Shown here: piece after piece, positions 1 to 64,000 of the stretch | Layout: the number at the start of each line of letters is the position of its first letter | Numbering within the stretch: position 1 is the stretch's first letter | Virus record (IMG/VR): IMGVR_UViG_3300025162_000041 | Location: 18,908 to 82,907 of that record | DNA: 64,000 nt | Reading direction: 5' to 3' (one strand) | DNA from: a virus | Made by a program: the position numbers and the translations under genes | The notes under the pieces: generated by a model | What the model was told of the DNA's origin: nothing | Databases searched by the model: none | What the model saw: only the letters and a program-made list of their open reading frames with translations

Positions 1-1
1 T

Positions 2-94
2 TCCCTCGCCGTCCGTTATAATGGAACCTCCCCAAATGTATATGGAAGGCGCGTTTATGTCGATCCTTCGGGAGTCAAAACTACTTATTCATAA
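2..94 (+). CDS. C-terminal end of an unknown protein (partial)
   Basis: An open frame enters from the left edge and stops with TAA at 92-94, giving about 30 residues ending in GVKTTYS. The Gly/Tyr/Val-rich composition (NGTSPNVYGRRVYV) looks like a real C-terminus, possibly of a structural protein, but nothing specific can be recognised. The overlapping frame starting with ATG at 21 runs into the left-end hairpin of the transposable element and is more likely a shadow. Confidence 0.4.
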   Translation, partial: SLAVRYNGTSPNVYGRRVYVDPSGVKTTYS

Positions 95-137
95 GGTTTT
101 AGGATATTTCATTCTATATTTACATTCTTGGAGTCAG

Positions 138-1386
138 AAAGCCCCTTCGGCTTTAGCCAAGGGGATGAATGACGACCATATTAAGGAAATAAAAATAAAA
201 TGACATTTTCCTTAAAGTCAATGATATGTATGTCCGTGAATGTAAAACGAAACTACAAGTTTAGGTTGTCTCCCAAAGGAGGAACGCTGACCCGTCTTGA
301 ACAGACGAGAGAAACTTGTCGCTACGTCTATAACCAACTCCTTGAGAAGCGAAACGACCACTATGAGAAAACCAAGAAGACACTCACTCATTTTGATTGT
401 TGTAAAGTGATTAAGGAGATGGAACTGAAAACTCCAGTCCATTCCCAAGTCCTCCAAAACGTATCTGCACGACTTGACCTTGCCTATCTTGGGTTCTTCC
501 GTAGGTTGAAGGATAAGACAGGTAAAGCAGGATTTCCACGATTTAAGTCCTATGACCGATATGACTCATTCACTTTTCCACAAACGGGTTTTAAGTTGAC
601 TCCAAAGAAACTTTGGATGTCCAAGATTGGTGATGTTCGGATTAACCTCCACCGCAAAATGGAAGGTAAGATTAAGACCCTGACCATTAAACGTGAAGGC
701 AATCATTGGTATGCTATTTTCTCATGTGAGGTTGAGATTAAACCAGAAGTTAAGAAGTGGAAACGAGCAGTTGGTATTGACGTTGGATGTATTGACTTTG
801 CCACTTGTTCCGATGGGACGATCATTTCTCATCCTCATTTCTTACGACAATCTTCCGAGAAACTTTCCAAAATCCAAGGTAAGTATTCCAAACTAAAAAA
901 GAAACCAAGGGATGATAAGCAGAAGATTAAGACCAAGAGAGCATTGGTATCGGTTCATTGCAAAATAAAGAACCAACGAAAAGATTTCCTACACAAGTTG
1001 AGCAAGAAGTTCGTAAGCGAATACTCTCATATTTGCGTGGAGGATATTAAACCAAGTCAGATGTTGAATGACAACTGGCGAAGTTTGAATAAGAGCATAT
1101 TGGACTCAGGATGGACTACGTTTAGACAAATGCTACATAGCAAAGCGGTAGATGCTGGTTGTGAAGTGAATGACGTAAATCCTGCCTATACGAGTCAGAT
1201 GTGTTCTGGTTGTGGCAACATTGAGATAAAGAAACTCTCTGATAGGCAACACAAATGTAATCTTTGTGGATTGGACATTGGAAGAGATTTGAATGCTGCA
1301 CGAAACATTTTAAGAGTCGGAATGGACTCTTTTGCTTCCAAAAGAAGCATGGAAGCCCCTATCCCTTTAGGGTAGGGGAGCATTCA
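138..1386 (+). mobile_element. IS200/IS605-type element with tnpB only
   Basis: Left end: hairpin at 142-164 (CCCCTT/AAGGGG) followed by GATGAATGACGACC. Right end: hairpin at 1356-1378 (CCCCTA..CCC/GGG..TAGGGG) followed by AGCATTCA. Such imperfect terminal hairpins, without inverted repeats or target duplication, are typical of the IS200/IS605 superfamily. No TnpA (Y1 transposase) is present, so the element would need one in trans. Related end hairpins recur at 17391-17665, 18482-18512, 23947-24332, 43961-44003, 51182-51211 and 56401-56747. Confidence 0.8.
230..1375 (+). CDS. tnpB: TnpB-type RNA-guided nuclease (IS605 OrfB)
   Basis: 381 residues from ATG 230; upstream in-frame codons back to 200 are possible, but MSVNVKRNYKFRLSP is the usual TnpB beginning. 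The RuvC-like triad is visible: Asp184 in VGIDVG, Glu271 in ICVEDI and Asp353 in GRDLNAARN. A four-Cys zinc ribbon (CSGC...CNLC) sits between the second and third acidic residues. An N-terminal helix-turn-helix region covers about residues 20-90. TnpB proteins are RNA-guided DNA endonucleases that cut the empty donor site and help retain the element; the guide RNA comes from the 3' end of the gene and the right end. All catalytic residues are present, so it looks active. It is the only long gene of its element and lies just before the packaging genes. Confidence 0.9.
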   Translation: MSVNVKRNYKFRLSPKGGTLTRLEQTRETCRYVYNQLLEKRNDHYEKTKKTLTHFDCCKVIKEMELKTPVHSQVLQNVSARLDLAYLGFFRRLKDKTGKAGFPRFKSYDRYDSFTFPQTGFKLTPKKLWMSKIGDVRINLHRKMEGKIKTLTIKREGNHWYAIFSCEVEIKPEVKKWKRAVGIDVGCIDFATCSDGTIISHPHFLRQSSEKLSKIQGKYSKLKKKPRDDKQKIKTKRALVSVHCKIKNQRKDFLHKLSKKFVSEYSHICVEDIKPSQMLNDNWRSLNKSILDSGWTTFRQMLHSKAVDAGCEVNDVNPAYTSQMCSGCGNIEIKKLSDRQHKCNLCGLDIGRDLNAARNILRVGMDSFASKRSMEAPIPLG

Positions 1387-1400
1387 CTCATGTGAAAGGA
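1290..1400 (+). ncRNA. Predicted TnpB guide RNA (omega/reRNA) with guide
   Basis: The 3' end of tnpB folds into consecutive hairpins: AGAGTC/GACTCT (about 1312-1330), TGCTTC/GAAGCA (about 1333-1349), then the right-end hairpin 1356-1378 and AGCATTCA. In known TnpB systems this region is processed into the guide RNA and the bases just past the element end act as guide. Here the guide would begin near 1387. Limits are approximate and inferred from the family. Confidence 0.5.
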
Positions 1401-1408
1401 AGAACGTT

Positions 1409-2053
1409 ATGTATAAAGGCAAGACAAACATAGAAATTGTAAAAAGTTATTTGGAAGGAGAAAAGTTATTTCCTGTATTCGGTTATACTGGCAAAGAATA
1501 CGTCAAACGAGCCATAGGAGAGCGTTGGATTGATAAATCGAATCAAGAGTGGGAGCAGAAGGCAGGTGGCCCTCAGAAGATCAATAGGGTGGCAAATATC
1601 GTGCGTGCGGCTATTGGCAATCAAAAATGCCGATGTGGTCAACAAATTCGGTGGGGTACTAAATTAGATAGATTATTTTTTAACAAAACTGGATTATGTG
1701 AAGGATGCCTCATTGATTATGAAACTAAATTACGTGTGTTGGGTATTTACAACGATTACGAGAAATACAAACTAGCTTCCAATGAACTTGGACATGTCAA
1801 GGACATGAAAACCAAAATCCGCGAGACAATTAAGTATTTCGAGTCCGATGACACCGACGTTAAGATGCTGTGTAATTCCGAAGGGTTCGTGGAGAGATGG
1901 AGGACAACCAATATCGAAGATATTCTTAAAGATGCCAGGAAAGATTTGAAGGAGGCTCATCAACGTATTGTTGCGCTAGTGAGAATTCGGGACGAACAAA
2001 AAGTAAAGTATATCGAGGCTTGCGCCAAATATAAATTGGAAACTATATGCTAG
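1409..2053 (+). CDS. Unknown protein upstream of TerL, possible small terminase
   Basis: 214 residues from ATG 1409, preceded by a good ribosome binding site (AAAGGAAG). Two closely spaced Cys pairs (CRC and CEGC, about residues 72-96) could bind zinc, and the C-terminal third (about 120-210) is rich in charged residues and probably helical or coiled-coil. It overlaps the TerL start by 7 bases, so the two are translationally coupled. In T4-like phages the small terminase subunit is encoded directly before the large one, which makes that role plausible, but I recognise no small-terminase motif; the position is the main argument. Confidence 0.45.
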   Translation: MYKGKTNIEIVKSYLEGEKLFPVFGYTGKEYVKRAIGERWIDKSNQEWEQKAGGPQKINRVANIVRAAIGNQKCRCGQQIRWGTKLDRLFFNKTGLCEGCLIDYETKLRVLGIYNDYEKYKLASNELGHVKDMKTKIRETIKYFESDDTDVKMLCNSEGFVERWRTTNIEDILKDARKDLKEAHQRIVALVRIRDEQKVKYIEACAKYKLETIC

Positions 2054-4878
2054 ATGGAAAAATCTCCTATCAAGACCTAATCCGAGAGGAATATAAAAAG
2101 TGCTTAGAGTCACCAGTGTACTTTATGAAGCAGTATGTCAAAATCAAACACCCAATGCGGGGTACGATTCTTTTTGACTTGTTCAAATTCCAAGAGGAAA
2201 CTCTACAAGCTTTTCACGATTATAAGTTCAATATTATCCTCAAATCCCGACAAATGGGTATTTCAACCCTTGTTGCTTCGTATTCCTTATGGCTGATGAT
2301 TTTCCATAAGGATAAGACTGTTCTTTTGATTTCGTTAAAGCAAGATGATGCCAAAGATGTTTTGACTAAGGTTCGGGATGCTTATAAAGAACTTCCCAAC
2401 TGGCTCAAGATTCAATGTAGCGAAGATAATCGTCTGTCCATTCGGTTTTCCAATGGCTCGCGCATTCAAGCTGCCTCTACTACGAAAAAATCAGGTGTAG
2501 GTCAAGCCCTTTCTCTTCTGATTATTGATGAAGCTGCACTCATTGAAGATGCCGAAGACCTGTGGACATCTGCACAACCAACATTGTCAACCGGTGGAAA
2601 CGCCATCGTTCTTTCAACCCCCCGAGGAGTAGGAGGATGGTTTCATAAAATATGGCAGGGCGCATCCGATGATAACCAAGATGGCACCGTAGGGAGAAAT
2701 GGATTCCATCCTATTACTCTCCCGTGGCAGCTTCACCCCGAACGGGACGATGAATGGCGCAGAATTGAAGGCGAAAAACAAGGTAATCCTAAAAAGGCGT
2801 CACAAGAATATGACTGCAATTTCCTCTCATCTGGTGATAACGTCGTTGACCTCAATATCATTGAGTTCTATAAGAAAAATAAGGCGTGTGATCCTGTAGA
2901 ATGTCGGGGCATGGGTAAGAACCTATGGATTTGGGAGTATCCTGATAGAAGTCATGTCTATGTTGTATGTTTGCCATCTGGAGAATCGGTATTAACAGAA
3001 ATGGGGGTTAAAAGAATAGAAGATGTGACTTATGAGGATAAGCTCATTGATAAGGATGGTTATATTACAAATATCGAGGATATAAAGGTTAGACTATATA
3101 ACGGGAAAATATATGAAATAACTCCTTCCAATACATTTCGAACAACAAAATTTACAGATGAACATCCGATTTTTGTAAGTCAAACTTCCAAATTAAATAG
3201 GATGTATAAAAAGGATGATATAAATTATAGGTTTAATCAGAGATATTGGGAACATGATTTTAAGTTTGTAGATGCCAAAGATGTAAAGAAAAATGATTGG
3301 ATACGTTTTCCAAACATTTATACAAAAAATAAACTGGATAGTTTAAGTATAATGTGGAAAGAGTTTGAGAATATAGGAAGAATTGATTTTCAAATTAAAG
3401 ATAATCCATTTTTGAATGAGGATTTTTGGTGGTTTGTTGGTATTTGGTTGGCTGAGGGGTGGTGTTATACAGATAAAAGCGGAAATGTTACAATTCATAC
3501 GGCACATAACTCAAGCGAAACTATTATTATAAATAAATTGCGACGTATTGTTTTTGATCTGTTTGACAGAACTTTGCTTGTTATGCCAACAGAAAATAAT
3601 ACAACTGTATGTCAATTTGGATCTAAACAAATCGGGACGTTGTTAGAAAAATATTTTGGAAAGTATGCTGGAGGAAAGTTTATCTCGGAACGCATAAAAT
3701 ATATCTCTCAAAATGAGAAAATACAATTGATCAATGGATATATTGCCGGAGACGGATGTGTTTTAGCTAATAAGCGAGGAGCAAAATCTATAAAAATAAC
3801 ATCAATATCATTAAGATTACTAGAAGATATTCAAGATATGCTATTTTCATTAGGATGTGTTTCTTCTCTTAATTTATTGCGGGTAAAAAAACAAGCGAAG
3901 ATAAGAGAAAAAAATATAAACCAAAAACAAGCATATTCGTTAACTATTTCGGATTATGGATGTAAATGTTTAATATTAGGGCATTTGCCAAAATCTAAAT
4001 CTCAACGAACGGCGGATTGTTATTTAAGCCCGGATAATCAATATATTTATTTTCGTGTAAAAAAAGTAAAAGAGATGTTTTATTGTGGGGAGGTTCATAA
4101 TTTCACGACAAAATCTGGTACTTTTTTGTGTGAAAATATAACCACTCATAATTGTGCCGATGTAGCCCGTGGCGATGGCGCTGATTATTCGGCATGTCAT
4201 GTTTTAGACATCAGTAGAGAAAAACCAGTCCAAGTCGCCGAATACAAGGGTAAAATTAGTACTAAAGATTTTGGTGATTTTCTTGTAGCATTAGCAACTG
4301 AGTATAATAGCGGTTTGCTCGTGATTGAACGTGAAAATGTTGGATGGGGCACTATTCAAGAAGTTCTTGATCGGGGTTATCCAAATACTTTTTATAGTTC
4401 CGCAGACCTTAAGTATGTTGAAGTTCAACGTCAACTGAATAATAATTGGGCCGCCGAGGACAAAAAACTTGTCCCAGGATTCAGCACAAACGTCAGAACT
4501 CGTCCTCTCATAGTTGATAATATGGAGCATTACATGCGACATATGGCTGTTGAAATTCGCTCAAAACGCACCCTTGCAGAACTAGAGACCTTCGTTTGGA
4601 AGAATGGTAAACAAATCGCAATGGAGGGCTACAACGACGACTTAACGATGGCTCTCTGTATTGGTTTGTGGGTCCGTGATACAGCCCTTCGCTTACGTCA
4701 AGAAGGAGTCGAATTAACTAAGATTGCTGTAAGTGGAATGACTAAAGATAAAATGGATCAAACACCATTCTATAAAGTGAAACAAGCCCAGACAGGCCAT
4801 AATGCGTGGACAATGAATACGGGACGCCAAGGCTTCGGCAAACAAAATCAAGAGGATTTACGTTGGCTTATCGGCTAA
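2047..4878 (+). CDS. terL: Large terminase (gp17-like ATPase-nuclease) with intein
   Basis: 943 codons; removing the 395-residue intein leaves 548 residues, close to T4 gp17. ATPase domain: Walker A-like KSRQMGIST at 66-74, Walker B LLIIDE at 157-162, coupling motif LSTPRG at 189-194. Nuclease domain: the metal-binding Asp of ADVARGDGADYSA follows directly after the intein. It would pump DNA through the portal into the prohead and cut the concatemer. Spliced joint: ...SHVYVV-CADVARGDG. The gene overlaps the preceding gene and is followed, 58 bases later, by the portal gene. Confidence 0.95.
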   Translation: MLDGKISYQDLIREEYKKCLESPVYFMKQYVKIKHPMRGTILFDLFKFQEETLQAFHDYKFNIILKSRQMGISTLVASYSLWLMIFHKDKTVLLISLKQDDAKDVLTKVRDAYKELPNWLKIQCSEDNRLSIRFSNGSRIQAASTTKKSGVGQALSLLIIDEAALIEDAEDLWTSAQPTLSTGGNAIVLSTPRGVGGWFHKIWQGASDDNQDGTVGRNGFHPITLPWQLHPERDDEWRRIEGEKQGNPKKASQEYDCNFLSSGDNVVDLNIIEFYKKNKACDPVECRGMGKNLWIWEYPDRSHVYVVCLPSGESVLTEMGVKRIEDVTYEDKLIDKDGYITNIEDIKVRLYNGKIYEITPSNTFRTTKFTDEHPIFVSQTSKLNRMYKKDDINYRFNQRYWEHDFKFVDAKDVKKNDWIRFPNIYTKNKLDSLSIMWKEFENIGRIDFQIKDNPFLNEDFWWFVGIWLAEGWCYTDKSGNVTIHTAHNSSETIIINKLRRIVFDLFDRTLLVMPTENNTTVCQFGSKQIGTLLEKYFGKYAGGKFISERIKYISQNEKIQLINGYIAGDGCVLANKRGAKSIKITSISLRLLEDIQDMLFSLGCVSSLNLLRVKKQAKIREKNINQKQAYSLTISDYGCKCLILGHLPKSKSQRTADCYLSPDNQYIYFRVKKVKEMFYCGEVHNFTTKSGTFLCENITTHNCADVARGDGADYSACHVLDISREKPVQVAEYKGKISTKDFGDFLVALATEYNSGLLVIERENVGWGTIQEVLDRGYPNTFYSSADLKYVEVQRQLNNNWAAEDKKLVPGFSTNVRTRPLIVDNMEHYMRHMAVEIRSKRTLAELETFVWKNGKQIAMEGYNDDLTMALCIGLWVRDTALRLRQEGVELTKIAVSGMTKDKMDQTPFYKVKQAQTGHNAWTMNTGRQGFGKQNQEDLRWLIG
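2968..4152 (+). other. Intein in TerL with LAGLIDADG endonuclease
   Basis: 395 residues (308-702 of the precursor). It starts with Cys308 (CLPSGESVLTEMG) and ends in THN, with Cys as the +1 residue. Two LAGLIDADG-type helices are visible: FVGIWLAEGW and LINGYIAGDGC. The block F region reads MFYCGEV. The insertion is exactly at the first metal-binding Asp of the nuclease domain. Its DNA is visibly more AT-rich than the surrounding terminase exteins, as expected for an acquired element. Confidence 0.93.
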
Positions 4879-4886
4879 TCCGAACA

Positions 4887-4894
4887 TATTTATA
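4887..4894 (+). promoter_or_regulatory. TATTTATA motif upstream of portal gene
   Basis: CATATTTATAGAAT lies 43 bases before the portal start. The same octamer recurs upstream of many late-type genes here, always on the coding strand. Probable late promoter; inferred from recurrence only. Confidence 0.45.
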
Positions 4895-4936
4895 GAATAG
4901 GCCAATAATACATACACACTAATAGAAAGAAATATT

Positions 4937-7900
4937 ATGCCAACAAATACTAACATGTCGCTCAAGCCATTCGACGATGAAATACTCGATGTAAAAAAAC
5001 AGTCGCTATATGCAAGATTAAAAAGACTGTTTTCTACAGACGTTATCGTGCGTAACGTCGGCGGTAAACAACTGAAAATAAAAGATACCGATAGCATTAT
5101 GTATGCTACGGATAGAAATAGTCTACGAGACCGCTTTAATCGTATCCGTAGCACAGCCTATAATGCTTATACCCGTGACTTCGCCCTGTCATATCAAGCC
5201 GCAAGAATGGACTTGTTTCGTGACTACGATTGCGTAGGGCCAGATACAATTATTCCACTGCCAGATGGGTCAAGACCTACTATTAAGGAGTTAACAGAAA
5301 AATATAAAGATAAGCCGCAGGAACGATTTTATGTGTTTTCTTATGACCACGAAACCGATTCAATTAAACTTGGTCGTGCGTTTCATCCTAGAAAGAAAGG
5401 CGGCGGAACTAGAGAAGGATTTAAAGTAACTTTTGATGATGGACAATACGTTATTGGAAGTATTAAACATCCATTCTTAATGCGAAATGGCGAGTATAAG
5501 ATGATTTATGATCTTAAAGTTGGTGATTCAGTGATGCCGTTTTATCAAAAGGATTTTTATGGTCATGGTTATAGACATTTGTATAATTTTAGTAGGGGCT
5601 GGCAATCTGAACATAAAATTGTAGCAGAACAATTTGAAAGACCATTAAAAGAGAATGAGGTGGTTCACCATAGAAACTTTAATAAAACCAACAATTCCCC
5701 CGATAATCTTCAGATAATGATAGAGTCGGAACATAAAGCATATCATTGTAAAATCATTGCGGATAAATTGTGGTCACCAGAAAATAAGCAAAAAACTATA
5801 AACAAGGTTCAAGCATCAGAGGGATATAAGAATAGAAAATGTCATAAATGGAATGGTGAAAGACAAGGAGGAAATAATCCGTTTTATGGAAAAACTCATA
5901 CCGAAGAATCTAATGAAAAACGTTCAAAAACACTAAAAGAAGTGTTTGTAAATAGAGATCAAAACGGGAATAAAAATCCAAAATATAGAAAGGATTTAAC
6001 TATAGAAGTTCTGAGAATAAAAGCGAACGAATACTATAAAAAGAATGGTAAATTGACTTTATGGGGACTTATAAAGGATATAGGATGTGATTATACGACT
6101 ATTCAAAATAGGTTTAGATATTATAATTGTGATTGGGATACATTCAAAAATGATGTAGTTTCTACTTTGAATCATAAGATCAAATCTATTGAATCCATTG
6201 GTCAAATAGATGTATATGATGTTACAGTTGAACAGTTTGCGAACTTTGCTACTGATAGTGTTTTCGTAAAAAATACAATGGACATGGACCCGATCCTAAG
6301 TTGCCTATCTGGAGACACTTGCATATCGACGTTAAATGGGTTTGTTCCGATAAAAGAGTTGGCGGAGAAATATTCGGGAGATGAAACATTTAAAGTATGG
6401 TCGTGGGATAAAGATAGTCAAAAGTTGACAGTGGGAAATGCTCATCATCCCAGAAAAACAGGAACTAAAAGTGTAATAGAAGTACATTTGGATAATAGAG
6501 AGGTATTAAAATGTACTTCTGACCACAGAATAATGTTAGTTGATGGAACATATAAAGAAGCTGGCCAACTGATGAGCGGAGACTCATTGATGCCTTTTTA
6601 TCATAGGCAAAATCGAAATGGGTATCAAGAAATAAAATCTTTGGGAAAACGATTTAAATGTACACATCGTTACATTTTTGAAGATGTTCTAACCGAACAA
6701 GATTTGGTCGGCAGTAACATTCATCATAAAAATCATAATAAGTTAGATAACAGGTTGGAGAATTTGGAATTGATGACGGCGCTTGAACACATGAGGTTAC
6801 ACGGCATTTCTCCTATAACTAAAGGGAAAAAATCTATAAATTCAAAGGAGTGGTGGGAAAATTTAGAATATAGAACCAAATGTTCTGGTGCGTTAAAAAA
6901 ATATCAAGCATCTGACGAAGGGAAGAAAATGATGTCAGAACATACGTCGCTTATCAATACAGAACGATGGAAAAATGATTCCGATTATGCATTAAAAATG
7001 GCATCCATATTTTCCGAACATGCAAAGTCAATGTGGAGTGATCCTGTGTGGAAAGAATGGAAACGTAAAAAACACTCTGAGACAATGCGATTGAAATATG
7101 CGAATGATCCGATTTTTAGAGAACAAATAAAACGAGTGGGGCATGAAAATGGACGATACAAAGATTTAGTTACTACGGAATCTATTTTAATAGAGGGAAC
7201 AAAATATAACTCGTTAGTAGAATTTGCAAGAATCTTTGACTTCAACGGACTTGTATTTAAGAACGACCAATATAAATGCCAATTCATATCACGAAGATTG
7301 AAAGAAGCGGGGTATGATGGATGGACCGATTATAGAAATAAATTCGAATATTCTAATCACAAAGTAACGAAGATTGTCGATAACAATGAAGTTGTGGATG
7401 TATATGATTTGACGGTAGATATATACGAAAATTTCGCGATTAAACAAGGTATAATTTTGTCGAACAGTGCATTAGATATTTTTTCAGACGAATGCCTTAC
7501 GTATAATGAAGTAGGCAAGATGATTACTGTTCACTCGACCAACAACAATGTCAAGCGAATTCTTGAGAATTTATTTGATGAGATTCTCAATGTTCGGTTT
7601 AATTTATGGTCATGGACTCGCAACATGCCAGTGAAGTATGATTCTTATATTCCATTATTGTCGGGTGAAAATATAAGAATAGATGAGTTGTCTAAGAGAG
7701 TAAAATCCGGAGAGGAAATATGGGTATATTCTGTTCAAGATGGAACCAATCAAACTGTGCCTGGCAAAGTAATTTGGTGTGATAAAAATTATATATCGGA
7801 TAAAACAATAAAAGTAATATTTGACGATAACTCATATGTAGAAACTGCACCCGAACATCCTTTTATATTGCGAGATGGCCAAGAAAAACGAGCGGAGGAA

Positions 7901-10762
7901 CTTAAGGAAAATGACAGTTTAATGCCATTTTATAGAAAATTAAGTCCTGAAAAGGGTGGAATGAATAAATATGAAATGGTGTATAATCCACGGTCTAATA
8001 AACATGAATATACGCATCGGGTTGTTGCGGAATCCTGCGGAATAAAAACCGACAAAACGAATAGAATTTTACACCACAAAAATTTTAATAAATATGACAA
8101 TTCGCCCATAAACTTAGTTCCGATGGAGTTTTTTGAACACCGCAATCTTCATTCTGAACATTGTATTAAAACTCTACACACCCCAGAAGTCATTGAAAAA
8201 AGAAGAAAAAGTTTGGATAAATATCTTCGTTCAAATGATAGGAAAGAAAGACTTAGTAGAGAAATGAAGGGGGTAAAAGTAAAGTATTTTCAAGATTATA
8301 ATAACTCGGACTTACATGCTATCCATAACGAAATACGGTCAAAATTAAAAACTGAAATGTGGGCAGACCCGTCTCGTAGAGCGGTAGCAATCGGAAATAT
8401 GAAGATGGGGTGGACTCCTGAACGCCGAGAGTTAGCGAGTAAGAGAATGAAGGAATTTAGAAAAAATGGAGTTTTAACAAATCATAAAGTAAAATGTATT
8501 GAAATAATAAATGAAAATACTGATGTATACTGTATGACTGTCGTTGGTCCTGGTGGGGAACAGGATAGACACAATTTTGCTATATGCGGAAAGGATATGG
8601 AAGGAAACATAACCAAAACTAGTGGCGTATTTATTAAAAACTGTAAATATGGTGATTTTTTCTTAAAACTATATATTACACCCGAGTATGGTATTTACAT
8701 GGTCGAGCCAATTTCGGCTTACAATGTAGAACGGATTGAAAATTCTGATCCTACTAATAAGCGATATGTCAAGTTCCAACTTCGTCCTTCGGATACATCA
8801 CAGGCTGAAATTCTTGAAAATTATGAAGTAGCTCATTTTCGACTTATTTCCGATTCGAATTTTTTGCCCTACGGCAAGTCGATGATTGAAGGTGGAAGGA
8901 GGGTATGGAAGCAACTTTCACTCATGGAAGACGCTATGCTTATCAGTCGTATCATGCGTGCTCCTGAAAGACGTATTTTCTATACTGATATTGGCAATAT
9001 TCCGCCGAATGAAGTGGACGCTTACATGCAGAAAATGATGGATAAGATGAAGAAAGTGCCATATATTGATGAGCAAACGGGCGAATACAATCTTCGATTT
9101 AACCTTCAGAACATGATTGAGGATTATTATATTCCAGTTCGTGGTGGTGATAGTGGAACTAAGATTGATTCATTACCTGGAATGGAATGGACGGGTATTG
9201 ACGATCTTGAGTATATCAAGACGAAGATGATGGCAGCACTTAAGATTCCAAAAGCCTTTTTAGGATATGACGACGCAATAGCAGGTAAAGCTACTTTGGC
9301 TTGTGTTGTTCCCGAGACACGAGTACCTTTGCTCAACGGACTTACAAAAACAGTAAAAGAACTAATTGATGATTATAACAACGGTATAAAAAATTATGTT
9401 TATTCCATTGATGAAGAAACCAAAAACATTGTTCCGGGTGAAGTAGAATGGGCAGGATTCACTAGAATGGATACTGATGTTGTGCGAGTTTATTTGGATA
9501 ATACACAATATATTGATTGCACTTCTGACCATCGTTTTATGACGAGAGATGGCAATTGGCTGGAAGCCAAGGATTTAGTGGAAGGACAATCATTAATGCC
9601 ATTATATAGAAAAAATCAAATAATGCGTAAAAAACTGGATTATGAAATGGTTTATAATCCCTCTGCGGGGCGACCAAGGGCGGTTAAAAACCATAAAGTA
9701 ATAAAAATAGAACTATTATCCGAAAGAAGAGATACGTGTGACATAACAATAAAAAAGTATCATAACTTTGCAACTTCGGCGGGAGTTATTGTCCACAATT
9801 CGGAGGATGTGCGATTTGCTCGTACTATTCAACGTTTACAACGTATTATTACATCAGAACTTAGCAAGATTGCTATTGTTCATTTATATGCTCAAGGTTA
9901 CCGTGACGAATCGCTTGTTGATTTTGAACTTGAACTGACTAATCCATCGACCATTTTCGAGAAGGAGAAGCTTGAAATTTGGCAGGATAAAGTGAGTGTA
10001 TCCATTGATATGGTAGAGAACAAGTTTTTCTCTTATAAATGGATTTACAAGAATATATTCAATATGTCTGAAGACGACATTGAGCAAGTGCAAGAAGAAG
10101 TTGTTGAAGATGCCAAGCAGCGTTATCGTTTCACCAAGATTGAAGAGGATGGCGATGATCCAGCCAAACCATTCAAGAAGATAGGTGGAAAGGGTGACGG
10201 GGATGATAAAGATAAAGGTGGTCTTGGAGGTCTTGACATTGGTGGTGGAGGCGGTGGTGGAGGCGGTGGTGGAGGCGGTGGGCTTCCAGATCTAGATGAC
10301 CTTGGCGACATTAGCCCCGAAGGTGGGGAAGGAGAAGAAGGTGAGGAGGGAGAGGGCGAAAAAGAAGAAGAACTTCCCGACCTTACGAAAATTAAGGAAG
10401 TTGTAGAAGACACGCGTGATCGCAGTGATAGGGATCAAAGTGACCGAGATCAAAGTGACCGACACCAAGATGGTGAAAAGAAAGCTCCTAATACAACAGA
10501 AGATCCAATTGGTCGTCTTGAACGTTCTGCAACACCAAAGAAAAAGAGCGAGGGAAAGAGAGTTAGTGCCATTCAACATAATTACGAAGGTGGCACTCCA
10601 TTGCGCTTACGTGAGAGAGCATCTCCACCTATAGATAAGGGTATGATTAGTAGTCTTTCTGACTTCCTTAAAAAGACTCAGCCAGAGACCAAACAAGAAC
10701 TCTTGCGAGAGAATCAATTGACGAGAAGCAAGTCTATGTTAGATGAAACTCAATTGCTATAG
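4937..10762 (+). CDS. Portal protein (gp20-like) interrupted by four inteins
   Basis: 1941 codons with inteins at 99-446, 456-843, 898-1235 and 1456-1621; the spliced portal would be 701 residues. Joined exteins read sensibly and match T4-like portals: FRDYD-TMDMDPILS-SALDIFSDE, WTRNM-CKYGDFFLKL and GKATLA-SEDVRFARTIQ. The portal dodecamer forms the unique vertex through which TerL pumps DNA. The C-terminus (from about precursor residue 1760) is unusual: a run of 14 glycines, an acidic stretch of Glu/Gly, and a repeated DRDQSDRDQSDR segment. Start ATG 4937 with AGAAAG upstream. Correct head assembly needs all four splicing events. Confidence 0.95.
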   Translation: MPTNTNMSLKPFDDEILDVKKQSLYARLKRLFSTDVIVRNVGGKQLKIKDTDSIMYATDRNSLRDRFNRIRSTAYNAYTRDFALSYQAARMDLFRDYDCVGPDTIIPLPDGSRPTIKELTEKYKDKPQERFYVFSYDHETDSIKLGRAFHPRKKGGGTREGFKVTFDDGQYVIGSIKHPFLMRNGEYKMIYDLKVGDSVMPFYQKDFYGHGYRHLYNFSRGWQSEHKIVAEQFERPLKENEVVHHRNFNKTNNSPDNLQIMIESEHKAYHCKIIADKLWSPENKQKTINKVQASEGYKNRKCHKWNGERQGGNNPFYGKTHTEESNEKRSKTLKEVFVNRDQNGNKNPKYRKDLTIEVLRIKANEYYKKNGKLTLWGLIKDIGCDYTTIQNRFRYYNCDWDTFKNDVVSTLNHKIKSIESIGQIDVYDVTVEQFANFATDSVFVKNTMDMDPILSCLSGDTCISTLNGFVPIKELAEKYSGDETFKVWSWDKDSQKLTVGNAHHPRKTGTKSVIEVHLDNREVLKCTSDHRIMLVDGTYKEAGQLMSGDSLMPFYHRQNRNGYQEIKSLGKRFKCTHRYIFEDVLTEQDLVGSNIHHKNHNKLDNRLENLELMTALEHMRLHGISPITKGKKSINSKEWWENLEYRTKCSGALKKYQASDEGKKMMSEHTSLINTERWKNDSDYALKMASIFSEHAKSMWSDPVWKEWKRKKHSETMRLKYANDPIFREQIKRVGHENGRYKDLVTTESILIEGTKYNSLVEFARIFDFNGLVFKNDQYKCQFISRRLKEAGYDGWTDYRNKFEYSNHKVTKIVDNNEVVDVYDLTVDIYENFAIKQGIILSNSALDIFSDECLTYNEVGKMITVHSTNNNVKRILENLFDEILNVRFNLWSWTRNMPVKYDSYIPLLSGENIRIDELSKRVKSGEEIWVYSVQDGTNQTVPGKVIWCDKNYISDKTIKVIFDDNSYVETAPEHPFILRDGQEKRAEELKENDSLMPFYRKLSPEKGGMNKYEMVYNPRSNKHEYTHRVVAESCGIKTDKTNRILHHKNFNKYDNSPINLVPMEFFEHRNLHSEHCIKTLHTPEVIEKRRKSLDKYLRSNDRKERLSREMKGVKVKYFQDYNNSDLHAIHNEIRSKLKTEMWADPSRRAVAIGNMKMGWTPERRELASKRMKEFRKNGVLTNHKVKCIEIINENTDVYCMTVVGPGGEQDRHNFAICGKDMEGNITKTSGVFIKNCKYGDFFLKLYITPEYGIYMVEPISAYNVERIENSDPTNKRYVKFQLRPSDTSQAEILENYEVAHFRLISDSNFLPYGKSMIEGGRRVWKQLSLMEDAMLISRIMRAPERRIFYTDIGNIPPNEVDAYMQKMMDKMKKVPYIDEQTGEYNLRFNLQNMIEDYYIPVRGGDSGTKIDSLPGMEWTGIDDLEYIKTKMMAALKIPKAFLGYDDAIAGKATLACVVPETRVPLLNGLTKTVKELIDDYNNGIKNYVYSIDEETKNIVPGEVEWAGFTRMDTDVVRVYLDNTQYIDCTSDHRFMTRDGNWLEAKDLVEGQSLMPLYRKNQIMRKKLDYEMVYNPSAGRPRAVKNHKVIKIELLSERRDTCDITIKKYHNFATSAGVIVHNSEDVRFARTIQRLQRIITSELSKIAIVHLYAQGYRDESLVDFELELTNPSTIFEKEKLEIWQDKVSVSIDMVENKFFSYKWIYKNIFNMSEDDIEQVQEEVVEDAKQRYRFTKIEEDGDDPAKPFKKIGGKGDGDDKDKGGLGGLDIGGGGGGGGGGGGGGLPDLDDLGDISPEGGEGEEGEEGEGEKEEELPDLTKIKEVVEDTRDRSDRDQSDRDQSDRHQDGEKKAPNTTEDPIGRLERSATPKKKSEGKRVSAIQHNYEGGTPLRLRERASPPIDKGMISSLSDFLKKTQPETKQELLRENQLTRSKSMLDETQLL
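5231..6274 (+). other. Portal intein 1 with HNH endonuclease
   Basis: 348 residues beginning with Cys (CVGPDTIIPL) and ending VFVKN; +1 residue Thr. The splicing block F is QIDVYDVTVEQFANF. An HNH-type motif (VVHHRNFNKTNNSPDNL) lies between the splicing halves, followed by a NUMOD-like basic region. The usual penultimate His is replaced by Lys. Only nine extein residues separate it from intein 2. Confidence 0.92.
6302..7465 (+). other. Portal intein 2 with HNH endonuclease
   Basis: 388 residues beginning CLSGDTCISTLNG and ending GIILSN; +1 residue Ser. Block B carries CTSDH, block F reads EVVDVYDLTVDIYENF. HNH motif: NIHHKNHNKLDNRLENL. The penultimate residue is Ser instead of His. After it the portal continues SALDIFSDE. 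Confidence 0.92.
7628..8641 (+). other. Portal intein 3 with HNH endonuclease and Pro at position 1
   Basis: 338 residues ending GVFIKN with Cys as +1 residue (CKYGDFFLKL). Aligned on the shared IPLL/IIPL block, the first residue is Pro898 (PVKYDSYIPLL) where inteins 1, 2 and 4 have Cys. Block B is APEHPFIL and block F reads DVYCMTVV with Cys at the position usually held by Asp. HNH motif: LHHKNFNKYDNSPINL. The missing N-terminal nucleophile suggests either a class-3-like splicing route or a splicing-impaired intein. Confidence 0.85.
9302..9799 (+). other. Portal intein 4, mini-intein without endonuclease
   Basis: 166 residues beginning CVVPETRVPLLNG and ending VIVHN; +1 residue Ser. Block B is CTSDHRFM and block F is DTCDITIKKYHNF. 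No HNH or LAGLIDADG motif. The short stretch YEMVYNPSAG matches the beginning of the endonuclease region of intein 3 (YEMVYNPRSN), so this looks like a deletion derivative of an HNH intein. Confidence 0.92.
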
Positions 10763-10816
10763 AAATATGGATATAATCCAACGGATATAATCTTAGATTT
10801 TGCCCGAACAAAGGTA

Positions 10817-10824
10817 TATTTATA
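10817..10824 (+). promoter_or_regulatory. TATTTATA motif before the post-portal gene
   Basis: GTATATTTATAATATAG ends 17 bases before the 10847 start; same octamer as upstream of other late-type genes. Confidence 0.45.
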
Positions 10825-10846
10825 ATATAGTTGAAGAGATTTGTCT

Positions 10847-11734
10847 ATGCAAAATCAAAAGAAAATGCGCCATTCCAAATTCCGTAATACTGGAATCTTG
10901 TTTGAGCTACTCACCAAACAGGTCACTGCCGATATTATTTCGGGCAGGGATACTTCCGCTGCGAAGGACTTGCTTCACAAGTATTTTCGGGAGACTACCG
11001 AACTTGGGCGTGAGTGGCAACTATATAGTACCCTGTTGAACGAAAAAATCAAAGATGAACCCCATGCTGAACGGTTCTTTTCTGTTATTTTGGAAGCCCG
11101 CAAGAAACTGAATGGTAGGAAACTTTCCCTTCTTAAATATGATTTAATCAAAGAGATTAAGGATGCATATCCCATTGAAGAAATGCTTAAAGCTCCTGTT
11201 CGGAATTATCGAGTTTTGGCCTCTATATATAAAGTCTTCGAAAATTCTGTATCCTCGGAATGTAAGTTTGATGTCAAAGAAGTATATCAATCAAAAAACT
11301 GTATAGTAGAACACATTGTTGACCGACCAAAAGTTATACATTCCGAAGATGAACTCATTAATTATTATAAAACTCAGACTGAGGATATACGTCTTCTTAC
11401 TTATAAACTTCTATGTGAAAAGTTCAATGACAAATATGCCACTTCATTGGACGATGACCAGAAAGCAGTTTTACGCGAATACATTTGCAACGTTGCCAAT
11501 ACAAATAATTTTGATGTTTTCGTGAAACAAAAGGTTACTAAAATTAAAAAGTCTTTGACTGAAGCAATTGACAAAATCAGAGATTCGGATGTAATGAGAA
11601 TTAAAATTCGTGAAATTGTCAATCAACTTGATAGAATTAATCCAGGTAAGATAGTCAAAGATAACCACGTCATGGTATTGATGCTATCCTATGAACTACT
11701 CAAGGAAGTACGCAAACAACTTAATGGAAAATAA
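10847..11734 (+). CDS. Unknown head-region protein
   Basis: 295 residues. ATG 10847 is preferred over TTG 10841 because GAAGAG lies about 8 bases before the ATG. The protein is charged and almost certainly all-helical (for example residues 180-295), with no motif I recognise. It stands between portal and protease genes, where T4 has prohead core genes, so a role in prohead assembly or the virion is plausible from position alone. Confidence 0.75.
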   Translation: MQNQKKMRHSKFRNTGILFELLTKQVTADIISGRDTSAAKDLLHKYFRETTELGREWQLYSTLLNEKIKDEPHAERFFSVILEARKKLNGRKLSLLKYDLIKEIKDAYPIEEMLKAPVRNYRVLASIYKVFENSVSSECKFDVKEVYQSKNCIVEHIVDRPKVIHSEDELINYYKTQTEDIRLLTYKLLCEKFNDKYATSLDDDQKAVLREYICNVANTNNFDVFVKQKVTKIKKSLTEAIDKIRDSDVMRIKIREIVNQLDRINPGKIVKDNHVMVLMLSYELLKEVRKQLNGK

Positions 11735-11752
11735 ATATTAAAGGATATCGCA

Positions 11753-12991
11753 ATGATTATAGACATTAACATTCTTAAGAGACTCGGAGACCGTTTTGCT
11801 GTTTGTCCTGTTTCTTCTGCCCCTCCGCCACTTCAAGCTGCATTAAAGAAATCAGAAGCTATCTTTATCAAAGCCCCTGCAGGAGTTGAACCCTCAATTA
11901 CTGGTGGTGAATACCAATGGGATGACGAAATTAGTGGTTATCGTTTTGGTAACAATCAAAAGCTCTTTGTGGCCCCCGATGGAACTACCATATGGATATT
12001 TAAAGATGTTCTTCTTCGTATTCTTAAGCTTGACCGTGTTCAAAAATGGACTTCTGGAGATGCGGAATATCCAATGGGGAAAGCAAATGCCTTCTTTATT
12101 GTCTATGGAAAACTTACTGGACAGAATTTGGGTGAAGGCGAAACTGCGGGCGATGATGTTCCCGATGGCGAGACTGAACCAGGTGATGGTGGTGGATTAG
12201 CAGTTGCTGGTGACGAGAATGCCCCTCCATATTCAAAAGAAGAGGTTCAACAGATGTTGAAGGGGGAATTTCCTGCAGATATTCCTACGGGGCCAAAAGC
12301 ATCAATGGCTACGTCAATTCCTGGCGAAGAACCTGTGGGTGAAGAACCCGTGGAACCTTTGGCTCCAATGTCTGGACCGTCCCCATCAAGATTGGCAAAA
12401 GGAAATACTCCGGTTAATACAGGAGGCGAAGCTGACAGAATTATTAGGACACTTAAGAAGATGTCACATGTTGATCCTGACGTTAAGATGAATAAGCAAC
12501 AACCAGTTCGTATACATGGCGATGAAATTATTAAGTTATGGCATAAAGCTAATTCAATGCCACCAGAGGAAGGTAAAATATTACATGCGTTCCTTACGAG
12601 TGGAGATATTTTACCTTTGGAAGAAGGAAAAATTAGTAAGCATCAACTTAAACGTCTAGTTGAAAGAATTGTTGAAGGAATTGTTAGTGAAGTGGAAAAA
12701 TCCAAGAAAAAAAAGTGGACTGTAAAATTCCAAGGTAAAAAGGAAAACGAAGATATACAACTGGAGCAAACAACTACGTCTGGTGGTGTGGATTCTTCTC
12801 CTGGCACTCCCGGTTACATTACTCCCGGGGCATTCGGTAAGAAGATGTCTCATCGAAAAGACCATATTGAAGTTCTCGGGTATAAGATGACTCCCCAAGG
12901 AGAAAAAGAATATAATAAGTCTGCCGATGCGCTTTATGAATCTATCAAAAAGCAAGTGAAGACGACGATTCTACATCATAAGCGCAAGTAA
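11753..12991 (+). CDS. Unknown prohead-region protein with disordered middle
   Basis: 412 residues from ATG 11753 (AAAGGATATCGC upstream). A folded N-terminal part of about 120 residues is followed by a Gly/Glu/Pro-rich, probably disordered stretch (about 125-230) and a basic C-terminal third with KHQLKRLVERIVEGIVSEV, an amphipathic segment containing the I-V-E-G type sequence that T4-like prohead proteases cut. The family is not recognised. The position between portal and protease suggests a head or scaffold component. Confidence 0.7.
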   Translation: MIIDINILKRLGDRFAVCPVSSAPPPLQAALKKSEAIFIKAPAGVEPSITGGEYQWDDEISGYRFGNNQKLFVAPDGTTIWIFKDVLLRILKLDRVQKWTSGDAEYPMGKANAFFIVYGKLTGQNLGEGETAGDDVPDGETEPGDGGGLAVAGDENAPPYSKEEVQQMLKGEFPADIPTGPKASMATSIPGEEPVGEEPVEPLAPMSGPSPSRLAKGNTPVNTGGEADRIIRTLKKMSHVDPDVKMNKQQPVRIHGDEIIKLWHKANSMPPEEGKILHAFLTSGDILPLEEGKISKHQLKRLVERIVEGIVSEVEKSKKKKWTVKFQGKKENEDIQLEQTTTSGGVDSSPGTPGYITPGAFGKKMSHRKDHIEVLGYKMTPQGEKEYNKSADALYESIKKQVKTTILHHKRK

Positions 12992-13004
12992 TATAAGGAA
13001 TTGT

Positions 13005-13883
13005 GTGATACCTTCTCTTAAACGAATTGTAGAGTCCTATGGAGCCGAGGGTCAGTATTATGACCTTGGTAAGGATTTTTCTGCATTTCGTAGAATGATT
13101 GATGGTGCTGATCAGCAAGTCAAGCAGCAATATGAGAAACAAATTGCGTCTAAACTTGTAGGGAAACGTGTTCGGGCAAATGCTTCGCGGGGGTATAAGC
13201 AGTTTATAAAAAGTTATGAGTTTGATGTTGTCCGAGTCACATTGGATGATTACTATGATAACTTTGTAGTAATAGCCTATGATAGTACGACTCCAAAACC
13301 AAAGGAATATTTTCTTAAGACGGGGTTCAAAATTCAGATTCTCGGACCTGCTACAGGGCAACCTTCTCCGCAAAAGGGAGGAGACCCTCGCTTCGAGAAG
13401 CCCAAACAGGTTGGTCCAATGCCCATTCAACCTGGACAGAATCCTAATGTAGCTCAATCACAGCCTATGGCATTAGCACCAGCGGGAGCAACTCCGAAAG
13501 AGACTCCGATGGAAGAAAATAAAGAGCAAGATGGACTTTATGATGCTTATGGAATGGATGAAATTTCTCAAGACATCAAAAGATGGATGCCAAAGCTGCT
13601 TAAGAAGCCAGAAACTCAACTACGTGAGTTTATTAAAGGGCTTGGATGGAAGAAGAATCTCGATAAAGGAACTACGGTGGCATTATTCGATTTAAGAATT
13701 CCTTCCATTATGGTTAAGCCTAACAATAATGAGCAAACCATTCGGGATATGCTTGCACAAGAGAGTGCGAACCCAAGGCCGGGGGAAAAGGCGGGAACAC
13801 GGTATGAATTGGTTAAATGTGAACCCGACCAAGAAAAAGGCGAATGGACTGTTCGCATAAAGAAAGTAATCTCACAAGTATGA
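13005..13883 (+). CDS. Unknown prohead-region protein
   Basis: 292 residues from a GTG start at 13005, with AAGGAA six bases upstream. N-terminal half about 1-120 (SLKRIVESYGAEGQYYDLGKD), then a Pro/Gln-rich linker (about 125-170) and a C-terminal domain of about 120 residues. The N-terminal LKRIVE followed by S resembles the leader motif seen on other proteins here. Its last bases overlap the protease start (ATGA), so the two are translationally coupled. Function unknown. Confidence 0.7.
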   Translation: MIPSLKRIVESYGAEGQYYDLGKDFSAFRRMIDGADQQVKQQYEKQIASKLVGKRVRANASRGYKQFIKSYEFDVVRVTLDDYYDNFVVIAYDSTTPKPKEYFLKTGFKIQILGPATGQPSPQKGGDPRFEKPKQVGPMPIQPGQNPNVAQSQPMALAPAGATPKETPMEENKEQDGLYDAYGMDEISQDIKRWMPKLLKKPETQLREFIKGLGWKKNLDKGTTVALFDLRIPSIMVKPNNNEQTIRDMLAQESANPRPGEKAGTRYELVKCEPDQEKGEWTVRIKKVISQV

Positions 13884-15619
13884 ATACACAAAAGAAACTC
13901 TTAATGGAATGCATTACGTTTGAAGCAAATCCACGAATGCTTCGAGAGTCAACATTGCATCCTAATCAGCCGTTTACGGTACAGGGGGTTCTGCAACGCA
14001 AAGGCAAAAAAAATCAAAACGGACGTATATATCCCGACGAGATTCTTATTCGTGAAGCCAATAAATATGCTCAGACGTTCATCCAAGACCATCGTGCTAT
14101 GGGGGAATTAGATCATCCAGAATGTTATCGGGTTGGTGCAGAAATATTTACGAATAGTGGATGGAAAGATTTACGAAATGTGGTTGTTGGTGAGTTAATA
14201 CCAACGTTGAATACGGTTACGAATACCATAGAATATAATCCAATTGAGCGAGTTATAAATGAACAATATAACGGTAAAATGGTATCTATTAAAGGAAAAA
14301 ATATAGATATTCTAGTTACTCCAAATCATAGATTTATTCTACAAACTAGATCAGATAGAGAACAACAAGTTATAGAAAAAACTGCCCAAGAAATATTGAA
14401 CATTTCTAAATTAACAAGAAATACACATTTATCCATTCCTATCGTAGCGGAAAATTGGAATGGATATAAGTATGATATCTATAAAATAGATGCTATTAAT
14501 ATTGAGGACATTGCCAATAATCAATCAAAAGATTATAATATTAAACAAACCACGGCACTTAATTTAGATGCCTCAGCATGGTTTTCGTTTCTTGGATTTT
14601 ATTTGGCAGAAGGACATTGTTCGGATAGAACAAATCGGAACGGTTATGAAATATTTATTACGCAAAATAAGGGAGAAATAGCAGATAAGTTTAGAGAAGT
14701 ATTGCATAATTTGAGTTCCGAATTAAAATGGAATGAGTGGGATAAAGGTGATAATGCAATTACGTTTAATACTTCTGATGCCCGTTTATGGACATATCTT
14801 TCCAAATTGGGAACTAAATATACTAAATATATTCCGCAAGATATAAAGAATGCTTCGTCTGAGTTATTGCAAAATTTGTATGATTGGTTTCTTAATGGAG
14901 ATGGTTCAGTGGTCGGAGATTATGAAAGGACATCTATATTTTCTGTATCTAAAAAACTGATGGAAGATTTTTATGATGTTATCCTTAAACTCGGAATGAC
15001 AGGTGTTATTAAAGAACAAATAACAACTGATGATTATATGTTTGCGGGACGATTGATTGAGGCAAAAAATAAATCTCCATTATATCGTTTATGGATTAAA
15101 GAATCAAAAGCAATTCATCTTGATTTCAGGTTTATAAAAATCGAAGAAGTGGATTATGATAGCACTGTTCATTGTGTTACTGTAAAAAATGGAACATTTT
15201 ATTGTCGGGATCATGGATTCCCTTTCTGGTCTGGAAATTCATCGGTTGTCAACCTGAAGAATGTATCCCATAATGTGCTCGAAATGCATTGGAATGGCGA
15301 TGATCTTATGGGAACTATTGAAATTCTTACGACTCCGAATGGCAACATTTTGCGTGAGCTATTTCGCAATGGTATTAAGCTTGGAATTTCAAGTCGTGGA
15401 CTTGGAACACTCAAGAAAATTTCTGAAAGTTCAGCCGTTGTTGGTGATGATTTTGAATTGATTGCGTTTGATTTTGTCTCAAATCCGAGCACTCAAGGAG
15501 CATTTATGTCTCCCGTAGGTCAAATTCCACTTTCCGAGGGTATTGTAAAAGACATGTTTACGGGGAAGTGGGCACGAACCGATGATATAGTAAGAAATAT
15601 CTTGTCCGAATTAAATTGA
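13880..15619 (+). CDS. Prohead protease (gp21-like) with intein
   Basis: 579 codons from ATG 13880, which overlaps the previous stop as ATGA; an upstream in-frame ATG at 13844 lies inside the previous gene and is less likely. Without the 372-residue intein the protease is 207 residues, almost the size of T4 gp21. Family landmarks: GELDHPE with catalytic His79 just before the intein, NLKNVSHNV after it, and GISSRGLG with the catalytic Ser. It would cleave scaffold, capsid protein and internal proteins after (I/L)-x-E during head maturation. The N-terminus itself (KKLLME, RMLRES) contains such motifs, fitting self-cleavage. Confidence 0.92.
   Translation: MNTQKKLLMECITFEANPRMLRESTLHPNQPFTVQGVLQRKGKKNQNGRIYPDEILIREANKYAQTFIQDHRAMGELDHPECYRVGAEIFTNSGWKDLRNVVVGELIPTLNTVTNTIEYNPIERVINEQYNGKMVSIKGKNIDILVTPNHRFILQTRSDREQQVIEKTAQEILNISKLTRNTHLSIPIVAENWNGYKYDIYKIDAINIEDIANNQSKDYNIKQTTALNLDASAWFSFLGFYLAEGHCSDRTNRNGYEIFITQNKGEIADKFREVLHNLSSELKWNEWDKGDNAITFNTSDARLWTYLSKLGTKYTKYIPQDIKNASSELLQNLYDWFLNGDGSVVGDYERTSIFSVSKKLMEDFYDVILKLGMTGVIKEQITTDDYMFAGRLIEAKNKSPLYRLWIKESKAIHLDFRFIKIEEVDYDSTVHCVTVKNGTFYCRDHGFPFWSGNSSVVNLKNVSHNVLEMHWNGDDLMGTIEILTTPNGNILRELFRNGIKLGISSRGLGTLKKISESSAVVGDDFELIAFDFVSNPSTQGAFMSPVGQIPLSEGIVKDMFTGKWARTDDIVRNILSELN
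14123..15238 (+). other. Intein in prohead protease with LAGLIDADG endonuclease
   Basis: 372 residues from Cys82 (CYRVGAEIFTNSG) to WSGN with Ser as +1 residue. LAGLIDADG-type helices: FLGFYLAEGH and LYDWFLNGDG. Block B has VTPNHRFIL; block F reads VHCVTVKNGTF. The penultimate His is replaced by Gly. The insertion lies between catalytic His and catalytic Ser, so unspliced protease should be inactive. Confidence 0.92.
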
Positions 15620-15644
15620 CATTTTGACTTTGTTGCGATATAGT
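15616..15644 (+). promoter_or_regulatory. Sigma70-like promoter for homing endonuclease
   Basis: TTGACA (15616-15621), 17-base spacer, TATAGT (15639-15644). It overlaps the protease stop codon and points at the endonuclease gene starting at 15666. Confidence 0.75.
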
Positions 15645-15665
15645 ATAAGCAATAAAGTCAAAATT

Positions 15666-17366
15666 ATGGATATAGAAAATTTAAAGCAATGGATAGCAAA
15701 TAATTTACAATATTCGCGTGGATTAATTTGTAAAAAGTGTAAGCGAGAATGGTTTGAGAAATATGGATTTATAGATCAGTGGGATCGGATTCATGTTGCT
15801 ACACAATTTCTAGATAATCTTTTGCCGACCTTTCCTCAGAGGGTATGGCACATTGTAAATGACAGTCTAACAGTTAAATGCAACAATCCTTCCTGTCAAA
15901 ATACGCCACAATTTTGGTCATTTAATGTTGGATATCTTCGGACATGTTCTAATTCGTGTGCTCAATATGACCCCAATACTATTAACAAAATACAGGCAAC
16001 TAATCTCAAAAAATATGGGTGCAAATATGGATTGGAGAACAGAGATATTATATTGAAGCGGGAAGTTACTATGGGTAAAAAATATGGAGTAGAGAATATT
16101 TCTCAAGTCGATGGAATATCCGAAAAAAAACAAGAGACTTGTTTAAAGAATTATGGATCGAAATGGTTTTTAGAAAGAAGTGATTTAATTAAAAAATGCA
16201 TTAATAATAAATATGGAGTGGATAATGTACAACAAGTAACGGAAATAGCAGATAAATCTTCCTGTACAAAAATGGATAATTTTTATGAGTTATTATTGGA
16301 ATCGACTCGGTTTGAAGGGAAGGTAACTCCATCTTTTTCGAAAGAAGAATACAATGGAACTTGCAGAAAATATAAATTTATATGTAATGTATGTAAATTG
16401 GAATTTGAGTATGAGTTGCGATGGGACAGGATTCCTCGGTGTCCAGTATGTTATAAAAGTTCATCAGTCTTTGAAAAAGATGTAAGCGAATATGTAAAAT
16501 CAATTTTGCCAACCGCAAGTGTTATAGAGAATACAAAGTCAGTGTTAGCAAACAATTATGAATTGGATATCTATATTCCGTCTAAAAATATTGCTATAGA
16601 ATGTAACGGATTATTTTGGCATGGAGAGGTTGGTGGGAACAAGAATAAGAATTATCATTTGTTAAAAACAATAGAATGTGAATCTAAAGGAATACATTTA
16701 ATTCATATATTTGAAGACGAATGGAACAATAAAAATCTTATTATAAAAGAAAAATTGAAATATATAATTGGAAATATTAAACCCATCTCGGTTTATGCGC
16801 GAAAATGTAAAATTATAAATGTATTTATTTCTGATAAAAAAGAATTTCTAAACCAAAATCATATACAGGGAAATGATACTTCCAAAATACATATAGGATT
16901 GGAATGGGAAAGCAAGTTGGTATCGGTAATGACATTTTCGTCTAAGCGATGTTTTATTGGATATAAGAATAAAACTAAGAACGATGAAGAATTTGAATTG
17001 TGTAGATATACATCATTGAGTGGACATAGTGTAATAGGAGGGGCGTCAAAATTACTATCATATTTTATAAAAACGTATTGTCCCAAGAAAATAATATCAT
17101 ATGCCGATAGAAGATGGACATATAGCAAAGACAATTTATATGAGAAAATAGGATTCGAGAAGGTATCGGACGGGACTCCTAATTATTGGTATTTCGGACG
17201 GGATGGAAATTATAGACGACTTCATAGATTTGGATTTAGAAAGAATGTTCTTTCCAAGAGGTTGGCGATATTTGATTCTAATCTGACAGAATGGGAAAAT
17301 ATGCAATTGAATGGATGGGATAGAATATGGGATTGCGGAAGTTTAAAATACGAAATGGCTGTTTAG
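15666..17366 (+). CDS. Free-standing homing endonuclease, KYG-repeat/EDxHD type
   Basis: 566 residues from ATG 15666; an in-frame TTG at 15624 lies inside the promoter. Domains: N-terminal Cys-rich segment (CKKC, CNNPSC, CSNSC), then about four KYG repeats of roughly 25-30 residues (NLKKYGCKYGLEN, GKKYGVENISQ, NNKYGVDNVQQ), a CxxC zinc pair (CNVCKLEFEYEL...CPVC), a PD-(D/E)xK-like nuclease (YELDIYIPSKNIAIECNG, then WHGE and FEDEW), and a C-terminal GNAT/Mom-like domain (HIQGND, LVSVMTF, SYADRRW, YEKIGFEKVSDG). This matches the EDxHD group of phage homing endonucleases (I-Bth0305I-like). Paralogues are at 20602 and 42169. Confidence 0.82.
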   Translation: MDIENLKQWIANNLQYSRGLICKKCKREWFEKYGFIDQWDRIHVATQFLDNLLPTFPQRVWHIVNDSLTVKCNNPSCQNTPQFWSFNVGYLRTCSNSCAQYDPNTINKIQATNLKKYGCKYGLENRDIILKREVTMGKKYGVENISQVDGISEKKQETCLKNYGSKWFLERSDLIKKCINNKYGVDNVQQVTEIADKSSCTKMDNFYELLLESTRFEGKVTPSFSKEEYNGTCRKYKFICNVCKLEFEYELRWDRIPRCPVCYKSSSVFEKDVSEYVKSILPTASVIENTKSVLANNYELDIYIPSKNIAIECNGLFWHGEVGGNKNKNYHLLKTIECESKGIHLIHIFEDEWNNKNLIIKEKLKYIIGNIKPISVYARKCKIINVFISDKKEFLNQNHIQGNDTSKIHIGLEWESKLVSVMTFSSKRCFIGYKNKTKNDEEFELCRYTSLSGHSVIGGASKLLSYFIKTYCPKKIISYADRRWTYSKDNLYEKIGFEKVSDGTPNYWYFGRDGNYRRLHRFGFRKNVLSKRLAIFDSNLTEWENMQLNGWDRIWDCGSLKYEMAV

Positions 17367-17370
17367 AGCA

Positions 17371-17378
17371 TATTTATC
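17371..17378 (+). promoter_or_regulatory. Degenerate late-type motif (TATTTATC)
   Basis: CATATTTATC lies just left of the RNA-type element 17391-17665. It may be the original promoter of the gene at 17674, now separated from it by the insertion. Confidence 0.3.
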
Positions 17379-17445
17379 TTTTAGGGAGCAGAAAACTCCT
17401 TGGTCTTCAGCCAAGGAGATGAATGCGACCCACAAATATAATTAG

Positions 17446-17474
17446 CTGACTTCTTCTGTGTCATAATATATATT
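17446..17474 (+). promoter_or_regulatory. Sigma70-like promoter inside element E1
   Basis: CTGACT (17446-17451), 17-base spacer, TATATT (17469-17474), directed into the element. Equivalent positions in E2 and E3 also hold promoters. Confidence 0.5.
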
Positions 17475-17480
17475 GGTAAT

Positions 17481-17665
17481 ATGATTGAATAAGAGACGAT
17501 AACCAAGTCTCACAACACAATCGAAAAATAATTTTCTGGTTAAGAAACCAGATAACGGTCGGAACGACCGTATAAGCCGTCTGTCTTGACATAAGACTTT
17601 GTTAGAAATAACGAAGCAGTTGATTGGGTCGGAAACACCTACGTCTTTAGCGTAGGGGTAGTTCA
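17481..17665 (+). ncRNA. Predicted structured RNA of element E1
   Basis: Transcript from the E1 promoter would fold into consecutive hairpins: CTGGTT/AACCAG (17536-17551), ACGGTCG/CGACCGT (17555-17571), then AAGCCGTCTG and the right-end hairpin. The order resembles TnpB guide RNAs ending at the right end. Bases after 17665 would be the guide if it works that way; this is inference. Confidence 0.45.
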
Positions 17666-17673
17666 TATCCATA

Positions 17674-18501
17674 ATGAATAATATCAAAACATTTCTGAAA
17701 CAATGCATTGCAGAAGTATTGGTTGAGCCAGCAAAGCAATTCAATCGTCTGCAAGGAAAGAAAATGCGTTCACTGATAAAGCAGTGTATCGCAGAAGTTA
17801 TAATTGAGCCTGTTTCACGTAAGATGAAGGTATATGGAAATCCTAAGCGTCTTCAAATGGCTCACTTAATTAAAGAATGCGTAATGGAGGTTTTGAAAGA
17901 AAACCTATTGTCCGAAATTTTCGATCCTCAATCTCAAGGTCCAAATATGGTGGAAGAAAATCCGTATCCAGCGATGAATGCCAAGATGCGGATGATGGAC
18001 GAGCAAGAAAATAAGCCCAAAGAAGATGCGTGGACAAGATATGAAAAAGGATATGATGCTGGTCAAGTCCATAAGAGAAGTGGTATAAAGCCAGAAGGTC
18101 CGATGGATTCCGTAACTTCGGTTGGTTATCATGATGCACTCAAAGGAAAGGCTAAATCTTCTCCCGAAGTTGTTCGAAAGACTATTAAAGAAACCGAACC
18201 CCAGGGGCGTTACTCCAAACAAATAGGGGTAACTCCATCTCAGTCTTCTAGCGATACAAATATTGCGGAATATGAAAACTATCTCAAGGAAGCAAGTCGT
18301 ACACAATCTACCAGTATTCATTGGACTTGTCCGCATTGTGGAAAATTGACTAATATTGATGTTGAAATTGAATCTTCCTCTGATTATATTGCTTGTGCCG
18401 ACTGTGAGCATTGCGGCAAAGAAATCAATAGTCCAAAGTTAGATCAACAAATTTATAAAACCGTTGTCGATCATTGTTCTAGTCAACAACCCCTACCCTA
18501 A
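17674..18501 (+). CDS. Unknown protein with three tandem protease-leader motifs and zinc ribbon
   Basis: 275 residues. The N-terminus repeats one motif three times: FLKQCIAEVLVEP, LIKQCIAEVIIEP and LIKECVMEVLKE (residues about 7-80), each with an (I/V)-x-E site like those cut by the prohead protease. The middle is hydrophilic; the C-terminal part (about 215-260) has CPHCGK and CADCEHCGKE, a zinc-ribbon pattern. No ribosome binding site is seen, because element E1 ends 8 bases upstream. The stop codon lies inside a solo right-end hairpin (18482-18512), so the last residues SSQQPLP are encoded by inserted DNA. Likely a virion-packaged protein; function unknown. Confidence 0.7.
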   Translation: MNNIKTFLKQCIAEVLVEPAKQFNRLQGKKMRSLIKQCIAEVIIEPVSRKMKVYGNPKRLQMAHLIKECVMEVLKENLLSEIFDPQSQGPNMVEENPYPAMNAKMRMMDEQENKPKEDAWTRYEKGYDAGQVHKRSGIKPEGPMDSVTSVGYHDALKGKAKSSPEVVRKTIKETEPQGRYSKQIGVTPSQSSSDTNIAEYENYLKEASRTQSTSIHWTCPHCGKLTNIDVEIESSSDYIACADCEHCGKEINSPKLDQQIYKTVVDHCSSQQPLP

Positions 18502-18512
18502 AGGGATAGGGG
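18482..18512 (-). mobile_element. Solo IS605-like right end
   Basis: Read on the - strand: AAGCCCC, hairpin CCCCTATCCC/GGGTAGGGG (18490-18512), then TTGTTGAC. Nearly the same sequence as the right end of the tnpB element. No left end can be seen within 100 bases. Confidence 0.6.
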
Positions 18513-18557
18513 CTTGTAATACTTCTCTACTAAAGGCAGGATGCAATTATTTGATAC

Positions 18558-18585
18558 TTGACTTCGTATCCACCTGTGTTATATT
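18558..18585 (+). promoter_or_regulatory. Sigma70-like promoter for nucleotidyltransferase gene
   Basis: TTGACT (18558-18563), 16-base spacer, TATATT (18580-18585); start codon at 18599, leaving a leader of only about 8 bases. Confidence 0.7.
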
Positions 18586-18598
18586 GGTGGCGAAAATC

Positions 18599-19765
18599 AT
18601 GGAATGGTTACATAAAAATCTTGTATATTTGACCGTGCATGGTAGTCGTGCATATGGTATGGCGAACGATATGTCTGATTTAGACGTTAAAGGTATTGTC
18701 GTCCCACCAAGGGAGGTCGAATATCATCTTTATAACAGGTTTGAGCAAGCCGAAAATAATGAGGAAATTAACGCTATAGTTTCTCACATGGCAAATCCAA
18801 AAAATCCAAAAATTGAAGGAACCGTGTATTCCCTTCGAAAATTTTTTGTGCTTGCAGCGGAAGTAAATCCGAATATCATAGAATTGTTATTTACAGATGA
18901 ATCCGACCATATTGTAATGGCTCCTACGATGAAGCAATTGATAAACCACCGGGAGTTATTTTTATCGAACAAAGCTCGTTATACTTTCAGTGGTTACAGT
19001 GCGGCGCAACTTAAAAAAATAGAACGACATCGTAAATGGATTATTCTCGGCGAAGTTCTGCCTCCTAAGCGTGAAGATTTTGGTCTGCCACCAATCCCCG
19101 AAAAGGGATTGGACGAGGTATTCGGGCACATCAAGTCCGTGGTCGAGTCGTGGAACCTTAATCAGTTCCTACTCGGAGAAATGGACCGTGCCGAACTCAA
19201 GAACGTTATTTGGGAACTGATGTCAAATGTGACCGAGAAAGAAATCTCGGTTTCCAATTGGCCTGACATTTATGCCGAGGCAGTCATACATAAAATGGCG
19301 AAAGAGTTCAATCTTAAAGATGAACTCGTTAAGTATATCTATGCCGAACGGTCCTACACGAAAGTAAAGCAAGTATATGATAGTTGGATTCTGTGGAAAA
19401 AAGAAAGAAATCCCGCACGAAGAGAGTTGGAAATAAAATCTGGGTATGACACAAAACACGCAGCAATGTTGGTTCGACTTCTACGAGTCGGGTATGAAAT
19501 TCTTACAACCGGAAAAGTTATTGTCAACCGACATGGACTTGACGCCGATGAACTACTTGCCGTTAAAAATGGTGCGTGGTCCTTCGAGAAAGTCATGGAA
19601 TTCAAGGACGAGATGGAAGGCAAATTAGAGGCTGAGTATCTTCGTCAGAAGAAACTCATTGCCGAAGGCAAGCCTACGCCTATCCCTCGTGAGGTGAATA
19701 AGGTAAAGTTGAATGAGTTATATCATCAACTCTACAATGAATATTGGAATAATCAAGAAAAATGA
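18599..19765 (+). CDS. Predicted nucleotidyltransferase (YcgL/COG3541-like)
   Basis: 388 residues from ATG 18599; upstream codons in the same frame lie in the promoter. The N-terminal polymerase-beta-type motif is clear: LTVHGSRAYGMANDMSDLDVKGI (HGS...D.D). The rest, including KKIERHRKWI and a long helical C-terminal half, fits the COG3541 family of predicted nucleotidyltransferases, whose substrate is unknown. It ends 4 bases before the ADP-ribosylglycohydrolase start, and both appear to be transcribed from the same promoter. Possible roles are tRNA or nucleotide modification or countering a host defence; none can be chosen from sequence. Confidence 0.75.
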   Translation: MEWLHKNLVYLTVHGSRAYGMANDMSDLDVKGIVVPPREVEYHLYNRFEQAENNEEINAIVSHMANPKNPKIEGTVYSLRKFFVLAAEVNPNIIELLFTDESDHIVMAPTMKQLINHRELFLSNKARYTFSGYSAAQLKKIERHRKWIILGEVLPPKREDFGLPPIPEKGLDEVFGHIKSVVESWNLNQFLLGEMDRAELKNVIWELMSNVTEKEISVSNWPDIYAEAVIHKMAKEFNLKDELVKYIYAERSYTKVKQVYDSWILWKKERNPARRELEIKSGYDTKHAAMLVRLLRVGYEILTTGKVIVNRHGLDADELLAVKNGAWSFEKVMEFKDEMEGKLEAEYLRQKKLIAEGKPTPIPREVNKVKLNELYHQLYNEYWNNQEK

Positions 19766-19769
19766 TTTT

Positions 19770-20597
19770 ATGATCGGAGCCATTCTTGGGGATATTATCG
19801 GTTCACCTTATGAGGGAGGACATAGAACTTCTGTAACTACGACTGAATTTCCATTGTTCAGTCCTAATTCTAGATTCACAGATGATAGTGTTTTAACTTG
19901 CGCCACAGCACAGGCACTAATGCATCCATCATTCTTGCCATTTTCCCGTCGTTTTGCACAGCAATACAAACAGTGGGGAATGCGCTATTCTGATAGAGGA
20001 TATGGCAGCAAATTCAAAGAATGGATGGCCAATCCGAAATTTTCCGTAGTTAATAGCTATGCGAATGGTTGTATGATGCGATGTAGTCCAATTCCAATGA
20101 TGTATGATAGAATAACTTCATTGAAGAGAGCATTGCAAAGTATTGCTTATACTCATGCGTCCCCCGAATCTGCTCGTGGAGTTCAGTCTATTGTCGAAGC
20201 TATTTGGATGGCTAGGAACGGATCAAGTAAACACGAAATTAAAGCCCGAGTCCAAGAACAATACGGGCATATGCTTAATCTTACATTGAAAGAATTAAGA
20301 GCCAAGTGGTCACGGGATATTCGTTGCAATCTTACTGCTCCACAGGCATTAATATGCTTTATGGAATCCGACAATTATGAGTCAGCAGTCCGAAATGCCG
20401 TCTATACATTGGGAGATACTGATACTGTCGCCGCCATTGCAGGGTCAATTGCCGAGGCGTTCTATGGAGTTCAAACTATTCCTTTCTCCATGATTGACGA
20501 GGCGAAAATTCGTCTTACACCAGAGATGATTGAAACTGTCAATGCATTTTACAGTAAGTGCGGAGCGGATAAATTCGGGACAATCTTTACGTTGTGA
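19770..20597 (+). CDS. ADP-ribosylglycohydrolase (DraG/ARH-like)
   Basis: 275 residues from ATG 19770 (MIGAILGDIIGSPYE), the normal beginning of the family. Metal-binding motifs are intact: GDIIGSPYE, FTDDSVLT near residue 40, and LGDTDTVAAIAGSIAEAFYG near the C-terminus. The enzyme removes ADP-ribose from modified proteins or nucleic acids or splits related metabolites. Second gene of a two-gene unit with the nucleotidyltransferase. Its presence beside an ART-like/Nudix protein (46784) suggests handling of ADP-ribose during infection. It ends four bases from a convergent gene. Confidence 0.88.
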   Translation: MIGAILGDIIGSPYEGGHRTSVTTTEFPLFSPNSRFTDDSVLTCATAQALMHPSFLPFSRRFAQQYKQWGMRYSDRGYGSKFKEWMANPKFSVVNSYANGCMMRCSPIPMMYDRITSLKRALQSIAYTHASPESARGVQSIVEAIWMARNGSSKHEIKARVQEQYGHMLNLTLKELRAKWSRDIRCNLTAPQALICFMESDNYESAVRNAVYTLGDTDTVAAIAGSIAEAFYGVQTIPFSMIDEAKIRLTPEMIETVNAFYSKCGADKFGTIFTL

Positions 20598-20601
20598 AAA
20601 G

Positions 20602-22230
20602 CTATGGATTAGTCCATTCATACTTCAAACTTCCACAGTCCCATATTCTATCCCATCCATTCAACTGCATATTTTCCCATTCAGTAAGTATCGGGTCAAA
20701 TGTTTGTAATTTTTTGGAAAGTTCTGTTTTTCTGAATGCAAATCTATGAAATCGTTTTTGATAATTGTGTTTATTTATATACCAATAATTTGGAACTCCA
20801 TCCGATACCTTTTGAAACCCAATTTTTTCATAGAGATTTCCTTTGCTCCATCGTCGGTCCGCATATGATACAATTTTGCGGGGGCTGTATTTTTTGATAA
20901 AATATGATAAGAGTTTTCCAGCTATTCCAACAACATTTTTTGATGTGGCAAATCGTATAAGTTCATATGTGTCATTGAAATGAGATTTTTTATATCCCAT
21001 AATTTTTCTTAATTTTCCAAAAGTCATTACCGAAACTAATTCGGAATTATAATATGCTCCGATATGAATGGATGATTTATCGGAGCCTTGAATATGATAC
21101 ATATTTAGAAATTGACATCCGTCGGGAAATGATATTTCTCGCAATGTACATTTTCTAGCATAAATCGAATTTTCTATAGATATATTGAGAATATGAGATA
21201 ATTTTCTTTTAACTATCTCCTTTTTATTTATCCATTCGTCTTCAAATATTTGAATTAGATAAATCCCTCTATCTTTACATTTTTCCGTTTTATTTAAATG
21301 ATATAATTTCGATTTTCCGCCAGCAATTTCGGAATGATAATAGTTCCCATTTAGTTCTATTGCTATTTTTTCCTTGGGCAAATAAATATCTATCTCAAAT
21401 TTATTATCAAATTCTTTCCTGCAATTAAATCTTATAATTCCATTGTATATCTTTTGTATGAATTCTTTTAATTCATTTTCTATTTGAGAACGAGGCATTG
21501 GATTACATTTATAGCACTGAACACCTATGTAATTATTCTCAAATTCGTTTCCGCATTTTGTACATTTAAACTGATACAATTTCCCTTTGTTGAATCCTAT
21601 GAATTCAGTTTGAGAAAATTGAGGAATAATTGATGTATTTTCAAGAAGTTTATCGTATATTTTTTTACACCAAGTCATAGATGTTTTTCGGGAAATTTCG
21701 GGCAACATCATTGGGTGTATTACTCCGTATTTCTTTACATTATTTTGATGGGTGTTATTTTTTACTGTTTCGGACGATTTACTATATTCCAATCCATATT
21801 TTATCAGATTGGTTTGTTTTATTTTTTCAATGATTGATGGCAGTCGAAAAACATTATCTACGCCGTATTTGTCCAAACATCCTTGTTTAGATCTCGTTTG
21901 TATCTCGGAAGATGACATTGCTTCGATAGTTCCAAATTTCTGAAGACATGTTTTTTGAACCCGCCTTCTTATTTCAGGAGATAATCCAGCGTTGGTTACC
22001 CCATAGGTTTTCATTGTTGAATTTTCCCGTTTTTTTACAATACATTTTTTGCCACAACACGTGTCAATTTCGGACTCGGAATTTCGACGAGCCATGAATA
22101 TTTTCTCCGAGGATTTTTCAAATATAATGCCACAGATGTCACACTTTGCTATAATAATTCGGCTGGAAAATTTCCCTGTGGAATTCGGGTCGATGTTGTA
22201 CTTTCGAATTGTTTCTTCGTGTAAAATCAT
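20602..22230 (-). CDS. Free-standing homing endonuclease, KYG-repeat/EDxHD type
   Basis: 542 residues. Same architecture as the 15666 gene: Cys-rich N-terminus (CDICG, CCGKKC), five KYG repeats (MKTYGVTNAG, LQKFGTIEAM, LDKYGVDNVF, LIKYGLEYSK, VKKYGVIHPM), CxxC pairs (CTKCG...CYKC), nuclease core FEIDIYLPKEKIAIELNG with YYHSE and FEDEW, and the C-terminal GNAT/Mom-like domain (HIQGSD, SYADRRW, YEKIGFQKVSDG). Convergent to the ADP-ribosylglycohydrolase gene. Has its own promoter (22255-22282). Confidence 0.82.
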   Translation of the reverse strand: MILHEETIRKYNIDPNSTGKFSSRIIIAKCDICGIIFEKSSEKIFMARRNSESEIDTCCGKKCIVKKRENSTMKTYGVTNAGLSPEIRRRVQKTCLQKFGTIEAMSSSEIQTRSKQGCLDKYGVDNVFRLPSIIEKIKQTNLIKYGLEYSKSSETVKNNTHQNNVKKYGVIHPMMLPEISRKTSMTWCKKIYDKLLENTSIIPQFSQTEFIGFNKGKLYQFKCTKCGNEFENNYIGVQCYKCNPMPRSQIENELKEFIQKIYNGIIRFNCRKEFDNKFEIDIYLPKEKIAIELNGNYYHSEIAGGKSKLYHLNKTEKCKDRGIYLIQIFEDEWINKKEIVKRKLSHILNISIENSIYARKCTLREISFPDGCQFLNMYHIQGSDKSSIHIGAYYNSELVSVMTFGKLRKIMGYKKSHFNDTYELIRFATSKNVVGIAGKLLSYFIKKYSPRKIVSYADRRWSKGNLYEKIGFQKVSDGVPNYWYINKHNYQKRFHRFAFRKTELSKKLQTFDPILTEWENMQLNGWDRIWDCGSLKYEWTNP

Positions 22231-22254
22231 AGATAATATCCTATATCATGATGT

Positions 22255-22282
22255 AGTATATCGGAAAAAAATAAAATGTCAA
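22255..22282 (-). promoter_or_regulatory. Sigma70-like promoter for homing endonuclease
   Basis: On the - strand TTGACA (22282-22277), 16-base spacer, TATACT (22260-22255), 25 bases before the start codon at 22230. Confidence 0.7.
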
Positions 22283-22349
22283 CTTTTTAGAAAATTATTT
22301 CGTGCGGCAGTATTTCTAAGCGTTTTAAACCTTTAGGGTGTGGAGTATG

Positions 22350-22850
22350 TCAACGCTTTTTCTTAGATTCGTTCTGGAGGGGCTGAGGGCCGGGAACTTC
22401 CCGATGTTGTTGGTTATTGCCTTGGTTATCATTTAAATTATAGTACCGACCTAAAATATGACCGATGTCCTGGTAAGCTACACCAGCTTGTTGCATACGA
22501 GCATAAGTTTCTTGAACAATTTTCCGAAACTCGGAGGCTCGTTTTTTCAAATTTTGCATGTCTTTAGTAACAATGTCTTTCTGAAACCATTCTGTACATT
22601 CGTTGATCGCATAGGATTCCGCAAGTTCACAGAGTTCAGTAATACCTTTGGCAGAACTCATAAGGGCTTCTTCGTTTTTTAAACATTCTCCAAAGTTCTC
22701 ATACATGGCAGCAAGTTCCATTAGTTTCTTTTTTTTCTCAGGTGGCATTGGAGGTGGCGTCTCGCCAAAACCGTTATCGGGAAGAGTATTATTTTGCACT
22801 GCTTCTACAATGCGCTTCAAAGTTAGTTTAGTCGTCTTAGGAATGCTCAT
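22350..22850 (-). CDS. Unknown helical protein with protease-leader motif
   Basis: 166 residues. N-terminus KLTLKRIVEAVQN contains I-V-E followed by Ala, a good match to the cleavage consensus of T4-like prohead proteases. The rest is helical and charged, with a PPPMPPEKKKK linker near residue 33 and a Gln/Asn-rich tail ending KKKR. A TATTTATA motif lies directly upstream. Predicted co-packaged head protein; molecular function unknown. Confidence 0.7.
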   Translation of the reverse strand: MSIPKTTKLTLKRIVEAVQNNTLPDNGFGETPPPMPPEKKKKLMELAAMYENFGECLKNEEALMSSAKGITELCELAESYAINECTEWFQKDIVTKDMQNLKKRASEFRKIVQETYARMQQAGVAYQDIGHILGRYYNLNDNQGNNQQHREVPGPQPLQNESKKKR

Positions 22851-22857
22851 ATTATCT

Positions 22858-22865
22858 TATAAATA
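22858..22865 (-). promoter_or_regulatory. TATTTATA motif (minus strand)
   Basis: GATATTTATAAGATAAT precedes the start codon at 22850 by 7 bases. Confidence 0.45.
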
Positions 22866-22883
22866 TCGGTGAAATAAGGATTG

Positions 22884-23207
22884 TCACATGTTTTTCTCAA
22901 GCTGAGGTTGTTTATAATTATCAAAATATTCGATGACATCATTAAAACATTTGAATCTTTTTGCGGGTTGCTTCGGTTCCTCAATATAAAAATAAGAAGT
23001 CTTTTTTCCAGACGCTTCATCAAGACTCGATTTCTTATAAATTGTCATCTTAGGAGGCTTTTCTGTTTGCATGTGATGGTCATCTTTGACTTTGAATCCC
23101 ATTGTTAAAAGGTGATCCACATCGGGCCATCTCAAATCATCTATTTTTATTAACCCCGATTCCTTTTCGTCGTTAGCGGAGTGTAAAAGTTCTGTGAGTT
23201 TTATCAT
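22884..23207 (-). CDS. Small late-type protein starting MIKLTELL
   Basis: 107 residues. The first residues MIKLTELLHSANDEKE match the MIKLxxLL pattern shared by several proteins here, although no clean (I/L)-x-E site follows. The remainder is hydrophilic with an aromatic patch (SYFYIEEP) and no motif I know. TATTTATA lies 3 bases upstream of the ATG. Confidence 0.65.
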   Translation of the reverse strand: MIKLTELLHSANDEKESGLIKIDDLRWPDVDHLLTMGFKVKDDHHMQTEKPPKMTIYKKSSLDEASGKKTSYFYIEEPKQPAKRFKCFNDVIEYFDNYKQPQLEKNM

Positions 23208-23210
23208 ACT

Positions 23211-23218
23211 TATAAATA
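23211..23218 (-). promoter_or_regulatory. TATTTATA motif (minus strand)
   Basis: CTATTTATAAGT runs directly into the start codon at 23207. The 3-base gap is too short for a normal -10 box driving this ATG, which leaves the motif's role open. Confidence 0.4.
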
Positions 23219-23239
23219 GTTAAGTTTCCGACTACTCAT

Positions 23240-23935
23240 TTACTTCTCTTCTCCATCTTCGGCTCCTTCTGGTTGGCCTTCTTCTTCCGCCGATTCATAT
23301 TTAGAAAATGCGGTCCAGCAAAATTGATTTCCTTCTTTTACTTTCTTAATTACAGTAGTAGTGTTTTTTCCGAAGTCATCGGTCATTTCATATTTCAATA
23401 AGAACTTATCACTACTTGTAGGTTTCTCATGCGAAAGTCCAAGTTTAGCTAGAAACCTAATTAAAATATTAGCTCCTTCAGTTTCATTAATAAAGGTAAT
23501 GCTTTTTTGAATACGAATTTTGTCATCTATAGTTGTCTCATCATCCTCGGATGGTTCGTTGGCAGCAGTATTGGATGGAGTTGATTGCATTGGCTGAGCT
23601 GGTTGCATTGGCTGGGCTGTTTGGGCGGGAGGATATGATGCTAACTCGGTTACTAATGCCTGCCGTTCCTTCGGTGTCATTTCAATACCACGACATTGAT
23701 TTACATAGCTATCAAAATCTGCGTTGGTATCAAATGTCTTAGCAATTACGTTTGGTTGTGGACGAGAATCTCCGCCTGTAAATTCATTTTCGGATACTGA
23801 TAGATTTCCGCTTGCTGGAATATCAGTTTCTCCACCAATACATCCTTCTTTGAATTTTCGTAAGCCAACAAGAAGCTTACGCTTCTGATCTTCACTCATT
23901 TGTTCTTTTAATGCTCTCAGCCGCTTGATGTTCAT
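23240..23935 (-). CDS. Unknown protein, Gln/Pro-rich linker, acidic tail
   Basis: 231 residues (MNIKRLRALKEQMSED). N-terminal 40 residues are basic and helical; a QPMQPAQPMQ linker near residue 110-120 separates a C-terminal domain of about 80 residues; the tail is acidic (SAEEEGQPEGAEDGEEK). AAAGGAAAA precedes the start. No recognised domain. It is the first of three co-directional small genes (23935 to 22350) and its upstream side is occupied by element E2. Confidence 0.65.
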   Translation of the reverse strand: MNIKRLRALKEQMSEDQKRKLLVGLRKFKEGCIGGETDIPASGNLSVSENEFTGGDSRPQPNVIAKTFDTNADFDSYVNQCRGIEMTPKERQALVTELASYPPAQTAQPMQPAQPMQSTPSNTAANEPSEDDETTIDDKIRIQKSITFINETEGANILIRFLAKLGLSHEKPTSSDKFLLKYEMTDDFGKNTTTVIKKVKEGNQFCWTAFSKYESAEEEGQPEGAEDGEEK

Positions 23936-24011
23936 GTTTTTCCTTTCGTTGCGGAAACCCCTATCCCTTTAGGGTAGGGGATGAGCAACGAAATATAATT
24001 GATAATTTCTG

Positions 24012-24040
24012 TTGACATGTTTCTTAGTTCCTGTTATATA
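24012..24040 (+). promoter_or_regulatory. Sigma70-like promoter inside element E2
   Basis: TTGACA (24012-24017), 17-base spacer, TATATA (24035-24040). The E3 copy keeps TTGACA, the 17-base spacing and TATATT although the spacer differs, so the promoter is under selection. Confidence 0.7.
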
Positions 24041-24046
24041 TATCAC

Positions 24047-24332
24047 AGTTCTTTGGTATATAGTTTGGATAGCAGAAAATAATTGCTTCTATCCAGTAAA
24101 ATCAATCAAGCATCGTTTTTGTGAATAGACCAGAAGGCACTCCGCTTGCGGAGGAACCGTTATGTAGGGTCTTTGACTCACAATCAACATCCTCCTCGTT
24201 GCCCGTTAAGGGCAAGCTGGAAGGCAGGCCACGGTCAATTGGCCAATCGTCTGTAAATCTTTCTTGAATTATGTTAAGCATAAGCATTAGAGTCTGGCAA
24301 GCCCCGACCCTTCAGGGTCGCGGGTAGTTGAC
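24047..24332 (+). ncRNA. Predicted structured RNA of element E2
   Basis: From the E2 promoter to the right end. Hairpins: GGATAG/CTATCC (24067-24095, identical in E3), TTGCCC/GGGCAA (24199-24215; E3 has GTGCC/GGCAC at the same place, a compensatory change), a GGCC...GGCCAATCGTC region, and the right-end hairpin. The paired changes argue for a functional RNA. Guide function is inferred. Confidence 0.5.
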
Positions 24333-24442
24333 AATCACTCTATAAGTATGACTGTCTAACTGCGGAATGCACATACAGACAGGAATTGCTCTTCGTGTAT
24401 ATAAATATCTGCGAATTTTTGTATCATTTTAATTTTCGATAC

Positions 24443-24450
24443 TATTTATA
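24443..24450 (+). promoter_or_regulatory. TATTTATA motif upstream of scaffold gene
   Basis: ATACTATTTATATTCTG lies 113 bases before the scaffold start, right of element E2. Possible late promoter for the scaffold/capsid pair. Confidence 0.4.
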
Positions 24451-24563
24451 TTCTGTAATGCCGCAATCTTTTGCCGCTAATTGACCTACCAAGGTCTTCG
24501 TTTTAATAACCTTCATTAAAGCTTCAATAGCTTTAGATTCCAAAAATAAGGAAAAATATAATT

Positions 24564-26144
24564 ATGGACAGTAATCTTTTCAAAGAAGCTATTGCCGATG
24601 CCAAGGCAGTTCGCCAAACAGCACTCGCTAACGCAAAGGTAGCACTCGAAGAAGCATTTAACGATAGATACAAAATGATGTTCGCCGAGAAACTCAAAGA
24701 AGAAGCAGAGCAAGAAGAAACTGCGATGCCAGAAGAAGAAAACGGAATGCAACCGCAAGGCGCATCTTCCGTGTCGGAAACAGAAGTGGATGACCTCATC
24801 CGTGAACTGGAAGCCGAAGTAGGCGAAGAACCACATCCCGAACCCGAAGGCGATGAAGCGGGAGCAGTCCCACCACCGCCCGCAGGAGCAGGAGCACCGC
24901 CAATGGGTGGAGCACCAATGGGCGGAGCACCAATGGGTGAACCTCCAGTAGGCGGAGCACCAGAAGAAATGCCACCAATGGGTGGAGCACCGACAGTGTG
25001 TCCTCCAGGGACAATTCCATGTCCGGGCGCTCCGGGTGGACAGCCAATCCCACAATCAGGTGGAGCAGGCGCACCTCCAATGGGCGGAGCACCGCCAATG
25101 GGTGGAGCAGGCGCACCGCCAATGGGTGGAGCACCACCGATGGGTGGAGCAGGCGCACCGCCAATGGGTGGAGCGCCAGAAGGTCAAGAACCGCCTCCAT
25201 CAGACGTTCCCCCACCATCGGGAGAAGAAGAAGACGAGGAATTCGATTTGAATGAACTTTTGGAAAGCCTCAAAGCCGAAATCGGGGAGGAAGACGAAGA
25301 GGAAGAAGAAGAAGAAGAGGAAGAGGGCAAGAAACTTGATGAACAGACGAAGCTTACTTCATCTGGTATCGGCAGTGGCAAAGCAGGCGGGTCTCCAAAT
25401 AAGAAACCATCCTCAGCCGCAAGTTCTACCTCGAAAATTGAATCCGCTGCCAATGATGACGAAGGTTATCCAACAACGGACCAAGCGAAAGTCGTGGCTA
25501 GAGAAGCAACCCAAGCGAGTCGGCCAAATCAAGCGAAGAACGCAACGAAGACCAATCTGTCTACCCCATCAATGGGCGGAAGTAATGGTTCAGGTGGACA
25601 GTCCGATATCGGATATCCAAAGACCGACCAAGCCAAGGTAACATCCAGGGAAGCTTCTGGCGCAACTCGCCCTAACCAAGCGAAGAACGCAACGAAGACA
25701 AATCTTTCCACTCCTGGTGGAATGTTGCAAGAGAATTCGTTTCTCAAAAAACAACTTAACGAAGCGGAAGATGTAATTCGCTACGTCAAAGGACAACTTA
25801 ATGAGGTTAACTTGTTGAATGCTAAACTGCTTTACACGAACAAGCTGTTTAAACAATACAACATGAACAACGAACACAAAATGCGTATCGTTGAAATGTT
25901 TGACCTCGCCAAAAATGTTCGTGAAGTAAAGTTGACTTACGCCAACATTACCGAGTCATTGAATTTCGGTGGAACTGAAGTGAGAAGGAAGGTTCAAACT
26001 TCCTCAACAGTTCAGTCTATTACCGAAGGTCTCGCATCAGGCGCAGTCGCATCAACACGGCCCAAGGCTATCATAACCGAAGGCAAGTTCGCCAGCAGAA
26101 TGAAACAACTCGCAGGCATTCGTAGCGAACCAACAAAGAAATAA
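24564..26144 (+). CDS. Prohead scaffold/core protein (gp22-like)
   Basis: 526 residues, directly before the capsid gene as in T4. N-terminal helix, then Pro/Gly/Ala-rich repeats (PMGGAP, about 110-215), a polyacidic run (about 235-256), two copies of a 49-residue-spaced unit (TDQAKV..REA....RPNQAKNATKTN, about residues 300 and 349), a leucine-rich coiled coil (ENSFLKKQLNEAEDVIRYV, about 391-430) and a C-terminus IITEGKFASRMKQLAG. The coiled-coil/C-terminal half fits gp22-type scaffolds, and I-T-E-G is a plausible prohead-protease site. It should form the prohead core and be degraded on maturation. Confidence 0.85.
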   Translation: MDSNLFKEAIADAKAVRQTALANAKVALEEAFNDRYKMMFAEKLKEEAEQEETAMPEEENGMQPQGASSVSETEVDDLIRELEAEVGEEPHPEPEGDEAGAVPPPPAGAGAPPMGGAPMGGAPMGEPPVGGAPEEMPPMGGAPTVCPPGTIPCPGAPGGQPIPQSGGAGAPPMGGAPPMGGAGAPPMGGAPPMGGAGAPPMGGAPEGQEPPPSDVPPPSGEEEDEEFDLNELLESLKAEIGEEDEEEEEEEEEEGKKLDEQTKLTSSGIGSGKAGGSPNKKPSSAASSTSKIESAANDDEGYPTTDQAKVVAREATQASRPNQAKNATKTNLSTPSMGGSNGSGGQSDIGYPKTDQAKVTSREASGATRPNQAKNATKTNLSTPGGMLQENSFLKKQLNEAEDVIRYVKGQLNEVNLLNAKLLYTNKLFKQYNMNNEHKMRIVEMFDLAKNVREVKLTYANITESLNFGGTEVRRKVQTSSTVQSITEGLASGAVASTRPKAIITEGKFASRMKQLAGIRSEPTKK

Positions 26145-26177
26145 TCTAATTGCGAGAGAAACTAAATAAATAATAAT

Positions 26178-27908
26178 ATGGAAAACGTAAAAGAACTGTT
26201 GACAAATGCGTTGAATCCTCAAGCACGCTTGATGGCCGAAACCCGTGGACTTGTGTCCAAATGGGAAAAGACCGGGCTGCTCGAAGGACTTCGTAACGAC
26301 ATTGAAAAATCAAATATGTCGGTGTTGCTTGAAAACCAAGCAAAACAACTGATCGAAGAATCATCCGTGACCGGAACTCAGAGCAATTCTGAGCAATGGG
26401 CAGGTGTGGCACTTCCATTGGTGCGCCGTGTATTCGCCGAAATCGCTGCTAAAGAATTCGTATCCGTCCAACCTATGAACCTTCCCTCGGGACTGGTGTT
26501 CTATCTGGATTTCAAATACGGAACTAACTCCAGTGTATTTAATGCTCAGCCATCTAGCCAAGATTCACTCTTCGGTGGTGTTTCGGGAAGTGATGACCTC
26601 TATAGCTCATGGAAGCTTGGATCAACCAATGCTCCTGTCGGTGGTCTCTATGGCCCAGGTCGCTATGCCTATACCATCAATGATACTGCAAGTGTTGTCT
26701 CTATTGCGGTCGATACTGCGTCTATTGCAGATATTAACTTCGATACTGGAAATAGCAACGACCCCGTTGCTGCAAGTATCTCTAGTTCCCTTGCCGCTGG
26801 TAATCTTTACACATTGACTACTCGGGGATTGACTGTAACGGCTTCTGCGGGTGGTTCCTACCCCGACCTGAACGCTGTTCGTTCATTCATGCCTATTAGT
26901 GCTCAAATCATTACTTGGTTCCCTGGCTTTTCTAAGTTCAATGGTCCAGAAGCCGTGTTCGTAGTTAGTGCATCCAAGACTGCTGCACCGTATCTTTCGC
27001 TTATAGGTACCTCTTCTATTAACTATAGCTTGCAACCGAAAGACACTAGCCGTGGTGACTTCGAAGATCGCCTTGGTAAGTGGCAAGGCACTGATTCTCT
27101 CGGAACAAGCACAGGCTTGAATCGTGATATCGGTATCCCAGAGGTGAACCTTGAATTGCGCTCGGAGCCAATTGTGGCTAAGACCCGCAAACTCAAAGCA
27201 GTGTGGACTCCAGAACTGGCACAAGACCTTAATGCCTACCACTCGGTAGATGCTGAGGCCGAATTGACCGCTCTGTTGTCTGAGTATGTCTCAATGGAAA
27301 TTGACCTCGAAATCCTTGACATGCTTATTAATAACGCCCCAGCAATCAATAAAGAACGCTGGTCGGCACGTCTCAACCGTGAAATCATCAAGACGGGACT
27401 TAACCAGTACCAAATTGTTGATCAAGTAACGGCTGGCGCAGGTGGATATTACACCAAGGCAACTTGGTATCAAACCCTTGGTAACAAGGTCCAGAAAGTA
27501 TCCAATAAGATTCACCAGCTCACGCTGCGTGGTGGTGCAAACTTCATGGTCGTTGGACCAGACGTTGCGACAATCCTTGAATCTATCCCAGGATTCGTTG
27601 TCAATACCGATGGCGATAGCGCCAAGTTCGCAATGGGTGTGAGCCGAGTTGGTTCATTCGCAAGCCGCTTCCAAGTATATAAGAATCCTTATATGCAAGA
27701 GAACCTTATCCTTATGGGATTCCGTGGAAATAATTTCCTCGAAACTGGAGCTGTGTATAGTCCGTACATCCCACTCATCCAGACGCCTTTGGTATATGAT
27801 CCCGTCAATTTCACACCGAGACGCGGTGTTATGACCCGCTACGCCAAAAAAATCGTTAGACCCGAATTTTATGGTCTAATCTATGTTTCCGATACTAATC
27901 AGGTATAA
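26178..27908 (+). CDS. Major capsid protein (gp23-like)
   Basis: 576 residues, with a size and N- and C-terminal features of T4 gp23-type capsid proteins: ARLMAETRGLVSKWEKTGLL near the start, WAGVALPLVRRVFAEI near 73-88, and a C-terminus RRGVMTRYAKKIVRPEFYG. A prohead-protease site is visible as I-E-E followed by SSVTG at residue 61/62, close to the E65 cleavage of T4 gp23. No intein. It follows the scaffold gene by 33 bases and is closed by a strong terminator, so scaffold and capsid genes probably form one late unit. Confidence 0.95.
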   Translation: MENVKELLTNALNPQARLMAETRGLVSKWEKTGLLEGLRNDIEKSNMSVLLENQAKQLIEESSVTGTQSNSEQWAGVALPLVRRVFAEIAAKEFVSVQPMNLPSGLVFYLDFKYGTNSSVFNAQPSSQDSLFGGVSGSDDLYSSWKLGSTNAPVGGLYGPGRYAYTINDTASVVSIAVDTASIADINFDTGNSNDPVAASISSSLAAGNLYTLTTRGLTVTASAGGSYPDLNAVRSFMPISAQIITWFPGFSKFNGPEAVFVVSASKTAAPYLSLIGTSSINYSLQPKDTSRGDFEDRLGKWQGTDSLGTSTGLNRDIGIPEVNLELRSEPIVAKTRKLKAVWTPELAQDLNAYHSVDAEAELTALLSEYVSMEIDLEILDMLINNAPAINKERWSARLNREIIKTGLNQYQIVDQVTAGAGGYYTKATWYQTLGNKVQKVSNKIHQLTLRGGANFMVVGPDVATILESIPGFVVNTDGDSAKFAMGVSRVGSFASRFQVYKNPYMQENLILMGFRGNNFLETGAVYSPYIPLIQTPLVYDPVNFTPRRGVMTRYAKKIVRPEFYGLIYVSDTNQV

Positions 27909-27928
27909 CTAAACCCCTGTAATACAAG

Positions 27929-27956
27929 GCGTTAGAGCAATCTAACGCCTTTTTTG
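27929..27956 (+). terminator. Rho-independent terminator after capsid gene
   Basis: GGCGTTAG/CTAACGCC stem with AGCAAT loop (27929-27950) followed by six T. Confidence 0.92.
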
Positions 27957-28011
27957 TTTATGTGGGTATGCAAACAAAGACATGTGCCTTTTTAGCATAT
28001 CCGCTTCATTA

Positions 28012-28019
28012 TATTTATA
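28012..28019 (+). promoter_or_regulatory. TATTTATA motif
   Basis: TATATTTATAAATATA, about 108 bases before the fusion gene at 28127. May be fortuitous in this very AT-rich leader. Confidence 0.25.
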
Positions 28020-28090
28020 AATATATTTTTGAATTTCTAATTTATTGTTTTTTAATGTTTCGGATATGCAAAAAAGAAAGAAATATTTCC

Positions 28091-28119
28091 TTGACTCTTT
28101 TTGGTATATCTGGTATAGT
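28091..28119 (+). promoter_or_regulatory. Sigma70-like promoter for nuclease-methylase fusion
   Basis: TTGACT (28091-28096), 17-base spacer, TATAGT (28114-28119), start codon at 28127: the transcript would begin almost at the ATG. Confidence 0.78.
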
Positions 28120-28126
28120 TATTGGC

Positions 28127-30127
28127 ATGAATGATAAAAAAAGAATTGTAATCAACAAACCAAAAAATAAAATGTGTGATATATGTGGTAATGAATTTTC
28201 GTTATATTCATTTTCGGGGCATATAAAACACATTCACAAACTAACTTCCGATGAATATGCCGTAAAATATAGTGAATTTCGGCAACCAAAGAGAGAGAAA
28301 TCGACTCGTAATATTAAACAATTGACATGTCAATTATGTAATACGTTAACACCATCCGTTGGAATGTTTACTCATTTAAGAGATAGTCATAATATGATAG
28401 TAGATGATTATACCAAACAATTCGGAGAATATAGGCCATCTAAATTAAGGCAATTGGAATATGTTACTAGATTGGATACTATTAAAGAAGAGGACAAGGA
28501 GGTATGTGTTATATGTAATGCGGAATTTGCATCGGGTATTTTACTTGGTTATCATATAAAAAATATACATAACTTAACAAAAAGAGATTATATTTTTAAA
28601 CATGTTTTTAAAGAAACACGACCGCTATGTAAATGTGGATGCCAAAAAGAAGTAAAACTATTAAATTATTATCCATATAAAGTGGATTATATTAGTGGGC
28701 ATAATAAACCTACGCTCGGGTTTAAGTTTTCCGACGAATCAAAAATAAAAATGTCATTAAGTGCAATTGATAGGATTAATACACAAACATTTAAAAAGAC
28801 AGATACCAAGCCAGAGTTGGAATTCAAAGTAATATTAGACATATTGCAGATTAAATATGAGCATCCGTACACGGTTAATTTAGGAAAGCGGTATGCGTCG
28901 GTAGATTTTTATTTATCCGATTACGATATGTTAGTTGAGGTAGATGGAGAATATTGGCATCCGCAAGAATTGAAAGAATTAAATTTTCATATATTGCCAA
29001 ATGTTATATCAGATGGGGACAGACGAGGATTGCAAAATTTATATAGGATACGGGAATTTGACATTGATAAATTTAAGAATTATGCTACAACCAAGGAATT
29101 GGCAATTGAGTATTTAAAAAATTCAATTGGAATTTTTAACCCAGAATTAAAATATAAGCAAGTTATTATAAGCAAAGAATATTTTAAAATGTGTTTGGAT
29201 ACTAAGGGAGCAAAATATCTTAAATCTTATAATTGGCTATTGAAAAAATTTATTCGTACATTTGTGCCAGTGTTACCGTATCCAGATTTAGAGGAAAATT
29301 TATTGGGTGTGATGGATAAGTTATCGACGATGGATATTGGCAAGGCATACAATAAAGAAACGAGAGAATTTTCGAATAACATATCTACGGTGGGTCATAA
29401 TTATTTGAAGCATCATTTCAAATCGTATTGGAAGAGTAAGTTCAATGGAAACCCGAGTCCTGTAGAGGCATGGTTAGACGATAAAATAATGCAAGAAGTT
29501 ATAGATTATCGGGTTGGGTGTAATAACAGTGGTGAGATATTTGATTTTAGTTTGCATCAATTAATACGGGGATTGAGTGCTAGAAGGATAACGGTATCTT
29601 TCTTTAAGCCATTGTTGGCTGCTGCTATTTATAGACATTATTTGGGAAATAATTCTGTGCCCGTTGTATTGGACCCTTGTAGTGGCTTCGGAGGAAGATT
29701 GTTGGGGTTTAAGGGAATATATCCGATGGGAAAATATATTGGATGTGAGCCTAATATGGATACATATAATGAACTAATAAAATTGAAAGAAAATGGTAAA
29801 TGGGAGGATACAGTGGAGATATATAATTGTAAGTTTGAAGATTTCATTAATTATAACAATTATAAATTCGATTTAATATTTACGAGCATTCCGTATTATG
29901 ATATTGAGATATATAGTAACAACACAGAATATAAATCATTTGACGAGTGGCAGAATACATTCATTAAATCAATAGAACGATATAGCAAAAATAATTGTTA
30001 CATTAACGTTCCCGCAGAGCTATGCAATAGGTTAGGGTGGAAGGATATAGATTCATATATTAGTTCCAACAGGAGTCACTTTGATAAGAAGGTTGGTAAA
30101 AAACTAGATCCTATTATTAAATTATAA
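28127..30127 (+). CDS. Zinc-finger / Vsr-like nuclease / DNA methyltransferase fusion
   Basis: 666 residues from ATG 28127. Three C2H2-like fingers at the N-terminus (CDICGNEF...HIKHIH, CQLCNTL...HLRDSH, CVICNAEF...HIKNIH), a small CKCGCQ knot, then a Vsr/EDxHD-like nuclease (about 227-280: TKPELEFKVILD, ASVDFYLSDYDMLVEVDGEYWH). The C-terminal half holds a Rossmann methyltransferase: motif I DPCSGFGGRLLGF (Asp516) and motif IV TSIPYYD (586-592; the family usually has S-P-P-Y). Could be a homing endonuclease with a protective methylase, or a single-chain restriction-modification enzyme. The unusual I for P in motif IV leaves activity uncertain. Confidence 0.75.
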   Translation: MNDKKRIVINKPKNKMCDICGNEFSLYSFSGHIKHIHKLTSDEYAVKYSEFRQPKREKSTRNIKQLTCQLCNTLTPSVGMFTHLRDSHNMIVDDYTKQFGEYRPSKLRQLEYVTRLDTIKEEDKEVCVICNAEFASGILLGYHIKNIHNLTKRDYIFKHVFKETRPLCKCGCQKEVKLLNYYPYKVDYISGHNKPTLGFKFSDESKIKMSLSAIDRINTQTFKKTDTKPELEFKVILDILQIKYEHPYTVNLGKRYASVDFYLSDYDMLVEVDGEYWHPQELKELNFHILPNVISDGDRRGLQNLYRIREFDIDKFKNYATTKELAIEYLKNSIGIFNPELKYKQVIISKEYFKMCLDTKGAKYLKSYNWLLKKFIRTFVPVLPYPDLEENLLGVMDKLSTMDIGKAYNKETREFSNNISTVGHNYLKHHFKSYWKSKFNGNPSPVEAWLDDKIMQEVIDYRVGCNNSGEIFDFSLHQLIRGLSARRITVSFFKPLLAAAIYRHYLGNNSVPVVLDPCSGFGGRLLGFKGIYPMGKYIGCEPNMDTYNELIKLKENGKWEDTVEIYNCKFEDFINYNNYKFDLIFTSIPYYDIEIYSNNTEYKSFDEWQNTFIKSIERYSKNNCYINVPAELCNRLGWKDIDSYISSNRSHFDKKVGKKLDPIIKL

Positions 30128-30143
30128 TTGCCAATGACATTAC

Positions 30144-30151
30144 TATTTATA
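30144..30151 (+). promoter_or_regulatory. TATTTATA motif upstream of papain-like protease
   Basis: CTATTTATACATG, 20 bases before the start codon at 30172, with GAAGGAG between. Confidence 0.5.
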
Positions 30152-30171
30152 CATGAAGGAGAAAAATTTAT

Positions 30172-30957
30172 ATGATTGAGCGAAAACTAGGATGGAAGAA
30201 GCAGAAGCCTGACAATCGGGATTTAACGATTCAGAATTTAAAAATGGCGAGTGTATTGCCGACAGTATTACCGCCTGCGGTAAATCTTCGTAAGTGGTGT
30301 TCACCTGTGGAGGATCAAAACGATTTGGGGTCATGCACTGCGAATGCATGGTCAGGGATTCTTGAATTTAATCAGAACAAGTATCCAATTAGTGGGAGTA
30401 GGTATTTTGATTTGAGTCGTTTGTTTATTTACTATAATGAGAGGGTTCTTGAGGATACTGTGAATGAGGATTCTGGGGCAGAGCTTAGGGATGGGGCGAG
30501 GGCAATAAACATATATGGGGTATGTCCTGAGTATAAATGGCCTTATATTACCAGTAAGTTTGCGGTTGAGCCGAGTTCAGATTGTTATGCGGCGGCATTG
30601 CCGAATCACATTCACAATTATTATGCACTCAATACGTTTAATGATTTAAAGACTTCTTTAGCGGGTGGTCATCCATTTGTATTTGGGATTGCGGTTTACG
30701 ATAGTTTTTTAAGTGATGCCGTTGCTAATACTGGTATAGTTCCCATGCCAAATCAAAAGACTGAGCGAATTCGGGGTGGGCACGCAATTATGTGTGTGGG
30801 ATATAATGATTATGAAGGTCGATTTCTTATTCGCAATTCATGGGGTAAGGATTGGGGGCTTAAGGGTACTAATGCGGGATATTGTACGTTACCTTATGAT
30901 TATTTAGCTAACTCACATCTTGCCAGTGATTTTTGGACTTCGGTCAAAGAAACTTGA
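30172..30957 (+). CDS. Papain-like cysteine protease (C1 family)
   Basis: 261 residues. The full catalytic set is visible: Gln49 and Cys55 in VEDQNDLGSCTANA, His204 in RGGHAIMCVGYND, Asn222 in LIRNSWG. There is no signal peptide and the short N-terminus (WKKQKPDNRDLTIQN) is too small for a classical inhibitory propeptide. It has a late-type TATTTATA motif and GAAGGAG site upstream and a strong terminator downstream, so it is a single late gene. It may act in the virion or on a host protein; the target is unknown. Confidence 0.9.
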   Translation: MIERKLGWKKQKPDNRDLTIQNLKMASVLPTVLPPAVNLRKWCSPVEDQNDLGSCTANAWSGILEFNQNKYPISGSRYFDLSRLFIYYNERVLEDTVNEDSGAELRDGARAINIYGVCPEYKWPYITSKFAVEPSSDCYAAALPNHIHNYYALNTFNDLKTSLAGGHPFVFGIAVYDSFLSDAVANTGIVPMPNQKTERIRGGHAIMCVGYNDYEGRFLIRNSWGKDWGLKGTNAGYCTLPYDYLANSHLASDFWTSVKET

Positions 30958-30972
30958 TTTGACATAATATTT

Positions 30973-31000
30973 GACCCCGTTTTGGCGGGGTCTTTTTTTT
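30973..31000 (+). terminator. Rho-independent terminator
   Basis: GACCCCG/CGGGGTC stem with a short TTTTG loop (30973-30992) followed by eight T. Confidence 0.93.
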
Positions 31001-31004
31001 GCAC

Positions 31005-31033
31005 TTGACTCATTGTTAAAAGCATGTTATAGT
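31005..31033 (+). promoter_or_regulatory. Sigma70-like promoter for ATP-grasp gene
   Basis: TTGACT (31005-31010), 17-base spacer, TATAGT (31028-31033); ATG at 31042. Confidence 0.78.
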
Positions 31034-31041
31034 TATAAGAT

Positions 31042-31878
31042 ATGATTAAGGTTCAATGGTTAGTTGAAAATTTTACACACGAGTCCAGTTATATTGACCT
31101 TGTGAAAGCCATTAAAGAGGAAGGGTATCCTGTTCGTGAAATCACCAACGATTTTGCTTTTGCTGATATAGATGAGTATGATGGCGAGTTGCCCGTGATG
31201 TTTTGTGGTTCTATAAAAATGACTGAGTTAGTTCAGTTGAAGCTGAGGCATTGTTTTCCTGTATCTTATTGTAATCAAGAAAATTACTTATGTTCGAAGT
31301 ATATGACTCATTTCGGGAAATATCTTTTCAACGATAGGTATGCTATTTTATCTCTTAACGAACTCCAGCGAAACAAATGGCTTTACTATGGGATTTTTGG
31401 TAAAGAAGCCCTAATTTTTATAAGACCTGACAGTGGGCAGAAACCATTTCAGGCTCAACTATTGGATCTACTTGATTTTGATCGTTTTGTTATGTCCAAT
31501 CAGATTATAGGGCATGATTTAGTAGTTGTTAGCAGTCCTAAAAAAATATTATGGGAGGGTAGGTTTGTTGTTAGTCGGGGCAAAGAAATCATTGCACATT
31601 CCACGTATAGATTTCAGGATCAAATCACAAAAATACCATCTGTGCCAGAGGGAGCTATGGTATTATGTGAAGAGTTATTGGAGGTTGGATATTATCCCGA
31701 TTCTGTTTTTTGCATGGACCTTTGTCAAGATGCAGATAATAACTACTGGTTATTGGAAATCAATTCTTTTTCTTCCGCAGGTTTGTATGAGTGCAACAAG
31801 CATCAAGTCGTACAAAAAGTGTCCGAAATAGCTGCGGACGAATGGGACCGATGGCATAAAAACTTTACTCACGCATAG
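31042..31878 (+). CDS. ATP-grasp domain protein
   Basis: 278 residues. The C-terminal half has ATP-grasp features: FIRPDSGQKPFQAQ, a strand-rich centre (EGRFVVSRGKEIIAHSTYR), and the metal-binding end VFCMDLCQDADNNYWLLEINSFSSAG with the expected D...E-x-N pattern. This is like the small phage ATP-grasp proteins of DUF4343 type, predicted ligases for amide or peptide-like bonds. It sits alone between a terminator plus its own promoter and a late gene. Substrate unknown. Confidence 0.75.
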   Translation: MIKVQWLVENFTHESSYIDLVKAIKEEGYPVREITNDFAFADIDEYDGELPVMFCGSIKMTELVQLKLRHCFPVSYCNQENYLCSKYMTHFGKYLFNDRYAILSLNELQRNKWLYYGIFGKEALIFIRPDSGQKPFQAQLLDLLDFDRFVMSNQIIGHDLVVVSSPKKILWEGRFVVSRGKEIIAHSTYRFQDQITKIPSVPEGAMVLCEELLEVGYYPDSVFCMDLCQDADNNYWLLEINSFSSAGLYECNKHQVVQKVSEIAADEWDRWHKNFTHA

Positions 31879-31891
31879 TCCTTGTAGGTCA

Positions 31892-31899
31892 TATTTATA
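31892..31899 (+). promoter_or_regulatory. TATTTATA motif
   Basis: CATATTTATATTATGAT ends 7 bases before the ATG at 31907. Confidence 0.5.
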
Positions 31900-31906
31900 T
31901 TATGAT

Positions 31907-32257
31907 ATGATTAAATTGCAACATTTGTTGTCGGAGGCTGTCGGAGTTTTTCTGCTTACCAAGGATGATGTACAGGAAGTAATGCATAAGCTTACTATTC
32001 TTCTAAATGAACCCGATCTTCAAGCGGATTACGGGGTGACGAGAGAGCAGGTTGAGGTGTTACTTAAAAGTATTCCGTTAAATGGTGGGCAGTGGCAAGT
32101 CACCAACGAAATGCTTTCAACACTTAAGGGAGAAATGCAGGATCATATCGTAGTATTACGAGATATTGCGACAGATGCTTTCAATGCAAACAAACGAGAA
32201 GAGGCTTTGCGTATAAATAAACAAGCGGATCGGTTTGAACGAATATTCGGATTGTGA
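31907..32257 (+). CDS. Small predicted head protein with protease leader
   Basis: 116 residues beginning MIKLQHLLSEAVGV. L-S-E followed by Ala is an ideal T4-type prohead-protease site at residue 10, the same length as T4 internal-protein leaders. The mature part is helical (TKDDVQEVMHKLTILL) without known motifs. The late-type motif is immediately upstream, and the gene is followed after 1 base by the SWIM-type gene. Confidence 0.75.
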   Translation: MIKLQHLLSEAVGVFLLTKDDVQEVMHKLTILLNEPDLQADYGVTREQVEVLLKSIPLNGGQWQVTNEMLSTLKGEMQDHIVVLRDIATDAFNANKREEALRINKQADRFERIFGL

Positions 32258-32258
32258 T

Positions 32259-32999
32259 ATGATTTCATTTTTAAAAATATTGCGTCGGTTATTAACAGAA
32301 CGAATGAGTTTTCATGATCTTATTCGTGGGAGTGAAAGTGGACGAAAACAACGTGCTCGTACTGATGTCCGTGTGCGTCCTATACGAGTTACTACGATAA
32401 ATGGCAATGAAGCATGGACATTTTCATACAAAAGTTATCCTAGCACAACCGGAATTAGATGGAAAGGCTACATCAATTTCTTTAAAAAAGATGTTTCATC
32501 TAAAGACAATGCCGAAGACCTTGATTGTATGGTGGATTGTCAGTGTCCCGATTATCGTTACCGTTGGGCGTATCCAAATTCGGGGGCTGGAGTGGGAACA
32601 ACAGGCCCAGAATCGTGGAATAAAAACAATGGTCAACCTCCAAGACCAAGGTCTCAGGGTGGATTAGGGGTATATCCACCAGGGGCATGTAAACATTTAA
32701 TTGCGTTGGGCAAATATCTTGAAACTCAGATTTCTTCTAACGCTCCCGATCCAGAAAATGAAGTGCCACCGTCTGGGCCTCAGACCGTTGATGCACCATA
32801 CCCATATAATGATACCTATACGGATGATCGCTCCGGTTCAGATACATTACAAGAAAGAAATCAAGATGTTCGGGAAATATATAGAAATTTCAAAGATAAA
32901 ATGTCCTCTACAAATAAATTGTCATTATATGAACGGATAGACAATTTTGTCAAATCACATCCTGAATTTGATGTAGAGTATTATGAGGATGAGGATTAG
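32259..32999 (+). CDS. SWIM-type zinc-finger protein with leader motif
   Basis: 246 residues from ATG 32259. Leader FLKILRRLLTERMSFHD has L-T-E. A SWIM-like zinc pattern is present: CQCPDYRY (about residues 95-102) and, after a Gly/Pro-rich loop, GACKHLIAL, i.e. C-x-C...C-x-H. SWIM fingers bind DNA or protein. The C-terminus is acidic (YYEDED). Immediately follows the 31907 gene, so both are likely co-transcribed late genes. Probably packaged in the virion; function unknown. Confidence 0.7.
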   Translation: MISFLKILRRLLTERMSFHDLIRGSESGRKQRARTDVRVRPIRVTTINGNEAWTFSYKSYPSTTGIRWKGYINFFKKDVSSKDNAEDLDCMVDCQCPDYRYRWAYPNSGAGVGTTGPESWNKNNGQPPRPRSQGGLGVYPPGACKHLIALGKYLETQISSNAPDPENEVPPSGPQTVDAPYPYNDTYTDDRSGSDTLQERNQDVREIYRNFKDKMSSTNKLSLYERIDNFVKSHPEFDVEYYEDED

Positions 33000-33787
33000 G
33001 GAATTTATTGCTTTTTCGGATATTGTCATCTCTCCATAAAGGTTGATAATTTGTATAATGGCACGCTTTCAGAAATTGTTCTCGGTCTTCCAAATTGAAG
33101 ATGGATATGGGAATGATATGGTCTAAGTGCCAGTTGCCATAGTTATTCCATGACATTCCATCTTGAAATTTAGATGCGATGTAATTTTTGAACATATCAA
33201 GTGAACATCCCAAATCTTTAACTGCGGATCCTACTTTTTGATTCCTGCGAATAGCCTTTGTTAATCTGGTTCTTAAGTTTCCAGCTAATCTGAATTTAAT
33301 GTCTATCATTCGTCTCTTATTACAATAATTAGTATGATATTTTATTATATCTGTTTTGTTTAGAGTGTAGTATTGTTTGTTATAGTTATCTATTCGAAAT
33401 TTATTTTTGGTGCGATATTGTTTTCTTGGAACTTTATTATTATGATAATACTTTATTGCCAATGACTTTAAGTTTTCTTTATTCTTTCTATAATAATCCT
33501 TGTTATAGTTCGGATTCTTTAAATAATAATTTTGTCCAAATTCTTTGCGTTTATTGGGATTTTTTAAATAATAATTTTTTTGAATTTGCTTAATTTTGTC
33601 CGGATATTTTAAGCGGTATGTGTTGCTTTGTTTGTTATGTAGTAACCTTCGCCTTTCTTTTTCCCCAATATCGTTGCATAGACTTAGCATTGAGTCTGGC
33701 TTTGTGTCGTTGGTAATAACGCTTTGCACGAAGTCGTTGTTGTCCGAGCAATTCGTCTTGTGTTCGGTTAAGTCTTTTTCTTCCCAT
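32950..33787 (-). pseudogene. HNH homing endonuclease with a frameshift near the N-terminus
   Basis: The C-terminal 220 or so residues hold a clear HNH core (NWHLDHIIPISIF...YQPLWRDDNIRKSNK) after many YYLKNPNK-like repeats. The natural N-terminus (MGRKRLNRTQDELLGQQ, ATG 33787 with AAGGAA upstream) lies in another frame and stops after 50 residues. Removing one base in the GGGGAAAAAG run (about 33657-33666) would join them as RYWEKERRRLLHNKQ. The alternative N-terminus in the main frame (from about 33828) looks like out-of-frame translation. Either a decayed gene, a sequencing indel, or frameshift expression. Its 3' end overlaps the 32259 gene by 50 bases. Confidence 0.7.
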
Positions 33788-33832
33788 ATAATTTCCTTTT
33801 CGTTTAAGGTTAACAAAGTGTTGTTCATGTGG

Positions 33833-33840
33833 TATAAATA
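33833..33840 (-). promoter_or_regulatory. TATTTATA motif (minus strand)
   Basis: TACTATTTATACCAC lies 46 bases before the HNH start at 33787. Confidence 0.35.
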
Positions 33841-33906
33841 GTACATCATAGAATAAAACGTCAGAAAAAAAAACGAAAATATTTTGGGAATGCCGTCTTG
33901 TCTTCA

Positions 33907-33914
33907 TATTTATA
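33907..33914 (+). promoter_or_regulatory. TATTTATA motif
   Basis: CATATTTATATGTGA ends 5 bases before the ATG at 33920. Confidence 0.5.
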
Positions 33915-33919
33915 TGTGA

Positions 33920-34675
33920 ATGAAAATAATTAAACTACAATCTCTCATTAAAGAATCTCTTTCCGAAGCCCATCAACAGGGGCATTGGTGGATCGACAAT
34001 GGTGGTGATTTGCAACAATCAGGTGGTGAAAAAGAGATGAAGACTGAGAAATGGAAGCATATGAAGGCTTCTGCGGATAAGATTGAAATCACCACGTGGG
34101 AACTTACTGCTCAAGACCTTGGTATTATTCTTCAAGGAATCAAAAAAATCATGGGTGCTGAAGAAACTGAAAAAGATCCTGATGCCGACGTTGGAAAAGA
34201 TGGTTATACTGGTCCTCGGGTGGATATTATTCTCAAGAAGAAAGACAAATCTTTTAAGAATGTTCCACTTGGTATTTTGAAAACATGTTTACCTTCTCAT
34301 ATGAAGAACTATGAGAAGGGTAAAGACTCAGACCTTGCTGGACCAGTAACTGAGGAATTTCATCATTTACATAAGGATTATCGACTCTACGAGGGTGACG
34401 ATAGAATTACGGCTATTTTTGAGGATAATAGCAAGTTGGTTTTTGAGGTTCATTTCCATAATAACCACGGAGAAGATCGAGATAAATGGCGTCGTCAAGC
34501 GTTTTCCAAATGGAAATCTGCGGCCAATGAAATTTACAGAGATGTTCAACTAACCGAAGCAGGAAATCCAATACAACGAAGTTGGAAAGAATGCTTTCAA
34601 GAAGCTCTTAAGCATCCCAAGCTTAAGGATTATATTCGTCAGCCTCATCATCAACCTGTCTTCGAGAAGAATTAA
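33920..34675 (+). CDS. Predicted packaged protein with double protease leader
   Basis: 251 residues beginning MKIIKLQSLIKESLSEAHQQ. Two overlapping T4-type cleavage sites are seen, I-K-E followed by S and L-S-E followed by A. The mature part is hydrophilic and Lys/Asp/Trp-rich, with HFHNNHGEDRDKWRRQAF near residue 180-200; no known catalytic motif. Late-type motif directly upstream. It overlaps the convergent 35358 gene by 4 bases at its 3' end. Confidence 0.72.
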   Translation: MKIIKLQSLIKESLSEAHQQGHWWIDNGGDLQQSGGEKEMKTEKWKHMKASADKIEITTWELTAQDLGIILQGIKKIMGAEETEKDPDADVGKDGYTGPRVDIILKKKDKSFKNVPLGILKTCLPSHMKNYEKGKDSDLAGPVTEEFHHLHKDYRLYEGDDRITAIFEDNSKLVFEVHFHNNHGEDRDKWRRQAFSKWKSAANEIYRDVQLTEAGNPIQRSWKECFQEALKHPKLKDYIRQPHHQPVFEKN

Positions 34676-35358
34676 GTTACTCTTACTCGTTTGGCAATAA
34701 GATATGATCCCTGAAATACTGTAACCGTATCATTATTGTTTGAAACTGCGACTGCAATAGAAATAGTAGTTGTAGTAGATGGGTTAACGATACAAAGTTG
34801 TATTTGATCTGGTCCTGGTGTATTTATTTGAGTATGTACAAGTGTTGCCATCTTTGTATTTACAGCCGTTAATCTCTGGCGTGACGGAGTAGTAATAGCA
34901 TTTAATTCTGTCATGACCCATCCTTCAACATCTCCTATAGTACCAGCCGAAGATGATATTGCATAAACCATTCCACGATTGTTACTGCACTGAGTACTGA
35001 GATATGCTTCACATGTCCATGTCTCTCCTGCTTGCATGGTGAATGATAACGGTGTTGCTGTTACTGCAATTTGGTCACCTGTGTGGGTAAAATTCGATCC
35101 AGATATTGCGGCAACCACAAAATCATTCAGATAACTTGCTGTTGTAGCATATGAGGCGCTTTCTGCTATTGAGGAAGAAACTGCTGAATGGACGCTTCCC
35201 GTGCCAGCAATAAAGGAGGCGGTATCTACCATTGCCAAATTGCCAAAGGCATCGGACACTATGATACTATTCGGCTGGACGTGAAGGGGGGCTTCCTCAA
35301 ACGTCTGGTTCGCCGTTCGTCTTTCCAAGAAAATGTCTTTAGTACTATATTGGCTCAT
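34672..35358 (-). CDS. Virion/fibre-like protein with SASYATTASY segment
   Basis: 228 residues. Residues about 60-80 (SSSIAESASYATTASYL) are the same kind of Ser/Ala/Tyr repeat found in the giant fibres at 52603 and 56840; the rest is beta-rich. No enzyme motif. Last of the leftward neck/fibre block (45203 to 34672), so probably a tail or neck appendage. Confidence 0.65.
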   Translation of the reverse strand: MSQYSTKDIFLERRTANQTFEEAPLHVQPNSIIVSDAFGNLAMVDTASFIAGTGSVHSAVSSSIAESASYATTASYLNDFVVAAISGSNFTHTGDQIAVTATPLSFTMQAGETWTCEAYLSTQCSNNRGMVYAISSSAGTIGDVEGWVMTELNAITTPSRQRLTAVNTKMATLVHTQINTPGPDQIQLCIVNPSTTTTISIAVAVSNNNDTVTVFQGSYLIAKRVRVT

Positions 35359-35413
35359 TTGATTATTTCCTATACACTGTTTCCAAAAAATTCCACATTA
35401 TAATGTAATTCCA

Positions 35414-36889
35414 TTACACTAGAGTTGCCGAAAGCGTATTTATTCCTTCTGGTGGGTATCCATCTACTGGGCCTCTATCTGCACAGCTAGTTGCAGGAAT
35501 TTTATCAAATGTTGCAATCGCCACTCGTCTCCATTCTTCACTGGTATAAATATAAAAATATTGGGCATCATACATTATGTCACCTTGATTTCCGTCATTC
35601 GAGAAATTAAATTCGGCAATGGCTACTTTTCGCCAATTGCCTTTAGTATAAATATAGAAGAACAATGTATTATACGCAACAGAACCTGGAGTTCCATATA
35701 AAGGAACATTATCTTCGCAAACAGGCGTAAATTCTGCAATAGCGACCCGACGCCATTTATGTTCGGTGTGTAGATAAAAATACTCAGCGTCATAAGACAT
35801 ATCTCCGTCTTGTCCGCCAGCGGCTTGTTGCATTGGAACTGGTACAATACGCAAGAATAATGGAGAATTATCCACTTTAATGCCTACATGAGGTCCAGCA
35901 TCGAGGATGCTATTATCCGTTATGCTTGTATCCATAGTCAGACCTGGAGATGGAATAATGGTATCGTAACGAAGATTTGGGTAATTTTTGTTTCTCCATT
36001 TTTCAGCATTAGCAGTTATTTTGGATAGTTCAAAGTCGGTCTTTACCACTTCAAGACCCATAACAAATTTTTTCGGGGTCATTCGTTTTTGGGTTGTCAT
36101 CTTGTGACGGTCTAAATAGGTCACGGAATCGGGGAGGATATAACCATGAGTTCTTAAGTCAAATTCAGTTTTGACTGACCGTTCATCGCCAGCTTGTATT
36201 TCCACATTGTGGGTATAACCACCCTCGACATTAACACGAAATCGAAATCCTTTTCTGCTGCCCCAATAGTCTTGTGTGTTATAAATAATCGTCTGCATGA
36301 TTTGATTCATTTGCTCAACAAGAGCAGTCCATACAATACAGTGATAAGTAAGAATCATATGCTTTGGAACTAGCACATTGAAAATTTCATTGACGGGAGC
36401 ATTCTGACCTGTAAGCGCACCAAATTTGGTGTATTTGTTCTTCTCCGAATATAATTTCATCACTGGCGTGTCGAGATAACGATTAAAAAACAATAATGAC
36501 TGGTCATTCTCGGAGTTAGACCGTTTAAGAATCATAGCGGGTTGCATGATCTTACCTTGTTTATCACGGAGATATCCGTCTCGGGCCGAACTCACCCACC
36601 GTTCGGGGGGACCATAGAAAATAGGAACTTTGACTTGTTTGCCTACGTCGGTAATTTGAATTTGAAGTTGTTCAAGTTGAGTAAGAATGGTTTCATCAAT
36701 ATCATAAAATGTAATGGTAAAATCTTTCTGTCCATCCTTATCCCTGCGAATTTCTTCTGCGCGATTATTACTAACAAAGGCAGCGGGATCATTGTTAGTA
36801 ATAAACTTTTCTGCACGATCAATAGGTTCTCTGATCATGTTAGGTGCAGGATTTGATTTATCCCCATGCCAAGACATCGAATTACCCAT
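35414..36889 (-). CDS. Tail terminator/sheath stabiliser, gp15-like, with C-terminal repeats
   Basis: 491 residues. The N-terminal 270 residues have the outline of T4 gp15: a strand (KDFTITFYDIDE), VKVPIFYGPPERWVS, a long central helix pair (VWTALVEQMNQIMQTIIYN) and an end segment RSVKTEFDLRTHGYILPD. The C-terminal third has three copies of a short unit: YDAEYFYLHTEHKWRRVAIA, YNTLFFYIYTKGNWRKVAIA and YDAQYFYIYTSEEWRRVAIA. Such units occur on phage appendages and may decorate the neck. Gene order after gp13- and gp14-like genes supports the gp15 call; similarity is distant. Confidence 0.6.
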   Translation of the reverse strand: MGNSMSWHGDKSNPAPNMIREPIDRAEKFITNNDPAAFVSNNRAEEIRRDKDGQKDFTITFYDIDETILTQLEQLQIQITDVGKQVKVPIFYGPPERWVSSARDGYLRDKQGKIMQPAMILKRSNSENDQSLLFFNRYLDTPVMKLYSEKNKYTKFGALTGQNAPVNEIFNVLVPKHMILTYHCIVWTALVEQMNQIMQTIIYNTQDYWGSRKGFRFRVNVEGGYTHNVEIQAGDERSVKTEFDLRTHGYILPDSVTYLDRHKMTTQKRMTPKKFVMGLEVVKTDFELSKITANAEKWRNKNYPNLRYDTIIPSPGLTMDTSITDNSILDAGPHVGIKVDNSPLFLRIVPVPMQQAAGGQDGDMSYDAEYFYLHTEHKWRRVAIAEFTPVCEDNVPLYGTPGSVAYNTLFFYIYTKGNWRKVAIAEFNFSNDGNQGDIMYDAQYFYIYTSEEWRRVAIATFDKIPATSCADRGPVDGYPPEGINTLSATLV

Positions 36890-36936
36890 TCCTTTCTACA
36901 ACATTCTTAAAATTAGAGTAAACATCTACCATATGC

Positions 36937-39900
36937 TTAAACCATGCTTGAACTCATCCAAGTTGTTCCTGTATAAATGTATAGACATTTATTACCTACA
37001 TTCACATATGCTGACCCTGTAAGAGTGATTGGAGTTAATACGGATGTTGATGATGAATATGGAAGTTGGAACATATTGGTTACAGTTATTTTGGATGCTT
37101 CAACTCTTCCTGTATTGAAATATATATCGTTTCCAGAAGTTGACCATATTTCAACATCATATGTTCCATAAAGTTGTCCCTTATCACTTCGAATTTTATA
37201 ATTAACTATGCTAGATGAGAGTGTTATACTTGGATTCTTTAACCAATTTATATTGCTTGGCCATGTTACATTATAATATGTATTTGGAACTGTTTGTACA
37301 GTCCGTATATTAATTTCTTCGTTTCTGGGAATTATGTTTTGTCCAATAGTATTGTTGACATCAGCATATGTCCCAACAATATAACTTCCAGTATTACTGA
37401 AATTTAAGATACATAAATTATCATCTAGATTTATTATATGATTTTTTATATTGAAGTTTATGGATGCGGTCGGATAATACTCAAATATTGAAACTTTAGA
37501 AAAAGTACCGGTTGATGTTCCAGGCGCAATACTTCGACTGAATTCCATTGAAAAACTACCAGTTGGATTGATTAAACTTCCATTGGTTGTAAAATATATT
37601 CTGTGGTCACCGCCAGTATTGTGAATTGCATTATTCCATGTGAATAATGGAACACCTCCTATTTTAACTTTGGCATCTGTCAATGCAGGAGAAAATACAA
37701 TGGGTGCCGAATTACCTTCCTGACTAAACATATAATTAAAAATATATGTTTTGTTTGGCTGAAGTTGATTCGTAAAACTAGACGAGTATTGTACTAGCGA
37801 TGCGGAATAATTGAAAGATAACATTCCATTGTATCCTGCCGAATCATTATGCCAAATTGATCCGATATAAGCGAGTGCAGGATTTGAAAGAATATTCTTG
37901 CTAATATCAATATATGGAGTAATGATTGAATTTCTTTCCAATACCAAATTATTTTTACTATAATTTGGAATGTTATAAAACCCATCTCTATAACTGTGAA
38001 GTGACGCGGGAAGTAACCATACTAGAGGAGTTGGCGTTCCAGCATCATCATAATTGTTTTCAATACAATATGAGCTTACTAAGTCTGTATATTTGGTCAA
38101 ATCAACTTGATGCTCCGAAGATGTATTGTATATATCACTATCTGTTTGAAATATAATTGGAATATTATTAAACCAATTCGCATAAGCATCTTGAAGCTCA
38201 TTCGCGTTATAGTTATAATTAAATCCTTTGCGTTTTGAACTGTTGAAATTTATAAAAGTATTTCCCTCAATAGTTAAATGTGATGCGGATGTATAAGTTG
38301 AAATCGATTTAAACACAATACCATTACATCGTTGTGTATTACTGTTTTTATACTGTGCATAATAATAAGGATTATCAATTGTTCGTTGGAATATATTATG
38401 AATCTTATCAAAAAATGCAGACCCAACTGCTACGCAATTAGAATACGCCTCTCCAGAAAATTGGGAAAATGACCTATTATATGATCCAGAAAAATATGCG
38501 TTATATATCACCATACTGGATACATTACTACCATAAATAGTAACTCCACATGCATCGGAAATACTGGCAGGTATTAAACATTTAAATGTTGTTGTGGTTG
38601 GAACCTCAAGTATTGATACTCCTGGCAATTCGTCATAAGAAGGAGCGGTGTTTAAATATGAATATGGCGGTATAGAGTTGGCTATATGCACAGTAATTGA
38701 TCCTGCCAGTTCATGTGCGGTAGAAGACGTAAAAGATGCAGTAATATATCCGTTTGTACGTGTCGATAGAGATGCGGTTATTATTGATATATTTGCGATA
38801 TTATGACCTATAATATTACCATTTATAGACCCGAGAAAATTTTGTAATTCCCACGGTGCATTTACTCCGACGGTTGCATTTATGCTTGGATAATATTCTT
38901 GCGTATATCTACTGGATGCCGCTGGAATTCTAATTGTATTATTTTGTATTACAATTTCTCCGCTCTTATGTTTATGGAGAATGTCTGTACTTTGGTTTGA
39001 GCCAACTATTATTGCATTTAATGTACCTTGGTTGCCATATAAATCATCCGATAAATCTCTATCTAGTATTTGAATATAATTATTGCTAATAATATATTTA
39101 TCCATAGAGCAAATGGCAGAACCTCCGTACGCAGGTATACAGTTTGCTACATCAATAAATGAATTTCCGTCAATAATCCTACTAAATTGCCATGTATCTT
39201 GACCAATACACGAATCCATCCCAGCAGCATAATTATTTTTTGTTACTGAAGCACCACCAAAAAAAGCGGCATATTCAAATAATCCAGATTTCATCTCCCA
39301 CCTACCGTATGGGGTGCCATCATTAATTTTTTTCATCCTACCGCCAACAATTCTATTATCTGGCAAATAACGTATGTTGACTATCGCCCATTGGCCAATA
39401 GATCCAGTTTTATATCCATTGCCGGGAATAATTCCGTCCGATGAACCCGTCAAACTTTCATAAGTACAACTCGAACTTACAAATATCGATAAAATTGATC
39501 CATTCCACACACTTGCTGTGGATGGACATCTTGGATATAGATATGCAATAGTACAATTTTCTACACTTGATAACAGTTCTACAGTTGATTCGCCAACTGG
39601 ATTTCCATCTATATCTGTGACCGCAAGCATTGGAGAAATAGCAAATACAGTTTGGTTAGTACTAGGATTTTGATAATCTGGATTGCCAGGATTTGTAGCG
39701 ATGCAATTTAACGCCCGATTTGGTTTAAATGTAGTTTGTGCAGTTACTGGCCACGGAAAAGTAGTGGTGTCTCTAAAACTACTAACATAAGGACACTTTT
39801 CAACTCCATGAGATACATCATACTGTAACCCTGGACTAAGCCCAGCACCAAAAATAAATCCTTCTATATATGAGCCGCCAATATCTGGAACGTTAATACT

Positions 39901-41022
39901 CGATGACAATTCTCCGTGGCTCACACCACACCCAAATCCTCTGGCTTCAATATGATCAAAAATTATATTTTCTCCAGCCAAATTAAATAAATTAATAGTA
40001 CTTCTTACTTTATTCGCATATTGAGGAAGATAATATCCCCAACTGTCAATGCTACCACTACTATTTGAATCTTTCGCCCAACCTTTCCAATTAAAACTAC
40101 TATGTTTGGCTTGATTATCAAAATTACCATCAATAGTCATGTCGCAAAAGAGAACATTTCTTCTCATACTTGGTATTCCGCCCCAAGGAAAAGCACAAAG
40201 TTCTAACCAATCCGAATCAATAATAGAACTCTGCGAGTTTGCATTCATGACCCATCTATTATTTCCTGGATTAATTTGAGTTTGATTGCCAAAACCGTCA
40301 AGTCCATCAAATTTTGAATAGTCAGTACTTCCCGAACCACATTCGGTTCCAATAGGTATAAAATTAGAACCAGACCCAGGCAACCAACGAATATTGTCTG
40401 GTAACAATGCAATGCCAAACATTGAAAAATAATGGCTATAACCATAGGGAGAGTTATCCATTATTTTTAATGTAGTTCTTCCCATTCCCTTCCCCTTGAA
40501 TGTAGTATTAGAAGGAACTGGTAACATTCCTCTTACAGCATATGTTTTGGCATCAAATTCAATGACGCTATGACTCAGAGTACAGTTTTTAATAGCAATC
40601 CAATCGTCTGTAACACCATCACCAACGGCACCATACATTTCTGGGCGTCCAATGCTTGGAAATGCATTAACGGCATTTGAAGCATAACTCGACGAAATAG
40701 ACGCAGAGGCCCACGAAGCAGAAATATTATATGAACCACCACTTACAACACCAGTGCCACCGCCATTTACAACATTTATTGCCCAAGAAGAAGTTCCGAA
40801 CAATGATGAGGTATAATTTATTAAGTTTTTCCACTGCGAGGATGTAACGCCCGGTAAATTATTAAGGTTATTATCAGTTAAACTCGAATAAATATAACCA
40901 TTATAATGAGTTATATCATTAATATTATAGGAATAAGTCCCCGCCCAGTCAGGTAACGAGTTAATTTTGGATCGAATGCTTAATCCGAGTTCGCCATTAG
41001 AAAATGTTTGTGTTCTTGCCAT
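36937..41022 (-). CDS. Tail fibre/spike with pectate-lyase-like beta-helix
   Basis: 1361 residues. N-terminal 70 residues (GELGLSIRSKIN, then a WAGTYSYNINDITHYNGYIY carbohydrate-binding-like unit), a short SYNISASWASASISSSY repeat, then a GAVGDGVTDDWIAI motif that opens a right-handed parallel beta-helix domain of several hundred residues, as in phage depolymerase spikes. The C-terminus has YVNVGNKCLYIYTGTTW, like the repeats on the gp15-like protein. It would bind or degrade host surface polysaccharide. A TATTTATA motif lies 29 bases upstream. Confidence 0.85.
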   Translation of the reverse strand: MARTQTFSNGELGLSIRSKINSLPDWAGTYSYNINDITHYNGYIYSSLTDNNLNNLPGVTSSQWKNLINYTSSLFGTSSWAINVVNGGGTGVVSGGSYNISASWASASISSSYASNAVNAFPSIGRPEMYGAVGDGVTDDWIAIKNCTLSHSVIEFDAKTYAVRGMLPVPSNTTFKGKGMGRTTLKIMDNSPYGYSHYFSMFGIALLPDNIRWLPGSGSNFIPIGTECGSGSTDYSKFDGLDGFGNQTQINPGNNRWVMNANSQSSIIDSDWLELCAFPWGGIPSMRRNVLFCDMTIDGNFDNQAKHSSFNWKGWAKDSNSSGSIDSWGYYLPQYANKVRSTINLFNLAGENIIFDHIEARGFGCGVSHGELSSSINVPDIGGSYIEGFIFGAGLSPGLQYDVSHGVEKCPYVSSFRDTTTFPWPVTAQTTFKPNRALNCIATNPGNPDYQNPSTNQTVFAISPMLAVTDIDGNPVGESTVELLSSVENCTIAYLYPRCPSTASVWNGSILSIFVSSSCTYESLTGSSDGIIPGNGYKTGSIGQWAIVNIRYLPDNRIVGGRMKKINDGTPYGRWEMKSGLFEYAAFFGGASVTKNNYAAGMDSCIGQDTWQFSRIIDGNSFIDVANCIPAYGGSAICSMDKYIISNNYIQILDRDLSDDLYGNQGTLNAIIVGSNQSTDILHKHKSGEIVIQNNTIRIPAASSRYTQEYYPSINATVGVNAPWELQNFLGSINGNIIGHNIANISIITASLSTRTNGYITASFTSSTAHELAGSITVHIANSIPPYSYLNTAPSYDELPGVSILEVPTTTTFKCLIPASISDACGVTIYGSNVSSMVIYNAYFSGSYNRSFSQFSGEAYSNCVAVGSAFFDKIHNIFQRTIDNPYYYAQYKNSNTQRCNGIVFKSISTYTSASHLTIEGNTFINFNSSKRKGFNYNYNANELQDAYANWFNNIPIIFQTDSDIYNTSSEHQVDLTKYTDLVSSYCIENNYDDAGTPTPLVWLLPASLHSYRDGFYNIPNYSKNNLVLERNSIITPYIDISKNILSNPALAYIGSIWHNDSAGYNGMLSFNYSASLVQYSSSFTNQLQPNKTYIFNYMFSQEGNSAPIVFSPALTDAKVKIGGVPLFTWNNAIHNTGGDHRIYFTTNGSLINPTGSFSMEFSRSIAPGTSTGTFSKVSIFEYYPTASINFNIKNHIINLDDNLCILNFSNTGSYIVGTYADVNNTIGQNIIPRNEEINIRTVQTVPNTYYNVTWPSNINWLKNPSITLSSSIVNYKIRSDKGQLYGTYDVEIWSTSGNDIYFNTGRVEASKITVTNMFQLPYSSSTSVLTPITLTGSAYVNVGNKCLYIYTGTTWMSSSMV

Positions 41023-41050
41023 AGGTTATATTTTGATTTGAAGTTATAGT

Positions 41051-41058
41051 TATAAATA
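41051..41058 (-). promoter_or_regulatory. TATTTATA motif (minus strand)
   Basis: GATATTTATAACTATAAC, 28 bases before the fibre start at 41022. Confidence 0.45.
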
Positions 41059-41098
41059 TCGGGTCATAAGGAATATCTTAATTCCAAATGGAAAGTTG

Positions 41099-41587
41099 TT
41101 ATGATTGACGCTCAACTAAGTCAATTTTAGATAAGCTTGTATAATGTGTATTTACAATTATGGATAGGGATTTTGTTGGCTGACCTCCCAGAAATTGCTC
41201 TTGCACTACATCATCAATTTCGTGATAACGATCATTGAAATGTATCAGATCGCCCGTTTGTGGAAAGAAATTGAGTGTCCGCAAATCTTTCTCCATAAAC
41301 TTGAAGGCGACATTCTGTTTACGGTCAGGGCCGAAGTCATCGGCGTCTGTAGTAATGTCGGCTCGATCAACCAAACAAACTATATCAATACCTGGAAAAT
41401 ATTGCTTACCTGCCTTTGGACTGCTTTCACCATAAATATTGGTTTGAGTAACATCGGCGCACATTTTAAAAAGACGTACTTCCGTTTGTATTATATCTCC
41501 CAATAATTCCTGGTTGATCCCGTCAATAAATGAGATGTCCCGCTCCGAAAAATATCTTCCTGGAAGTTCCATTGCATTATTACCCAT
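41099..41587 (-). CDS. Neck protein, gp14-like
   Basis: 162 residues. IIQTEVRLFKMCADVTQTNIYGE, then GDLIHFNDRYHEIDDVV match the outline of T4 gp14 (a core beta-barrel with G-D-L-I-x-F). With the gp13-like gene upstream on the same strand and the gp15-like gene downstream, the neck gene order of T4 is preserved with fibres and endonucleases inserted. Its start overlaps the 3' end of the 42062 gene by 8 bases. Confidence 0.55.
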   Translation of the reverse strand: MGNNAMELPGRYFSERDISFIDGINQELLGDIIQTEVRLFKMCADVTQTNIYGESSPKAGKQYFPGIDIVCLVDRADITTDADDFGPDRKQNVAFKFMEKDLRTLNFFPQTGDLIHFNDRYHEIDDVVQEQFLGGQPTKSLSIIVNTHYTSLSKIDLVERQS

Positions 41588-42062
41588 GTATTTTCAAAAG
41601 CTCAAGGGCACGTGCTTCAATTACTTCTAATGCCATGTTCATATTATGTAATTCAGTATCCATCAGTTTGCCTTTTGATGACAGTGATCTTACTAATTTT
41701 GCCGCTTGAATAATTTCTTTTGCTATTTTAATTTCTCGCTTTTCATTTGGGTCGGATATATCTGTTTCGCCAGGCATGTCTGATTTATCAAAATACTGCT
41801 GATCCTCATCATCCTTATAACCATATTCTTTGGCCAACATTCTAGCCTCTTGAATAGCAGTTTTCTTGGCTTCTTCTACACTCTTAATATAGCCAAGCCC
41901 AACCCCTTGCAGTTTCTTATATGAAAGTCGTTTGTCTCCTGCACCAAAGACCTTCTTTAAACCTTCCCGAACAAGCTTTGCCTTGGGATTAACTTCATCA
42001 ATACTCTCAGTTATGAGTTTGAATTGATTTCCACCGATATTTTCGAATAGTTTTTGTTTCAT
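41580..42062 (-). CDS. Predicted packaged protein with I-T-E leader
   Basis: 160 residues from ATG 42062 (MKQKLFENIGGNQFKLITESIDE); an upstream in-frame ATG at 42110 lies before the late-type motif and is unlikely. I-T-E followed by S at about residue 19 fits prohead-protease cleavage. The mature part is mostly helical and charged (KKVFGAGDKRLSYKKLQ, ALEVIEARALELLKIHG). Function unknown. Overlaps the gp14-like gene start. Confidence 0.68.
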   Translation of the reverse strand: MKQKLFENIGGNQFKLITESIDEVNPKAKLVREGLKKVFGAGDKRLSYKKLQGVGLGYIKSVEEAKKTAIQEARMLAKEYGYKDDEDQQYFDKSDMPGETDISDPNEKREIKIAKEIIQAAKLVRSLSSKGKLMDTELHNMNMALEVIEARALELLKIHG

Positions 42063-42085
42063 ATACCTTAAAAATTTGTCTATCC

Positions 42086-42093
42086 TATAAATA
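42086..42093 (-). promoter_or_regulatory. TATTTATA motif (minus strand)
   Basis: TTTATATTTATAGGATAG, 23 bases before the start at 42062. Confidence 0.45.
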
Positions 42094-42129
42094 TAAATTG
42101 CCGCTATCAATCGGCAATAATAAAATAAC

Positions 42130-42158
42130 TTGATGTTTTATTGTTTTTGACTTATATT
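42130..42158 (+). promoter_or_regulatory. Sigma70-like promoter for homing endonuclease
   Basis: TTGATG (42130-42135), 17-base spacer, TATATT (42153-42158), then GAAAGG and ATG 42169. Confidence 0.65.
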
Positions 42159-42168
42159 GAAAGGTAAT

Positions 42169-43941
42169 ATGCGAAAACCCAATACGGATGAACTTATTAG
42201 TATTATATATCAGAATAAATGTCATTACAGGTCAATAATCAAATCTAAGTTTCCAGAATTACATCTGTTTATAGAAACTGAATATTATGGGAATTCGTTC
42301 GGGGAAAAGTTATATAGATGGATACACGAAAACTCGGCGGGGGGTGTGTGTAAAGTTTGTCAATCTTCAACCAGGTTCAAAAGTATTTTTGATGGATTCC
42401 AAACATATTGCTCATCGAGGTGTTCCAATGGAGATATTATAGTTAAACAACTCAAAGAAGATTCTTATTTGAAGAATTGGGGGGTTAAAAATCCATCTCA
42501 AGCAGAAAAAATTAAAGGGAAGAAAAAACAAACTTGCGAGAAACACTTTGGAGTTGATTGCAATTTGAAATTGGGTTCGTGTAAATTACAAATCAAAGAA
42601 ACAAATCGACAAAAATATGGAGTTGATTATCCTCTTCAAAATCAAAGTATATTAGAAAAACAACAGGATACCAATCTGCAACGATATGGGAAACGATCTG
42701 TCGGTCAAGTAGAAGAATTTAAAACGAAAGCAATTCAAACAAACCTGAGTAAATTCGGAGTAGAGCATCCGATTCAAAACAAAGAAATACACGCAAAACT
42801 AGAAGAAACAAATCTAAAACGGTTCGGAGTTAGGCATATGGCCCAAAGTGATAAATATAGAATTGAAAGGCGAAGAAGATTTTTTGAAACATTATTGCAT
42901 TCCGATAGGTTAAAATCCAGAGTTACTCCGATGTTTGTCTTAGCGGATTTTATCGACTGTAATACTAAAAATAAGTATGATTTCAAATGCAATACATGTG
43001 CAAATGTGTTTCAAGATCATTTGGACAATGGACGAATTCCAAGGTGTTATAAATGTTATCCGCTGCTTTATCAGTCTTTTGCCGAAAGAGAAATAGCCGA
43101 TTTTATACGCAATTCTATAGCCGATAAAATAGTTGAAAACGATAGGTCTGCGCTTGGAAATTTGGAATTGGATATTTATATTCCGTCCAGAAATTTGGCA
43201 ATAGAATTCAACGGATTATATTGGCACAGTGAATTGGGAGGTAATAAAAATAAAGATTATCATCTCAATAAAACTGTAAGATGTCAATCGAAAGGAATAA
43301 GACTTATTCAGATATTTGAAGATGAATGGTTACAAAAACAAGACATAGTAAAAAAACGACTTGCTCATTTGTTGGAACTGGACATGTCCAGAATATATGC
43401 CAGAAACTGCGTTATTATTCCCATTCCTAACGTTCTTTGTGCCGAGTTCTTAGAGAAAAATCATTTGCAAGGAAAAGATAATTCTACTATAAAATTAGGA
43501 GCATATTATAATAGCGAATTGGTTTCGCTTATGACATTCGGCAAACATAGATTTTCAAAGAATAAAGATGTTTGGGAAATGTATCGTTTTTGTTCGTCTA
43601 AAAATGTGGTTGGAATAGGAGGAAAATTGTTTAAATATTTTGTGAAAAATTATAATCCCAACCAGGTTATTTCCTATGCCGATAGAAGATGGTCGTCGAA
43701 TATTGCGTTTTATGAAAAAATTGGATTTCAATCCGAAGGAATGACTCGGCAAGGTTATTATTATATGGACGACTATCGGAATCGATATTATAGATTTAAC
43801 TTTAGAAAATCAGTATTATCTAAAAAATTAAAAGTATATGATTCTAATTTAACCGAATGGGAGAATATGCAATTAAATGGATACGACCGAATATGGGATT
43901 GCGGAAATTTGAGATATAAATGGACTCCACATAACTTTTAA
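42169..43941 (+). CDS. Free-standing homing endonuclease, KYG-repeat/EDxHD type
   Basis: 590 residues from ATG 42169 with GAAAGG upstream. Same family as 15666 and 20602, with the longest repeat array: six units (LKNWGVKNPSQ, EKHFGVDCNL, RQKYGVDYPLQ, LQRYGKRSVGQ, LSKFGVEHPIQ, LKRFGVRHMAQ). CxxC pairs (CKVC, CNTC, CYKC), nuclease core LELDIYIPSRNLAIEFNG with YWHSE and FEDEW, and the C-terminal GNAT/Mom-like domain (HLQGKD, SYADRRW, YEKIGF). Inserted in opposite orientation between the neck genes; flanked downstream by a solo IS605-like end. Confidence 0.82.
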   Translation: MRKPNTDELISIIYQNKCHYRSIIKSKFPELHLFIETEYYGNSFGEKLYRWIHENSAGGVCKVCQSSTRFKSIFDGFQTYCSSRCSNGDIIVKQLKEDSYLKNWGVKNPSQAEKIKGKKKQTCEKHFGVDCNLKLGSCKLQIKETNRQKYGVDYPLQNQSILEKQQDTNLQRYGKRSVGQVEEFKTKAIQTNLSKFGVEHPIQNKEIHAKLEETNLKRFGVRHMAQSDKYRIERRRRFFETLLHSDRLKSRVTPMFVLADFIDCNTKNKYDFKCNTCANVFQDHLDNGRIPRCYKCYPLLYQSFAEREIADFIRNSIADKIVENDRSALGNLELDIYIPSRNLAIEFNGLYWHSELGGNKNKDYHLNKTVRCQSKGIRLIQIFEDEWLQKQDIVKKRLAHLLELDMSRIYARNCVIIPIPNVLCAEFLEKNHLQGKDNSTIKLGAYYNSELVSLMTFGKHRFSKNKDVWEMYRFCSSKNVVGIGGKLFKYFVKNYNPNQVISYADRRWSSNIAFYEKIGFQSEGMTRQGYYYMDDYRNRYYRFNFRKSVLSKKLKVYDSNLTEWENMQLNGYDRIWDCGNLRYKWTPHNF

Positions 43942-43960
43942 CATCTTCGTGGCAAGAAAT

Positions 43961-44003
43961 CCCACTTGCTTTAGCGGGTCTCCTTTAGGGGATGGGTAGT
44001 TCA
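43961..44003 (+). mobile_element. Solo IS605-like right end at the gp13 3' end
   Basis: CCCAC...GGGTCTCC...GGGGATGGG imperfect hairpin followed by GGGTAGTTCATA, matching the right end of element E1 (GGGTAGTTCATA). The final TTCA supplies, on the other strand, the TGA stop codon of the gp13-like gene. Degenerate hairpin, so older than the others. Confidence 0.5.
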
Positions 44004-45203
44004 TAACATGAATAGCAACCCAAACATCCAAAGACCAATATATATATATAAGGGAACTCCCTTCAAAGTATTTTGGAGTTGTTCGGACATTTGGGCCTGC
44101 TTCTCAAGTTGATTGAATCTTCCTGCCGCCTCCAATTGTTCTTTCAAAGTATCCAAAAGTCGTTCTTTTGACTGTTGCGCCTCTGCCCGAAGTTCTGCTC
44201 CATCCAATGTTATCTCTCCCCCAGGAATCGGTATTACTTGATGCTTTTGACGAATTGCGCCAAGGATTTCTTTACAGTTAGCGAGGAAATAATCACGAAT
44301 CCATTGTTTACCTGGGTCATTAATAGTCATGTATGGATGATTTACATACGGAATATCAGCAAAGTCGGAGGAAACCTGCCCCGCAGACCCCGAAGGTGAA
44401 AGACTGCTTGCTTCGTAGCGATCTTGTTCATTAATGTATTCGAGCCATAGTTTGAAACTGGTGGTTGGAATAGGCATGAGCCGAAGGCGGTTGTTTGCCA
44501 TTTCAAACGAATAGGCCGACTTGCGAACTAAGTCATTGAACTGAATGGCCTGACCACGAAGTAAATCCTCAAAGATTGGTGTCATTAAGAATTGAACGGC
44601 GGGGCTATAAGCTCCAAATCCAAGTTCTTGTAAAACATTACTATATGACATTCCCGTCATGGAGAATGGGTCATATATACGCGCAAATGCTGGAGGTCGG
44701 TAATGGAACACTCGTTTTACTTCAATGCGGTCACAGTTTTCCAATGTGTTACCAATTAATGCTTGGAGGTCATAATCTTGTTGCATTGGGTTGACTTGGA
44801 TATTTACCTTTTTCCAGTCAAGTTTTCCACCTGTTCCTGCTTCGGAGCCATAATCTTTAGCAATGTTGATAAGTTGCGGGAGGCCAGACCCTTGGATTAC
44901 TCGTCCAGTGATAGTTGTATTTCGGTTAAGTCCTTGGAGCGCCAGCATGTTATTGATCATGTTGTACTCGTTGACTTTGGCATTATAAACATTACAAGCT
45001 TCTTCGAATGCAGCATAGAATTGAATATCGATCATTTCTATAGCAATTGAGGGCCATCCGAGTCGTTTTGTAGCCCACTGCATAGCGTTATAACAATCTC
45101 GTTGGAAGATAGGATCAGAATCATACATTCCAAACGGAGTATTATTTTGGACTGCCGACCCACTGCCTGGGTATCGTATTAAAGCTTGATTTGAGATTGA
45201 CAT
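44001..45203 (-). CDS. Neck protein, gp13-like
   Basis: 400 residues. N-terminal helical region (WATKRLGWPSIAIEMIDIQFYAAFEEACNVYN), central domain, then the most recognisable part: WIRDYFLANCKEILGAIRQ, PGGEITLDGAELRAEA and SKERLLDTL, matching T4 gp13 (W-V-K-D-Y, P-G-G-V-T-I-D-G, E-E-A). gp13 attaches to the portal and joins head to tail. The C-terminus has a hydrophobic run (LYIYIGLWMFGLLFML) and its stop codon is formed by an inserted IS605-like end, so the natural C-terminus has probably been altered. Confidence 0.8.
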   Translation of the reverse strand: MSISNQALIRYPGSGSAVQNNTPFGMYDSDPIFQRDCYNAMQWATKRLGWPSIAIEMIDIQFYAAFEEACNVYNAKVNEYNMINNMLALQGLNRNTTITGRVIQGSGLPQLINIAKDYGSEAGTGGKLDWKKVNIQVNPMQQDYDLQALIGNTLENCDRIEVKRVFHYRPPAFARIYDPFSMTGMSYSNVLQELGFGAYSPAVQFLMTPIFEDLLRGQAIQFNDLVRKSAYSFEMANNRLRLMPIPTTSFKLWLEYINEQDRYEASSLSPSGSAGQVSSDFADIPYVNHPYMTINDPGKQWIRDYFLANCKEILGAIRQKHQVIPIPGGEITLDGAELRAEAQQSKERLLDTLKEQLEAAGRFNQLEKQAQMSEQLQNTLKGVPLYIYIGLWMFGLLFML

Positions 45204-46093
45204 TTTTTGTATTTTTTTATAGGAAATGGCAATGATTTGTCACGTTTCCATTGGTTCCAATCACTTTCCCATATATAATAAATATCATATCCCATTTCCT
45301 TTAACTTAATAAACTTATTTGTTGTAGATTGGTACAGATTGCCGAAGGAAGTTTTATTGGAATTATTCGTTTCCTCGGGCAAAAATATTTTCGGATTCCC
45401 GTGCCAATAATCTCCCAAGAATTCAAATATTTTATTTTTACTTATACCATCGACTTTATATGGTCTGATATATTTTTGTCTATGTTCGGGGGTAGAAGGA
45501 ATGTTTAGATAATCCAAAAATTCTATTTCGGGCATGGAGATATTATTTCGGGCAAAACAAGAGGGGCACTTTGGAATTTTGCCATCTTCTATATTAGAAT
45601 TAAAATGTGTGTGGCAAGTTGTGCATTCAAATAGGTATAAATCATTTACCGTTTTAAAGTCGTGCGGGTCAAACATAGGTTTGAGTGAAAAATTCAACCG
45701 AGACCCGTTGAATAATCGTTCAACAAATTGTTTGGTTCTTGTGTTCAAAATCTTCAATTGAACATTTTTGTTCTGAATAGGATGCTCTGCTCCATAGTGT
45801 TGTAAACATGTTTTATTGGCCAAAATTCGATTGTTATAGTTTGAGTTATTGTATTTTTGTAATTTTGTTAATTTACTTTTTTCTTTTACGGAATTGAGTT
45901 TGAATGGATTATCGACTCCATGTTTTTCTAGACATGTTTTTTTGGTTTTTTCGGCCCTGGCTTTTAATCGGTCGGGAGTCCAAAAAGATTTCATTTTATC
46001 CGAAAACGCTGTTGTTTTGGAATAATGATTAACGCCATATTTTTCCATACAGGTCTTTTCTTTTTTGGACAGCATTTCGGTTATATTTTCCAT
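45179..46093 (-). CDS. KYG-repeat homing endonuclease, variant nuclease domain
   Basis: 304 residues from ATG 46093 (MENITEMLSKKEK); a further in-frame ATG at 46132 lies in the promoter. About four KYG units (CMEKYGVNHYS, LEKHGVDNPF, LQKYNNSNYN, LQHYGAEHPIQ), a CxxC pair (CTTC...CPSC), then a different nuclease end: YKVDGISKNKIFEFLGDYWHGN and WESDW; the GNAT/Mom-like domain is absent. It overlaps the first 25 bases of the gp13-like gene and separates it from its original promoter. Confidence 0.72.
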   Translation of the reverse strand: MENITEMLSKKEKTCMEKYGVNHYSKTTAFSDKMKSFWTPDRLKARAEKTKKTCLEKHGVDNPFKLNSVKEKSKLTKLQKYNNSNYNNRILANKTCLQHYGAEHPIQNKNVQLKILNTRTKQFVERLFNGSRLNFSLKPMFDPHDFKTVNDLYLFECTTCHTHFNSNIEDGKIPKCPSCFARNNISMPEIEFLDYLNIPSTPEHRQKYIRPYKVDGISKNKIFEFLGDYWHGNPKIFLPEETNNSNKTSFGNLYQSTTNKFIKLKEMGYDIYYIWESDWNQWKRDKSLPFPIKKYKKCQSQIKL

Positions 46094-46103
46094 AATATCT
46101 CTA

Positions 46104-46132
46104 ATTATAATTATGATCAACCAAATAATCAA
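46104..46132 (-). promoter_or_regulatory. Sigma70-like promoter (minus strand)
   Basis: TTGATT (46132-46127), 17-base spacer, TATAAT (46109-46104), 11 bases before the ATG at 46093. Confidence 0.7.
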
Positions 46133-46167
46133 TTATTTTTAATTTGAGTGGATATATTTAAATTTTA

Positions 46168-46175
46168 TATTTATA
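46168..46175 (+). promoter_or_regulatory. TATTTATA motif
   Basis: TTTATATTTATACTCGTC, 44 bases before the start at 46220. Confidence 0.45.
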
Positions 46176-46219
46176 CTCGTCTAGTGTCCTGTATATGATG
46201 AGGATACGTATCAATTCAA

Positions 46220-46762
46220 ATGAATAAAAAGAACAATTTATTAATACGAGAGATATTGAGTGAGATAGGCATCAACCGAGAAGTTGATCATTTATCACAG
46301 GTAAGAGATATTACTACTAAGGTACAGACATATCAATTTGTGGTAAATGAGATAAAGTATATAATTCAATTTGGATTAGATATAGTTGGGGAGGATACTA
46401 TTTTGGATATATCTTTTAGGAATTTGACAGCGATTGAGAAATTGAAGTCAAAGAAGAATAGTTCTGTTGATGATTTTTATTCTGATTTAGATCAGGCCAA
46501 GTTTGGATTAACGAAGACAGGAAGTTCTATATTTATTTTCAATGAAATTTACAATGTAGTTATAAAATATATAGAAAACAAGATGCCGAGATATATAAAA
46601 TATGAGGCAGTGGAAGACAATAGGAAGAAGCTTTACTCTGCTTTAATTAAAAGAGCAGAAACGGAGACTGCATTAAAGTTTGAAAGAATATTTATGGATC
46701 CGATTACAAATGTTAAGTTAACAGATACCAGTCAAGTATTTGTATATAAAATTAGCTATTAA
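46220..46762 (+). CDS. Predicted packaged protein with leader IREILSE
   Basis: 180 residues beginning MNKKNNLLIREILSEIGIN; I-R-E and L-S-E are both of cleavage type. The mature region is beta/alpha with strands around YQFVVNEIKYIIQFGLDIV and no motif I know. It precedes the large multidomain gene by 21 bases, probably in the same late transcript. Confidence 0.68.
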   Translation: MNKKNNLLIREILSEIGINREVDHLSQVRDITTKVQTYQFVVNEIKYIIQFGLDIVGEDTILDISFRNLTAIEKLKSKKNSSVDDFYSDLDQAKFGLTKTGSSIFIFNEIYNVVIKYIENKMPRYIKYEAVEDNRKKLYSALIKRAETETALKFERIFMDPITNVKLTDTSQVFVYKISY

Positions 46763-46783
46763 ATAAATAGTCCGCCGATTAAG

Positions 46784-49675
46784 ATGAAACCATTGACTGC
46801 TAAATTATCTCAAGAAGTAAATACCGATCAACCGTCCATACAAAAAGAGTATTGGGATACTGGTCTTGGTGCTGCGGGATGTATTTTTGTGGCTAGAGAT
46901 ACTGGAAAAATTCTACTTGCTCATAGAAATCCAAACAAAGATCCTGAACGAGGTCGTGTCGAAGAATCAAACACATGGGCTACTTGGGGAGGAGCAATTA
47001 ATGATGGTGAGACTCCTAAAGAGGCAGTTATGAGAGAGGTCGATGAAGAAACGGGTTACGACGGAGAATATAAACTCGCTTTTCTGTGGACTTATGAGGA
47101 CGAAGAAGAAGGATTTCAATATCACAATTATTTGGCTGTAGTAGATTCCGAGTTTCTTCCGAAACATTCTTGGGAGAATGACATGGGAAAATGGGTAGAG
47201 TGGGGAGAGTGGCCGCATCCCATGCATTGGGGATTAAAAGCATTACTTGATAATGCGGGCGAAAAAATTCATCGAGTTATTACCTTGATTAAGCGGAAGA
47301 AGGCTGGTATAGTTGAAGGAATGACCGCACCACCAGCAATTGTGCAACATGTAGCAAAAAATGCTACTGCGAACTACAATATTACAAATACCTATATTGC
47401 AGCCACTACTTTGTGGGGAGAAGCCCGCGAGAATGGAAGGCAGGGAATGCAAGCTGTGATGAATGTTATTATGAATCGGGCCAATGGAGACTTCAGCAAG
47501 GCAAAGGATATTGTATTGGCTCACAATCAATTTTCGGTATGGAATAATGTTACTAATGCCGAACAAACGGCATTTACTGCTGCCAGTCAATATCGTAATG
47601 ATGAAGAATGGCAACGGGCTATTCGTATTGTGGATTTAGCTGCTAGGGGACATCTTCCTGATATTACAGGCGGAGCAACACACTATTTCAATCCAAAGAA
47701 ACCAGAGAAAACATGGGTAGAGACGGAAATTAAAAAAGTTGGTAAAAAAGTTGGTATAAAAATGTTAGCTCCAGATTGGGCACATAGTATGAATTGTACT
47801 ATCGTTATCAAAAAGCATATATTTCTTAAACTGGCACCAATTGTTAAGAGTCATGCATCTCATAAACCATCGTCACCACCACCAATTATCAAGAAAAAGA
47901 AAATAAAAAAAGGGAAGGCTCATGGTGCTATTCGTGAAATGACGGATGCTCAAGACTCCAACGAAATTGTTCCCGTCAAGAAAGGGATTGTGGGAGATGG
48001 AATATGGGAATACGAATTGAAGTCCTCCCATTCATATTTGCGTTATAGATATGAGCCAGATACAAAGATATTTTATCTTGATAATATTGGCACTCCTAAG
48101 CCAGAGGATAAAAACAAAGGCTATGCTAAGGCTCTTCTCGAAACCTTTTTTCGGCTTATTGCGAAGCAAAATGGGGCATTGGACAGTGGACCATTTACAG
48201 TTTCAGGTACAGCATATATAAAACATGTTGTCAAGCGATTTGCACAAAAATACAATATAAATTTAGTCCAGGGGCGAGACGAAGTGAATGAAGCAGTGCA
48301 ACGTGCTTCATCAAACATTACAGAATCTAAACTTGATTTTTCGGTGGAAGGAAAGAATATACCGCCTGAGGAAGTAAAAAAAGCTATACAGCTTCTTTAT
48401 CGCTTTTTTAAAGAACGAGACACTATGGTATGGCTTATGTCTCATAAGTGGTTTTTGGTTTCTGCAAAGACTGATCGTACTTGGATAGACGGAGAACGGT
48501 ATGAGTTTGATTACATTCCAGTCAAGGGAAAAGAAGTGACGAGAAAGCCGTTTGATGGATTGGACTACACCCGAAAGATGAAGATGTTTCGCACGCCGAA
48601 AGACGCCATTGACTACATGACAGCCAATGAAAAGAAACATGAAGGTCATTATGCCTTCCGTGGGATGAACATGGCCGAATGGGTAGATGCCCAAAAGCAA
48701 GGATACATCAAGTCCAAGGCCGAATACAATTTAGGTGGAGTTTTGCAGACATATTACGGGTCGAATTGGAGCACTGCTCATAGTTATGCAGGAGGATTTG
48801 CCCCGTTTGACAAGGAACCTACGAGGTCTTTGCCCGGAGTCATTATCGCCGTTCCATTTGAGTCAACTAAAGATGCCAAAGCAACGACGGGAATGGGAAC
48901 TCATGGTGATGGTGAACGAGTAGCAGAAAAAATACCTCTCGATCAAGTAAAGGGGGTGTGGTATATTGTTCCGACTGAAGTGGGTAGAGGGTCCATAGAA
49001 TTAGTCTTAAAAGATGGAAATTTGGACAGAGGCTCTGCTTGTCCTCCATCGGCGAAGTTTGTTATTGTCCCGAAGGAAGGTATTTCCAGAGAGTTGAACG
49101 AGGCATATGGTGATCAAGGAGACCATGTGATATTTGGTGGAGTGTTTTATCCTGACCGAGTTGTGGCAAATATAGTTAAGAGTCATGATAATTATTTTGG
49201 GCATACACATGAGCATGGGCCGACTCGTTGGGTGTATTATCAGGGAATGAAGACTGTATTCTGGCATCAGTATCCGCCTGCGATACCAGAGTGGGAAGTG
49301 ATTGTGAAAGATTGGCTGGAAAAACATGGTTATGAAGTAGAAAGACAGACCGACAAAGAACAATATTATAAAATGATGTCATGGTTTCAGAAGAAGGGTC
49401 TGTTAAAAGAGATGGAAGATGCTGCTGTGATTTTAGGCGCACTTAACAAAGATGGATCGAATATGCAGCCTGTGCGTAGTGCTAATCAATTGGATAATCA
49501 TCCGCCACATATGAAGGTGACAGATGTACGATGGCGTTATTATCCAGAACTTCAACAATTGGATTGGCAAGGCAAACCGACACCAGAAGAACATGAGGGC
49601 ACAAAAGAATTTCTAGCGCAGCGAGGATTAATTGTACGCCGAGTCCATTATCTCGCAGGGATGCCGAAAAGATAG
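46784..49675 (+). CDS. Multidomain enzyme: Nudix, SleB-type hydrolase, GNAT-like, ART-like
   Basis: 963 residues. Nudix hydrolase at about 28-145 with a complete box at 70-92 (G-x5-E-x7-REVDEETGY). Cell-wall hydrolase of SleB type at about 200-345 (AATTLWGEAR, Glu213; NVIMNRAN). GNAT-like part at about 400-500 (KNKGYAKALLETFF). ART-like part at about 600-760: HYAFRGM (Arg626), NWSTAHSYAGG, GDGERVAEKI. Two related C-terminal units near 812-855 and 915-958 (W-x-YY...W...E...L...G..V.R). (I/L)-x-E sites fall between units: 178, 385, 514, 773 and 876. It may be a polyprotein of injected enzymes cut by the prohead protease. Nudix and SleB calls are solid, ART and GNAT tentative. Confidence 0.8.
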   Translation: MKPLTAKLSQEVNTDQPSIQKEYWDTGLGAAGCIFVARDTGKILLAHRNPNKDPERGRVEESNTWATWGGAINDGETPKEAVMREVDEETGYDGEYKLAFLWTYEDEEEGFQYHNYLAVVDSEFLPKHSWENDMGKWVEWGEWPHPMHWGLKALLDNAGEKIHRVITLIKRKKAGIVEGMTAPPAIVQHVAKNATANYNITNTYIAATTLWGEARENGRQGMQAVMNVIMNRANGDFSKAKDIVLAHNQFSVWNNVTNAEQTAFTAASQYRNDEEWQRAIRIVDLAARGHLPDITGGATHYFNPKKPEKTWVETEIKKVGKKVGIKMLAPDWAHSMNCTIVIKKHIFLKLAPIVKSHASHKPSSPPPIIKKKKIKKGKAHGAIREMTDAQDSNEIVPVKKGIVGDGIWEYELKSSHSYLRYRYEPDTKIFYLDNIGTPKPEDKNKGYAKALLETFFRLIAKQNGALDSGPFTVSGTAYIKHVVKRFAQKYNINLVQGRDEVNEAVQRASSNITESKLDFSVEGKNIPPEEVKKAIQLLYRFFKERDTMVWLMSHKWFLVSAKTDRTWIDGERYEFDYIPVKGKEVTRKPFDGLDYTRKMKMFRTPKDAIDYMTANEKKHEGHYAFRGMNMAEWVDAQKQGYIKSKAEYNLGGVLQTYYGSNWSTAHSYAGGFAPFDKEPTRSLPGVIIAVPFESTKDAKATTGMGTHGDGERVAEKIPLDQVKGVWYIVPTEVGRGSIELVLKDGNLDRGSACPPSAKFVIVPKEGISRELNEAYGDQGDHVIFGGVFYPDRVVANIVKSHDNYFGHTHEHGPTRWVYYQGMKTVFWHQYPPAIPEWEVIVKDWLEKHGYEVERQTDKEQYYKMMSWFQKKGLLKEMEDAAVILGALNKDGSNMQPVRSANQLDNHPPHMKVTDVRWRYYPELQQLDWQGKPTPEEHEGTKEFLAQRGLIVRRVHYLAGMPKR

Positions 49676-49676
49676 A

Positions 49677-50372
49677 TCATTTTGTCTTAAGGGTCGGTTT
49701 AAGCCATATACCTTTGCTTTCAATTACTTCCCATAAAAAGGGATGAGATTGTAGAATCCATATAGCCTTTCTCCAGTTTGCACTGAATGCTTTACAGAGT
49801 TCAATTTGCATCATTTCTTTTGTAACTGGGATAAAATCTTCAATGGTGCGAAATTCATCAATCGCATCGTGTATTTCCTGGCTAATGGAAAATCCAAGTT
49901 GGCATGAAAATCTGATAGCGCGACAAATCCGAAGTCGGTCTTCTTTGAATCGGTCAATGGCGTTTCCTACCGACTGAATGGATTTAGCAGCAATATCATA
50001 TTGTCCATTGAATGGGTCAATAAGTATCAAAGACCCAACTTCCCGGGCAATGGCGTTCAGTCTGAAATCTCTTCTGGCGAGGTCATCTTCTATTGTTAGG
50101 GCGGGTGTTACACTATCTGGATGGCGAGCATCGGTGTAGAATGCTTCTTTGCGAGCAAGTGTAAAATCAACTGCCCCAAGAACGGGATGTTTAGCACGGA
50201 TGGATACAAATTGGGGGCGCTCTTGATAAAATGTACATCCAATGTCTAATAGATGTTGCCGCATTGTCTCATAATCTGGAGAAATTACGGCAAAATCTCT
50301 GTCACTCGGAGGTCGTCCCATCAATTCATTTCGAATGGAGCCACCGACTTCAAATATTCGGATATTAGTCAT
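49677..50372 (-). CDS. CCA-adding/poly(A) polymerase-type nucleotidyltransferase
   Basis: 231 residues from ATG 50372; the in-frame ATG at 50438 lies upstream of the promoter. Class II tRNA nucleotidyltransferase motifs: VGGSIRNELMGRPPSDRDFAV (G-G-S...D-x-D), RRDFRLNAIA and DRLRICRAIRFSCQLGF. Only the catalytic head and neck are present; cellular CCA enzymes are about 400 residues and have body and tail domains that grip tRNA. It may repair tRNA 3' ends during infection or use a different RNA. Confidence 0.85.
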   Translation of the reverse strand: MTNIRIFEVGGSIRNELMGRPPSDRDFAVISPDYETMRQHLLDIGCTFYQERPQFVSIRAKHPVLGAVDFTLARKEAFYTDARHPDSVTPALTIEDDLARRDFRLNAIAREVGSLILIDPFNGQYDIAAKSIQSVGNAIDRFKEDRLRICRAIRFSCQLGFSISQEIHDAIDEFRTIEDFIPVTKEMMQIELCKAFSANWRKAIWILQSHPFLWEVIESKGIWLKPTLKTK

Positions 50373-50379
50373 TACAACC

Positions 50380-50407
50380 AATATATCACGTTTATTTGAA
50401 ATGTCAA
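50380..50407 (-). promoter_or_regulatory. Sigma70-like promoter (minus strand)
   Basis: TTGACA (50407-50402), 16-base spacer, TATATT (50385-50380), 8 bases before the ATG at 50372. Confidence 0.7.
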
Positions 50408-50455
50408 TGGGGGGTTTCAGTTTTATTGGGTTCATCATAATGTCCGAAAGGTTTA

Positions 50456-50463
50456 TATTTATA
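50456..50463 (+). promoter_or_regulatory. TATTTATA motif
   Basis: TTTATATTTATATCAA ends 5 bases before ATG 50468 and 11 before ATG 50474. Confidence 0.5.
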
Positions 50464-50467
50464 TCAA

Positions 50468-51175
50468 ATGGCTATGATAAAACTAAAAACACTTATAATG
50501 GAAGAAAGCTCCGATAGTATTGATTTGCAAGAAATCGCGAATTTACTTGAGCGAGGATATGGGGTTGTATTCGATACCAATGAAGTTCATGCCCGACCAG
50601 TGGGGCATTCGATTGAGATAATATTTAGATATCTCGACCATCCATATAAAAAATTCGAACATAATACTGGAAGGTATAAAATTATAATTGATATTCGGTC
50701 ATCATTATATCATGGAAAATATCCGTCGGCTATATTAAAACAAAACATACCAGATATAGAATATTTTGTAAGTTTCGAGGAGGAATCTCATTTCAAATCT
50801 ACAAGCCAAAAATCTTCGTCGGAAGACTCTGACGATTCGTGGGAAGATCAAGGAGAACTTTCAGGTGATTCATGGAAAGGCACGGAGCCAGAAGAACTTC
50901 CCGACGATTCGTGGAAAGATACCACTCACGGGAAAATTATACAACATATAGGAAATTGGATGAAAGATTTCAGGGACCGTGATATATGGCAAATTTTATA
51001 TCTTCGTATGCAAGAACCGGATTGGAAAGAAAGCATAAACAAAATCACTTTTGCGGGAGAAAATTGGTCATTATATAAAATAGTTTTATTATCAAAAGAA
51101 ATTATTGATAACAACCTTGAATATTTTAATGGAGACGTAAAGCATGTAAACAAAAGGTATCCTAGAAAAATGTGA
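50468..51175 (+). CDS. Predicted packaged protein with leader MIKLKTLIME
   Basis: 235 residues; the internal ATG 50474 giving MIKLKTLIMEESSD fits the shared leader better than ATG 50468. I-M-E followed by E/S is the likely cleavage site. Residues about 125-150 hold three copies of an acidic DDSW/GDSW unit spaced 13-14 residues. The C-terminal part is helical. No known domain. A solo IS605-like end begins 7 bases after the stop. Confidence 0.68.
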   Translation: MAMIKLKTLIMEESSDSIDLQEIANLLERGYGVVFDTNEVHARPVGHSIEIIFRYLDHPYKKFEHNTGRYKIIIDIRSSLYHGKYPSAILKQNIPDIEYFVSFEEESHFKSTSQKSSSEDSDDSWEDQGELSGDSWKGTEPEELPDDSWKDTTHGKIIQHIGNWMKDFRDRDIWQILYLRMQEPDWKESINKITFAGENWSLYKIVLLSKEIIDNNLEYFNGDVKHVNKRYPRKM

Positions 51176-51181
51176 GTATGG

Positions 51182-51211
51182 TGAATGCTCCCAACCTCTA
51201 AAGAGATTGGG
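51182..51211 (-). mobile_element. Solo IS605-like right end
   Basis: On the - strand: AGAAGCCC, hairpin CCCAA/TTGGG with inner CTCT/AGAG (51190-51211), then GGAGCATTCA, the same ending as the tnpB element. The adjoining GGGATGGACTCC also matches the tnpB 3' end (GGAATGGACTCT), so part of the guide-RNA scaffold is kept. The rest of 51212-51374 holds a short broken reading frame on the - strand and no gene. Confidence 0.6.
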
Positions 51212-51374
51212 CTTCTATGGTTCTTTAACGAGTACCAATGGAGTCCATCCCGAATCCAAACTCAAATTGTATGACATTGCTTGAAACATTATTCCGTATG
51301 GAAAGGTTAATTAGACCTTCGTCAGCATCTTCCGCTTTGCGATTGGTTTCTCCCAATGTTGTCCATCATAATAT

Positions 51375-51682
51375 ATGATTGAGAAACAGAAAGCAACTTA
51401 TTATATTCGTGGGTCGCCATTCATCCCAAGGTCTAAAGACGCTTGGGTTTTCTGGCGACACGGAGATAAAACTGAAAGCATTACTGGAAGGAACGGGGAT
51501 ATCGGTGGTTGTTTGTCACGGAAAAACGTCCACACGATATTGAGGGTTATGGAGATTATATATATAAAATTTATATTAAGAACGCCGTGTGTATTCTCGA
51601 TGATCCGTATGGTGCCAATGATATTGCATATGCATATGTGTATCACATAAGCAATCCGCCAAAATGGGAATCGTATGATTAA
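51375..51682 (+). pseudogene. Frameshifted small gene
   Basis: The frame from ATG 51375 gives a protein-like start (KATYYIRGSPFIPRSKDAW, VFWRHGDKTE). About 30 codons on, a different frame becomes protein-like (HYWKERGYRWLFVTEKRP, then YIKNAVCILDDPYGANDIA) and ends KWESYD at TAA 51680-51682, overlapping the next start as ATGATTAA. Adding one base near 51467-51480 would restore a protein of about 100 residues. Function unknown. Confidence 0.45.
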
Positions 51683-52436
51683 ATTACGTTTACTGTTGTT
51701 GGAGAGTCGCCTTGAGAAACTATACAAGGAACTCAATGACAATGCCCGCAACTATAACATTGCCAAAGTAGCGGGGGACGATTGGCAAATGAAAAATAGC
51801 AAAAAGAATATCTTGTTGCTGGCGGCTGAAATTAAGCGAGAGAAAGCAAAGAGTCCAGAAGAATTGGATAGAGATGCTTTCCTTCGTCATCATTACACGG
51901 GTTATATATCATCAGATGCTTATGGTCAGTATAAAAAAGAGGGTGGGCTATCGTGGTTGGGAGATAAATCAAAGTATCCTATTCTTCTACACGGGGGGAA
52001 ATATGGTCCGTTTGATGTAGAATTTCGACAGACTGGGCAAGTAAATAGATATACGAAAACAGATTCTAATGGCGATATTGTTCGGGATGCAAACGGAATA
52101 GCAATGGATATGACTCCTGAAGAGATAAAGTCGGATGGTCTTGCCGAGTATGATGAAACTGTTGTTGCCTTTGTTGGCAATAAGCCTGTAGGATTTGCAA
52201 GCAATGAATTTGGTGCAGTTGGAGTGTGGGTTGAGGAGGCGTTTCAGAAAGTTGGCATTGGAACCGACTTAATGGATATGCATATTGAATTAAGGCCAAG
52301 AGTAAAAACTGGCAAGTCAAAAATTGGTCAGGCTACCAATGCTGGAATTTCTTTGATGAAAGCTTATCATCGCAAAATGAGCAGAAAGCACGGCACGGGA
52401 TGGTTCGGACAATTAAAAGTATCCAAAAATGATTAA
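51675..52436 (+). CDS. GNAT-like acetyltransferase with protease leader
   Basis: 253 residues beginning MIKLRLLLLESRLEKL; L-L-E followed by S is a cleavage-type site at residue 10. The C-terminal half has the acetyl-CoA-binding outline of GNAT enzymes: VVAFVGNKPVGFAS, VWVEEAFQKVGIGTDLMD (the Q/R-x-x-G-x-G/A loop) and SLMKAYHRKMSRKHGTGWFG. The gene starts inside the end of the broken 51375 gene, indicating coupling. Predicted to be packaged and to acetylate a host or phage target. Confidence 0.7.
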   Translation: MIKLRLLLLESRLEKLYKELNDNARNYNIAKVAGDDWQMKNSKKNILLLAAEIKREKAKSPEELDRDAFLRHHYTGYISSDAYGQYKKEGGLSWLGDKSKYPILLHGGKYGPFDVEFRQTGQVNRYTKTDSNGDIVRDANGIAMDMTPEEIKSDGLAEYDETVVAFVGNKPVGFASNEFGAVGVWVEEAFQKVGIGTDLMDMHIELRPRVKTGKSKIGQATNAGISLMKAYHRKMSRKHGTGWFGQLKVSKND

Positions 52437-52508
52437 AATACATTCTATGATTCTATTCCCGCAAAGTATTTGAACTCATAGAACACGAGTAAAGAACTAC
52501 TTATAGTT

Positions 52509-52601
52509 ATGAGAATTTCAGTCATTCCCGAGTTCACACAAAAGATAATGGAATTACACGAAGACAAATCGCAAAAGATTCTTCGGAGGGAGTTATTATA
52601 A
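52509..52601 (+). CDS. Possible 30-residue peptide before fibre gene
   Basis: MRISVIPEFTQKIMEL... ending RRELL, stop TAA at 52599-52601, one base before the fibre ATG. The fibre ribosome binding site (GGAGGGAG) is inside this frame. It may be a coupled leader peptide or chance. Confidence 0.25.
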   Translation: MRISVIPEFTQKIMELHEDKSQKILRRELL

Positions 52602-52602
52602 A

Positions 52603-55600
52603 ATGAGCTTTGATAACACTCCAAACCGCCTCGAATCCATACATATCCAACGGGATACTACTAATGGTTGGGCTGAAGAAATCCATATTAGTGGAAGCAA
52701 TCTTGTCATCTACCATGACGAAGCGGGTCTTCTCACGGCGGATAAAGTAAGTGTTTGGGCGATAAAATATGGTATTGGGAGTGGTGGAGGCATAATTCCT
52801 GGCGGTTCATATAATATTTCTGCATCATATGCTTCCGGGTCCACTTCTTCGTCGTATGCTCTTACCGCGTCATATTCGTTGAATGGTGGTGGGACTGGCA
52901 TTGTAGATGGTGGTTCGTATAATATAAGTGCGTCGTGGGCATCTGCCTCAATCAGTGCTTCAATTGCTTCTACGGCATCATATGTCTCATCCAGTAATAT
53001 AATTGGGAGTATTACCGCTTTAAGTGCATCATGGGCGTCGGCAAGTATATCTAGTTCCTATGCTCTTACCGCGTCATATTCTTTGAATAGTGGTGGGACT
53101 GGCATTGTAGATGGTGGCTCATACAATATTTCTGCATCTTGGGCAAGCGCATCATTTCAATCTTATTATGCTACCCAATCCCTTTATGCCACGCAATCCA
53201 TTTCGGCGTCTTATGTATCGGCATCAAATGTTAGTGGAACGGTGACGAGCGCCTCGTATGCGTTGAGTGCATCATGGGCACCCGATATTGAGTTTGCATC
53301 TGCATCATGGGCATCTAGTTCTATTTCTTCTAGTTATGCGGTGTCTTCTTCTTATGGATTAAGTTCGTCGTATGGATTGTCTTCTTCTTATAGTTTATAT
53401 ACTACAAGTGCTTCATACAGTCTAAGTGCATCGTGGGTAAGCGACTTAACATTTATTACATTATCACAAACTGCTTCGTATATTTCTTCTTCAGCAATAT
53501 TTGATAATAAAGTATATAATCTTACATCATCAAATGCATTAACTGCTTCATATATTTCATCCAGCAATATTATTGGGATAGTGACTGCATTATCAGCATC
53601 ATGGGCATCTTCAAGTATATCTTCCAGCTATGCTACATGGACATATACAAATATAATAACAAAGGAACCTAGTGGATTTCCTAACAGGACTAATACAACT
53701 TTAAGTTATGATAGTAGTTCGCATAAATTGATGATTTCTGGTTCCAATTGGAAAGTATATTGTAATGGGCAGGAGTTTATTAAAAATAATGAAGATATTG
53801 TTTTGAATACTCCGACTAAAGGTAATCTGTATTACATTTATTATGATACCGCCGGTGTTATTCAACAATCTTTAACCGAATGGACATTCCAAATTGGTGT
53901 TGCTCCAATCTGTACAGTGTATCTTGGAAATGGTGCGGGCAATGGATTTTTAAGTGACGAGCGGCACGGTATTTTAATGGATGGTGCCACACATGAATAT
54001 TTGCATGATACTATTGGTCCTCGGTATGGTAGTGGATTTACTTGGAGTACTACTACTGCATCATTAGGCAAATATACTATTAGTGCTGGTGAATGGTATG
54101 ATGATGATAATGCGTATACGATTAATTATATTCAGAGTAGTAGTTTAATGGCATATTATAGTCAATCAATGGTTGTATCTACTGTTGAAACTAGTTCTGT
54201 GTGGAATGGTGGCGTTCCAAAATATAATAATACAACTTTAGGAACACTTGTTAATGTTACTGGCGGAAATGCAGTATGTTATTTTGTATATGCTATTAAT
54301 GGAAATAGTAATACTTTATTGTCAATATATGGACAACGAGTTGATACTTCTGTAGCAAATGCCAGAACAAATAATACGCCTGATACATTGATATTTGGTA
54401 ATTTCCCATTCAGAGAAGCCAAGTTATTATATCGTGTTATTGTAACCACGGCTGGTATATCAGAGACAACTGATTATAGGACTGCTCAATATGCTGGAAG
54501 TACTTTTACACCAACTTCTCATGGGTCATTGACAGGTTTAACAAGTGATGATCATCCTCAGTATTTATTATTGGCTGGGCGAAGTGGGCAAACAATTACA
54601 GATCAAGTTACAATTACTGGAGTTACGTCTTCTTTATATGGTACTGCATCGTGGGCTACAAATGCATTAACTGCTTCTTATGTTTCTTCCAGTAATATTA
54701 TTGGTAACATTACATCTTTAAGTGCATCGTGGGCAAGTGCATCGATATCATCAAGTTATACATTAACTGCTTCCTTTGCTTCTACGCCGTGGATGAGTGC
54801 GGGTGGAAATATATATTATTTATCTGGCAATGTTGGAATTGGAATTATATCCCCTATAAATAAACTAGATGTAGTGGGTAATATTTCTTGTTCTGTTATT
54901 ACTGCTTCATTGTTTTATGGTACTGCCAGTTATATTTCATTTGCTCCATTTGCTACATCAGCTTCATGGGCATCGTCATCAATTAATGCAATAACATCAA
55001 TTACTGCTACTCAATCATTATATTCTACACAATCATTATATGCCACAAGTGCTTCGTGGGTAAGTGCATCTGCGTTTATTACGTTATCACAGACAGCGAG
55101 TTACATTTCATCGTCAGCAATATTTGATAAAACTACATATAATCACACAGCATCGTGGGCTATAATTGCAGTTACTTCATTGACGAGTACTCAATCACTG
55201 TATGCAACAAGTTCGATTTATGCTATATCTGCATCATGGGTTAGTGCTTCTGTATTTATCACCACTGCACAAACTGCGTCGTATATTACCTCAAGCAACA
55301 TTGTTGGTTATGTTACCGCTTTAAGTTCCTCTTGGGCAAGTGCATCATTAAGTTCGAGTTGGTTGAGTGTATTAAGTGTAAGTGACAATAATCCGTACAA
55401 TATTATATTAAGTTCGGGAACTAGTACGCAACATGCTATTGCTGGGGGGACAACTTCACAAATATCTTTTAATCCTGGGACAAGTGTATTTAATGTAGGA
55501 ACTAGTATTACTTCAACTAGTATTACTTCAAGTTTATGTGGTACTGCATCATGGGCGCAGAGTGCATCATATGCTATAACGGCTTCATATGTTTCGTCCA

Positions 55601-56013
55601 GTAATATTATTGGTTATATAACAGCATATAGTAGTTCGTGGGCTAGTGCTTCAATCAGTGCTTCCTATGCTTTAACTTCTTCAGTATCGGTAAGTTCTTC
55701 CATTGCTAACACCGCAAGTTATGTTCAGGGAGGAAATGTCATGGGAACCGTGGTATCTGCAAGTTATGCAAAAAATGCACAACTTATCATCGATATGGAT
55801 TGGCATTTGATGCGAAATAGCAATACAAGTTTACAAACCACGCATAATTTTGTACCAGGCACAATACTTTTGGCACGCAATGGAATACTTTGTACTTCGG
55901 ATTATATTACTACTGAATATGATTATTTTGAATCGGGCAGTAATTATATACAACTTCATTTTTCGATGTCGGGAGATACGAAAATGATGGTGGTTTACGT
56001 ATTATCGCCATGA
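52603..56013 (+). CDS. Giant Ser/Ala-repeat tail fibre 1
   Basis: 1136 residues; start preceded by GGAGGGAG. Most of residues 60-340 and 680-1050 consist of short beta-type units such as SASWASASISSSYALTASYS, YVSSSNIIG and YATQSLYATQS. A different middle domain (about 350-640) contains DERHGILMDGATHEYLHD and is followed by GLTSDDHPQYLLLAGRSGQ, a turn common in phage fibres. VGIGIISPINKLDVVGNIS near 745 and a compact C-terminal domain (VPGTILLARNGILC) complete it. Such repeats form long trimeric shafts. Confidence 0.85.
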   Translation: MSFDNTPNRLESIHIQRDTTNGWAEEIHISGSNLVIYHDEAGLLTADKVSVWAIKYGIGSGGGIIPGGSYNISASYASGSTSSSYALTASYSLNGGGTGIVDGGSYNISASWASASISASIASTASYVSSSNIIGSITALSASWASASISSSYALTASYSLNSGGTGIVDGGSYNISASWASASFQSYYATQSLYATQSISASYVSASNVSGTVTSASYALSASWAPDIEFASASWASSSISSSYAVSSSYGLSSSYGLSSSYSLYTTSASYSLSASWVSDLTFITLSQTASYISSSAIFDNKVYNLTSSNALTASYISSSNIIGIVTALSASWASSSISSSYATWTYTNIITKEPSGFPNRTNTTLSYDSSSHKLMISGSNWKVYCNGQEFIKNNEDIVLNTPTKGNLYYIYYDTAGVIQQSLTEWTFQIGVAPICTVYLGNGAGNGFLSDERHGILMDGATHEYLHDTIGPRYGSGFTWSTTTASLGKYTISAGEWYDDDNAYTINYIQSSSLMAYYSQSMVVSTVETSSVWNGGVPKYNNTTLGTLVNVTGGNAVCYFVYAINGNSNTLLSIYGQRVDTSVANARTNNTPDTLIFGNFPFREAKLLYRVIVTTAGISETTDYRTAQYAGSTFTPTSHGSLTGLTSDDHPQYLLLAGRSGQTITDQVTITGVTSSLYGTASWATNALTASYVSSSNIIGNITSLSASWASASISSSYTLTASFASTPWMSAGGNIYYLSGNVGIGIISPINKLDVVGNISCSVITASLFYGTASYISFAPFATSASWASSSINAITSITATQSLYSTQSLYATSASWVSASAFITLSQTASYISSSAIFDKTTYNHTASWAIIAVTSLTSTQSLYATSSIYAISASWVSASVFITTAQTASYITSSNIVGYVTALSSSWASASLSSSWLSVLSVSDNNPYNIILSSGTSTQHAIAGGTTSQISFNPGTSVFNVGTSITSTSITSSLCGTASWAQSASYAITASYVSSSNIIGYITAYSSSWASASISASYALTSSVSVSSSIANTASYVQGGNVMGTVVSASYAKNAQLIIDMDWHLMRNSNTSLQTTHNFVPGTILLARNGILCTSDYITTEYDYFESGSNYIQLHFSMSGDTKMMVVYVLSP

Positions 56014-56051
56014 AACAATCTAATACTTATGATTTAGAAAAAATATAATAT

Positions 56052-56372
56052 ATGAAAACTACATCTATTTTAAATGATTTTAAGGATATTTTAATATCTG
56101 AAGAAGGAGCTACGGGCGACATGGAATGTGTCACCGTGACCAATGGCACAGAAATATGGCAGGGGTGGCGATGGCAATATAATAAGGGAACTTCTGTTGG
56201 ATGCTTAGGCAATCCACCGGCCAAAGGTTTTGACTGGGATGGAATAAAGTGGAAGGTGCTTAAAGAAAAGAAAAAACCTAAGTTTCGTAAGAAGAAGTGC
56301 AATACCATCGTATATCGTCCCAGCGCAGCAATTATGCAATTTCCGTCATTCATTTTAGATGGTAAGAACTGA
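56052..56372 (+). CDS. Small basic protein with leader-like N-terminus
   Basis: 106 residues (MKTTSILNDFKDILISEEGATGD); I-S-E near residue 17 resembles a prohead-protease site. The middle has WQGWRWQYNKG and FDWDGIKWKVL, a Trp-rich strand pattern, followed by a strongly basic stretch (KEKKKPKFRKKKC). Function unknown; between the two giant fibre genes. Confidence 0.6.
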   Translation: MKTTSILNDFKDILISEEGATGDMECVTVTNGTEIWQGWRWQYNKGTSVGCLGNPPAKGFDWDGIKWKVLKEKKKPKFRKKKCNTIVYRPSAAIMQFPSFILDGKN

Positions 56373-56383
56373 ACAATCACTTA

Positions 56384-56391
56384 TATTTATA
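56384..56391 (+). promoter_or_regulatory. TATTTATA motif left of element E3
   Basis: CTTATATTTATACTTATATG. Element E3 now lies between it and the fibre gene at 56840, its probable target. Confidence 0.4.
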
Positions 56392-56400
56392 CTTATATGC

Positions 56401-56652
56401 GTCAACTACCCACGACCCTAAAGGGTCGGGGCTTGCCAGAGTTTAGGTCCGACGATTGGCTTGTTGACGGTAGCCTGTCCAAAGAGTGCCTTACGGCACG
56501 AATTGGAGTGTTATCTTGTGTCATTGAAATACGCTCGGGGGGGAGCAAACTAATTGAATAGCGTTGTATTTCTCGACAAGAAACGATGCTTAATTGATTT
56601 TACTGGATAGAAGCAATTATTTTCTGCTATCCAAACCATATACCAAAGAACT
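56401..56652 (-). ncRNA. Predicted structured RNA of element E3
   Basis: From the internal promoter to the right end. Contains the GGATAG/CTATCC hairpin, GTGCC/GGCAC (56486-56499) in place of the E2 TTGCCC/GGGCAA hairpin, the AAGCCAATCGTC segment and the terminal hairpin. Confidence 0.48.
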
Positions 56653-56658
56653 ATGTAT

Positions 56659-56687
56659 AATATAGCGGAAACCGAGAAAGATGTCAA
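56659..56687 (-). promoter_or_regulatory. Sigma70-like promoter inside element E3
   Basis: TTGACA (56687-56682), 17-base spacer, TATATT (56664-56659). Confidence 0.68.
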
Positions 56688-56839
56688 TGGAAATTATTAA
56701 TTATATTTCGTTGCTCCTACCCTAAAGGGATAGAGGTTTCTGCAACGAGAAAATATATGAAATTATTTTCAAAAGAAATTCTGGCGGTATGATGCCGTTA
56801 AGAAACAATGCAAGAATGCTTTAGAGAGGATATAAAAAA

Positions 56840-59800
56840 ATGCCAGGCCTTACGTATATCGAGAATGAACAACTTTTGCACAGTGGAAGTTTTTTTACTT
56901 CCAGTGGTGGACACATAACTATTACGCCGTATGAGGCACCACTTGGAAGCACTATTACGATTGGAGTAGTGGGTGGATATTCTATTCCATCGGTGTATCA
57001 GGTATCATTGATTGGAAGCCAGAGTATGTATGCTACCCAATCATTATTTGCTACATCTTCAATTTCGGCTAGTTATGCATCAACGGCTTCATATATTTCG
57101 TCCAGTAATATTATTGGTTATGTTACCGCTTTAAGTGCTTCATGGGCTAGTGCATCGATATCATCGAGTTATGCGATGCAAGCATTAAGTTCGTCGTATT
57201 CATCTGCATCTTTGAGTTCTTCATATGCATTAACTGCTTCATATGCTTACACCGCTTCTTTTGCGTTGAATTCCTCCGCCGCATTTTTTAGTACTCAAAC
57301 TCTATTTAGTACTCAATCATTATACACAACCCAATCATTATATGCTACACAGTCATTATATGCCACTCAAAGTACATATGCTACTCAATCGTTGTTTGCG
57401 AGTCAGTCTATTAATGCCTATAGTGCATCATGGGTTTCCGCATCAGTAACGATTAACTCCGCATTAGCAGCAACTCAATCATTATTTGCAACACAATCTC
57501 TGTTTAGTACACAGTCACTGTATGCAAGTCAATCTATCAATGCTTATTCTGCATCGTGGGTAAGTGCTTCTGCATTTATTACAACCGCTCAAACGGCAAG
57601 TTATATATCTTCTTCGGCGATATTTGATAAAACGATTTATAATCATACTGCTTCTAATGCTACCAGTGCTTCATATTCATTAAGTTCCAGTTATGCAATA
57701 AGTGCATCATATGGATTATCTTCTTCTTATAGTTTAAATGCGACGACTGCTTCTTATGTATCATCCAGTAATATTATTGGTTATGTTACCGCTTTAAGTG
57801 CTTCATGGGCATCGGCAAGTATATCAGCATCATTTGCGAATACTTCTTCATATCCTTGGTTTCAGACAGGTGGTAATATAGCTTATGTCGGTGGCAACGT
57901 CGGCATCGGGACGACGAGTCCCTTAACTTTATTGGAAATTCCTGGAAGTACAGCAAATAGTTCGTTGAAAGTCGGTTCATTTGAGGTTCAAGGTTATGCT
58001 GTCAATAACTCTTTGATTGGAGAAAATACTTATTTTGACGGTGTAGTAGCCAGAGCAAGATCCACAGGATATGGAAATTTAATTCAACTCAATTCTGGAG
58101 ATATTCAATTTAGAACAGCCCCTTCTGTTAGCGCTGGTTCTATTCAAACTTTTGCAACTCCGATGATTATTAAAAACGGTGGCAACGTCGGCATTGGTAC
58201 ACCAACTCCCGTTAATAAGTTAGATGTAGCAGGTAATATTTCTTGTTCCGTTATTACCGCTTCATTATTATTAGGAACAGCAACAAATGCATTAACAGCA
58301 TCTAGTGCCGATTATTTTCGCGTTAGAAATGATATAATTATTGACGGTGTATTGATTGCATCTCAATTAAGTTCCAGCAATATTTATATAACTTCCAGTT
58401 ATCTTATTGCGACGGACAATATATTATTATTAAATGCACAAACGCCGCATTTAAGATATGCTGGAATTGAAGTTTACGATTCCGGGTCAACCTTGCAATT
58501 AGCATCATTACTGTGGGATGGAATGAATAACTATTTCTTTTTATCCAGTTCAGATGGTGGGTGGAGTAGAAAAATTGTAATGGGTCCAGTAAATGAAACT
58601 GACCTTACACCGAATTATGTTCCAATAGCCGATAGTTTTACCAGCTTGAAAAATAGCGTCATTTATCAATCTGCTAGTAATGTCGGCATCGGGACGACGG
58701 CACCCAGTCAGAAGCTTGAAGTACTGGGTAATATATCTGCTTCTGGTTATATTATTTCTACCACCGATGGTTCAAAAATAACTGGTTCATTGTTAGGTAC
58801 TGCTTCTAATGCCACGAATGCAAATACTTCTTCTTATCCTTGGTTCCAAACTGGGAGTAATATCGCTTATGTCGGAGGAAATGTCGGCATCGGGACAGCA
58901 AATCCACGGGCAAAATTAGCAATCGAATCATCTACACCGACTGCTGGTGATGCTACAATTCGTTTGCAAACTTCTGCGGGTAATATTACAGTGGGAACTA
59001 TAATTGGTGATATAGAATATTATACTCAAGATGCATCTGTTAATGGAACTGGATTAGTAGCAAGAATGAGGGCTGTGTCTGAGGGGTTATTTATAGGCGC
59101 GGGTGTAAATAAATCGGCATTAAGTTTTTGGACTACTGATGTTACTGCGAATGCGGGAAGTATAATAGAAAGAATGCGAATTAATAGCGCTGGTAAAGTT
59201 GGAATAGGTACAACATCACCAACTAATTCATTAGACGTAGATGGGAATATATCCTGTTCAGTAATAACGGCATCATTATTATTAGGAACAGCAACAAATG
59301 CATTAACCGCAAGTTATGTAAGTAAATCCGTAATGGGGGATGGAGTATATAACATTGTATATCTTAATAGTGCAAGTTATGCATCACTTAATCCACCGTC
59401 GGCATCAACTCTCTATGCGGTAATGGCGGAAGATTTTAGAGTAACAGAAATTGATGATTTAAGAATTACCGAAGATGGATATTCCAGAATTACTCAATTA
59501 GGAAAATTGACATTATATTTGGGATTAAATCCAATAACAACTGATACAGCAAGTTATGCCACAACTTCATCCTATGCAATAAATGGATTTCAATCAATAT
59601 TTGCTACTCAATCAATTTACGCCAATAGTGCGTCGTGGATAAGTGCTTCGGTGTTTATAACTCTTTCCCAAACTGCGTCATATATTTCTTCTTCAGCAAT
59701 ATTTGATAAAACGATATATAATCTAACTTCGTCTTGGACTAATAATGCAATTACATCACTGACTGCTACGCAATCGTTGTTTGCTACACAGAGTATATAT

Positions 59801-61465
59801 GCCGCGAGTGCTTCATGGGTTAGTGCCTCAGTATTTATAACAACTGCACAAACTGCCTCATATATTTCTTCCTCGGCAATATTTGATAATAAAGTATATA
59901 ATCATACTGCATCTTGGACTAATAATGCAATTACTTCATTTACTAGTACTCAGTCATTATTTGCTACACAGAGTATATATGCCGCGAGTGCTTCGTGGGT
60001 AAGTGCATCTGCATTTATAACTACCGCTCAGACAGCATCATATATTTCTTCTTCGGCAATATTTGATAAAACTATATATAATCTAACATCGTCATATACA
60101 TTGACTGCTTCCTATGCACCAGTGGAACCCGCATATAGTGCGAGTGCGGCATCTTTGATTGGAACAAAACAACCACTATTAATTACTGGAAATACTTATA
60201 CAATTACATCATCGTGGGCAAATAGTTCAATATTTAGTATTAGTAATACATCATCTTCTTATGCATCTGCATCTACCAGTGCTTCTTATTCACCAGTAGA
60301 ACCTGCATATTCCGCTTCCGTCTCAATTATTTTTGGCACCAAGCAACCAAATTTGATTACTGGGAATACTTATACAATTACTGCAAGCTGGAGTAATAAT
60401 TCTTTAACCGCTTCTTATATATCTTCCAGTAATATTATTGGTTATGTTACCGCTTTAAGTTCTTCATGGGCTAGTGCATCAATATCATCTAGTTATGGAT
60501 TAAGTGCTTCATATGCAACGACAACAGGAACGGCAAATGCAATTTCATTTGTGCCCGCAACTGCTACTTCTGCATCGTGGGTTAGTGCCTCGGCATTTAT
60601 TACGTTATCACAAACTGCGTCATACATTTCTTCTTCGGCAGTATTTGATAATAAAATATATAATCATACTGCATCATGGGCTATTGTTTCATTAACTTCA
60701 TTGACAAGTACTCAGTCATTATTTGCTACTCAAAGTATTTATGCTACTTCTGCTTCATGGGTTAGTGCCTCGGTATTTATAACTTTAGCTCAAACTGCTT
60801 CGTATATTTCTTCTTCGGCAATATTTGATAATAAAGTATATAATCACACTGCATCGTGGGCAATAAATGCAATAACAGCCAGTTATTTAAGCAGTTCGGT
60901 AATGGGCAATGGGGTATATAACATAGTATATTTAAACAGTGCAAGTTATGCATCACTTAATCCACCATCATCATCAACACTGTATGTAGTGATGGCGGAA
61001 GATTTTAGAGTTACAGAAATTGATGATTTACGACTTACCGAAGATGGTTATTTAAGAATTACTCAATTAGGAAAATTGACATTATATCTTGGATTAAATC
61101 CAATAATAACCGATACAGCAAGTTATGCTACAACTTCATCGTATGCAATAAATGGATTTCAATCAACATATTTTACCGCTGCTGTTGCAAATATTCTATA
61201 CCCAGTAATCGTAACACCAACAGGTTCTTATACAAATGCTTGGTTTGATTATGGCGTAAATAGTGGAAGTAATAATAGATGTGGAACAATATTTGGTTGT
61301 TGGAATGGGAGTAATGTATCTTATGCAGAATATGCTAATGTGGATATTGGCGATACTTCTCAGGTCACAATTAGTATGGATATTAGTGCCTCAAACTTAA
61401 GATTGTTATCAACGGCAACAAATACAAATAATTGGAATATTAAAGTATCACCAAGATATTTATAA
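56840..61465 (+). CDS. Giant Ser/Ala-repeat tail fibre 2
   Basis: 1541 residues. Similar build to fibre 1: arrays of SASWASASISSSYA, TQSLYATQSLYATQS and QTASYISSSAIFDKT units, several VGGNVGIGTTSP/KLDVAGNISCSVIT segments, and a C-terminal domain (YTNAWFDYGVNSG). A block of about 90 residues (GVYNIVYLNSASYASLNPP ... LGKLTLYLGLNPI) occurs twice, near residues 830-920 and 1350-1440 (DNA about 59330-59590 and 60895-61150). Ends 5 bases before the retroelement-type receptor protein, with which it may assemble at the fibre tip. Confidence 0.85.
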   Translation: MPGLTYIENEQLLHSGSFFTSSGGHITITPYEAPLGSTITIGVVGGYSIPSVYQVSLIGSQSMYATQSLFATSSISASYASTASYISSSNIIGYVTALSASWASASISSSYAMQALSSSYSSASLSSSYALTASYAYTASFALNSSAAFFSTQTLFSTQSLYTTQSLYATQSLYATQSTYATQSLFASQSINAYSASWVSASVTINSALAATQSLFATQSLFSTQSLYASQSINAYSASWVSASAFITTAQTASYISSSAIFDKTIYNHTASNATSASYSLSSSYAISASYGLSSSYSLNATTASYVSSSNIIGYVTALSASWASASISASFANTSSYPWFQTGGNIAYVGGNVGIGTTSPLTLLEIPGSTANSSLKVGSFEVQGYAVNNSLIGENTYFDGVVARARSTGYGNLIQLNSGDIQFRTAPSVSAGSIQTFATPMIIKNGGNVGIGTPTPVNKLDVAGNISCSVITASLLLGTATNALTASSADYFRVRNDIIIDGVLIASQLSSSNIYITSSYLIATDNILLLNAQTPHLRYAGIEVYDSGSTLQLASLLWDGMNNYFFLSSSDGGWSRKIVMGPVNETDLTPNYVPIADSFTSLKNSVIYQSASNVGIGTTAPSQKLEVLGNISASGYIISTTDGSKITGSLLGTASNATNANTSSYPWFQTGSNIAYVGGNVGIGTANPRAKLAIESSTPTAGDATIRLQTSAGNITVGTIIGDIEYYTQDASVNGTGLVARMRAVSEGLFIGAGVNKSALSFWTTDVTANAGSIIERMRINSAGKVGIGTTSPTNSLDVDGNISCSVITASLLLGTATNALTASYVSKSVMGDGVYNIVYLNSASYASLNPPSASTLYAVMAEDFRVTEIDDLRITEDGYSRITQLGKLTLYLGLNPITTDTASYATTSSYAINGFQSIFATQSIYANSASWISASVFITLSQTASYISSSAIFDKTIYNLTSSWTNNAITSLTATQSLFATQSIYAASASWVSASVFITTAQTASYISSSAIFDNKVYNHTASWTNNAITSFTSTQSLFATQSIYAASASWVSASAFITTAQTASYISSSAIFDKTIYNLTSSYTLTASYAPVEPAYSASAASLIGTKQPLLITGNTYTITSSWANSSIFSISNTSSSYASASTSASYSPVEPAYSASVSIIFGTKQPNLITGNTYTITASWSNNSLTASYISSSNIIGYVTALSSSWASASISSSYGLSASYATTTGTANAISFVPATATSASWVSASAFITLSQTASYISSSAVFDNKIYNHTASWAIVSLTSLTSTQSLFATQSIYATSASWVSASVFITLAQTASYISSSAIFDNKVYNHTASWAINAITASYLSSSVMGNGVYNIVYLNSASYASLNPPSSSTLYVVMAEDFRVTEIDDLRLTEDGYLRITQLGKLTLYLGLNPIITDTASYATTSSYAINGFQSTYFTAAVANILYPVIVTPTGSYTNAWFDYGVNSGSNNRCGTIFGCWNGSNVSYAEYANVDIGDTSQVTISMDISASNLRLLSTATNTNNWNIKVSPRYL

Positions 61466-61470
61466 GCATC

Positions 61471-62862
61471 ATGTCAACTAACACAAGAATAAGCAAATTG
61501 AACGAAGCTGGACCGATTACAGGAGCGGAATTGATTGAATTAGTGCAAGGAGGTTCATCTGTATATTCCACCGTCAGTAATATTTCTGTCACCGCCAGTG
61601 TATTGGGCACTGGTCCAAATGATTGGTATAATAAAAATGATAGTGAGATACCAGCTTTCGCTACCACTAACTCCCAATCAATGGCTGTTAGTACAGATTT
61701 ATTGATTTATGTAAATAATAAAGCGTATACTTTTACCAGCGGTAGTTCAGTCACTATGCCCGCTCTAATGCTCGCTGGTAATGATTACGGTATCTATGCC
61801 ACCACTTCTAGTAATCTAATCGCTACCTATACCAACACCAGTTCTATCGCTATGGGTGGCTATACACCGCCTTCTGGTTATGATAATACCAATTCCAGAT
61901 TGATAGGTGGCTTCTATTTCGCCCATTCAGGTAGTTCACCGCTCTCAATTCTTGGTAGAGACTGTTCTGGAGTCGGCAGTGCCTCAATCTCTATGAGTAG
62001 TGCCGCCCACGGATTAGTAACTGGTGATTATATAGATGTTATCCTAATGACTGATTATACCTACAATACCATAAATATCCCAATCACCGCAAGCGGAACC
62101 ACCACTATTACTTTTCCTCTTACTCACGGAGCAGAAGCATATACTGCTGATACCGCTGGTAAAATATACAAAATCAATAACACAGGTATAATAAATCAAT
62201 ATAGTATCTGGGACTTAAAGTTTAAGCCAAAATGTCCAGACCCCCGTGGTATGATACTAATAAATGACTCCTTCTGGGTCGATATCTGGATGACTAATGT
62301 ACAGTATCTTACAAAAGGAACTAGTAGAAAAGGCGAAAGAATTGCTGATGGAGAAGGTGGGGCTTCACTTCCGCTAATTTCGACGAAAATGGGAGGCAAT
62401 GGTACATCTGCTTATGGTAATTGTGACTGGTTTACATCAAATGAAGTATTATCTCATTGGGGCAAGAAACTTCTGAGTTATGCAGATTTTTGTGTAGCAG
62501 CGTTTAATGGAACTACAGAGAACGGGTCATATGGCGCTGATAATCAATATACGTGTAGGCCGAATGGGGCGCAGTGGTTGAGCAAGTGGGGGATGGAGCA
62601 ATCTTATGGGGTAATGTATATTTGGGGAGCAGATTTGAATTTTTATCACGGAGCAGATGTAAGTTACGGCTGGAGGAATGTTACTGGAGGCAGAGGTTAT
62701 ATTTACACGACACCTGACGGTATGGTAGCAGGTTTGTACGGTGGCTATTGGTCTGTTGGTTCCATTGCTGGTTCTCGTGCTTCGTATTGGTATAGTTTCG
62801 TTTGGAATAGTAACTACCTTGTTGGGTTGCGTGGCCGCTGTGAACATATTGTTGTTCCGTAG
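61471..62862 (+). CDS. Receptor-binding protein, likely DGR target 1
   Basis: 463 residues. N-terminal adaptor KLNEAGPITGAELIELVQGG is typical of phage fibre tips. The C-terminal 120 residues look like the C-type-lectin/formylglycine-enzyme fold used by diversity-generating retroelement (DGR) targets, ending WSVGSIAGSRASYWYSFVWN and then GLRGRCEHIVVP. The framework residues (G-S-R-A-S, W, R-G-R-C) are those conserved in such variable regions, while intervening residues (Y, S, V, I, L) are at codons that would be AAY in a template. No reverse transcriptase or template repeat is in the window. A second copy follows at 63019. Confidence 0.78.
   Translation: MSTNTRISKLNEAGPITGAELIELVQGGSSVYSTVSNISVTASVLGTGPNDWYNKNDSEIPAFATTNSQSMAVSTDLLIYVNNKAYTFTSGSSVTMPALMLAGNDYGIYATTSSNLIATYTNTSSIAMGGYTPPSGYDNTNSRLIGGFYFAHSGSSPLSILGRDCSGVGSASISMSSAAHGLVTGDYIDVILMTDYTYNTINIPITASGTTTITFPLTHGAEAYTADTAGKIYKINNTGIINQYSIWDLKFKPKCPDPRGMILINDSFWVDIWMTNVQYLTKGTSRKGERIADGEGGASLPLISTKMGGNGTSAYGNCDWFTSNEVLSHWGKKLLSYADFCVAAFNGTTENGSYGADNQYTCRPNGAQWLSKWGMEQSYGVMYIWGADLNFYHGADVSYGWRNVTGGRGYIYTTPDGMVAGLYGGYWSVGSIAGSRASYWYSFVWNSNYLVGLRGRCEHIVVP
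62338..62462 (+). repeat. 125-base exact repeat, copy 1
   Basis: Identical to 63876-64000 (from AGAATTGCTGATGGAGAAGG to the window end), although sequence just upstream differs at many positions. Confidence 0.9.
62738..62862 (+). other. Putative DGR variable region
   Basis: Codes for GGYWSVG...RASYWYSFVWNSNYLVG followed by the invariant RGRCEHI. The GC-rich GTTGCGTGGCCGCTG near its end could serve as the homing-initiation site. Inferred from protein pattern; the template repeat is not in view. Confidence 0.55.
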
Positions 62863-62909
62863 CGGAGCGGAAGCGAAGTGGAGGAGCAACACACTTTAAC
62901 TTTGTATTG

Positions 62910-63005
62910 ATGATGAGAAAAATTGAATTTGGTATATTGATTATGATAGAAAAGAAGCAAGTTCGGTGCATAGAAAATAATATTTGGTATATAAAAAAGA
63001 AATAA
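62910..63005 (+). CDS. Possible 31-residue basic peptide
   Basis: MMRKIEFGILIMIEKKQVR... ending IWYIKKK, between the two DGR-type genes. No ribosome binding site is evident; included with low confidence. Confidence 0.2.
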   Translation: MMRKIEFGILIMIEKKQVRCIENNIWYIKKK

Positions 63006-63018
63006 ATAAAAAAACATA

Positions 63019-64000
63019 TGGCAACAAAAAAGATAAGTGAATTAAGTGTAGCTGGAGCGATAGGTGGTACAGAGATGGTAGAATTAGTACAAGCGGGATT
63101 ATCGGTACGTTCTACTGTCAGCAATGTATCTGCTACGGCCAGTATAGTTGGTGGTATACCGAATACTTTTTTTATAAAGGATAATTTAACGATACCAGCA
63201 TTTGCTACTACCAACTTACAATCAATGGCGGTAAACAGTAATTTATTGATTTATGTTAATAATAAACCATATACTTTTACCAGCGGTAGTACTATTACTA
63301 TGCCTGCAATAATGTTGGCAGGTAATGATTACGGTATCTATGCTACAACAAATAATACTCTAATCGCTACCTATACCAATACTGGCTCTACTCCATTAGC
63401 AGGTTATACTCCACCCGCAGGATATGATAGTACTAATTCAAGATTGGTAGGTGGCTTCTATTTCGCCCATTCAGGTAGTTCACCGCTCTCAATTCTTGGT
63501 AGAACTTGCTCTGGTACAAGTGCTTCAATATCTATGAGTAGCGTATCTCATGGTCTAGTTACAGGAGATTACGTTGATGTAATCCTAATAACTGATTATA
63601 CCTACAATACCACAAATATTCCTGTAACTGCAAGTGGTGCCACTATCACTTTTCCTCTTACTCACGGAGCAGAAGCATATACAGCAGATACCGCTGGTAA
63701 AATATACAAAATCAATAACACGGGTATAATAAATCAATATAGTATCTGGGACTTAAAGTTTAAGCCAAAGTGTCCAGACCCAAGAGGTATGATACTAGTA
63801 AATGACTCCTTCTGGGTCGATATCTGGATGACTGGAACGAATTATTTGACTAATGGCACAAGTAGGAAGGGACAGAGAATTGCTGATGGAGAAGGTGGGG
63901 CTTCACTTCCGCTAATTTCGACGAAAATGGGAGGCAATGGTACATCTGCTTATGGTAATTGTGACTGGTTTACATCAAATGAAGTATTATCTCATTGGGG
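63019..64000 (+). CDS. Receptor-binding protein, likely DGR target 2 (partial)
   Basis: 327 residues to the window edge, open at the right. Same protein type as 61471: adaptor KISELSVAGAIGGTEMVELV, then GFYFAHSGSSPLSILGR, IYKINNTGIINQYSIWDLKF and SLPLISTKMGGNGTSAYGNC, all shared with copy 1. The variable C-terminus is beyond the window. Start ATG 63019 follows an A-rich leader. A duplicated target would let two tips vary independently. Confidence 0.8.
63876..64000 (+). repeat. 125-base exact repeat, copy 2
   Basis: Identical to 62338-62462 and runs to the window end, so the repeat may be longer. Confidence 0.9.

What the first reader, a model, noticed from the sequence alone, without database searches (positions are those of the whole stretch)
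61471..64000. Two tandem receptor proteins with DGR-type variable C-termini
Seen: the 61471 protein ends with the GSRAS...W...RGRCEHI framework characteristic of DGR target proteins, and a second copy begins at 63019. Inference: a diversity-generating retroelement with template repeat and reverse transcriptase probably lies just right of the window, and may diversify both tips.
Basis: partly seen in the sequence, partly recalled or inferred. Interest (0 to 1): 0.72.

Follow-up and report, generated by a model that had tools for sequence, protein, structure and literature searches.

The report
Twin self-mutating receptors of jumbo phage
A very large bacterial virus carries two side-by-side copies of a host-recognition protein whose tips are rewritten by an error-prone copying system known from a small Bordetella virus, and the copies appear to trade their binding domains, so the virus may keep changing which surface it grips.

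Summary
ORF 61471-62862 is a homologue of Mtd, the diversified receptor of Bordetella phage BPP-1 (PDB 1yu2, E=5e-55). A second copy starts at 63018. The window ends where the 82.9-kb viral contig ends, so the second copy is cut at residue 327 and no template repeat (TR), Avd or reverse transcriptase (RT) lies in this contig.

The predicted diversity-generating retroelement (DGR) is supported by relatives. A contig 98% identical outside the variable repeat (VR) starts inside the same gene and continues with Avd, TR and RT. The window VR differs from that TR at 16 of 99 positions, all at adenines (p=1e-11). A related, apparently complete ~362-kb T4-like jumbo phage carries mtd-mtd-avd-TR-RT; both its VRs match the one TR except at adenines, plus one lost codon.

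New here: the duplication predates the split of the two phages (first 40 codons, 15:2 sites), yet the lectin domains were homogenised within each genome (62:1 sites; up to 588 identical bases). Recombination apparently copies the binding domain, VR included, between the twins, and the DGR re-diversifies each. DGRs with paralogous targets are known; I found no report of one in a jumbo phage or of such homogenisation.

The parts
61471..62862 (+). mtd copy 1: Mtd-like receptor protein, 463 aa, with C-terminal C-type-lectin-like domain
   Evidence: ORF; Pfam mtd_2nd 2e-10; phrog_11262 tail 3e-74; PDB 1yu2 Mtd 5e-55
61654..61935 (+). Mtd second domain (aa 62-155)
   Evidence: Pfam PF21916
61939..62166 (+). 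about 76-aa insert (aa 157-232) between Mtd domain 2 and the lectin domain, not aligned to BPP-1 Mtd; a homologous second insert (33% identity) lies inside the lectin domain in L004
   Evidence: alignment gap
62176..62859 (+). C-type-lectin-like (Mtd) domain, aa 236-463
   Evidence: aligned to Mtd residues 157-380
62740..62838 (+). variable repeat (VR): 16 differences from the L006 TR, all at TR adenines, 12 codons changed
   Evidence: (p=1e-11)
62824..62838 (+). invariant 3' end of VR (GGGTTGCGTGGCCGC), identical in TR and VR; IMH-like position
62849..62858 (+). 5' arm of candidate inverted repeat (TTGTTGTTCC) downstream of VR
   Evidence: single-strand folding not significant
62860..62891 (+). 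stop codon and conserved noncoding block; 3' arm GGAGCAACA at 62883-62891; conserved after all five target genes compared, absent after TR
63018..64000 (+). mtd copy 2, cut off by the contig end at residue 327 (VR not present)
   Evidence: mtd_2nd 1e-10
62338..62462 (+). 125-nt tract identical between copy 1 and copy 2 (copy-1 side)
63876..64000 (+). 125-nt identical tract, copy-2 side; the contig ends inside it

Best explanation
The two genes are tandem Mtd-type receptor-binding proteins of a T4-like jumbo phage and are the twin targets of one BPP-1-type diversity-generating retroelement whose avd-TR-RT part lies just beyond the end of this contig. The RT, with Avd, copies the TR RNA with errors opposite adenines; the cDNA replaces the VR at the 3' end of either mtd gene, so about a dozen residues at the tip of the lectin domain change while the framework (GG-W, AGSR, W, GLRGRC) stays. 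The twins keep different N-terminal parts, but their lectin domains are homogenised by recombination between the copies, which also carries the VR from one to the other; the DGR then diversifies each VR again. Shown by sequence: homology to Mtd, adenine-only TR/VR differences, presence of Avd and RT in close relatives, twin targets of one TR in G001, homogenised lectin domains. Inferred: presence of the cassette in this very genome, present activity, role in host binding, gene conversion as the recombination mechanism.
For: Mtd homology. Window VR vs L006 TR: 16/16 differences at adenines; L006 own VR 16/17; L004 18/18; L003 VR2 14/14; L003 VR1 10/10 plus one lost codon. bAvd PF22296 and RVT_1 in all four relatives tested; RT 44% identical to BPP-1 Brt, its best match among named phages. 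Collinearity: this contig matches G001 34.8-116 kb up to the mtd pair, and L006 matches G001 from avd onward. Nine of the 12 changed codons fall on positions that differ among four Mtd variants of known structure. Homogenisation: codons 215-327 62:1 sites for within-genome pairing, codons 1-40 15:2 for orthologous pairing; a 588-nt identical tract in L003; L003 VR1 and VR2 agree at 23 of 26 adenine sites, p=3e-7 against independent mutagenesis.
Against: TR, Avd and RT are not in this contig. L006 may be a sister strain rather than the continuation of this genome. L023, from another metagenome, has the same VR as L003 copy 2, so diversification is not seen between those two contigs. Identical tracts in a metagenome assembly can be overstated by collapsed repeats. 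Two AlphaFold models had no usable confidence, so the fold rests on sequence homology.
Confidence: 0.9

Rival explanations
1. The window genome carries Mtd-like twins whose DGR has been lost or is inactive; the VR is a frozen relic of earlier diversification.
For: No TR, Avd or RT in the 82.9-kb contig; identical VR in L023 and L003 copy 2.
Against: The contig stops before the place where all relatives with that stretch have avd-TR-RT; the frame is intact; the VR has no non-adenine difference from the L006 TR, which a long-dead VR would have gathered; G001 and this contig are collinear up to that point.
Confidence: 0.07
2. An ordinary phage tail lectin without any DGR; the adenine pattern is coincidence or drift.
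For: C-type lectin folds exist without DGRs (general knowledge).
Against: Zero non-adenine differences in four of five VR/TR comparisons and one in the fifth, p down to 1e-12; RT and Avd next to the TR.
Confidence: 0.01
3. The high identity of the twin lectin domains is an assembly artefact or a very recent partial duplication rather than repeated gene conversion. (This concerns only the homogenisation part, not the DGR itself.)
For: Metagenome assemblies; both this contig and L006 end inside tracts of about 125 identical bases, as expected at an unresolved repeat.
Against: In the window the identical tracts alternate with 47-80% identical stretches inside one contig, which collapse cannot make; the first 40 codons support orthology across the two phages (15:2) whereas the lectin domain supports within-genome pairing (62:1), in two lineages.
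Confidence: 0.2

Closest known systems
Bordetella phage BPP-1 DGR (Mtd / Avd / TR / Brt)
   Same: Same target family (mtd_2nd plus Mtd lectin domain), bAvd, nearest named RT (44%), order target-avd-TR-RT, adenine mutagenesis, largely the same variable positions.
   Different: About 362-kb T4-like phage instead of a 42-kb phage; two tandem targets; an additional ~76-aa segment in the target; no BPP-1-like strong short hairpin identified, only a 9-10-bp inverted repeat with a long loop.
DGRs with several paralogous targets (DiGReF survey, PMC3521204; PMC6642488)
   Same: One TR and RT serve several paralogous target genes that arose by duplication.
   Different: Target pairs in that survey are listed at about 41-72% identity in the rows read; here the lectin domains are identical or nearly so while the N-terminal parts diverged, indicating concerted evolution.
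Two-target phage DGRs with tentaclins (nd4, nd12; PMC10743442)
   Same: A phage DGR with one TR and two target genes.
   Different: Tentaclin and target2 share no sequence similarity, with the VR at opposite ends; here both are Mtd paralogues with a C-terminal VR.
Large phages related by capsid protein (Microcystis phage Mel-JY01, Flavobacterium phage immuto, uncultured phage LR756508)
   Same: Major capsid protein 50-53% identical.
   Different: No Mtd-like protein found in those records; a survey of 224 jumbo phages reports no FGS-type lectin domain (PMC7824862).

Membership tests
Diversity-generating retroelement (DGR) | TR and VR near-identical, differences confined to TR adenines | tested here: met
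   Window VR vs L006 TR 16/16; same in L003, L004, L006. The TR is in relatives, not in this contig.
Diversity-generating retroelement (DGR) | DGR-type reverse transcriptase next to the TR | tested here: met
   In relatives G001, G002, G004 and L024; BPP-1 Brt is the best named match. Absent from the own contig, which ends before that place.
Diversity-generating retroelement (DGR) | Accessory protein Avd (or equivalent) | tested here: met
   PF22296 bAvd E about 1e-28 in relatives; phrog_3206 Avd protein of DGR.
Diversity-generating retroelement (DGR) | Target with C-type lectin fold presenting the VR | tested here: met
   By sequence to PDB 1yu2; predicted models were of too low confidence.
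Diversity-generating retroelement (DGR) | IMH at the 3' end of VR, IMH* at TR, stem-loop 3' of IMH | tested here: inconclusive
   Shared 3' end GGGTTGCGTGGCCGC that then diverges, conserved noncoding block and inverted repeat only at the VR; folding energy not above shuffles.
Diversity-generating retroelement (DGR) | Observed variation in a population or RT-dependent retrohoming | not testable with these tools
   No reads available; the window and L006 VRs differ at 18 sites, 17 of them TR adenines, but they may be different copies.
Mtd family | Mtd second domain plus C-terminal Mtd lectin domain | tested here: met
   PF21916 over cut-off; 41-42% identity over 227 aa to BPP-1/BMP-1 Mtd.
Jumbo phage (>200 kb), T4-like | Genome over 200 kb with T4-like capsid genes | tested here: met
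   For relative G001: 368,758 bp with 7,102-bp identical ends, UvsX-like recombinase and DNA polymerase. For the window: T4-like major head protein and S77 prohead protease. The window's own genome size is inferred from collinearity.

The most novel reading that the evidence does not exclude
A jumbo phage that pairs a DGR with recombination between twin receptors: two Mtd proteins with different anchoring parts share one lectin body kept identical by gene conversion, so a successful hypermutated tip found in one receptor can be copied into the other and then diversified again.
Probability: 0.55. Interest if true: 0.65.

Novelty: new variant of a known kind. Interest (0 to 1): 0.52.

Why it matters
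A survey of 224 jumbo phages reports no lectins of the DGR type (PMC7824862), and three other papers on huge phages do not mention DGRs in their main text; here a BPP-1-like cassette sits in a T4-like phage of about 362 kb. The twin targets give a natural experiment: the lectin bodies were reset to identity, so the changes gathered since then, only at TR-adenine sites, record DGR action on each copy. Whether phages use recombination to share a good receptor tip between paralogues becomes directly testable with reads.

Tried and rejected
Looked for RT, Avd and TR in the own contig with Pfam RVT_1, tblastn and direct TR scanning: none. AlphaFold on two alignments: confidence too low to use, so no fold search was run. 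Rfam: no family. The inverted repeat 3' of VR was tested as a hairpin and is not significant by energy. The T7 records matching Mtd turned out to be engineered T7-Mtd chimaeras. The initial ungapped reading of L003 VR1 (7 non-adenine differences) was an artefact of a one-codon deletion; gapped, it has none.

Full report
WHAT IS THERE. The window is bases 18908-82907 of an 82,907-bp viral contig; its right end is the end of the contig. ORF 61471-62862 encodes 463 aa; a second ORF starts at 63018 and runs off the end after 327 codons. The protein matches the Mtd second domain (Pfam PF21916, E=2e-10), a tail-protein family (phrog_11262, E=3e-74) and all solved Mtd variants of Bordetella phage BPP-1 and its derivatives (best E=5e-55, residues 236-462 on Mtd 157-380). 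Between the two Mtd-like parts lies an extra segment of about 76 residues that BPP-1 Mtd lacks.

IS THERE A DGR? Not in the contig itself: no RVT_1 domain, no Avd, no TR. Four relatives were found in IMG/VR by protein search, two more by TR pattern and RT. Those that reach past the gene have the order mtd - avd - TR - RT (L003, L004, L006, L023), and L024 begins with avd - TR - RT. The small proteins are bAvd (PF22296, E about 1e-28) and the next gene is RVT_1; the RT is nearest to BPP-1 Brt among named phages (44%).

ADENINE TEST. Window VR 62740-62838 against the TR of L006 (732-830): 16 differences in 99 bases, all 16 at TR adenines (27 available), p=1e-11. Other comparisons: L006 VR 16/17, L004 18/18, L003 copy 2 14/14, L003 copy 1 10/10 plus one lost AAT codon. 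The changes in the window alter 12 codons, all changing the amino acid; aligned to Mtd they sit at residues 344, 346, 347, 350, 355, 357, 359, 360, 361, 367, 368 and 369, of which nine (344, 346, 347, 350, 357, 359, 360, 368, 369) differ among the four Mtd variants M1, I1, P3c and P1 shown.

IS L006 THE CONTINUATION? Gene order of this contig matches the 369-kb contig G001 from 34.8 kb to the mtd pair at 113-116 kb, and L006 matches G001 from avd at 116.5 kb onward. The window contig stops inside a 125-base tract that is identical in both copies, and L006 starts inside a 123-base tract identical to copy 1. This looks like an assembly break at a repeat (inference). L006 differs from copy 1 by 4 of 190 bases upstream of the VR, as copy 2 of the same genome or a sister strain would.

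THE VIRUS. G001 has 7,102 identical bases at its two ends, so it is probably complete at about 361.7 kb (inference). The major capsid protein in the window is T4-like (phrog_138) and 53% identical to those of Microcystis phage Mel-JY01 and Flavobacterium phage immuto. The window has a T4-type S77 prohead protease; G001 has a UvsX-like recombinase and a DNA polymerase. The host is unknown.

THE TWINS EVOLVE IN CONCERT. In G001/L003 the two genes are about 57-90% identical over the first ~700 bases and then identical for 588 bases up to the VR, and again from within the VR to about 50 bases past the stop. In the window the pattern is patchy: tracts of 35-125 identical bases alternate with 47-80% identical stretches. 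Informative sites among the four genes (two per phage): codons 1-40 support pairing copy 1 with copy 1 and copy 2 with copy 2 (15:2, plus 2 for the cross pairing); codons 215-327 support pairing within each genome (62:1). Third codon positions in the lectin part are only about 45-58% identical between the phages for most blocks but 100% within G001, so base-level constraint is not the reason. The duplication is therefore older than the split of the two phages, and the lectin part was homogenised afterwards in each. Within the homogenised block of G001 the two genes differ only in the VR and only at TR-adenine sites (plus the lost codon); 23 of 26 adenine sites agree, where about 10 are expected for independent mutagenesis (p=3e-7). 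The simplest reading is that recombination copied lectin domain and VR from one gene to the other, and the DGR has since changed one or both.

A CIS ELEMENT. About 30 noncoding bases after the stop codon (CGGAGCGGAAGCGAAGTGG...AGGA(A/G)CAACA) are conserved after every target gene compared and absent after the TR; their end forms an inverted repeat with the last codons. This is the place where BPP-1 has its stem-loop (PMC12875486), but folding energies are not significant, so the role is only suggested.

HOW COMMON IS IT? Among about 80 RT-related viral loci searched for TR/VR pairs, most have one VR. Two VRs occur in G001 (L028), L090, L096, L099, L100 and L102. L099 (244-kb contig) also has two adjacent paralogous targets, but without a homogenised domain.

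KNOWN OR NEW? Several paralogous targets per DGR are known (PMC3521204; PMC6642488), and two-target phage DGRs are known with unrelated targets (PMC10743442). A survey of 224 jumbo phages found no FGS-type lectin domain (PMC7824862); a 2026 review of jumbo phages, a large 2026 survey and the 2020 huge-phage paper do not mention retroelements or reverse transcriptase in their main text. Among the DGR-RT-like matches listed from 158 deposited phage records, the only one over 200 kb is a marginal hit (Listeria phage LPJP1, 23% identity, E=2e-6), though not all 158 were listed. This DGR may already be counted, unremarked, in the large catalogue of PMC8144416, which was built from metagenomes (inference). 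I therefore file it as a BPP-1-type DGR in an unusual setting, with the concerted evolution of its twin targets as the new element.

WHAT IS NOT SHOWN. The cassette in this very genome, present activity, the role in host binding and the recombination mechanism are inferred. L023 from another metagenome has the same copy-2 VR as G001, so turnover is not seen between those two.

Noticed in passing
window 13844-15616 (+): Prohead protease (Peptidase_S77) interrupted by a probable intein with a LAGLIDADG domain.
   Followed up: partly
window 15624-17363 (+), 20602-22230 (-), 42157-43938 (+): Three large ORFs; the two scanned are homing-endonuclease-like (DUF7487, phrog_3339), the third was linked by similarity to the same G001 protein as the first.
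   Followed up: partly
L004:1347-1622: The Mtd of L004 carries a second insert inside the lectin domain that is 33% identical to the insert present in all members before the lectin domain, as if this small segment were mobile.
   Followed up: partly
L099:9466-12878: A 244-kb viral contig has a DGR RT with two adjacent paralogous targets downstream of the RT; another large phage-like contig with a DGR.
   Followed up: partly
L105:1-7102 and the end of L123 (G001): The 368,758-bp relative has 7,102 identical bases at both ends, so it is probably a complete genome of about 361.7 kb.
   Followed up: partly
window 56840-61465: 1541-aa protein just upstream, rich in SASWASASISASYA-type repeats, with a 180-bp tandem repeat at 59627-60093; similar repeat-rich proteins surround the DGR in G001.
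   Followed up: no
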